NCBI RefSeq assembly: GCF_014696615.1
Contig: NZ_JACJQJ010000087.1
Coordinates: forward strand, 1 to 33,303
Direction: 5' to 3'
From: Nostoc linckia FACHB-104
Lineage (GTDB): Bacteria > Cyanobacteriota > Cyanobacteriia > Cyanobacteriales > Nostocaceae
DNA: 33,303 nucleotides
This document shows positions 1 to 33,303 of this stretch, piece by piece. Under the pieces are notes generated by a model, which saw nothing but the letters and a program-made list of their open reading frames with translations, had not been told where the DNA came from and ran no database searches. The first letter of the stretch is position 1; every line of letters starts with the position of its first letter. Position numbers and translations under genes: made by a program.

Positions 1-105
1 ACGGGTACGAGTAAAAACGATAGCTTGGAAGGGGGAATAGGTAACGACACCATACTCGGTGGTGCTGGCGATGACAGCATTAACGGTGGCGGTGGTAATG
101 ACAGC
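1..105 (+). repeat. 105-bp perfect direct repeat, copy 1 (inside RTX gene)
   Basis: Identical base for base to 553-657 (offset 552 bp = 184 codons, in frame); the first difference is C at 106 versus T at 658. The repeat may extend left beyond the window. Confidence 0.95.
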
Positions 106-1044
106 CTTGATGGTGGTGCAGGTAGCGATCGCCTTATCCTCAACCTCTCAACCCAAACCAGCAACCTCAACCTCGCCTTGAGTAATAACCTCACCGTTGC
201 GGGTGTAACTGCCAAAAACTTTGAGCAATTTACCATTACCACAGGTTCAGGTAACGACAGTATTACTCAACCGACAATCGTTAACAGTGCGATTTATCGC
301 AGCAATGACAGTTTCACTACAGGCGCAGGTAACGACACCATCAATGCTGGCTTAGGTAGCGACACAGTCAACGGTGGTGTAGGCGATGACCTACTCATCT
401 TGGACTACTCCATTGATGATGTGGGCAAAGAAATGCGCCTGAACACCAGTTCCAGCAATGGTGAGTCTTATGGCAGTGCTTATCGCTACCAAGCTGCGAC
501 TAACACTTACCTGGACTATCTCTCATTCAGCGGGATTAACCGCCTTCAGGTAACGGGTACGAGTAAAAACGATAGCTTGGAAGGGGGAATAGGTAACGAC
601 ACCATACTCGGTGGTGCTGGCGATGACAGCATTAACGGTGGCGGTGGTAATGACAGCTTGGACGGTGGTGCTGGGAATGATATTTTGATTGGCGGCTTAG
701 GCAATGATACTTTGATTGGTGGTAATGGAACTGACAGATTTAGTTTCAATAATGGTAATCAAGGAATTGATATCATTATTGATTTCTTGAGTAATCAAGG
801 CGATAAAATTTCTGTCTCTGCTTCTGGTTTTGGCGGTGGTTTAGTAGCAGGTGGAACAATTACTACCGATCAATTTGTGATCGGCACAGCTGCGGGTGAT
901 GCTTCCGATAGGTTTATCTATAACTCGGCTAATGGAGATTTATTGTTTGACATTGACGGTACAGGTGCTTTAGCAGCTACGCAAATTGCTGTACTAAGTT
1001 CCAAGCCTTCTTTGGCTTACAGTGACATTGTTGTCATAGCTTAA
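1..1044 (+). CDS. RTX calcium-binding repeat protein, C-terminal part (5' end outside window)
   Basis: The frame is open from the first base, so this is the last ~347 codons of a longer gene; the ATG at 25 lies inside a repeat and is not a credible start. The protein has clusters of GGxGxDxxx nonapeptides (GGIGNDTIL, GGAGDDSIN, GGGGNDSLD, GGLGNDTLI), the hallmark of RTX repeats that fold into a Ca2+-binding parallel beta-roll after type I secretion. Between the clusters is a non-RTX segment beginning DRLILNLS (about codons 44-180). The end is a typical C-terminal cap: FSFNNG, then DFLSNQGDKISV, finishing SDIVVIA. Bases 1-105 are repeated exactly at 553-657, so the gene is built from long near-identical in-frame modules of 184 codons. 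No secretion genes are in the window. RTX assignment is firm; the biological role (adhesin, enzyme or toxin) depends on the missing N-terminus. Confidence 0.9.
   Translation, partial: TGTSKNDSLEGGIGNDTILGGAGDDSINGGGGNDSLDGGAGSDRLILNLSTQTSNLNLALSNNLTVAGVTAKNFEQFTITTGSGNDSITQPTIVNSAIYRSNDSFTTGAGNDTINAGLGSDTVNGGVGDDLLILDYSIDDVGKEMRLNTSSSNGESYGSAYRYQAATNTYLDYLSFSGINRLQVTGTSKNDSLEGGIGNDTILGGAGDDSINGGGGNDSLDGGAGNDILIGGLGNDTLIGGNGTDRFSFNNGNQGIDIIIDFLSNQGDKISVSASGFGGGLVAGGTITTDQFVIGTAAGDASDRFIYNSANGDLLFDIDGTGALAATQIAVLSSKPSLAYSDIVVIA
553..657 (+). repeat. 105-bp perfect direct repeat, copy 2 (inside RTX gene)
   Basis: Second copy of bases 1-105. Even silent positions are identical, which indicates recent duplication or gene conversion rather than protein-level constraint. 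Confidence 0.95.
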
Positions 1045-1096
1045 CCAAGGCATCGCAATTAGAAAGTTGCAATTTTGTCAATATTGTTAAATTATT

Positions 1097-1128
1097 CAGT
1101 GGTCAGTTGCACTGACCACTGATTTTTT
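1097..1128 (+). terminator. Rho-independent terminator after the RTX gene
   Basis: Perfect 11-bp stem CAGTGGTCAGT (1097-1107) / ACTGACCACTG (1111-1121) with a 3-nt loop TGC, followed by ATTTTTTA. It lies 53 bp after the RTX stop and just beyond the 3' end of the convergent uppP gene. The T-run is on the plus-strand side, so it mainly serves the RTX gene; the stem could also stop uppP transcripts. Confidence 0.85.
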
Positions 1129-1129
1129 A

Positions 1130-2092
1130 TTAACTATTCTTCAACCAACCAGCACTAATCGCGCCAAGTATGGCTACACCAAAGGCCAAGCGATACCAAA
1201 TAAATACCCAGGTGCTTTGGGTTTTGAGGAAGCGCAGCAAACCTGCGATCGCAATATAAGAGAATATAGCGGCAGAAATTACGCCCGCAACTAGGGGAAT
1301 AATCGCATCGCTACTTAAGCCTGCACCGACAACATCTTTTAACTCCACTAACCCTGCTAGGGTAATCGCCGGAATCCCTAGCAAAAATGAAAACCTGGCT
1401 GCGGTTTCCCGTTCTAATCCCATAAATAACCCCCCTGTGAGGGTAGAACCAGAACGAGATACCCCAGGAATTAAAGCTAAAGCTTGCGCTAAACCCATTA
1501 ATAAGCCATCATTCATTGTCAATTTTTCAAAGTTGCGTTGACGCTTACCTAGTTGTTCTGCTAATCCCAGTAACAGCGACATCACTATAGAAGCAATCGC
1601 GATCGCACTTAAGCTTCTAATGGGAGAATTATCAAAATCGGGGATAAACTTTTTAATTAAAAGCCCAAAGAAGACAATTGGCACAGTTCCCAAAATTATC
1701 CCCAAGGCTAACCGCAAGTCATAGTCATGATAATCTTTATGGGCGATCGCTCTCGCTGAACCCTTAATAATTCGTGCCAAATCTGGCCAAAAGTACCACA
1801 GCACCGCTGCAATGCTACCCAGTTGAATAATCGCCGTAAACGCTACCCCCGGATCGCCCCAGCCTAAAACCACAGGTACAACTTTTAAGTGGGCTGTACT
1901 ACTAATAGGTAAGAATTCTGTCAGTCCTTGTACGAAACCTAAAATAATCGCTTGCAAAATATTCATTTGTTGCACCCCCTCACCTCCTGGGTTAGGCTGG
2001 GCGCTAAGAACTTGCAGCGGAAATGCGGCTACTGAACAAGCAGCAGATACCGCACTCAACATTAAAAATTGTTGTCGTTTTAATAGAGCCAT
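1130..2092 (-). CDS. uppP: Undecaprenyl-diphosphatase (UppP/BacA)
   Basis: Integral membrane phosphatase that recycles undecaprenyl diphosphate to undecaprenyl phosphate, the lipid carrier for peptidoglycan and other surface polymers; it confers some bacitracin tolerance. Both family signatures are present: the (E/Q)xxxE motif as Q55-GLT-E59 followed by FLPISSTAHL, and PGVSRSGST (residues 209-217) with the catalytic-site Arg213. Several hydrophobic helices follow. At 320 aa it is longer than the ~270-aa enterobacterial enzyme because of ~42 extra N-terminal residues with a hydrophobic stretch. Such an extension is, to my recollection, usual in Nostoc-type homologues, so I kept the ATG at 2092. 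An ATG at 1966 (Met43, NILQAIILGF...) is preceded by a purine-rich GGAGGTGAGGGGG and would give a canonical-length enzyme. Divergent from the DUF3120 gene. Confidence 0.95.
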   Translation of the reverse strand: MALLKRQQFLMLSAVSAACSVAAFPLQVLSAQPNPGGEGVQQMNILQAIILGFVQGLTEFLPISSTAHLKVVPVVLGWGDPGVAFTAIIQLGSIAAVLWYFWPDLARIIKGSARAIAHKDYHDYDLRLALGIILGTVPIVFFGLLIKKFIPDFDNSPIRSLSAIAIASIVMSLLLGLAEQLGKRQRNFEKLTMNDGLLMGLAQALALIPGVSRSGSTLTGGLFMGLERETAARFSFLLGIPAITLAGLVELKDVVGAGLSSDAIIPLVAGVISAAIFSYIAIAGLLRFLKTQSTWVFIWYRLAFGVAILGAISAGWLKNS

Positions 2093-2313
2093 TAGTTTAC
2101 CCGCGATCGCTAATCATACAACCAATTAAACAAACAACTACCTGGAGAACTTGCCAGGATAATCACAAAACAAAGCTGTGGTTTTCCATTACATTCCACA
2201 AAGACGCGCCATTAATTTAGCACTCTCCAACTCAGAGGGTAGCGGTTAATAGCTAGTAGTTTCGCAAAAATAGATGAAGCCTTAACGACAATTTTTTAAA
2301 GTTCGTGTGAATA

Positions 2314-2434
2314 GGGGTGGGGATTGGGGACTGGGGATTGAGGGACAAGGAGACAAGGGGACAAGGGGACATTACCAATTACCCATTACCTAATGCCCAA
2401 TGCCCCATGCCCAATGCCCCATGCCCAATCTCCA
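2314..2434. repeat. Low-complexity heptamer-type repeats (STRR-like) with G4-capable head
   Basis: Begins with four GGGG runs separated by 1-3 nt (2314-2336), passes through AAGGGGAC repeats, and ends in alternating TGCCCCA/TGCCCAA heptamers. This fits the short tandemly repeated repetitive sequences known from heterocystous cyanobacteria. It occupies much of the 432-bp gap between uppP and the DUF3120 gene. Confidence 0.8.
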
Positions 2435-2482
2435 AAATTAATGTAAGATAAATATGCCCCTGGGGGGGATTTTTAGGTGTGA

Positions 2483-2498
2483 TATCTTAAGTAAGATA
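2483..2498. promoter_or_regulatory. Candidate operator dyad upstream of DUF3120 gene
   Basis: Perfect 7-bp inverted repeat TATCTTA-AG-TAAGATA, 26 bp upstream of the proposed start. The 10-mer GTAAGATAAA of its right arm also occurs at 2443-2452, 48 bp upstream. The spacing and symmetry suggest a repressor or activator site, but no protein is identified. Confidence 0.35.
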
Positions 2499-2524
2499 AA
2501 GTTTAGTAACAATTATTAAAAACA

Positions 2525-3304
2525 TTGATTAATAATACATTGTCCTCATACGGTACTCCTACCGGCTCTATAGATACTGAATTGCAATCCATACATCAAG
2601 GACACAAAGGCATAGGAGAATTAGAGACAACACTCTCAAATTCTCCTAATCTACCAATATCTCCAGCTTCTACAAAAGTTTGGTTAGTCTTTGCGGCGGC
2701 GGTATTTTTAGTATCCGTACCAGTATTTATCGAAGCGCCATTAGTGCGATCGCTCCCTAGTTTGAGTTTAGCGATCGCAGGCTTATGGGTGTGGCTGAGT
2801 TTTAATTTAATGTCACGTCCCGCAACATATCTTTGGGGCGATTTGCTTTTAGGTTTTAGCTGGAGTTGGCTAGCAGGCGCAATTTACTGGGGATGGTTCC
2901 GCTGGGAACCATTATGGCATTTACCTGTAGAATCTATTGGGCTACCCTTTGCCTGTTGGTGTCTTTTCAGAAATTGGGGCAAAGTCGGTAACTGGTTTTA
3001 CTTAGGTTCCTTATTCGGTACAGTCTTAACGGATGTGTACTTTTATTTAGTAGATTTAATTCCCTATTGGCGGCAAATCATGCAAGTTGAACCAGACGGT
3101 GTCTCAGCAATTTTACAAAATGCTGTTATCCAAGTTAGAACACCTTGGGGACAAGCATGGGCGATCGCCTTAGCTTTAGTATTATTAACAACAGGTCTTA
3201 TCCCCCTACTTACTAAGCAAAGACATTGGTACGCCTTTGGTGGCGCAGTTTTAAGCACAATCTTAGTAGACAGCCTATTCCTATTCGCCGCACTCTTTGC
3301 CTAA
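2525..3304 (+). CDS. DUF3120-family membrane protein
   Basis: Predicted polytopic inner-membrane protein of unknown function. The first ~50 residues are polar; then come hydrophobic segments at about residues 50-70, 77-95, 105-125, 135-150, 155-180, 212-228 and 235-258. The segment LLGFSWSWLAGAIYWGWFRWEPLWHLPVE and the following GLPFACWC...GKVGNWFYLGSLFGT...DVYFYLVDLIPYWRQ match what I recall of DUF3120, a family conserved in cyanobacteria, written here only as landmarks. The start is uncertain: TTG at 2525 is the earliest in-frame candidate after a stop and has no clear Shine-Dalgarno site, and no ATG occurs before the first hydrophobic segment. Convergent with the downstream ATPase gene, separated by heptamer repeats. 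Confidence 0.75.
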   Translation: MINNTLSSYGTPTGSIDTELQSIHQGHKGIGELETTLSNSPNLPISPASTKVWLVFAAAVFLVSVPVFIEAPLVRSLPSLSLAIAGLWVWLSFNLMSRPATYLWGDLLLGFSWSWLAGAIYWGWFRWEPLWHLPVESIGLPFACWCLFRNWGKVGNWFYLGSLFGTVLTDVYFYLVDLIPYWRQIMQVEPDGVSAILQNAVIQVRTPWGQAWAIALALVLLTTGLIPLLTKQRHWYAFGGAVLSTILVDSLFLFAALFA

Positions 3305-3322
3305 AAAACATTAAAAGAAATA

Positions 3323-3370
3323 ACCCAATCCCCAATCCCTAATCCCCAGTCCCCAATCCCCAATCCCTCC
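3323..3370. repeat. CCCCAAT/CCCCAGT heptamer repeat array
   Basis: Short run of C-rich heptamers filling the gap between the convergent DUF3120 and ATPase-TPR genes and ending directly at the latter's stop codon. Same repeat class as 2314-2434. Confidence 0.75.
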
Positions 3371-5347
3371 TCAAAGATTCAAATCCAACAATTGCGAGAT
3401 CGCAGGTAACAACTTATGCCCAGTTTTTACTAATTTGGCAGAATTGGGTAAACTAGCCAGGGTACCAATCAAAATCTTAAACGCAGTTCTGGCTAACCTG
3501 TGTATATGTCCTTCTTCAGGATTTTTTCCCGCTTCAGCTAAAGCCATTACTTGCTCTAATGCTTCGGCTTTATCTTCAGGTTGTAATTCTCTATTCGCTT
3601 CAATTTCTGATTGCAACTGTTTCAGCAGGTTAGCTAATTTTGCTGCTTCTGGAGAGTCTAAATTTTCAAGTTGGGTAATACTACTATTAACTAGGTTATT
3701 CGCTTCATTGATAGTAACTTCATTAACCATTGATTCGCTCAATCTTTCAATGTAGTTACCGCTAGTAATCACCACCATTTCATCAGTTTTGACAATTCTT
3801 CTTCTTTGTTGAGCAGCAACTAAAACAGCCTGAATCACAGAGTTTTGAGGTTGAAGTACTAATGCTTGTTTAAATTGTTCTTTTGCTGCTTCAAATCTCC
3901 CTTGCTCCATTAGTTCTTGTCCGTAACTCAGTAAAGCTTGAATAAATCCATCCTGAGTCCTAATCGGATCGACTTTATAAGCTCTAGCATAAAGTTCTAC
4001 AGCTTGGTCAAAATCTCTAATATCTATGCAAATTTCAGCTAATCTAAACAGTGCATCAAAATGGTTAGGATTAGCCTGCAATACTTGCTCGTAGAGATTG
4101 GCTGCATTTTTTAAATCGCTATTTTGAGATAACTTTACTGCTTGTTGATAAAGGCGATGAGCTTGCGAATCCAGCTTTTCTAATTCCCATATTTCTCGCC
4201 TTAACGGATATCTTTTAACTAGCCATTTACGGACTAATTCAACTGTTACTTTATAGTTATTCCAGCGTAGTGGTAGAGAGATGATCGGTGCTATATTATG
4301 TAAAAAATTCCATTGTAATAATCGCTCTTCTGCTATGTGAAAAGGCTCAGTTAAAACTACACCACATTGCACCAGCAGTTTTAACGGTTCTCCCTTAGCT
4401 ACAGTGGGTGTTTGTTGTTGAACTTCTGCTACCGCCGAGAAAATTACTCGCTCAGTAATCGGTAAACCATCTCGGAACCAAGCTAAACCAGCTTCACCAA
4501 TTTCAATGGCTTCCTCAACAATATTTTGTACATCACTGCGAGTTACTTGCCAGCGTTGTTCCTCCCTAGCTTGAGAGAAAAGTGCAAAGCAAATTACTTG
4601 CGTAAAATATGGATGCCCTGCTGACAATTCTAAAATTGCATCTATCGCATCAGGCTCATATTTAAGAATATTCTCTGCAGGTTTGGTAATTAATTCTTCT
4701 GCACTTTGTCTATCCAATAGACCAATTTCTCGATTTGGTGCTTGCCTAAATAAACTCAGTAAATTTGGTAAATCATCCAATTGTCTACCGATAACTGGAA
4801 TGATAAAAAGTTCTTTTTGGGAATAAACAACAGACTGGAGGCAAGGAAAAAAGTCAGCAACAGAGGAATCTTGACCAGAATCACCTAAAACATCAAACTC
4901 ATCCAGCAGAAGTACCAAGTTTTTACCATTGATTACTTGATAAACTTGGGGTAAGAATTCATTGAAAAATATACCTGCATCTTTTTGCAGTTGTTTTTTT
5001 GTTGGTAAAGCAAGTTGGCGGCGATGTGGATGGCGATAATCATCTAAATAATCAATAATCTCTCTTGCTAGCTCATATAAAACCTCACTTAAGCACTTCT
5101 GACTTTTACCTTCCAGGGACAAAGGTATAAAGAAAAAGTTTTTTAAATCAATAAAGTGAGGAATTTGTGACAGCACAGACGATTTACCAATCCGGCGCTG
5201 ACCGTGGAGTAAAATTACTTGTGCGCCTTGATTGAGATTGTCATAAATAAAATTAAATAGGTCTTCACGCCCAAAAAATAACTCTGGTTCATAAATTGGA
5301 CGACCAATAACATACGGATTATCTTCCCAATTGGTTGAAGACACCAT
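3371..5347 (-). CDS. STAND/Orc-like P-loop ATPase with TPR domain
   Basis: Cytoplasmic signalling-type ATPase. Numbered from the ATG at 5347 (658 aa): NPYVIGRPI then FFGRED, Walker A GQRRIGKSS with Lys55, Walker B LVLLLDEFD with Asp149, a winged-helix-like region, then at least two TPR units at about residues 405-505. The C-terminal ~100 residues are helical and resemble a module I recall at the end of other cyanobacterial effector proteins. Start: an ATG at 5398 exists, but the ATG at 5347 has GGGGAGGAG nine bases upstream, so I prefer it. It follows the related ATPase gene (stop at 5420) on the same strand, so the two are probably co-transcribed. The family includes archaeal-type and STAND NTPases that act as switches or scaffolds; the substrate or trigger is unknown. 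Confidence 0.8.
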   Translation of the reverse strand: MVSSTNWEDNPYVIGRPIYEPELFFGREDLFNFIYDNLNQGAQVILLHGQRRIGKSSVLSQIPHFIDLKNFFFIPLSLEGKSQKCLSEVLYELAREIIDYLDDYRHPHRRQLALPTKKQLQKDAGIFFNEFLPQVYQVINGKNLVLLLDEFDVLGDSGQDSSVADFFPCLQSVVYSQKELFIIPVIGRQLDDLPNLLSLFRQAPNREIGLLDRQSAEELITKPAENILKYEPDAIDAILELSAGHPYFTQVICFALFSQAREEQRWQVTRSDVQNIVEEAIEIGEAGLAWFRDGLPITERVIFSAVAEVQQQTPTVAKGEPLKLLVQCGVVLTEPFHIAEERLLQWNFLHNIAPIISLPLRWNNYKVTVELVRKWLVKRYPLRREIWELEKLDSQAHRLYQQAVKLSQNSDLKNAANLYEQVLQANPNHFDALFRLAEICIDIRDFDQAVELYARAYKVDPIRTQDGFIQALLSYGQELMEQGRFEAAKEQFKQALVLQPQNSVIQAVLVAAQQRRRIVKTDEMVVITSGNYIERLSESMVNEVTINEANNLVNSSITQLENLDSPEAAKLANLLKQLQSEIEANRELQPEDKAEALEQVMALAEAGKNPEEGHIHRLARTAFKILIGTLASLPNSAKLVKTGHKLLPAISQLLDLNL

Positions 5348-5356
5348 TCTCGCCAA

Positions 5357-5365
5357 CTCCTCCCC
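5357..5365 (-). promoter_or_regulatory. Strong Shine-Dalgarno deciding the start at 5347
   Basis: GGGGAGGAG on the minus strand, 9 nt before the ATG at 5347. The alternative ATG at 5398 has no comparable site at proper spacing. Confidence 0.7.
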
Positions 5366-5419
5366 AGAGGAAGTAGATCTAGCTTGTACTTTAAGCATAC
5401 GGCACGTGATAATTACTTC

Positions 5420-6688
5420 TCAAGTAGGATCGCCTGCTAGTTTGCGAACAATCCAAACTAAAGACTGGACGATATCTCGATGCTGCCATACCCAACGAAT
5501 AGCTTTCTTGACTGTACCTGCTTGTTCCCGGCTCATCAAATTGAGAAAAACTTTCTCTCTTCCTTCCAGTTGCGCCTCATTAGTGTTGTAAATTTCTTGG
5601 ATTACCCACCATTCCATCATTGATGAATTAAAAGTATAGATAGTTTTTCCTTCATCTAATGTGCGCTGAATTACTCCTCGTTCCTCTAAATCAACTAGTT
5701 CCCGGCTGCGTTGGCTAAAAACTAAATCAATGTCACCTAAAGCATAGCGAGTACTTCTGTTTAAGCGACCTTGCAAACGTACCAAGGCAATTAGCATTAA
5801 GAGAATCTGCTCCTCTTCAGTAGAAAACCTCCAGGTATCGCGGAAATATTGCTCGGTAGCGCTTTCAAAATCCTGAGCAAAAGACTGAATATCAGGGGTC
5901 TTTCCAGCTAATAGGGTGTCATACAATAAATAACCGGCATTTTGTAGTAGCGCTGGGTGTCCATCGATAATTTCTAAAACTCCGGCGCGCAAAGTTCCAG
6001 GAATGGGTATGGCTAGCTGATTATTAACTTCAGTAGCAGGTAATGGTCTTAATAACCGGAAGAGATAATGATTATACCACGGTGAACCGCCTGGTTTGAT
6101 AGTCGGCCCTAGTTCATTAAGGCGGCGAAAAGTAGTAACAATAGTTGAGAGGTATTTGCCTTCATTGCTGTGAACTGCCAAATCCCTAAACTCACTTAAG
6201 AAAGTCAGCATTTGGGTTTCGGTGTATTGCTCATTGGGGTGCAGTGCTGCATCATAATCATCTAACAGTAGCAACAAGAACTTGTCACGCTGCCCAATTT
6301 TCCGCAGCATTCGGCGCAAGTCTCCCTTTTCTACCTTTTCTTCCTGTAATAACTGTTTAATATCAGCTTGGAGAGGCTGATCATCTTCCGTTGCATCTTG
6401 CAGTAAGCTGAGGATTTCTCGCCAAAAACCAGAGGCGGTAAAAGGACTGATACCCGTACAGTTAATAGAAACAATCAACGCCTTCGATGTATCTCTTCCC
6501 CTCGTCTGCCAAATTTTAGGTGAAGCAATATACCGCAACAGCGAAGACTTACCCATTCCAGGACTACCATAGATAGCCAAGTGTGCGCGGCGAGAAATTT
6601 GGTCGAAAGCAGTTCTAACTTCCGCACTGCGTCCGAAAAAGTATTCTGGTGGTACTGGGCCACCAACAAAGAAGGGATTTTGTGACAT
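5420..6688 (-). CDS. P-loop ATPase (AAA/STAND-like), partner of downstream ATPase-TPR
   Basis: Cytoplasmic NTPase of 422 aa from the ATG at 6688. It opens with SQNPFFVGGPVPPEYFFGR, parallel to the NPYVIGRPIYEPELFFGR opening of the downstream gene. It has Walker A YGSPGMGKSS, Walker B FLLLLDDYD, and a C-terminal segment with winged-helix character ending in TVKKAIRWVWQHRD. Unlike its neighbour it has no TPRs. A TTG at 6712 lies eight codons upstream inside a GTCAAAG heptamer array and is less likely. The two ATPases share the N-terminal signature and are adjacent and co-oriented, so they likely arose by duplication or work as a pair. The stop lies 72 bp before the downstream ATG. Function is unknown beyond ATP binding. 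Confidence 0.8.
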   Translation of the reverse strand: MSQNPFFVGGPVPPEYFFGRSAEVRTAFDQISRRAHLAIYGSPGMGKSSLLRYIASPKIWQTRGRDTSKALIVSINCTGISPFTASGFWREILSLLQDATEDDQPLQADIKQLLQEEKVEKGDLRRMLRKIGQRDKFLLLLLDDYDAALHPNEQYTETQMLTFLSEFRDLAVHSNEGKYLSTIVTTFRRLNELGPTIKPGGSPWYNHYLFRLLRPLPATEVNNQLAIPIPGTLRAGVLEIIDGHPALLQNAGYLLYDTLLAGKTPDIQSFAQDFESATEQYFRDTWRFSTEEEQILLMLIALVRLQGRLNRSTRYALGDIDLVFSQRSRELVDLEERGVIQRTLDEGKTIYTFNSSMMEWWVIQEIYNTNEAQLEGREKVFLNLMSREQAGTVKKAIRWVWQHRDIVQSLVWIVRKLAGDPT

Positions 6689-6700
6689 TAATGTAATTAG

Positions 6701-6735
6701 GTCAAAGGTCAAAGGTCAAGGGTCAAGGGTCAAAA
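6701..6735. repeat. GTCAAAG/GTCAAGG heptamer array, five units
   Basis: Five consecutive 7-bp units in perfect register directly upstream of the 430-codon ATPase frame. It occupies the position where its leader or promoter would be. Confidence 0.85.
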
Positions 6736-6858
6736 GGCTAAAATCGAGCTAGCTTTGGGCGGAATTTGACTCCATAACCTTACAGCTTAATTACATTATT
6801 AACTTGATGATGCGATCGCATCTTCCTGACGCGACAATTAGCGATCGCACTAACCAGA

Positions 6859-7554
6859 TTATACTTCTGGGTCAACACCCAAAGCTTGTAATTGAGCAGC
6901 TAGGCGATCGGCTCTTTCTTCCCCAGTCAACAACAAATTACCTTGCTCATCCCACCAGCGCAGCCAAGGTAATTCTATATTCTGATATTCTCCCTGCCAT
7001 ATACCTAACTCTAATCCCATAGTTAGAGCATAATGTCCGCGTTTGTTGGGTGATAATAACTGATATTGCCCATGAATTAATTCATATACTTCGATGCTGG
7101 CTTTATTCACTTCATAAATACCGTAAAAAGCTGAATTCAATACCTGCTCATAAATCCAAAATTTGCCCTTTCTGGGAGTTTTATCTCTTTCTGCTGTACC
7201 ATTGCCAGAGACGAATTCTAAGATAATCAACGGCGTAATAGACTCTTGCCACAGCATATAGAATTGTCTGATATGTCCATTGAGCATTGGCGGCACATTC
7301 GGCACGTAGAACCAACTAGGGATTACTGCATCTCGTTCTGGAGGATCGCAACGCCAGTAGACGGGACAATGTTGACCAGTAAAGTATTGCCTATCAGAAT
7401 GGCGTTTTCGCAATACTTGGCTAATAGAGTCTGTTAATAGAAAGCTTTGGGTATATTTTTGGAAGTGTTTTATAAAATTCCTCTCAGCTTCAGGCAGTTG
7501 GGTGTGCTTTGAGAGGCTAGTTTCATCTGTGGGAGGATTGGTTGCAGAGGTCAT
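6859..7554 (-). CDS. Uma2-family (DUF820) protein, PD-(D/E)XK-fold
   Basis: 231 aa, within the usual 190-240 aa range of Uma2 proteins, which are greatly expanded in cyanobacteria and have a restriction-endonuclease-like fold. Seen: DAVIPSWFYVPN (core strand with the acidic residue and P-S/D turn), LIILEFVS (the E-x-S strand), a KFWIYE helix and SAFYGIYEV, IEVYELI towards the end. The C-terminus carries LLLTGEERADRLAAQLQALG, a coiled tail common in the family. Nuclease activity has been assumed from fold only. The start ATG has AAAGGTAA upstream. Its leader (7549-7628) is duplicated at 10909-10989. The gene is divergent from the kinase pair. Confidence 0.85.
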   Translation of the reverse strand: MTSATNPPTDETSLSKHTQLPEAERNFIKHFQKYTQSFLLTDSISQVLRKRHSDRQYFTGQHCPVYWRCDPPERDAVIPSWFYVPNVPPMLNGHIRQFYMLWQESITPLIILEFVSGNGTAERDKTPRKGKFWIYEQVLNSAFYGIYEVNKASIEVYELIHGQYQLLSPNKRGHYALTMGLELGIWQGEYQNIELPWLRWWDEQGNLLLTGEERADRLAAQLQALGVDPEV

Positions 7555-7628
7555 AATGTTACCTTTGCACAGGGTTAGGGGTTGTTTTTTAGTTTATCAA
7601 TTCGCGAGAAAAAGAGCGATCGCACTCC
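7549..7628. repeat. Duplicated leader, copy A (upstream of Uma2 gene)
   Basis: About 80 bp from the Uma2 start codon outward, containing GGTTGTTTTTTAGTTTA, CAATTC and a HIP1 site followed by CACTCCT. It aligns with few mismatches and small indels to 10909-10989 in the same orientation. Confidence 0.8.
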
Positions 7629-7689
7629 TGAGAAGAAACTAACTCAAGTTTTGCAGAGTCTGGTGTGTGAAAATTAATCTATGTATTTT

Positions 7690-7694
7690 GGGAG
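7690..7694 (+). promoter_or_regulatory. Shine-Dalgarno fixing the kinase start at 7703
   Basis: GGGAG eight bases before the ATG at 7703. An upstream in-frame GTG at 7667 has no such site, and the ATG gives MAWVAGDQLQGGKY, matching the paralogue's MPWAAGQKLQGGKY. Confidence 0.65.
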
Positions 7695-7702
7695 TTGCAA
7701 CG

Positions 7703-8719
7703 ATGGCTTGGGTAGCAGGTGATCAATTGCAAGGTGGTAAATATACTATTGAAAGGGAATTGGGAAGGGGACGCTTTGGCATCACTTATTTGGTAAAAAA
7801 TAAAAATGGCGATCGCTTAGTCATTAAAACTTTAAACGATAGCTTGCTCACTTCCCTAAGCCAAGATGATCGCGCACGACTGGAAACAATGTTTTGGCAG
7901 GAAGCGGTAAAACTAAGTCGTTGTCGGCATGAGCATATTGTGCAGGTTGCAGAACCTTTTAAGGAAAAAGAGCATTGGTGTCTGGTAATGGAATATGTAG
8001 ATGGCGTAAGTTTAGCTGACCGTCGCCAACCAATACTTGCAGAAACAGAGGCACTACGCTACATTCAACAAATTGGCGAAGCTTTGATAGTGGTACATGA
8101 AAATCGGTTGATTCACCGAGATGTACACCCAGGAAATATATTTTTGCGGGTGCGAAATGGACAAGCAGAAGCAGTACTGATTGATTTTGGTTTAGCTCTC
8201 GACTTTGACCATATCTTAACCACAAACCGAACCAAAGAAACTTCTGAAGGATTTACACCACCTGAGCTTTACGCTAAAAGTATACCAACTGGGGCTTATA
8301 GTGATATTTATTCTTTGGCAGCAAGCTTGTATGTACTGATTACCGGAAAAACACCAGTTAGTGCGCTCAAACGTAAGATAGATAATGCTCGTTTAGTTGC
8401 TCCTAAAGACCTTAATCCTGAGATTAGCGATCGCACCAACCGCGCAATTTTAACAGGTATGAAGCTAGATCCCAAACAGCGATCGCAGTCAATGCGCGAA
8501 TGGCTGGATTCTTTGGGCTTGACTGGGGAAACACCTCAGCCTGAACCATTACCCCCCACACCTAAGAAAAAAATCAATTGGGCAAATGTTATAGCTGCAA
8601 TCGCAGCTATTGGCACCTTATTTGCAGGAATAGGTGCTGTGATGGATAAATTAAAACCTTCTCCGCCTTCTAGCCCAGCTTTAGTGTCTCCCAGTCCGTT
8701 ATCTAGCAAAAAACCCTAA
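7703..8719 (+). CDS. Eukaryotic-like Ser/Thr protein kinase, C-terminal membrane anchor
   Basis: 338 aa. Hanks-type kinase domain at residues ~14-285: glycine loop GRGRFG (21-26), VAIK-type Lys42 in LVIKTL, helix-C Glu67, catalytic loop HRDVHPGN with Asp140 and Asn145, and DFG Asp161 (LIDFGLA). It is therefore likely active. The usual Lys two residues after the catalytic Asp is His142, as in many cyanobacterial kinases of this group. A Pro-rich linker precedes one predicted transmembrane helix (about 302-322, VIAAIAAIGTLFAGIGAVM), then a short Pro/Ser-rich tail, so the kinase domain faces the cytoplasm. The second kinase begins 61 bp downstream on the same strand and is clearly homologous, suggesting tandem duplication and one transcript. 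Substrates are unknown. Confidence 0.9.
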   Translation: MAWVAGDQLQGGKYTIERELGRGRFGITYLVKNKNGDRLVIKTLNDSLLTSLSQDDRARLETMFWQEAVKLSRCRHEHIVQVAEPFKEKEHWCLVMEYVDGVSLADRRQPILAETEALRYIQQIGEALIVVHENRLIHRDVHPGNIFLRVRNGQAEAVLIDFGLALDFDHILTTNRTKETSEGFTPPELYAKSIPTGAYSDIYSLAASLYVLITGKTPVSALKRKIDNARLVAPKDLNPEISDRTNRAILTGMKLDPKQRSQSMREWLDSLGLTGETPQPEPLPPTPKKKINWANVIAAIAAIGTLFAGIGAVMDKLKPSPPSSPALVSPSPLSSKKP

Positions 8720-8780
8720 AATTAGCTAAGTTTCATTATAATGCAGGGATTAAATTGATTATTTTCACTTAGAGGTATTC

Positions 8781-10082
8781 ATGCCTTGGGCAGCAGGACA
8801 AAAATTACAAGGTGGTAAATATTTAATTGAGCCAGTCTTGGGACAAGGAGGATTTGGGATTACTTACAAAGCATTACAAGTTGAGCTAAATCGTCAAGTT
8901 GTAATTAAGACACCCAATGAACATCTCAGTTATGACCCAGAGTACAATAAATACGTAGATTATTTTATACGAGAAAGCCATACATTAGCAAAAGTATCTG
9001 AAGAAGATCCCAATCCTCACATTGTGAGAATAATTGACTTTTTTCGAGAAGGTCATACTTACTGTCTAGTCATGGACTTTGTAAAAGGTGAAACTTTGTT
9101 TGAGGCAGTAAGACGTAGAGGAGCATTACCAGAAGCAGAAATCATAACTTATATTCACCAGATTGGGGGAGCCTTAAGCGATGTGCATCGAGTAGGACTT
9201 GTACACCGAGATGCACACCCTGGAAACATTATGTTGCGGAGCAATGGTAAAGCAGTTTTGATTGATTTTGGTATTGCTAAAGGAATTGTGCCTCGAACTA
9301 TGAGTACAACCAATAAGGCTGGCAATGAAAGGTTTGCGCCTTATGAACAGATGACCAGAGGTAGTCGAGAGCCAACAGTTGATGTTTACTGCCTGGCTGC
9401 CACACTCTATTATGCGGTGACAGGTAAACTTCCTACAACTTCTTTGGCTCGTAAGCTTGATGATGTTCCTCTAACTCCACCTAAACAGATTATTCCAAGT
9501 ATTAGTGACATATTAAATAAAGCAATACTCAAGGGTATGGAGCTAGAAGCCAGAAACCGTCCTTCAACCATGCTTGCATGGTTGAAAATGTTAGAAGAAA
9601 AAAAGCCCGACTTTACACCAATTCCACCTCAACCAACAACTCAATTATCTAGAATTATTTCTTGGGGCCGATTGGTTGGTTTATCACTTAGTTACCTATG
9701 GCTAGGTTACTCAGCAGCCTCACCTTACGTTTATTTCTGGTCTACAGTTTGGATTTGGATTTTTTCTATAGCTTGGGCTTTGGCTGTAACTTGGGCTTTG
9801 AGTGTGGGCGTGCGTAAGGGTCTGAGTGCAAATGTAGCTTGGGCTATGGTCTGGGCTGTGGGTTTGGTTCTGGGTGTGATTGTGGTTTTGGCTGGGGGTG
9901 GGGCTGGAGGTGTTATTGTGAGTCTATGTTGGGCTTTTGCTGTAGCTTGGGCTTGGCTTTGGGTTGGGGCTGAACAAAAATTAAGAGAATACTTTAGCAA
10001 GTTCCCTATTTTTCTGATTTTGGTTGCTATTTCTATTTTTACCGTGATTCTCGGATGGGCTTTATTCCGCAAATACCCTTAG
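8781..10082 (+). CDS. Eukaryotic-like Ser/Thr protein kinase with multi-pass C-terminal membrane domain
   Basis: 433 aa. Kinase domain residues ~14-280: GQGGFG loop (21-26), Lys43, Glu65, catalytic loop HRDAHPGN (Asp144, Asn149, His in place of the usual Lys), DFG Asp162, and a GNERFAPYEQ activation segment end. From about residue 295 to the end are four to five hydrophobic helices rich in Trp, Ala and Val, with repeated Ala-Trp-Ala patterns. The underlying DNA at 9760-9970 is imperfectly repetitive (GGGCTTTGGCTGTAACTTGG-like units), suggesting expansion by slippage. The membrane domain is unlike the single helix of the upstream kinase, so the two share the sensor-independent kinase half but differ in the membrane half. 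Likely co-transcribed with the upstream gene. Confidence 0.9.
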   Translation: MPWAAGQKLQGGKYLIEPVLGQGGFGITYKALQVELNRQVVIKTPNEHLSYDPEYNKYVDYFIRESHTLAKVSEEDPNPHIVRIIDFFREGHTYCLVMDFVKGETLFEAVRRRGALPEAEIITYIHQIGGALSDVHRVGLVHRDAHPGNIMLRSNGKAVLIDFGIAKGIVPRTMSTTNKAGNERFAPYEQMTRGSREPTVDVYCLAATLYYAVTGKLPTTSLARKLDDVPLTPPKQIIPSISDILNKAILKGMELEARNRPSTMLAWLKMLEEKKPDFTPIPPQPTTQLSRIISWGRLVGLSLSYLWLGYSAASPYVYFWSTVWIWIFSIAWALAVTWALSVGVRKGLSANVAWAMVWAVGLVLGVIVVLAGGGAGGVIVSLCWAFAVAWAWLWVGAEQKLREYFSKFPIFLILVAISIFTVILGWALFRKYP

Positions 10083-10203
10083 CTAAGAAACTGTGAAAAA
10101 TTAGTATTAAAGTTATTGCCTCTGGAATACAATTACTCAATGAAGTAGAATTTGAGCAAAAGCTTGCTGAATATCGGGGAGCGTTATTCTTCTGGAAGAT
10201 CAG

Positions 10204-10646
10204 CTAAGTAAATAAACTGGCATCTACATGAAAATAGTTTGCAAGCGCTTGTGCTTGAGTTTTACTAATAGTGCGGCCATTCACAATTTGCACAGCAACT
10301 TCCAAAGATCCAAGTACCTCAGCTAATGCTTCAGTCGTCATATCGCGTGCGTCCATCAGATGCATTAACATCAAATTGGGTGTACCTTTGAGGATTGGGT
10401 AATGGGTTTCTTCAAACTGCTCAATTAATGTCACCAACAGTTGTAACAGCATCTCTTCTTCTGGTGTTCGATGGGGACGATGTTCTAAAGTTAATGCGAG
10501 TGCGTAGACGCGTTCGCTTAGCGTCTCGTAGAGAAGCGGCTTGTCTCTGACATCGCTTGTTCGTTTTCTTCTTCCGTGGTAATTATTTTTGGCTGGTACT
10601 CGGCTAGTAATTTACCGTAAAATTCAGGATTAAACGCACGGGTCAT
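10204..10646 (-). pseudogene. HigA-type antitoxin gene disrupted by a 53-bp palindromic repeat insertion
   Basis: Two frames together restore a cyanobacterial HigA-like antitoxin. The N-terminal part starts at ATG 10646 with MTRAFNPEFYGKLLAEYQPK and runs through ITTEEENEQA. The C-terminal part (ALTLEHRPHRTPEEE onwards) reads through LLQLLVTLIEQFEETHYP, HLMDARDMTTEALAEVLG and an HTH-like segment ending LANYFHVDASLFT. Removing bases 10501-10553 joins them as ...ENEQA-LALTLEHRPHRTPEEE in one frame. The 53-bp insert is 3n+2 long, so it shifts the frame; translation from 10646 stops at 10518. An 82-codon frame from ATG 10452 retains the DNA-binding half and might still be expressed. No HigB-like toxin is adjacent. 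Confidence 0.75.
10501..10553. repeat. 53-bp palindromic interspersed repeat inside the HigA-like gene
   Basis: Contains the nested palindrome AGACGC...GCGTCT around TAAGCGAAC, of the kind scattered through Nostoc-type genomes. Its boundaries are inferred from the point where the two protein frames rejoin. Confidence 0.65.
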
Positions 10647-10664
10647 TTTTCCATTTATGGCCAA

Positions 10665-10885
10665 AATAGCAAATGTAGTGTCAGAAACGGCAATTGTAGT
10701 ATCCGAAGCAGCAATTGTAGTGTCAAAAACAGCAAATGTAGTGTCCGAAGCAGCAAATGTAGTGTCCGAAATAGCAATTGTAGTGTCAAAAACAGCAAAT
10801 GTAGTATCCGAAATGGCAATTGTAGTATCCGAAGCAGCAATTGTAGTGCCCGAAATAGCAATTGTAGTGTGCAAAACAGCAATTG
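10665..10885. repeat. 21-bp tandem repeat array, 10.5 copies
   Basis: Ten full units plus 11 bases, consensus AACAGCAATTGTAGTGTCCGA with limited variation at positions 2-4, 8, 16 and 18-20. There are no spacers. Because 21 is a multiple of three, several frames on both strands stay open: about 97 codons on plus (heptads such as AIVVSEA) and about 118 on minus. It ends 19 bp before the ATG of the HigA-like pseudogene. Confidence 0.95.
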
Positions 10886-10908
10886 CGAAGCTGAAAACCC
10901 TATTTTGT

Positions 10909-10989
10909 GGTCAGAATACTACCTTTGTAGAGGTAAGGGTTGTTTTTTAGTTTAGCAATTCAATAAGAAGAGAGGCGATCGCACTTCCT
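10909..10989. repeat. Duplicated leader, copy B (decayed Uma2 5' region)
   Basis: Aligns to 7549-7628. The position matching the Uma2 ATG reads CTG here, and TAG follows in the decayed frame after ACC ACA AAA, so this copy no longer begins an intact gene. Confidence 0.75.
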
Positions 10990-11030
10990 CTGCTTTGTCA
11001 TCAGGTAAAAGATGCGATCGCCTTTGCTGT

Positions 11031-11960
11031 TTACTTAGTTAATACCAAGTTCATTGGCTTAACTCCTGCTAAATCTAAAATCTGCGGAATTAAATCTTCT
11101 CGCTTCACAGCCATCATATGCACACCTTGGCATAATTGCTGTGCTATTTGCACTTGCTCGGCAGCAATTTTTACACCTTCCTCTAGGGGGTGTTTGGCTT
11201 TGGCTAACCGATCAATTATATGCTGCGGAATATTTACACCCGGAACGCACCTATTAATAAATTGGGCATTTTTTGCAGATTTCAACAGAAAAATTCCTGC
11301 CAAAATTGGTTTATTACAACCTGCGGCAATTTTGTCCATAAATTTCTCTAAGCGCTCAAAGTCGGTAATTAGTTGACTTTGAAAAAATTGCGCTCCTGCT
11401 TGTAATTTGCGTTCAAAGCGACTTTGCAAGCCTGACCAACTAGCACATTGTGGATCGACTGCTGCACCCACAAATAAATCAAGTGCGCCATCGCTCAAGG
11501 GTTGCTCGTTACTGTCAGCACCTTGATTGAGGTTGCGAATCAGTTGCAGCAGGCGTACAGCTTCTAAATCAAATACACTCTTAGCATCGGGGTGATCGCC
11601 TGCTTTGACTGGGTCACCCGTGAGAGCTAAGATGTTACGGATACCCAAGGCATGAGCGCCCATCAGATCAGCTTGTAAACCAATCCGGTTGCGATCGCGG
11701 CAAGCAATCTGACAAATTGGTTCAATGCCATGCTGTAACAAAATTGCTGATGCCACTAACGAAGACATCCGTAATACTGCGCGGCTACCATCGGTAACAT
11801 TGACGGCATGAACCCTCCCCTTAAGGGTTGCCGCCATATCAAGCATATGTTTTGGATCTCCACCTTTAGGAGGTGCTACTTCGGCAGTTATTAAAAATTC
11901 GCCTGCTTGCGCGGCGCTGCGGAAGGCATTCAAGACTGTCGGAATCTGGGTATCAGGCAT
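11031..11960 (-). CDS. metF: Methylenetetrahydrofolate reductase
   Basis: Cytosolic FAD enzyme that reduces 5,10-methylene-THF to 5-methyl-THF, the methyl donor for methionine synthesis. 309 aa, a normal length for the bacterial single-domain enzyme with a TIM-barrel fold. Landmarks: TAEVAPPKGGDP near the N-terminus with Glu27 as the likely catalytic acid, NVTDGSRA, ALTGDPVKAGDHP (flavin/folate region), VGAAVDPQ, KLQAGAQFFQSQLI, and GVNIPQHIIDRL. It lies 59 bp downstream of trpS on the same strand, so co-transcription is possible though the functions are unrelated. Confidence 0.93.
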   Translation of the reverse strand: MPDTQIPTVLNAFRSAAQAGEFLITAEVAPPKGGDPKHMLDMAATLKGRVHAVNVTDGSRAVLRMSSLVASAILLQHGIEPICQIACRDRNRIGLQADLMGAHALGIRNILALTGDPVKAGDHPDAKSVFDLEAVRLLQLIRNLNQGADSNEQPLSDGALDLFVGAAVDPQCASWSGLQSRFERKLQAGAQFFQSQLITDFERLEKFMDKIAAGCNKPILAGIFLLKSAKNAQFINRCVPGVNIPQHIIDRLAKAKHPLEEGVKIAAEQVQIAQQLCQGVHMMAVKREDLIPQILDLAGVKPMNLVLTK

Positions 11961-12019
11961 AACATTCAGATTTCAATTTTCTTACAGGGTAAATCAAATT
12001 ACACCTAAAAGTGAAATCT

Positions 12020-13030
12020 TTAGAGAGGAACAGAGTAGCCCAAAGCCGCTTTTACTTCTGCTAGTGTTTGGTTAGCGACTGCTTGGGCTTTTTGGCGACC
12101 ATCCCGCAACACAGACTCTAAATAGCCTTTGTCTGCCATTACCGCTTGATATTTCTCTTGAATCGGTTTTAGAGCTGCGATCGCAGTTTCTGTTAATAAG
12201 GGCTTAAATTGTCCCCAACCCATATTCTCGCATTCTGCTGCTACCTCTGCTTTATTTTTACCAGCCAACAGCATATATAGAGTTAACAAGTTATTACACT
12301 CTGGACGCTCTGGATCGTCAAAAGTTAAGCCCCGAACTGGATCGGTTTTACAACGCTTAATTTTATTGGCGATTTGCTCTGGTGTATCTAACAAGTTAAT
12401 CCGGCTTAATTCCGATGGATCGGACTTGGACATTTTACGGGTACCATCGGTCAAACTCATCACCCTTGCACCTTCTTTGCGAATCAAAGGTGCTGGTAGC
12501 TTTAGCACTGGCTGATCAGGTGTGGCAAATAAGTGATTAAAGCGATTCACAATATCCCGTGTCAATTCTAAATGTTGCTTTTGGTCTTCACCCACAGGCA
12601 CAAAATCGGCTTGATACAGCAAAATATCAGCAGACATCAGTACTGGGTAATCCAATAAGCCAACACCAACATTTTCCCCTTGTTTTACAGCCTTTTCCTT
12701 AAACTGGATCATATCTTGCAGCCAGTTGAGGGGTGTAATGCAGTTGAGCAACCAGGTAAGTTCGCTGTGTGCCGAGACGTGAGACTGTACAAAGATAGTG
12801 GAATGATTTAAATCTAGACCACAAGCTAAATAGAGAGCCACAAGAGTATAGGTATTAGATGCCAACTCCTTGGGTTCGTGTGGCACAGTGATTGCGTGCA
12901 AATCAGCGACGAAAAGGTAATTGTCGTAATCACTCTGGGCTTCTACCCAATTACGAATTGCTCCCAAATAGTTGCCTAAATGCAAATTTCCGGTTGGTTG
13001 AACTCCCGACAGAACGCGCTGCTTGCCCAT
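12020..13030 (-). CDS. trpS: Tryptophanyl-tRNA synthetase
   Basis: Class Ic aminoacyl-tRNA synthetase charging tRNA-Trp in the cytoplasm. 336 aa, standard bacterial length. Seen: SGVQPTGNLHLGNYLGA with the HIGH-like HLGN at 17-20, the VADLHAIT segment, the DILLYQADFVPVGEDQKQHLELTRDI substrate region (landmark only), and the KMSKS loop at 199-203. The start MGKQRVLSG fits the family. A G-rich heptamer array lies about 85 bp upstream of the ATG. Confidence 0.97.
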   Translation of the reverse strand: MGKQRVLSGVQPTGNLHLGNYLGAIRNWVEAQSDYDNYLFVADLHAITVPHEPKELASNTYTLVALYLACGLDLNHSTIFVQSHVSAHSELTWLLNCITPLNWLQDMIQFKEKAVKQGENVGVGLLDYPVLMSADILLYQADFVPVGEDQKQHLELTRDIVNRFNHLFATPDQPVLKLPAPLIRKEGARVMSLTDGTRKMSKSDPSELSRINLLDTPEQIANKIKRCKTDPVRGLTFDDPERPECNNLLTLYMLLAGKNKAEVAAECENMGWGQFKPLLTETAIAALKPIQEKYQAVMADKGYLESVLRDGRQKAQAVANQTLAEVKAALGYSVPL

Positions 13031-13113
13031 AAGTTTCCAGTTTAGTTATCTCAAATCCGCCCTATGTCCAGCGACGGTTACAAAACACATTCAATTTTGA
13101 CATTTTCTAGATG

Positions 13114-13192
13114 CAATGGGCATGGGGGATGGGGAATGGGGAATGGGGAATGGGGAATGGGTAATGGGGAATGGGTAAGGGGTAATGGGAAA
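13114..13192. repeat. ATGGGGA heptamer array, strong G-quadruplex potential
   Basis: GGGG runs recur every 7 bp (13131-13134, 13138-13141, 13145-13148, 13152-13155), with flanking less regular units. The G-rich strand is plus, which is the template strand for trpS. Confidence 0.9.
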
Positions 13193-13230
13193 TAGCAAAA
13201 TAATTTTGAACCTTGAACCTCAAAGATTTC

Positions 13231-13318
13231 TTCTTCACCTTTCCCCTTTCACCTTTTAACCCTTTCCCCCTTCACCTTTAACCCTTCCCCCTTCCCCTTT
13301 TAACCCTTCCCCCTTCAC
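13231..13318. repeat. C-rich CTTTTAACCCTTCCCC-type repeats
   Basis: Polypyrimidine repeats of TTCACCTTT, AACCCTT and CCCCCTT units following the G-rich array. Partly but not perfectly complementary in style to it, so no exact hairpin is claimed. Confidence 0.75.
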
Positions 13319-14090
13319 TGCACAGCAAATATCTAGCGACTTAATCAATAAGATGATTAATGCTTTGTTCAGCGAAGGTTAAAATTCTGCTTAAAGGTTC
13401 TAATTTTAGAGAATCTAATTTATTTGACTAGAAATTATAAGGCAAGAGTTGTCTTTTTTGTTCTTTCTTCCTGCAGGCTAATATCTTGACTTTATTAGCA
13501 TTTTGCTCTCAGGTATTCATAAGCGATCGCCTACAAGCAAGCATGAATATTCATGCTTTATACTCTCATTTATATTTAAACTTCTATCAATGAAGAGAAA
13601 ATTTGACAGTCAATTATAAAAATTGGTCTTTTTTAGGCGATCGCTATGAGGTAAATACATCTATTTTTTAGCTAGCTTACCTATTATATATTTTCTTCTG
13701 ACAAATTTTATACTGATATTTATTTTGGTTGCTTGTTTGATATAAGCTATAGCTTGTAACCTATTGTGTCTATCATCAAACTATTTTACAGATGTATATC
13801 CTTGAAATTGACGTATTTTGCAATACATGGTATTTGTCAGACATAATTTCACAGAAACTTCATAATACTCAGAAAAAATCCAGCTAATATAATTTGGCCG
13901 GGATCAGAATATACAGAGTTAATTTACCAACTTATTGATTATTAACAGGGTAACTGGGAAATAATTCCTAAGTTGATGAGGAATTTCCTCAAAATATTTT
14001 TACTGGCATCTATATTATGTAAATCGTTCCCGATAATTTTCTTTTTTGAGAAAAAAAATTTGTTGTTCTCTAGTCATTAATGACTCTCTT
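13319..14090. other. AT-rich non-coding stretch upstream of the S8 protease gene
   Basis: No convincing gene, tRNA or repeat was seen. It is the long leader/promoter region of the protease gene. A possible sigma70-like pair TTGACG (13808) and TATTTG (13831), 17 nt apart, is the best promoter candidate, but it is weak and would leave a ~270-nt leader. Confidence 0.4.
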
Positions 14091-14097
14091 GGAGGTG
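14091..14097 (+). promoter_or_regulatory. Ribosome binding site of S8 protease gene
   Basis: GGAGGTG eleven bases before ATG 14109; it supports this start. Confidence 0.7.
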
Positions 14098-14108
14098 CTT
14101 TTCAGTAA

Positions 14109-16385
14109 ATGGAAAATATAGATAATAATGCTTCGTCAACTACGAAAGATGATGTCGTCAACAGCGAGATAGAGACAGCAGCACAGGAAGAGGGAATTAA
14201 CCCAGATGCTATAAGGCCAAATGATCCTTCTTATAACCGTCAGTGGGGTTTAGAAAAGATAAATGCACCCGCAGCTTGGAATTATGCTCAAGGTAGTAAA
14301 AGTGTAGTTGTAGCTGTTGTTGATACTGGTATTGATTACAAGCATCCTGACTTAGCTGCGAACATTTGGACGAATACCAAAGAAATCTCTGGTAATGGCA
14401 TTGATGATGATAACAACGGCTATGTTGATGACATTCATGGTTGGGATTTTGGTGATAATGACGGCGATCCGAATGAAAATGACACCACTAAACCCAGTTA
14501 CGGTCATGGCACTCACGTAGCAGGTATTCTGGGTGCTGTAGGAAACAACAACCTCGGTATTACCGGAGTCAGCCCCAATGTCTCCATCATGGCCACAAAG
14601 CATTACCGAGCAGGCGATTCACAAGGGTATTTGTGGGATGTTCCCAAAGGCATCAGATACGCTGTAGATAATGGCGCTAAAATTATCAACCTCAGTTTAG
14701 GCTCCAGTTCTTTTGACCAAGCACAATTGGACGCTCTGACCTATGCAAACCAACAAGGTGTTTTAGTCATAGCTTCAGCTGGTAATAATGGTCGCGATAA
14801 TGATGTGACTCCATACTATCCAGCCAATTATGATCTGCCCAATATCATTACCGTTGCATCTCTCGATAAAAATGAAACCGATAAAAAAGAAAATGAAAAG
14901 TTATCTAGTACCTCCAGCTACGGTGCCCAAAGTATAGATATAGCTGCACCTGGGGTAAAGATTTATAGTACCTTCCCTAATGCTCAATATGCTACATGGG
15001 GTGGCACCTCAATGGCTGCTCCTCTTGTGGCTGGTGCTGCGGCTTTACTTTTGGCGGCTAATCCCAAGTTCACAGTATTAGAACTCAGACATGCCATTCT
15101 CTCCAGCGTTCAGCAAGTCGCTTCTTTGCAAGGCAAGGTGAATACTGGTGGATACTTAGATTTGTCTCAATTATCAAAATTTCTGCCAAAAACCGGGTCT
15201 AAACCGGATAATTTAATCAATAATGCGGCTGATCCATCTGCTACAGAGGCAGTTCGGATTCAAGCCGAAAATTATAACGATGCGTCTGATACTACACCCA
15301 ATAATGAAGGAAGAATTTATCGCTCAGATTTAGGTGTAGATATTGAGAGCAGTGCTGATAATAGTGGTGGCTTTAATGTCACTGGAATGAAAGCAGGGGA
15401 ATGGTTAAAATATAGTTTCGAGGCAAAAGCTGGATTTTATAAAATTGTATTCCGAGTTGCCGGTGAGGGTAACGGTCAAAAGCAACTTCAGGCTGTAATT
15501 GACAATCAGCTAGAGCGTTCTGTGAGTTTTGCTGCTACAGGCGGTAATCAATTATGGACAGATGCGATCGCTCAAGGAGTGAGTTTGAGTGCAGGTATTC
15601 ATGAACTGCGCCTAAATGTACTCTCAGATGATTTCAATCTCAACTACATTGACTTGATTCCCACCACTACAGCTTACGGTGGTAGTGGCAATGACACTAT
15701 CTCTGGCAATGCTGATAATAATACTATCTATGGCGGCGCTGGTGATGATAGCCTTAGTGGTGCTTCAGGCAACGATACCATTTATGGTAATGATGGCAAT
15801 GACTCCATTGACGGCGGCAATGGTGACGACGTTCTGAATAGCGAAAATGGTAATGACACCATAACAGGTGGTGCTGGGAATGATACAGCCAATGGTGGTG
15901 CTGGGAATGACAGAATCAACAGCGGCCCTGGAAATGACAACCTCAATGGCGAGGGTGGCAATGATAACCTCTCTGGTGAAGCAGGTAATGACAACCTCAA
16001 TGGTGGTTCTAGCAACGATACCCTCACAGGTGGTGCTGGCAATGACACTCTCATAGGAGGTAATGGCAGAGATGTCTTAACAGGTGGTGATAGTAACGAT
16101 GTTTTGATAGGTGGACTGGGTAATGACACCCTTACAGGTGGTTTGGGAAGAGATATCTTTGTCTTTGATTCTCTATCTGATAGGACAGATGCGATCGCAG
16201 ATTTTTCTCGTTCAGATGGAGATAAAATCAAAATTGGTTCTAGCTTTGGAACTAACCTGAGTCTGTTCAGCTATGACAACAGTACAGGCGCTTTGACCTT
16301 TAATAATGGAACTAATCCTATTCAGTTAGCTACCCTAAACACTAATTCTCTGTTTAGTATTCCTGACGATATTATTTTTTCATAA
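14109..16385 (+). CDS. Subtilisin-like (S8) serine protease with CBM6-like module and C-terminal RTX repeats
   Basis: 758 aa, modular. Residues ~45-355 are a peptidase S8 domain with the full triad: Asp72 (AVVDTGIDYKHPDL), His133 (GHGTHVAG) and Ser301 (GGTSMAAP), plus oxyanion Asn226 (SAGNNG). Asp/Asn-rich loops (GNGIDDDNNGYVDD) probably bind calcium. Residues ~382-520 resemble a CBM6-type beta-sandwich (RIQAENYND... GEWLKYSFEAKAGFY... NYIDLIP). Residues ~525-690 are about 16 GGxGNDxxx RTX repeats, then a C-terminal cap (DIFVFDSLSDRTDAIADFS). There is no N-terminal signal peptide, consistent with type I secretion by the uncleaved C-terminal signal. Likely an extracellular calcium-dependent protease that may bind polysaccharide sheath. 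No ABC exporter genes are in the window. Confidence 0.93.
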   Translation: MENIDNNASSTTKDDVVNSEIETAAQEEGINPDAIRPNDPSYNRQWGLEKINAPAAWNYAQGSKSVVVAVVDTGIDYKHPDLAANIWTNTKEISGNGIDDDNNGYVDDIHGWDFGDNDGDPNENDTTKPSYGHGTHVAGILGAVGNNNLGITGVSPNVSIMATKHYRAGDSQGYLWDVPKGIRYAVDNGAKIINLSLGSSSFDQAQLDALTYANQQGVLVIASAGNNGRDNDVTPYYPANYDLPNIITVASLDKNETDKKENEKLSSTSSYGAQSIDIAAPGVKIYSTFPNAQYATWGGTSMAAPLVAGAAALLLAANPKFTVLELRHAILSSVQQVASLQGKVNTGGYLDLSQLSKFLPKTGSKPDNLINNAADPSATEAVRIQAENYNDASDTTPNNEGRIYRSDLGVDIESSADNSGGFNVTGMKAGEWLKYSFEAKAGFYKIVFRVAGEGNGQKQLQAVIDNQLERSVSFAATGGNQLWTDAIAQGVSLSAGIHELRLNVLSDDFNLNYIDLIPTTTAYGGSGNDTISGNADNNTIYGGAGDDSLSGASGNDTIYGNDGNDSIDGGNGDDVLNSENGNDTITGGAGNDTANGGAGNDRINSGPGNDNLNGEGGNDNLSGEAGNDNLNGGSSNDTLTGGAGNDTLIGGNGRDVLTGGDSNDVLIGGLGNDTLTGGLGRDIFVFDSLSDRTDAIADFSRSDGDKIKIGSSFGTNLSLFSYDNSTGALTFNNGTNPIQLATLNTNSLFSIPDDIIFS

Positions 16386-16665
16386 GTCGCCCAGCAGTCA
16401 AGTTCAAAGGCTAATAGGGCAAGTCTGCTGAAACTGAAGTAGATTTGAACTATTAGCTTTGGAATTAACCATCGGTAGAATGGTTTCTGTATAGAAAAAG
16501 GTTGTTTAGCTGAGGCCAGGAGAAATTTAAAATATCTGAGTAACGCCAAGTTATTGAGGGATAGGGTTCACTTACCTGCCAATATAGGGAAATTGCTAAC
16601 TTTGGTCTTCATGCCATCTTCTATAATTTATAAAACCTGCACAAATAAATCTTAGGCATGAGACT

Positions 16666-19548
16666 GTGACAGAAACTGGAAGCTACAAAGATACTGTAAA
16701 CCTACCCAAGACTAGTTTTGATATGCGGGCGAACGCACTGAAGCGTGAGCCGGAAATTCAAAAATTTTGGGAAGAAAATAACATTTACGATCGCCTGTCG
16801 CAAAATAATCCCGGCGAATTATTTATACTACATGATGGGCCTCCCTACGCAAATGGCTCGCTTCATATTGGTCATGCCTTAAATAAAATTCTCAAAGATA
16901 TTATTAATCGCTACCAACTGCTACGGGGGCGTAAGGTTCGTTATGTGCCTGGTTGGGACTGCCACGGTTTGCCAATTGAGCTAAAAGTTTTGCAGAATAT
17001 GAAATCGGCAGAACGGCAGAATCTCACGCCTTTACAACTGCGGCAGAAAGCGAAGGAATTTGCTTTAGCAACAGTAGATGACCAACGCCAAAGTTTTAAA
17101 CGTTATGGTGTTTGGGGTGATTGGGATGATCCTTATTTGACCCTAAAGCCAGAGTATGAAGCTGCTCAAATTGGTGTATTCGGGCAGATGTTCTTAAAAG
17201 GATATATCTATCGCGGTTTAAAGCCTGTTCACTGGAGTCCCAGTTCTAAAACAGCTTTGGCAGAAGCTGAGTTGGAATACCCAGAAGGTCACACTTCCCG
17301 GAGTATCTATGCAGCTTTTCCTATCACCAGTCTTGCGGAAGCTGCAAAATCACTGCTAGGTGAATATCTCCCAGATTTGGCTGTCGCTATCTGGACAACC
17401 ACACCTTGGACAATTCCAGGTAACTTGGCTGTGGCGGTGAATGCAGACCTTAACTATGCTGTGGTGGAAGTGTCACGCAAAGATGCAGAAACCCAAACAG
17501 GATTTAAATATCTCATAGTTGCGGCTGATTTGGCAGAACGCTTATCTACTACTTTGGGAATTGAGCTTACCGTAAAAGCCACATTCAAAGGGAAAGATTT
17601 AGAACATATCACCTATCGTCATCCCTTATTTGACCGCGAAAGTCCGGTGGTTGTCGGTGGCGATTACATTACCACTGAGTCTGGTACAGGGTTAGTTCAC
17701 ACTGCCCCTGGTCATGGTCAAGAAGACTACATTGTAGGTCAGCGCTATGGTTTACCCATCCTCGCACCAGTGGATGATAATGGCAACTTTACCCCAGAAG
17801 CCGGACAATTTGTGGGGTTGAATGTGTTGGGTGATGGGAATCAGGCGGTAATTGATGCGTTAACGGCTGCTGGTTCTTTATTGAAAGAAGAAGCCTATGC
17901 ACACAAATATCCCTACGACTGGCGGACAAAGAAACCGACAATTTTCCGCGCTACCGAACAATGGTTTGCTTCCGTAGAAGGATTCAGAGAAGAAGCATTA
18001 AAAGCGATCGCCTCGGTAAAATGGATTCCCGCCCAAGGTGAAAATCGCATCACGCCAATGGTAGCGGAACGTTCTGATTGGTGTATTTCCCGTCAGCGTT
18101 CCTGGGGTGTGCCAATTCCCGTATTCTACGATGAAGAAACTGGCGAACCACTGCTGAATGAGGAAACCATCAACCACGTCCAAGCAATCATTGGGGAAAA
18201 AGGTTCCGATGCTTGGTGGGAATTGTCAGTAGAGGAATTGTTACCCGAACCATACCGCAGTAATGGCCGTTCCTACCGCAGAGGTACAGACACAATGGAT
18301 GTCTGGTTTGATTCTGGTTCATCTTGGGCCGCAGTTCTTAAACTTCGTCCTGAGTTATGTTACCCAGCTGATATATATTTGGAAGGTTCCGATCAGCATC
18401 GTGGCTGGTTCCAGTCAAGTTTGCTTACCAGCGTAGCGGTTAACGGCATTGCACCTTACAAAACTGTGTTGACTCATGGTTTTACCTTGGATGAACAAGG
18501 ATTTAAAATGAGTAAATCACTAGGAAACGTGATTGACCCAGCAGCGATCATTCAAGGTGGGAAAAATCAAAAAGAAGAACCCGCTTATGGTGCTGACATT
18601 CTGCGGTTGTGGGTATCATCAGTAGATTATACTTCTGACCAACGGATTGGGAAAAATATTATCAAGCAACTAGCTGATGTCCGGCAAAAAATCCGGAATA
18701 CAGCGCGGTTTTTGTTAGGGAATTTGCACGATTTTAATCCAGAAACAGATACAGTCCCGTTTGAGGAATTACCAGAACTCGATCGCTATATGCTGCATCG
18801 CATGACGGAAGTGTTTGGTGAAGTCACGGAAGCCTTCGACAGTTTCCAATTCTTCCGCTTCTTCCAAACCGTGCAGAACTTCTGCGTCGTGGATTTATCC
18901 AACTTTTATTTAGATGTTGCCAAAGATAGACTGTATATCAGCGCCTCTAACGCTTTCCGCCGTCGCAGTTGTCAAACAGTACTAAAGATAGCTTTAGAGA
19001 ATTTAGCACGAGCGATCGCCCCCGTGTTATGTCACACTGCGGAAGATATTTGGCAACATCTCCCCTACAAAACACCTTACAAATCCGTATTTGAAGCTGG
19101 TTGGGTACAAGTAGAAGCAGCATGGCTAAATCCAGAATTAGGCGAATTTTGGCAAGCATTGCGACAACTCCGCACCGATGTCAACAAGGTGTTAGAACTA
19201 GCGAGAATAGAAAAACTCATTGGTTCTTCCTTAGAAGCGAAAGCTTTAATTCACATCCCCCACAAACAGTTAGGCGATGCAATCAAAGCTTTTGACTCTG
19301 CTAGCGGTAACGGTATCGACAAACTGCGCTACTTATTGCTGACTTCGCAAGTGGAATTATTAGATTCCGCCGAGAAACTGCAAGGATTGAAATACACAGC
19401 GCAGACAGAAGACTGGACAATTGCAGTAGTGAATGCAGACGGCGAAAAATGCGATCGCTGCTGGAACTACTCCTCTCACGTAGGAGAATCAAAAGAACAT
19501 CCCCTACTCTGCGAACGTTGTGTTTCCGCCCTAGCTGGTACATTTTAA
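16666..19548 (+). CDS. ileS: Isoleucyl-tRNA synthetase
   Basis: Class Ia synthetase, 960 aa, charging tRNA-Ile and editing Val. Seen: PPYANGSLHIGH (HIGH at 67-70), WDCHGLPIELK, the editing-domain segment WTTTPWTIPGNLA, KMSKS at 614-618 (FKMSKSLGNVIDP), and the C-terminal zinc-binding pair CDRC...CERC. Start is GTG at 16666, giving MTETGSYKDTVNLPKTSF; an overlapping ATG at 16658 is out of frame and stops at once. No strong Shine-Dalgarno site is visible. Convergent with the parA-like gene. Confidence 0.97.
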   Translation: MTETGSYKDTVNLPKTSFDMRANALKREPEIQKFWEENNIYDRLSQNNPGELFILHDGPPYANGSLHIGHALNKILKDIINRYQLLRGRKVRYVPGWDCHGLPIELKVLQNMKSAERQNLTPLQLRQKAKEFALATVDDQRQSFKRYGVWGDWDDPYLTLKPEYEAAQIGVFGQMFLKGYIYRGLKPVHWSPSSKTALAEAELEYPEGHTSRSIYAAFPITSLAEAAKSLLGEYLPDLAVAIWTTTPWTIPGNLAVAVNADLNYAVVEVSRKDAETQTGFKYLIVAADLAERLSTTLGIELTVKATFKGKDLEHITYRHPLFDRESPVVVGGDYITTESGTGLVHTAPGHGQEDYIVGQRYGLPILAPVDDNGNFTPEAGQFVGLNVLGDGNQAVIDALTAAGSLLKEEAYAHKYPYDWRTKKPTIFRATEQWFASVEGFREEALKAIASVKWIPAQGENRITPMVAERSDWCISRQRSWGVPIPVFYDEETGEPLLNEETINHVQAIIGEKGSDAWWELSVEELLPEPYRSNGRSYRRGTDTMDVWFDSGSSWAAVLKLRPELCYPADIYLEGSDQHRGWFQSSLLTSVAVNGIAPYKTVLTHGFTLDEQGFKMSKSLGNVIDPAAIIQGGKNQKEEPAYGADILRLWVSSVDYTSDQRIGKNIIKQLADVRQKIRNTARFLLGNLHDFNPETDTVPFEELPELDRYMLHRMTEVFGEVTEAFDSFQFFRFFQTVQNFCVVDLSNFYLDVAKDRLYISASNAFRRRSCQTVLKIALENLARAIAPVLCHTAEDIWQHLPYKTPYKSVFEAGWVQVEAAWLNPELGEFWQALRQLRTDVNKVLELARIEKLIGSSLEAKALIHIPHKQLGDAIKAFDSASGNGIDKLRYLLLTSQVELLDSAEKLQGLKYTAQTEDWTIAVVNADGEKCDRCWNYSSHVGESKEHPLLCERCVSALAGTF

Positions 19549-19583
19549 AAATGAGCCGTGAGGAGTGAAGAATAAATATAACT

Positions 19584-19639
19584 ACTCCTCACTCCTCACT
19601 CCTCACTCCTCACTCAGCACTCAGCACTCATTACTCAGC
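19584..19639. repeat. ACTCCTC/ACTCAGC heptamer array, eight units
   Basis: Eight 7-bp units in perfect register (ACTCCTC x4, ACTCAGC x2, ACTCATT, ACTCAGC) between the convergent ileS and parA-like genes. Confidence 0.9.
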
Positions 19640-19644
19640 ACTGA

Positions 19645-20529
19645 CTATAACTTCTGCAACAACTCCTGAGTTAACTGCAGAAATGCCTTAGAACCAGGAG
19701 ATTGCGGACTCATTAAAACAGCTGGCATAAAACTATCAACAGCCTTAGCCACATTCACATCAATGGGGATTTGATTTTTACAAATTTTTTCTACACCAAA
19801 ATCTTCTACAACGCGATGCATTACTTGTTTGTAGTATCTGCTAGTTAAAAGATTGGAACTCGACATACTAAATACTATACCCAGCATTTTTATATCGATT
19901 TTCGCTTCATGTTCGTGACTATCTTTTAATTGTCCAATGCGTCTTTCTAACAATTGAATACCTACTACAGATAATGGTTCTGGTTTAGCAGGTAAAATAT
20001 AGAAATCACTACAAGCCAAAGCACTACGAGTTAAAAGATTATAGCCAGGGGCACAGTCCAAAATTATAAAATCATACTCTTGCCGAACTGGTTTGAGGAT
20101 GTTATTAATTAACACCCTTTCAAACCGATTCCAAACCATTTCAAAATCCTGCTCACCCAACGCCACTGATTGTTGATGCAGCATTTCTGAAACAACAAAT
20201 TCATCGTATAAATCGATATCTCCTGGTAATAAATCTAATCCAGGTAACTTACAAACATTGGCGTGAACGATATCTTGAATCGTCAATTTAGCATCCGGTT
20301 CGGGAGCGATAACTTGGTCTATTAGATATCGAAATGTCTTTCTATTTTTCCGCCGCTTGGCAAATTCTAAAGGCGACATCAAACTGAGTGTGGCGCTAAT
20401 TTGGCTATCTAAATCTAGAACCAACACCCGCTTGCCATGATACTTAGCTAAACAAGTAGCTAAATTAACCGTAATGGTGGTTTTACCGACACCACCTTTC
20501 ATATTTGCAGTTGCAATTACATATCCCAT
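19645..20529 (-). CDS. ParA/MinD-type ATPase, no ParB partner
   Basis: 294-aa deviant-Walker ATPase: KGGVGKTT (Lys11 signature lysine, Lys16), Walker A' VLVLDLDSQ (Asp41), and Walker B YDFIILDCAPG (Asp158). Members dimerise on ATP and bind DNA or membrane to position plasmids, chromosomes or protein machines. There is no N-terminal HTH, so it is not a P1-type autorepressor. No ParB-like gene or obvious parS array is adjacent. It lies 185 bp downstream of the exonuclease-nuclease-FtsK gene on the same strand, so it may be the last gene of that cluster or have its own promoter in the gap. Alternative roles include positioning of the FtsK-fusion complex; that is inference from position only. Confidence 0.88.
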   Translation of the reverse strand: MGYVIATANMKGGVGKTTITVNLATCLAKYHGKRVLVLDLDSQISATLSLMSPLEFAKRRKNRKTFRYLIDQVIAPEPDAKLTIQDIVHANVCKLPGLDLLPGDIDLYDEFVVSEMLHQQSVALGEQDFEMVWNRFERVLINNILKPVRQEYDFIILDCAPGYNLLTRSALACSDFYILPAKPEPLSVVGIQLLERRIGQLKDSHEHEAKIDIKMLGIVFSMSSSNLLTSRYYKQVMHRVVEDFGVEKICKNQIPIDVNVAKAVDSFMPAVLMSPQSPGSKAFLQLTQELLQKL

Positions 20530-20714
20530 CGGTTAAGTCCTTTGGTGACGCATCCCCATTTAGGTAGCGTACACCCCTCCTGATATATGGAAATTTTCGT
20601 TAAATTTAATATTTCTGAAATGCACAAAGTGATTCCAGTGACATTGCCGTGATTGAGGCAGTCAGAATTATAGCAGTGAGTAGCACATTACTAACAATTA
20701 AGAAAAAATTAGTT

Positions 20715-23276
20715 TTAGGCTAACGGTAGTTGAATTTTAGTCGCTAATAAACTCTGTAGACGTTGCAGCTGCGGCCCGACTTGGTAAAGTAAATCACCTT
20801 TCCCTAATAAGTAAGCTGCTGAAGTTGATGTACCACCTAAAATAATTTTGGAATCTGCTTCACTTCTGGTGCTGAGGGCAATTCTTCCTGGTAAATTAGA
20901 GCGAATTAGAGGGGTAACAATCCCAGCTTCCGGACGTTGAGTGGCAATAATCAGATGGATTCCCGCCGCCCTTGCTTTTGCTCCCAATCTTTTAATACTT
21001 TGTTCTAATGCAGTGCGAATTTCTTTTTCTGCCATAAAGTCCGCATATTCATCAAAAATACAGACAATCCGAGGAAGAGATAGTGAGCAACGTTGGTTAT
21101 AACTAATCAAATCAGCACAAGCAGCTTTCTCAAACCTTTGGTAACGAGACTCCATTTCTGCAACTAATTCATCCATTAGTTCAATAGCGCGATCGCTATC
21201 CTTGACAATAGATGAGTAAGACCAAGACATTTGCTCAAACTCTGGAAACGTCACCCGTTTAGGATCAACCAGGGCGATTTTCAGGTGTTGAGGGGAATAA
21301 CGACATAGTAAGCTGAGGAGGAGCGATCGCAAAAATTCACTCTTACCACTCCCAGTTGTACCCCCAACCAAAAAGTGACAGGTATTCGGATCAGATAAAT
21401 CAGCTTCTATTAGTTCTCCTTCTAAATTCACCCCAACCGCAATTTTTACAGGTGCATTTGCGGGTAAAGGTTGCGGCTGAATATAAGTTTCAAAGTGAGC
21501 AATTTGCCGATCTGAACGTGGTAAATCTATACTGACATATCCAGCTTGTGGTGCAATCAAAGGCGGATTTGCTAAACCTAACTGCACTTGCAAATCATTA
21601 GACAACCGAAGAATAGAATTGACACTCACGCCTAAATGAGGTTTTAGCTTCACCCGAATAAAAGCAGGCCCTACAGCAGCACCTTGATAATCAACTTTAA
21701 TTTTAAAAGATTGCAAGGTAGTAACTAATTGTTCACCAATTTCATCGCCTAATGTTGATGTATCTTCATCTTCAATTGGCGGTTTTGGAGTGTCCACTTC
21801 TGCATTCACAAAAAAAGTCTGACACTTTTGTTGCTGGGGACAAATTTCACACAGATAAGGCTGAGTTGTTCGTGGTGGTGAATTGGGATGAGGCGGTTCC
21901 CAAGTCAACCATTCTTGCATTTGTTGCAATTTATAGGGAATCAACTGATGCACAGTACTTTCTAGCTGTTCCCAAGAATATTGATACTCTTTAAATTCTG
22001 GTAAAACACAGTAAACTGCTGACTCAACAGGTACTTTTTTCTTTTGCCACAACAAATAACTATAAAGTGAAACCTGCGCTAACTGTGCTGATGGATCTAC
22101 AGGTTGATATGTTTTAAATTCCACCACACAAAGGCGATTGAGTTCAAAATTAAAAACTAAACAATCAAATTCTCCCCTAACTCTTTGCTGTGTCCCATTA
22201 GGGAGACTAAAGTAATGCTCAACGCTGCGTTCTCCAGAGAGAAAGGTATTACTAATAACTGTTTCTGCATTGCAATAGCGCCGATTAATTACCAACAATT
22301 CTGCAAAGCGCTTAATTAATCCTTGTAAACCTTGCCAAACTTGTAAAAGTGCTTGAGCTTGACTACCATCTTTTGCAACTGCTTCCTGTAGATAGGGAAA
22401 GAATTCTAATTGATAAAATATTTGTTGCATTTGTGAGGCTACTTCCTCTACCTTTATTTGTGAAGCCTCTGGTTTAAATAAAGCTTTAAATTGCGGTTCA
22501 ATCGCGGCTAATTTGACAAATTTATCTGCTAATTTATGAAATGGATTCCCAATGCCAATAGCTGTATCTGGTGGTAAAAATATTGCCTTATCACCAAATT
22601 TATGATTTAGATAGAATAAGCGGGGACACTCAAAAGCTAAACGGACTTTAGTCACGGTTAAAGATGAGTTCTCTGATTTTGCTCTTACCTCTTGTGAGCC
22701 ATTATTTTCCATATCAAAAATATTAATTACAGCATTGGGATTTGATATTTCTAGTAAACGACGATGCACAGCCGCCAAATAAACCGTATCCATCGCCGCA
22801 TATTTTAGCTGCTTGTCGCTGAGAGGACGCTTTCCCCAATCACTTCCCTGTTCTTCTATATCTACATTAGAGAAATTGCAGAGTTCTGCTGCTAAAGTCT
22901 TCAGTTTTAAATTGGAAACTTCCAGTCGTTGACGAGTAATTTTTCTGGCTAATTGTAAAGTACAGGTAACATTCTTTGCTAGCTTGCCTCCTAAATACTT
23001 TACGTCATAGCCAGCATTGTGAAAAATCTTCTCAATATTGGCATTACTCATGATTTGGTTAACAAAATATGCTGCCAAATCACGTTTATTTAAGACATCG
23101 AGAATATAAGCAGATACACCTGTTGAGTCTGCCGGATCAGCTAATACCTGAATCAGCGATAATTTGGGATAGTAAGTATTCCAGTCAGCAGTTTCTGTAT
23201 CTAACCAAAGAATTTTAGCAGATGCTAACTTAGATATTAATTCCCGGATTTCCGCAGCTTCTGTCAGGTATTGCAT
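20715..23276 (-). CDS. DEDDy exonuclease / Cas4-like PD-(D/E)XK nuclease / FtsK translocase fusion
   Basis: 853 aa with three enzymatic modules. (1) Residues 1-185, RNase D-type 3'-5' exonuclease: Asp26 and Glu28 (LDTET), Asp91 (NAGYD), and Tyr159-xxx-Asp163, a full DEDDy set. (2) Residues ~205-490, Cas4/AddB-like nuclease: Cys217 (FECPRL), His247 (GNPFHKLAD), Asp371 (GEFD), Glu386-x-Lys388 (VVEFKT), Gln401-xxx-Tyr405, and Cys476, Cys479, Cys485 (CxxCx5C), the complete Fe-S staple. (3) Residues ~515-853, FtsK alpha/beta motor: Walker A GGTTGSGKS (Lys645), DPKRVTF, Walker B CIFDEYADF (Asp742), ATQRPEAG and LLGKGDLL. There are no N-terminal membrane helices and no C-terminal gamma winged helix. 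It starts 23 bp after the AAA gene. A cytosolic motor that pumps duplex DNA into nuclease sites is the obvious inference. Confidence 0.92.
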   Translation of the reverse strand: MQYLTEAAEIRELISKLASAKILWLDTETADWNTYYPKLSLIQVLADPADSTGVSAYILDVLNKRDLAAYFVNQIMSNANIEKIFHNAGYDVKYLGGKLAKNVTCTLQLARKITRQRLEVSNLKLKTLAAELCNFSNVDIEEQGSDWGKRPLSDKQLKYAAMDTVYLAAVHRRLLEISNPNAVINIFDMENNGSQEVRAKSENSSLTVTKVRLAFECPRLFYLNHKFGDKAIFLPPDTAIGIGNPFHKLADKFVKLAAIEPQFKALFKPEASQIKVEEVASQMQQIFYQLEFFPYLQEAVAKDGSQAQALLQVWQGLQGLIKRFAELLVINRRYCNAETVISNTFLSGERSVEHYFSLPNGTQQRVRGEFDCLVFNFELNRLCVVEFKTYQPVDPSAQLAQVSLYSYLLWQKKKVPVESAVYCVLPEFKEYQYSWEQLESTVHQLIPYKLQQMQEWLTWEPPHPNSPPRTTQPYLCEICPQQQKCQTFFVNAEVDTPKPPIEDEDTSTLGDEIGEQLVTTLQSFKIKVDYQGAAVGPAFIRVKLKPHLGVSVNSILRLSNDLQVQLGLANPPLIAPQAGYVSIDLPRSDRQIAHFETYIQPQPLPANAPVKIAVGVNLEGELIEADLSDPNTCHFLVGGTTGSGKSEFLRSLLLSLLCRYSPQHLKIALVDPKRVTFPEFEQMSWSYSSIVKDSDRAIELMDELVAEMESRYQRFEKAACADLISYNQRCSLSLPRIVCIFDEYADFMAEKEIRTALEQSIKRLGAKARAAGIHLIIATQRPEAGIVTPLIRSNLPGRIALSTRSEADSKIILGGTSTSAAYLLGKGDLLYQVGPQLQRLQSLLATKIQLPLA

Positions 23277-23299
23277 TGACTAAAATATTTCAGCAAAGA

Positions 23300-25372
23300 C
23301 TATAAAGCAATCAAACAAATCAATTGGTCTTGTAACTTAGCTTTGGGATTAATGATTTTCACTTTCTTTTCTTGACATAATAATTCAATCAAATGTTTAG
23401 TTTCAGATTCTTGCACATCAGAAAAGTGACTAACTGCTTGTGAAATTAAAGTAGGCATTCCCATATAGCCTTGCGTTTTGACTAGATTTAATAAAAAATC
23501 TTTGACAGGTCGTAAATCTTTTTTACCATTTCCTCCACCGTTACCTCCGTTGGAAGTTTGTTTAGGAACAATTCCTAAGTCCTGTAACAACATACATTTA
23601 TCTAATATTTTGGCTTCACGCATTAAACTTTGCAGTTGTTGCAAATTTATAGTTTTACCTGCAATTACTAATTCCTGTGCTAGTGCAGAATTAACCAAGC
23701 TTTGGTATGTTGCCAAGTAGTGAACAGAAGATAGACTAGGCTTAATATGATGATGATTGGTGTGTGTAAAAATCTGTTGATATATTTGATTGCCAACAAG
23801 CCTAGGTGTTCCTACTCCTCCAATGCGAATTAGGTAAAGAGTATGGCAGAGATTTTGTTGAATAACTCTTTGACAAGCATTCATAATATTGAAAAAGCTC
23901 ATCATACTTGAATCTTCAGTCCAAACTATACCTATTCTTTCCTGCTTATTAGGCTTTTGATAGCTCAAAGAAAAACTAGCAAAATTACCACTTAAGAGTT
24001 TATATTTAATTTCCTGTATTTGTAACGCCGCTAGTGCCTCTTGCAGCATCCGGATTAAATCTGGTGAGGATAACAAGGCAATTTTGGTAATTTTTTCCTG
24101 GTTTTTTATATATTCCTTCTGCCATAGTAATTGAAATTCTGCCTGAGTTATATCTGTCCCCTCTTTATCATTTCCTGAAGTACCTGGTTCATCAGTAATA
24201 GGCTCACCTGTATCAGGTTTTGATGGTGATATCTTGAGCTTATATTTTTGATACTCATTACGACCCAGAATTAACGTATTTCTGGGCATGGTTTTACCAC
24301 CAGGGTAATGTTGATCTAATACTTGTCTACTCAATGGAAAAATCGGAGAATCAGGCTGTGAATTTGCTTGTCTATGTAGTTGTTGCAGCTGATAAATCCA
24401 GAGTGCCTCAGCCTGTTCAAGTGTAATATGTTTTAACTGAATTGACTTATAAATTCCTGCTTTGTCTGCTGGCTGAATACGGTCAAGATTACGCTTCCAT
24501 GTACTAGTAATAACACTGATAATTACTAAAAAACTTTTTAGTCCATCACCATGTATAGTTGTATTTACATTTAAAAAAGGTTGTATGTCTAAAAAACCAT
24601 CTGGCATCTGAGGCATAGTATCTAAATTATCAAAGCACAAAACTATTGGTTGAGTTTGTGTTGCAATTCTGCCAAAATTTGCCAAAATATTTTTAGCTGC
24701 ATCTTCTGTATCAATACAATGCTTTAATTTTAATGCTTGCATTGATTCTTCGCTTAAATCATCTCCACGTAACCATTCACAAGCTAGGTCATATAATTCT
24801 GGATTTGTTAGGTCATGTAATACTCCAAAAAAGATGTCAGGATTATAAATACTAGCTTTTTTATAAGTATCTTTTAGGTGTTTAATAAACTTTTGACGAT
24901 CGCTTTGTAATACTCGCCAAATGGCATCATTAAATAATCGCTGCTTTAAGTTACGTTTGGTAAAGGCAGATAAACTTTTGAGCCACAGCATTAACTGTGA
25001 ATCTTGCTCACCCTCTGGAATTTTGATTAAGCTATCAATAGTAGAGCGTAAAATATGCCGCCAAATATTACCACTATCAGCCCAGTTACAGAGAATATAG
25101 GCGAAAAAAGCTTTAGGGTTGAGGGTACGTTTAAGCCTACCTAATAAATAGCTTTTACCTGAACCGGAATCACCTGCCAGCAAAACTGTGCGGCTAACAT
25201 TATCTGTAGCTACTAAGTTGAGTAATTTTTCAATCTCAATAATTGCTTCTTGATGAATTGAATCAACTGTGAGCGTAGCATCTTGTGTATCGCTCCAGAA
25301 ATTCATCGGCTTCAACTTTATCTGGTCAAAGGGGTTGACATCTCGTTTAATAATCTCATTGATTTCAGTCAT
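23300..25372 (-). CDS. Orc/Cdc6-like P-loop ATPase with C-terminal winged helix
   Basis: 690 aa. DVNPFDQIKLKPMNFW, then Walker A AGDSGSGKS (Lys73) and Walker B VLCFDNLD (Asp248) place it among AAA/STAND-type ATPases; the motif order and the DNLD box resemble Orc1/Cdc6 and related NTPases. A middle helical region follows, then about residues 435-600 (from ALLSSPDLIRMLQEAL to LVIAGKTINL) that I do not recognise. A Gly/Asn linker (GGNGGGNGKK, near 615) leads to a ~70-residue C-terminal segment with winged-helix pattern. It sits between the wHTH gene (56 bp upstream) and the FtsK fusion gene (23 bp downstream), so it is probably a loader or regulator for the motor-nuclease. That role is inference. 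Confidence 0.8.
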   Translation of the reverse strand: MTEINEIIKRDVNPFDQIKLKPMNFWSDTQDATLTVDSIHQEAIIEIEKLLNLVATDNVSRTVLLAGDSGSGKSYLLGRLKRTLNPKAFFAYILCNWADSGNIWRHILRSTIDSLIKIPEGEQDSQLMLWLKSLSAFTKRNLKQRLFNDAIWRVLQSDRQKFIKHLKDTYKKASIYNPDIFFGVLHDLTNPELYDLACEWLRGDDLSEESMQALKLKHCIDTEDAAKNILANFGRIATQTQPIVLCFDNLDTMPQMPDGFLDIQPFLNVNTTIHGDGLKSFLVIISVITSTWKRNLDRIQPADKAGIYKSIQLKHITLEQAEALWIYQLQQLHRQANSQPDSPIFPLSRQVLDQHYPGGKTMPRNTLILGRNEYQKYKLKISPSKPDTGEPITDEPGTSGNDKEGTDITQAEFQLLWQKEYIKNQEKITKIALLSSPDLIRMLQEALAALQIQEIKYKLLSGNFASFSLSYQKPNKQERIGIVWTEDSSMMSFFNIMNACQRVIQQNLCHTLYLIRIGGVGTPRLVGNQIYQQIFTHTNHHHIKPSLSSVHYLATYQSLVNSALAQELVIAGKTINLQQLQSLMREAKILDKCMLLQDLGIVPKQTSNGGNGGGNGKKDLRPVKDFLLNLVKTQGYMGMPTLISQAVSHFSDVQESETKHLIELLCQEKKVKIINPKAKLQDQLICLIAL

Positions 25373-25428
25373 ACTAAAACTGTGATGATAGAGCGAACTA
25401 ACTTTGAATTCAAAAATTATCTGACAGG

Positions 25429-26259
25429 CTAATAATTCACGGTGAGAAAAAACAGTGAACCACCAATATTTTGAGGAATACCTGCATCAATTTGTTCAGG
25501 AGTATATGCGCTTACTTCTTGCAGGGAACTTAACTCAAGTTGGTCATTTTTTTGCAACCGATACAAAGCCTGATCTAATTCATCCCGTGAAAGCGGCGGT
25601 TGTAACTTTTGCCGCAGATGGAAAATAGGTAAATAATTCTCCGTACCCATTTCCTTATCTAACTTCTCGATAATCCCTAAAATTTCTTCATCAGAAACTG
25701 CTTCTCCGCCAGGTGGTGGTGGAATAATATCTGACTTCTCCCGCAGAGTTTTCCGTAAAAACCGTAGGTAATTACCCAGCAATTCCAAACTGATAACAGG
25801 GTTCGAGCCTTTTTTAGGACTGTAATTATCCCGCAATTCCGCAATTCCTCTTTCAGTCAGCCAAACTTCGGCTTTAGTTTTTTTAATTCCCCATTCAGCG
25901 TCAATCAATCCCCGTTCACTTAGGGTTTTCAATATCACATCTCGTTCAGCAGCTTTTGGCGAGGTGATTTTGCTAGGGGCGATTTTCCCAGAAGCTTGAC
26001 TTATCTTCTCCAGTACCTTAAGTTCTTTATCTGTGATTGGAACTTGGGCTGCATCAAGCTTCAGCAGCGCTTGACCTGGCGGTAAAATTTTAACTGTGGC
26101 AATCTCACGGGTATAGTCTACCAGTTCGCGATCGCCCAAACTTTTACAAATTTTGTTTTTATCACCTTTAAAAACATCAAAGGTGCTGGCGCTAAGACTA
26201 GAGCGATAATTGGTACATCCCAACAACTTGAGTAGAAACTTTAACTCGTTCGTTTCCAT
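25429..26259 (-). CDS. Tandem winged-helix protein, first gene of the FtsK-fusion operon
   Basis: 276 aa, soluble, no catalytic motif. Residues ~75-145 (ITDKELKVLEKI... RDVILKTLSERGLID... VWLTERGIAELRD) read as a winged helix. Residues ~185-260 (DEEILGIIEKLDKE... LPIFHLRQKLQPPLSRDELDQAL, then LYRLQKNDQLELSSL) read as a second one, ending in a PQNIGGSLFFLTV tail. The first ~60 residues (LLKLLGCTNYRSSLSA) may be another small helical domain. Winged helices usually bind DNA or partner proteins, so this may give sequence or partner specificity to the downstream ATPase and motor-nuclease. I do not recognise a named family. The ATG at 26259 is the first in-frame start and has only a weak AGGCAAG upstream. 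Confidence 0.7.
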   Translation of the reverse strand: METNELKFLLKLLGCTNYRSSLSASTFDVFKGDKNKICKSLGDRELVDYTREIATVKILPPGQALLKLDAAQVPITDKELKVLEKISQASGKIAPSKITSPKAAERDVILKTLSERGLIDAEWGIKKTKAEVWLTERGIAELRDNYSPKKGSNPVISLELLGNYLRFLRKTLREKSDIIPPPPGGEAVSDEEILGIIEKLDKEMGTENYLPIFHLRQKLQPPLSRDELDQALYRLQKNDQLELSSLQEVSAYTPEQIDAGIPQNIGGSLFFLTVNY

Positions 26260-26478
26260 ACTAGTAATCTTGCCTGTATCTAATTAAGCATTAAGCACTA
26301 CTCTAGCTTGAACAGCAAAAATTGACACACTTTCCTGATCGTAGCACTAGATTCTCTAGCTACCGGAAAGAAGGCGATCGCATATACATTGTTTCTCATT
26401 GATTGAGTAAATCTAACTTCTCTGTGCTCATAGTTTGATTGTGAAAAGCCTAAAGTATTAATTACCAATCAAATAAAA

Positions 26479-26506
26479 ATGGTGCGTTAATTAAGTAACG
26501 CACCAT
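26479..26506 (-). terminator. Rho-independent terminator of the GT2 gene
   Basis: Perfect 11-bp stem ATGGTGCGTTA / TAACGCACCAT around a 6-nt loop. Read on the minus strand it is followed by TTTTATTTG. It lies 88 bp after the GT2 stop and 220 bp before the wHTH gene, separating the two minus-strand units. The remainder of 26260-26593 shows no gene. Confidence 0.75.
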
Positions 26507-26593
26507 AAACTATGGGATAGAAGACAATTTATTTTTTATTATTCTTTTAATTTCTAATTCCTATCTACCCGCTTTTGCGATAAATACTTGCGC

Positions 26594-27535
26594 TTAAACT
26601 CTCCGCAAAGCATTAAAAGCCTTATTTCGCAACCCACCTGGTAACAAAGACAATCCTAAACCAGTCCAAGCTTTAGTATTAGAAAAAGACTTACCAGCCA
26701 AAACCAACTCTCTACCAGTTTGGATTTCGCCTTTTTCAATTAGACGCAAACCTAATATTAACTGCGCTTCCGCAAGACGATTTTTCCTAATTGACTCTAA
26801 TTTTTCTGAATCAAATTTATAATTTTGCAGGTATTTAATCTTATCAAATAAATAAGGAATTGCTCGATTAATGCCTTGCTGTTCTGCATGGTAGCGATAT
26901 TCCATTAACAATTCTGGTAAATAATAGCCTTTTTTACCAGACAAAGCTAACCGCACAAACAAATCATTATCTTCGCAATTTTGAATATTGGGAAGCATAA
27001 AACCCAATTCTTGCAATGTTTGGCGACGAAATAATGTTGCACCAACTTGAAAACTTTGGTAAATAAAAACTACATCTAGTAAATTATCGACAACACCCGC
27101 TGATAATTTCTTCCTACCCCAGCGACGAGAATTTTCTTCAGTCATCTCATCATTCCGGTTATTATTAATATCGATAATCCAGTGGTCGGTACCTACAAAA
27201 TCAATGCTAGGATTTTGTTCAAAAATAGCAATAGTACGTGCCAGAAAATCAGGTGTTAACCGATCGTCGTCATCAAATTTGATAAAATACTCGCCACTAG
27301 CTGCATTAAAGCCAGAGCGCATATTATTACTTTTACCAATGTTTTGTTGATGATGAATATATTTAATGCGATGATCCTTGTACTGTGACATCAACTCCGG
27401 TGTACCATCACGTGAGCCATCATCACAAACAATTAATTCAAAGTCCTGATAACTCTGCTTGATGACGCTCTCAATGGCATAAGGTAAGAGATTGACTCTA
27501 TTATAAGTAGGAATACAAACACTAATTTTAGCCAC
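26594..27535 (-). CDS. Glycosyltransferase family 2
   Basis: 313 aa GT-A fold enzyme that transfers a sugar from a nucleotide-sugar, probably for exopolysaccharide or lipid-linked glycans. Seen: SVCIPTYNRVNLLPYAIESV at the start, CDDGSRDGT nucleotide-binding segment, the metal-binding DXD region KFDDDDRL, and CEDNDLFVRL carrying the likely catalytic acid. No membrane helices. A terminator follows, and it is divergent from the GT4-like gene with a 372-bp gap, suggesting a small glycan locus. Acceptor and sugar cannot be told from the sequence. Confidence 0.92.
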   Translation of the reverse strand: MAKISVCIPTYNRVNLLPYAIESVIKQSYQDFELIVCDDGSRDGTPELMSQYKDHRIKYIHHQQNIGKSNNMRSGFNAASGEYFIKFDDDDRLTPDFLARTIAIFEQNPSIDFVGTDHWIIDINNNRNDEMTEENSRRWGRKKLSAGVVDNLLDVVFIYQSFQVGATLFRRQTLQELGFMLPNIQNCEDNDLFVRLALSGKKGYYLPELLMEYRYHAEQQGINRAIPYLFDKIKYLQNYKFDSEKLESIRKNRLAEAQLILGLRLIEKGEIQTGRELVLAGKSFSNTKAWTGLGLSLLPGGLRNKAFNALRRV

Positions 27536-27907
27536 AGTGATAATAATAAATATTGTTTAACTAAAGCTTTTACACAGTTAGAAATTAGTCTATTGACTAG
27601 GGTTCCCAATTTCAATATTAACTTACCCTTCAATTGTCATATTTCATCTAAAAATTATCTGGCTTCAGGAAAAACACTTAGTCAAAGTCATTCAATAATT
27701 TCTCAATCAAGAATTATTAACATACTTGCTTCAGTAAATATAATTAATTTGCTGCTTCACTTGATATCTTGGCATAGCATTTTCCGTGGATACAACAATT
27801 AATACGGCAATATATAGGAAATTCATCAAATTGCCAGCTAATCAGTAATGAACTTTTTATTAGCTTTAATTTACTAAAATTTTACAAAAAATATATAAGG
27901 GATTTTC
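27536..27907. other. Divergent intergenic region between glycosyltransferase genes
   Basis: AT-rich, no supported gene or strong hairpin; should contain both promoters. AAGGGA at 27897-27902 is the ribosome binding site of the plus-strand gene. Confidence 0.5.
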
Positions 27908-29221
27908 ATGATGACAATCAGCAATGATAGAAGTCATTGTATATATATATTTTCATTTCTTAGTGTGATCACAGATATGAATTCTATGAATATCTTAATG
28001 CTATCTTCTACCTTTCCCTATCCACCAACGCGGGGGGGAACCCAGGTGAGAACGTTTAATTTACTTAAGTATTTAAGTCAACGTCATAGTATTACGCTGG
28101 TAACTCAACGCGATGCTACTGTCACAGAAGCGGAAATAATAGCCTTACAAGATTGTGTGGATCGTCTAGTGGTTTTTGAACGTCCCCCAGAATCAGGAAC
28201 CCCCGCAGGAATATTCCAGAAAATCCAGCGCTTCAGCTCATTTTTGCAACAGGGAACACCACCAAGTGTGATCAACCGCTACTCAACTGAAATGCAAGAG
28301 TGGATTGACAACTTTGTAGAGGCGGGAAAATGCGATGTCATTACCTGCGAACATAGCGTGAATGAAATTTATGTGCGATCGCACTTCCAAAAACAGCTAA
28401 GAACCGTAGTCAATATTCATAGTTCTGTATATGGTAGCTGCTATAACCAGCTGACAACTGGTATTTCCGAAAATAAGTTGAGAGATAAAATTAATCTGCC
28501 ACTTTTACGCCGTTACGAACAAAGCTATTGCTCAAAGTTTTCTGAAATTGTCGTGACAACGGAAGAAGATAAAATTCAATTACAAGAATTTAACCCTAAT
28601 AGTGAAATTACTGTGATTCCTAATGGCGTTGATTTAGTGTCATTTCCCTACAGAACTAACGATCCAGGAGGAAATCGCTTAATTTTTATTGGTGCAATGG
28701 ATAATTTGGCAAATATTGATGCGGTATGCTTCTTTAGCCAAGAAGTATTGCCAGAAATCCAGAAAAATTATCCTGATACAACTTTAGATATTGTGGGTAG
28801 TCATCCAACCCCAGAAGTTTTAGCACTGAAAAAACAAACGGGAGTTACTGTAACTGGGCGTGTACCTTCGATGTCCGAATATTTACATAAATCAACCGTC
28901 TGCATTGTACCAATGCGGACGGGTTTTGGCATTAAAAATAAAACTCTAGAAGCAATGGCTGCTGGTGTACCGATAGTTGCAAGCGATCGCGGTTTAGAAG
29001 GGTTAGCGGTAGATGGTTCTGGTACACCTCTACGAGCCTTAAGAGCAAATACACCAGCGGAGTATGTGAACGCGATTACTCAACTATTTGATAATTCACA
29101 ACTGAGAGCCGAATTATCTATTAATGGCAGAGAACTGATAGAAACAGAATTTACCTGGGATATTGCCGGTGAAAGCTATGAAAAAGTTTGTTGTGGTAGT
29201 GATGGAAATTATGAAATTTGA
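27908..29221 (+). CDS. Glycosyltransferase, GT-B fold (family 4-like)
   Basis: 437 aa. The acceptor half begins at MNILMLSSTFPYPPTRGGTQ, with the Gly-Gly loop typical of GT4 enzymes. The donor-binding half has VIPNGVD, IFIGAMDNLANIDAV, LDIVGSHP, VTGRVPSM, and the motif GIKNKTLEAMAAGVPIVAS with Glu contacts to the nucleotide-sugar. The upstream ATG at 27908 has AAGGGA at 5 nt, which supports it, but the extra ~26 residues before Met27 are not family-like, so the start at 27986 (MNILML) remains possible. Likely role in cell-surface polysaccharide or glycolipid assembly. Confidence 0.88.
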   Translation: MMTISNDRSHCIYIFSFLSVITDMNSMNILMLSSTFPYPPTRGGTQVRTFNLLKYLSQRHSITLVTQRDATVTEAEIIALQDCVDRLVVFERPPESGTPAGIFQKIQRFSSFLQQGTPPSVINRYSTEMQEWIDNFVEAGKCDVITCEHSVNEIYVRSHFQKQLRTVVNIHSSVYGSCYNQLTTGISENKLRDKINLPLLRRYEQSYCSKFSEIVVTTEEDKIQLQEFNPNSEITVIPNGVDLVSFPYRTNDPGGNRLIFIGAMDNLANIDAVCFFSQEVLPEIQKNYPDTTLDIVGSHPTPEVLALKKQTGVTVTGRVPSMSEYLHKSTVCIVPMRTGFGIKNKTLEAMAAGVPIVASDRGLEGLAVDGSGTPLRALRANTPAEYVNAITQLFDNSQLRAELSINGRELIETEFTWDIAGESYEKVCCGSDGNYEI

Positions 29222-29244
29222 ACTATTACTGATTCACAATTTGA

Positions 29245-29583
29245 TTATTGTTCCATTGTAGGTACAGCGAAAATTCTGCTGCCAATAGGAATCCTTGTAC
29301 TAGGTTTAGCTGTCTCTGGTGTAGTTACAGTAGCACTAGTAGAAGGATCACTCAGGTTTTCAGATAAAATATTTGGTTGGTTATTTGTGGAAGAACTGGA
29401 ATTATTACCTTGAGATGGCGCAGTTGGATTGATGCCGATAGATGGTTCTGTAGATATGGGGCTAATCTTATTAGTATCGTTGTTATTTAATTCTGGTGCA
29501 GTTTGTGCTTGGCATGGCATCACAGTCAAAGCAGAAATTGAAACTACAGCCAGTGCAATGATATTTTGACAGTATTGGTGCAT
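29245..29583 (-). CDS. Small exported low-complexity protein, unknown function
   Basis: 112 aa. A hydrophobic N-terminus (IIALAVVSISALTVMPCQAQT) looks like a Sec signal peptide with cleavage near AQ-T. The mature part is rich in Ser, Thr, Asn and Pro (NNDTNK, QGNNSSSSTNNQ), without recognisable domain. Convergent with the GT4-like gene, 23 bp away. Real expression is plausible because of the clean signal peptide, but I do not recognise the family. Confidence 0.55.
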   Translation of the reverse strand: MHQYCQNIIALAVVSISALTVMPCQAQTAPELNNNDTNKISPISTEPSIGINPTAPSQGNNSSSSTNNQPNILSENLSDPSTSATVTTPETAKPSTRIPIGSRIFAVPTMEQ

Positions 29584-30229
29584 ATTCTTATTGATGTGAT
29601 GAGGGGTTAGACTTTGAACAAGGGAGATGCACTGAACTCTTAGCTCACCAATTTTCTAATTACTAAATTTGGTGGAGTTGACTTTTTATCTTGCAAATTG
29701 CTGTAATCACAAACCATCTTGATGCTAAATATTGAAACTTCACTAACAACTTTTTTATTCAACAATTAAATATTAGGTTGTTCCTGAAGCATTTATGTAT
29801 GGCTAATACACTTATTCTTTAGATATCTTGTTTGAGAAATCAGCTTGTGCAACTACCCATAAATATACTTGTATAGTCATTCTTTACATAAGAGAAAAAT
29901 TACGGATTTTTGCACATAAATCCGGAATTCTCACCTCAAAAGCTGGTTCGTATATTTATCAAACCCAACAATAAATATATAAAGTATTAAATGATGAAAT
30001 ATAAAAAATTGCTTTATATCAATTTGCGATAAAGATGAATCGCAACAGAAAAATGCTGAAAGTCTTTACCTCAATACAATACTGGCACCAAAATCCGATT
30101 GCTCTATAAAACTGATTCATTAATCAAACACAAGCAATTCTTCTAGGGAATACAGCAACTAACTGTATTCCCTAGGAAACGCTAAAGGCGAATATATCTA
30201 TATACTTGCAGCCAGACTGTGAGAGTTTC
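29584..30229. other. AT-rich intergenic region with one long hairpin
   Basis: No supported gene. The only clear structure is the inverted repeat at 30143-30175. Confidence 0.5.
30143..30175. repeat. 13-bp perfect inverted repeat, hairpin
   Basis: CTAGGGAATACAG / CTGTATTCCCTAG with a 7-nt loop, 55 bp beyond the VOC gene's stop. There is no T-run on either side, so it is a 3' hairpin or a dispersed palindrome rather than a classical terminator. Confidence 0.7.
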
Positions 30230-30697
30230 TTAATCTGTGAGTGGATCGCAGCGAATCTCAATCATAAAACCATCAGGGTCGTAGAAGTATACACCTCTAC
30301 CAGTGGGGCGGGTAACTGGGCCATGAGCGATCGCAATTTGATTATCTTTAATTACTGCTACTGCTTGATCGAATAATTGCGGATCGATGTCAAACGCTAG
30401 GTGGTATGCTCTGGTGAAAGACTTCTCAGGATTGGGATCTGGTGGGGATAATTCCGGTTCCCCAAATAAATCTAGAATTGTGCCATCAGGAGTAATAAAG
30501 TTAGCTACCTTCCCAGCAGCGACAAGTTCAACCAAGGTTGCGGGTACTTCATCACCTGTAAGTTCATGTAAACCTAAAATATTGCCATAAAAATGTCGGG
30601 ATGCTTGCATATCTTGAACGTTGAGAGCAATGTGATGTACCTTACGTAGAACACCAGGAGCTAAGACACTGTTCGCAGCACAAGAGCTAGATAGCAT
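30230..30697 (-). CDS. VOC-family (glyoxalase/dioxygenase fold) protein
   Basis: 155 aa from ATG 30697. Two beta-alpha-beta-beta-beta modules of the vicinal oxygen chelate superfamily: KVHHIALNVQDMQASRHFYGNILGL opens the first, AYHLAFDI opens the second, and GVYFYDPDGFMIEIRC closes it. The His of HHIAL, His of YHLAF and Glu of MIEI are the expected metal ligands. Substrate is unknown; members include glyoxalases, dioxygenases and fosfomycin-type resistance enzymes. A TTG 16 codons upstream (30745) has no ribosome site and is less likely. Divergent from the DUF4385 gene. Confidence 0.85.
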   Translation of the reverse strand: MLSSSCAANSVLAPGVLRKVHHIALNVQDMQASRHFYGNILGLHELTGDEVPATLVELVAAGKVANFITPDGTILDLFGEPELSPPDPNPEKSFTRAYHLAFDIDPQLFDQAVAVIKDNQIAIAHGPVTRPTGRGVYFYDPDGFMIEIRCDPLTD

Positions 30698-30773
30698 GGC
30701 AGAATCAACTTCCCTACAAAGATAGAAGATAAACTTTTTGCTCAAAGTTTATTATTTATCCTAAAAACTTACC

Positions 30774-31244
30774 ATGCCTTTCGATTATTCTTTAGACTTT
30801 CCCAATATTAATTTTCGCCAACATCCTGAACTTTATCGTGTTGGTAAAGGTGAGCAGGGTGTACTTTTAGTAGAGCCATACAAATCGGAAATTCTTCCTT
30901 TCTGGCGATTTAAAACTCCAGAGATTGCTAAAAATTCAAGTGAGAAGATTTATGAGATTTTTTTAGATTATTTAGAAAATAATGATTTTATTGGTGCAGA
31001 TATGGCACGCAAGTTTTTACAGATGGGGTATACGCGATCGCGCCGTTATGCTAATCATAAAACTGGTAGGAAATATAAATCTAGTTCGCCAGCAGCAGGT
31101 GAGAAAAAAGAGATTCTACCTTATGATGTAGACCCAGTTAAAGCAGAATCAGCAGCAATATTTAAAACCAAATGGATACAAGCAAAGACCAATGAGAAGT
31201 ATCTCCAGCTTTTAGCTGAACATAAAAAAATGTATGAAGTCTAG
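30774..31244 (+). CDS. DUF4385-family protein
   Basis: 156 aa soluble protein. I recognise DUF4385 by YRVGKGEQGVLLVEPYKSE, FWRFKTPEIA, DMARKFLQMGYTRSRRYANH and a Lys-rich end. No function is established for the family to my knowledge. Basic residues in the middle (SRRYANHKTGRKYK) are compatible with nucleic-acid binding, but that is only a guess. Start ATG at 30774 is supported by the conserved N-terminus. Confidence 0.82.
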   Translation: MPFDYSLDFPNINFRQHPELYRVGKGEQGVLLVEPYKSEILPFWRFKTPEIAKNSSEKIYEIFLDYLENNDFIGADMARKFLQMGYTRSRRYANHKTGRKYKSSSPAAGEKKEILPYDVDPVKAESAAIFKTKWIQAKTNEKYLQLLAEHKKMYEV

Positions 31245-31424
31245 CAACTAGTACCGCAAGACAGAATTCAAAATTCAAAATTAAGACGGAGTAGGCGTTT
31301 CATTGATTTTGTAGACATAGAGCAGCTTCAGGTAGAGTATAGGCTTAAAACCCTTACGAATGACCAATGACAAATAACTAATGACAGCCCTTACTAGCTA
31401 TCTTTAATTGCACTGCTCTACTTA

Positions 31425-32054
31425 CTAGTGTTCAAATATATCTTTATATTGCAATAAATCTAAGGAAACAATTGTTGGTAGAACTTGAAAACATTCTTGA
31501 GCAAGTTGCCAACGTTCTTCTCTTTTAAGCATAGCAATTAATTTGTCTTTAACACTGAGTAAATAGCGCACATCATTAGCAGCATAATTCAACTGTTCTA
31601 CAGATAAATTAATAGCGTTACCCCAATCAGAACTTTGAGCGCTTTTATCAAGTTCGACTTTTTCTAATTCCTGCACTACATCTTTTAGCCCGTGACGATT
31701 GGTATAAGTACGAGCTAATTTACTAGCTATTTTTGTGCAAAAAACAGGCTGAACGGTAATGCCTAAGTTGTAACGTAAAGTAGCAATATCGAAACGGGCA
31801 AAGTGAAATACCTTCTGGATATTAGCTGCTTCTAACAGTTTTTGTAAGTTTGGTGCTTCAGTTTGCCCTTTGGCAATGCGAACTGCAGTTACTTGGCCCT
31901 CTAGGTTACACAGCTGGACAAGACAAAGGCGATCGCGCTGTGGTAGTAATCCCATTGTTTCCGTATCAACAGCGATCGCCTCTGATTTTAAATACTGAGA
32001 TAGAGCAGTTTCGCTAAGGTCGCGATCGCTCACCTGAAAATCTTGTAATGTCAT
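31425..32054 (-). CDS. Ribonuclease D-type DEDDy exonuclease, single domain
   Basis: 209 aa. Catalytic set complete: Asp30 and Glu32 (VDTET), Asp89 (ARFD), and Tyr157-xxx-Asp161 (YAANDVRYL). It lacks the C-terminal HRDC domains of E. coli RNase D (375 aa), as is usual for the short cyanobacterial/alphaproteobacterial form, and probably trims RNA 3' ends. It shares SSDWG...LSxxQLxYAAxDxxYL with the N-terminal module of the FtsK fusion 8 kb away, so the two are clearly homologous. A strong hairpin lies 19 bp before the start. Confidence 0.9.
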   Translation of the reverse strand: MTLQDFQVSDRDLSETALSQYLKSEAIAVDTETMGLLPQRDRLCLVQLCNLEGQVTAVRIAKGQTEAPNLQKLLEAANIQKVFHFARFDIATLRYNLGITVQPVFCTKIASKLARTYTNRHGLKDVVQELEKVELDKSAQSSDWGNAINLSVEQLNYAANDVRYLLSVKDKLIAMLKREERWQLAQECFQVLPTIVSLDLLQYKDIFEH

Positions 32055-32072
32055 GAATCACTCAAGAATAAT

Positions 32073-32111
32073 TGTAGTGTCTAATAGAAGCCAGTTCTAT
32101 GAGACACTACA
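32073..32111. promoter_or_regulatory. Long hairpin upstream of the ribonuclease D gene
   Basis: 17-bp arms TGTAGTGTCTAATAGAA (32073-32089) and TTCTATGAGACACTACA (32095-32111), one mismatch, 5-nt loop. It could terminate the CAP-domain gene upstream, or sit in the RNase D leader. No proper T-run follows on the minus strand (ATTATTCTTG). Confidence 0.55.
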
Positions 32112-32217
32112 TTATTATTGTGCAAAAAAAGCAGAATTTCTAGCCATCCTTTCTGACGTATTAATGCAGATTGGCAAAAATTCCTAATTAGTACAAAATT
32201 TAACCCAGTACTCAGCA

Positions 32218-32766
32218 CTAATTAGTTTGCAAGAAAATCTGTGTGAGATAGACTTCGCCTTTTTTATTAGCAGCAACGCCAATCCCTGTGAGATTATACT
32301 TTCCTTGGATATTTTTGAGATGCCCTGGACTGTTCATCCAACCAATTACAGCTTGTGAGGCCGGATCGCTATATCCTTGGTTAAAAGCAACATTTTCTCC
32401 TGCACTTTTGTAAATAATGGGGAGAACAGTAACTCGTCTCTCAAAACCTTGATGGCTAAAAGGAACTTTACCATTAGCCATATTTTGACTATGAATTCTT
32501 GCCTGCCGAGTGATATTTGCATTTAGGGTCAACTTTGATAAACCCTTAGAAACACGATATCGATTAATTTGATCAAAAACTGATTTTTCTAGAGATGTAG
32601 TTTTAAAAACAGTATTTGATGCAGCAACCTGATTTGAAGCGATCGATAACGGTTTATTATGAGGGCTTTTTTGTGGAGAACTGTGACCTGCAATAGGAGT
32701 AGTTGTTAATCCACTGGCAAGGACAAGCGTACTTAAAGCTATGCCAAAAGCAGTTTGTCGGAACAT
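32218..32766 (-). CDS. Exported CAP/SCP-domain (YkwD-like) protein
   Basis: 182 aa. N-terminal signal peptide (FGIALSTLVLASGLTTTPIAG), a ~35-residue linker, then a bacterial CAP domain: FDQINRYRVSKGLSKL, NITRQARIHSQNMANG, FSHQGFERR, SAGENVAFNQGY, WMNSPGHLKNIQG and a closing VYLTQIF. The two His residues (HSQNM and GHLKN) and Glu of AGENV form the usual CAP cavity. Predicted periplasmic or extracellular; bacterial members have no agreed enzymatic role. Confidence 0.9.
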   Translation of the reverse strand: MFRQTAFGIALSTLVLASGLTTTPIAGHSSPQKSPHNKPLSIASNQVAASNTVFKTTSLEKSVFDQINRYRVSKGLSKLTLNANITRQARIHSQNMANGKVPFSHQGFERRVTVLPIIYKSAGENVAFNQGYSDPASQAVIGWMNSPGHLKNIQGKYNLTGIGVAANKKGEVYLTQIFLQTN

Positions 32767-33303
32767 GGAAATTACTTAATGTATAGAGTTATAAGACCTC
32801 TACTCTACCTTATTCTTCCTAGCAGAAATACGAGGATACTATTAAGGCTTGATGAACTTAGAGAAATTTTGCACCTGCTTTATAGTAAATACAAGTAATC
32901 ACCTCCAAGCTTATATACTAGGATAGATGTAGGATTTTTAAATGCATTAGGTAGCTTAACTAAGTGATAGCTGTCCCTGAAAAGATAAAAATTATTTGAA
33001 TCTTTAAAAAAGATAATGTAGTATCTTCCAGACAAATGTTATGGTCACTACATTTTTAATTAAATAAATTCGCATAAATAAATATTTAGGATTGATGCCG
33101 GTGCTATACAGTGTTTCTGAGATAAATGAATTACATAGCTAGTACAACAAAGCTGAACCCCTGCTGGGAAGCAAGCTATGCGTAGCCTCTCTGATAGGAA
33201 AAGTATGTATCCATAATTTTGGAGGGGGTTTGGGGGACGCAACCGTCACCCAATCGGGGGTTTGGGGGAGAATCCCCCAATGCTGCTGGCTTTTTTAATA
33301 AGT
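32767..33303. other. Non-coding right end with dispersed repeats
   Basis: No supported gene. Contains a GCTATGCGTAGCCTCTCTG fragment (about 33175-33193) of a Nostoc-type dispersed palindrome and two GGGGGTTTGGGGGA repeats (about 33224-33235 and 33256-33269). Confidence 0.5.
33262..33296 (+). terminator. Hairpin with delayed T-run
   Basis: Perfect 8-bp stem TTGGGGGA / TCCCCCAA with GAA loop (33262-33280), and TTTTTT at 33291-33296. The 10-nt gap to the T-run and the repeat nature make terminator function doubtful. Confidence 0.3.

Follow-up and report, generated by a model that had tools for sequence, protein, structure and literature searches.

A nuclease-nuclease-FtsK fusion operon of Nostoc linckia, probably a cyanobacterial counter-invader system, and its near-exclusivity with a REase-ParA gene

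The window, which is the whole stretch of 33,303 nucleotides of Nostoc linckia FACHB-104 that was analysed, was found to carry a three-gene operon ending in a fusion of a DEDDy exonuclease, a PD-(D/E)XK nuclease and an FtsK motor. The operon probably encodes a three-gene system of the Orc/CDC6 - HerA/FtsK capture class that processes DNA to counter invaders, and its target would most likely be invading or misplaced DNA. A new observation was that the fusion and a REase-ParA gene are nearly exclusive of each other among 208 genomes of the window's family.

The fusion gene and its domains were located as follows:
20715..23276, minus strand: triple-fusion gene, 853 aa, ATG start, comprising a DEDDy exonuclease, a PD-(D/E)XK nuclease, an FtsK alpha domain and a motor
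22752..23273, minus strand: DEDDy 3'-5' exonuclease domain, aa 2-175 (Pfam DNA_pol_A_exo1, E 2.5e-31)
21819..22661, minus strand: PD-(D/E)XK nuclease domain with four cysteines, aa 206-486 (Pfam PDDEXK_1, E 1.4e-11)
21519..21764, minus strand: FtsK alpha domain, aa 505-586 (Pfam FtsK_alpha, E 4.2e-10)
20931..21458, minus strand: FtsK/SpoIIIE motor, aa 607-782 (Pfam FtsK_SpoIIIE, E 6.6e-37)

Each of the four Pfam domains exceeded its curated cut-off (45 bits against 22 for PDDEXK_1), which bore out the triple fusion proposed earlier by a sequence-only reading. That reading had set a PD-(D/E)XK core at 205-490 as its test, and PDDEXK_1 was found at 206-486. The Cas4 profile matched the fusion weakly (E 1.1e-4). 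Sequence similarity to solved FtsK extended C-terminally beyond the Pfam limits of 607-782, and no FtsK gamma domain was matched in the Pfam search. Owing to its alpha domain the motor was regarded as FtsK-like, not HerA-like. In the structure model (mean pLDDT 83.5, pTM 0.46) confidence was low at 183-203 and 491-505, which are domain borders; with such a pTM the relative placement of the domains is unreliable and the model is fair inside domains only. The motor superposed on the FtsK of Pseudomonas and of E. coli, with target TM values of 0.72-0.79 among the FtsK matches listed. Dna2, also present in the Foldseek list, gave a long and poor superposition and was not used as proof. The solved relatives of the DEDDy domain included RNase D, Rrp6 and NrnC, and its substrate may be DNA 3' ends, RNA or dinucleotides, among which the sequence cannot discriminate.

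The conservation of the active sites was followed in an alignment of 89 sequences, consisting of the window protein and the 88 locus proteins that reach 85% of its length or more; nine rows from L085-L093 may be repeated species, and L084 (651 aa) was omitted. The residues Y159, D163, C217, H247, D371, K388, Q401, Y405, C476, C479 and C485, together with the Walker A K645 and the Walker B D742, were invariant in 89/89 sequences. D91 was kept in 87 of them (2 gaps), D26 in 86 (2 gaps, 1 E) and E28 likewise in 86 (2 gaps, 1 R), while 84 sequences had E and 5 had D at position 386. Hence, the catalytic and cysteine residues named from the window alone proved to be invariant or nearly so. The column identity of the fusion averaged 63% (38 sequences). 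It was proposed from the invariant catalytic residues that the PD-(D/E)XK nuclease is active, and the four invariant cysteines C217/C476/C479/C485, the spacing of which presumably resembles that of Cas4/AddB, would hold an Fe-S cluster.

The fusion was the last gene of an operon transcribed from one strand in the order wH276 (276 aa), AAA690 (690 aa), fusion, with an intergenic gap of 56 bases between the first two and of 23 bases before the fusion:
25429..26259, minus strand: wH276, first operon gene, with weak winged-helix matches only, at 65-142 and 193-249 of the profile
23300..25372, minus strand: AAA690, an Orc1/Cdc6-like AAA+ ATPase, AAA+ core at about aa 41-380
26479..26506, minus strand: terminator-like hairpin between a glycosyltransferase gene and the operon, a consensus match only

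The hairpin is weak evidence, since three such hairpins were observed against 5.2 expected from shuffles. In AAA690 the core was followed by an alpha/beta domain at about 436-600, a position that an inactive REase holds in the published class but here with no obvious ExK motif, and by a winged-helix-like C-terminal end at about 621-690, the helix-strand order of which was taken from the model (pLDDT 87, pTM 0.84). The top Foldseek matches of AAA690 were Cdc6/Orc1, and they were weak (E 5e-5, TM of query 0.23). No model of PADLOC or of NCBIfam matched AAA690 or wH276 at better than about 1e-4.

Relatives of the fusion were collected from GTDB species genomes, and the best 80 of 146 were used. 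Among these, 73 loci had at least 3.2 kb upstream, and both wH276 and AAA690 were present in 71 of them; L013 lacked wH276 and L072 lacked both, while 7 further loci were too short upstream for the partners to be scored. Over the 252 genomes of the order, AAA690, counted by hits below 1e-100 only (103 genomes), occurred in 78/80 genomes having the nuclease module (PD-(D/E)XK) vs 25/172 without it. The sequence-only reading had seen in the fusion a DNA-degrading translocase working as a single polypeptide; the idea of such a translocase was supported, the single-polypeptide machine was not, since AAA690 and wH276 accompany the fusion. By sequence, AAA690 fell into a class of 14 and one of 37 loci, which diverge over 1-420 and barely over 421-600. 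Several genomes carried tandem ATPase pairs, and Walker A- and B-like motifs were seen in 24/24 copies listed.

The recurrence of the fusion across the order as the last operon gene spoke against an assembly artefact, which had been raised as a possible objection. In a phylum sample of 291 genomes only the window's order contained the fusion, which was recorded there as full or large partial in 73/252 genomes, a count that takes in broken and contig-edge copies. The exception outside the order was a copy of 688 aa without DEDDy on a Pseudanabaena plasmid typed as conjugative (L105). The DEDDy domain was also missing from L169, and was absent or free-standing in some relatives. Conversely, DEDDy-PD-(D/E)XK without a motor (488-491 aa) was found in L185, L190, L194 and L195, and PD-(D/E)XK alone adjoined the ATPase in L176-L178. 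Domains were added as well: TPR and pentapeptide repeats preceded a full fusion in L179 and a motor without recognisable exonuclease in L191, while in L103 a protein kinase was inserted and the nuclease was a separate ORF. In the one-contig genome G046 the fusion lay apart from wH276-AAA690 (L186, L187). The presence of the fusion was patchy, with broken copies and module shuffling among relatives, and it occupied one chromosomal site in many Nostocales. Viral homologues were also considered, and 41/41 viral loci matched only residues 461-850, on the motor side.

The neighbours were scanned in 33 hand-chosen loci, mostly outside Nostocales (L044 and L050 inside), which gave 133 ORFs from 32 loci. 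Of these, 121 were scanned and 12 were left out, namely 9 touching a locus end and one each from L044, L105 and L170. The neighbours were mostly ordinary genes. In a scan run without a control set, 53 PADLOC families were matched among the 121, none of them in more than 2 ORFs at 1e-15, and the 25 families listed of the 53 included AbiEi/AbiEii, type IIG and type II enzymes, Csx1 and a Cas12f-type protein. The left-out ORF of L105, beside the plasmid copy, was an SNF2-type helicase, hit by models of DpdE and ZorD with E to 1e-129; this speaks for defence and is not visible in the 121. The left-out neighbour of L170 showed glycosyltransferase, DUF4915 and TPR domains in Pfam.

The second module of the exchange was a REase-ParA gene unrelated to the fusion, coding for a ParA ATPase with an N-terminal nuclease part of HSDR_N type (E about 1e-5), together with a ParB_N-like partner (E 3e-6 to 4e-3) that was scored in fetched loci only; this unit recurs near fusion-type loci. 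The exchange involved the following parts of the window:
20673..26592, no strand assigned: segment exchanged as a block, replaced in L204 (same genus) by REase-ParA and ParB-like genes
19645..20529, minus strand: chromosomal ParA, 294 aa, a frequent Nostocales neighbour outside the exchanged block

In L204, 5,920 bases containing the operon were replaced by 2,535 bases between flanks 97% and 96% identical. In each of L202-L205, the four genomes of the window's genus that carry REase-ParA, the homology ended at 20672 on the ParA side, and on the far side at 26593, 26598, 26621 and 26465.

Among the 208 genomes of the family, 84 carried the fusion only, 103 REase-ParA only, 9 both and 12 neither, so that one or the other was present in 196 and exactly one in 187. 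The Fisher value of this exclusion was 5e-34, which ignores shared ancestry and is only partly offset in this respect by genus counts: fusion-only and REase-ParA-only genomes occurred together in 18/52 genera, with 4 and 4 in the window's genus. The full fusion was counted in 93 genomes, including shortened or split cases (G272, G095, G601, G498, G542, G541, G149) and a genome with 38% contamination (G529); outside this number were 5 genomes with DEDDy-PDDEXK only, 9 with remnants and G499, with an FtsK motor match only. The intact REase-ParA gene was counted in 112, a number that combines two subtypes sharing only about 27% identity and includes three genes that look cut short (G611, G628, G548) and four read as two hits within a single frame (G574, G168, G085, G019). 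Excluded were 13 partial REase-ParA matches, 9 of them in full-fusion genomes. Of these nine, six hit the ParA part only (about 290-330 aa) and may represent another ParA family, that of G497 was split at contig ends, and clear REase-ParA pieces in full-fusion genomes were limited to G481 and G493. When partial and remnant copies were counted, 28 of the 208 genomes had both, 79 the fusion only, 97 REase-ParA only and 4 neither. The exclusion was weaker over the whole order (252 genomes: 9 both, 64 fusion only, 84 REase-ParA only, 95 neither).

L098-L101 and L214 had a broken fusion next to an intact REase-ParA gene, the ParB-like gene was cut short in L098, L101 and L214, and intact REase-ParA was present in 6/9 family genomes having fusion remnants only. 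The chromosomal ParA was found in 19/20 genomes tested. It adjoined the REase-ParA pair in 9 of the 13 REase-ParA-only loci fetched and not in the other 4, the genomes of which carry ParA elsewhere; therefore, the occupancy of one site is not the whole cause of the exclusion. ParA as an obligatory fourth subunit of the operon was rejected, for the operon occurs without it in L064 and L066-L071, and ParA remains where the operon is swapped out. In a search of the literature outside subscription papers, figures and supplements, neither this exchange nor this cyanobacterial fusion was found to be described.

The following mechanism was proposed for the counter-invader system. AAA690 with its own winged helix, aided by wH276, would recognise or load on DNA of a certain state and pass it to a hexameric FtsK motor, each subunit of which would bear two nucleases. 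The motor would pump the duplex past the putative Fe-S-type PD-(D/E)XK nuclease, the pumping being coupled to the cutting, and the DEDDy domain might trim 3' ends or small products. The defence reading is based on the close domain-by-domain match to the class, the conserved operon and the co-occurrence of AAA690, and on SspH as the best PADLOC family of the motor. It is further favoured by the added TPR, pentapeptide and protein-kinase domains and by patchiness, decay, module shuffling, the plasmid copy and the two sequence classes of AAA690; domain accretion of this kind is linked to conflict systems in the relevant passages of PMC10853773. However, the high conservation of the fusion and its single site in many Nostocales are unlike typical mobile defence genes, and the ordinary neighbours with no recurrent PADLOC family, as well as the lack of PADLOC or NCBIfam models for AAA690 and wH276 beyond about 1e-4, argue against defence. 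Moreover, the presence of one or the other module in 196/208 genomes is explained no less well by a maintained function.

Such a function could be genome maintenance, with the operon and the REase-ParA/ParB-like pair interchangeable for one job tied to the orphan ParA of the chromosome; this might be, for example, the removal of chromosome copies left broken or unpartitioned in a polyploid cell. The single module in most family genomes, the coexistence of both kinds of genome within genera and the block exchange beside the widespread ParA suit this explanation. So do strong ParB_N matches found off contig C1 in G531 and G466, where four genomes were tested and the matches of C1 itself were weak, and cyanobacteria are reported to lack classical ParABS in the corresponding part of a review (PMC7766704). 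A maintenance role was nevertheless considered rather doubtful, as the fusion was unseen outside the order in the phylum sample, the pair lay away from ParA in 4/13 loci, nine genomes carried both modules, 95/252 genomes of the order had neither, and a plasmid-borne copy exists. It is a tentative, slightly less doubtful suggestion that in Nostocaceae the operon and the pair are unrelated machines for the same nearly obligatory chromosome job, one of which decays when both meet. If so, no genome could do without a nuclease linked to an ATPase that moves or positions DNA, and this would hint at a so far unknown step of DNA quality control or segregation in polyploid cyanobacteria. Found in genomes that are nearly identical otherwise, the either/or exchange amounts to a natural experiment on a shared function, and it bears on whether defence or the upkeep of the chromosome is that function.

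Two further explanations were judged improbable. A double-strand-break resection enzyme for general recombination, analogous to AddAB or HerA-NurA, would agree with the domain content and with the absence of RecC from 252/252 genomes of the order. However, RecC was missing with or without the fusion, hence its absence is uninformative as to a replacement of RecBCD, and the AddAB analogy of the sequence-only reading gained nothing from it. Besides, the fusion was present in 73/252 genomes only, so most manage without it. The least probable, by a little, was a phosphorothioate-dependent restriction module replacing DndFGH, which is reported absent from Nostocales in the passages of PMC8569181 on dndFGH. 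DndC occurred in 216/252 genomes and the motor is nearest to SspH in PADLOC, but DndC was not clearly associated with the fusion (67/73 genomes with it vs 149/179 without, p=0.11, ignoring shared ancestry), G046 has a fusion, apart from its wH276-AAA690, and no DndC match, and the SspF and SspG models miss both partners.

The counter-invader reading was finally set against known systems. Motor plus nuclease is the logic of AddAB and HerA-NurA. The motors of these are SF1 or HerA, whereas that of the fusion is FtsK with an alpha domain; no AddAB/RecBCD-type SF1 helicase was matched in the three operon proteins, NurA gave no match to E 1, and HerA profiles matched the fusion around the P-loop only. 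Cas4, AddB and Dna2 nucleases are similar to the fusion in their PD-(D/E)XK core, Q..Y motif and four cysteines; unlike that class, the nuclease of the fusion is without a helicase and is coupled to an FtsK motor.

SspFGH resembles the window operon in having three genes, one Walker-A ATPase and one protein with a C-terminal FtsK motor, and the loss of any of its three genes abolished phage protection (both from the SspFGH passages of PMC8092258). SspH was the best PADLOC family of the motor (E 2.8e-63). However, SspH is about 1,770 aa by the same source and the fusion resembles its motor only, matching positions 1399-1738 of 1766. The SspF and SspG PADLOC models gave no match to AAA690 or wH276 at 0.1 and did recognise the true SspH neighbours in L094, L095 and L097, among which, in turn, the AAA690 and wH276 profiles found no match. 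As these models hit real SspF, SspG and SspH in cyanobacteria and only the motor of the fusion, the operon is not SspFGH. The derivation of the motor from SspH was unsupported: the fusion motors grouped with cyanobacterial FtsK (100/98) and weakly with SspH (76/20), in a small tree with long branches and a midpoint root from which 5 of 18 fusion rows, that of the window included, had been dropped by a length filter.

The sections of PMC10853773 on DndFGH describe an REase, a HerA/FtsK motor and a wHTH subunit, a logic shared with the window operon; DndH combines SWI2/SNF2-like, inactive DAM, TRD, REase and HerA/FtsK parts, of which SWI2/SNF2, DAM and TRD are absent from the fusion (no SNF2 or DAM match to E 1).

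The closest match was the capture class itself. The sequence-only reading had found no named system of this architecture, but PMC10853773 (2024), in the sections on this class, describes operons of Orc/CDC6, REase, wHTH and HerA/FtsK as predicted counter-invader systems. There, the Orc/CDC6 ATPase carries an inactive REase between AAA+ and wHTH, the REase, of which there are two families, is active and accompanied by a wHTH, the HerA/FtsK motor has an FtsK alpha domain in one set, and some members fuse a 3'-5' exonuclease to the motor. The main text, taken without figures and supplements, makes no mention of Cas4, cyanobacteri, RecB, Fe-S or Nostoc. The window operon shares with this class an Orc/CDC6-type AAA+ ATPase with a domain between core and C-terminal wHTH (AAA690, by weak Foldseek matches and the model), a separate, putative wHTH gene (wH276, with weak winged-helix matches only, against a wHTH related to DndG/SspB in the class), a predicted active REase (PDDEXK_1 with its invariant catalytic residues), a HerA/FtsK motor with FtsK alpha, and the fusion of exonuclease to motor. 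The operon appears to be a cyanobacterial variant of the class with a Cas4/AddB-type four-cysteine nuclease, and it differs from the described members in that two nucleases and the motor form one chain. The predicted class of FtsK-based anti-invader systems would thereby gain a member that is common in cyanobacteria and has intact active sites.

A DEDDy exonuclease was also found in the window apart from the fusion protein, and a further stand-alone exonuclease was encoded elsewhere in the same genome:

31425-32054 (-): second DEDDy exonuclease of the window, 209 aa
L198:6530-7450 (contig C103 of the same genome): stand-alone exonuclease, 306 aa

The 209-aa protein matched the DNA_pol_A_exo1 profile (E 1.8e-41) and shared ~30% identity with the fusion N-terminus. 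An identity of ~55% was recorded between the fusion DEDDy domain and the 306-aa exonuclease, and proteins resembling the latter were present in many genomes of the order. The 306-aa exonuclease is a possible source or sister of the fusion's DEDDy domain.

A DEDDy-PD-(D/E)XK protein without the motor was encoded in genomes G357 and G441 (loci L194 and L195), where its gene adjoined ParA and the REase-ParA/ParB-like pair; a genome search found no Orc-like ATPase in either. Loci L161 and L183 each contained three units within one island of <20 kb, namely wH-AAA-fusion, the REase-ParA/ParB-like pair and a second unit, wH-AAA-AAA.

Another window gene adjoined ileS:

14109-16385 (+): gene for a subtilase that carries CBM6/35 and RTX repeats

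Among the same-genus loci compared, the subtilase was 70-88% identical, whereas ileS was 93-99% identical.

Upstream of the operon on the Pseudanabaena plasmid, an SNF2-type helicase and a SWIM protein gene were located (L105:5253-8435), the helicase matching DpdE and ZorD models with E to 1e-129. Complete-looking SspF-SspG-SspH sets were observed in cyanobacterial loci L094, L095 and L097, the SspF of L094 carrying a long fused N-terminal part for which PADLOC gave kinase-like matches. In L225, from a plasmid of Burkholderia glumae, dndD was followed directly downstream by an FtsK gene, which may represent the DndD-linked FtsK class of PMC10853773.
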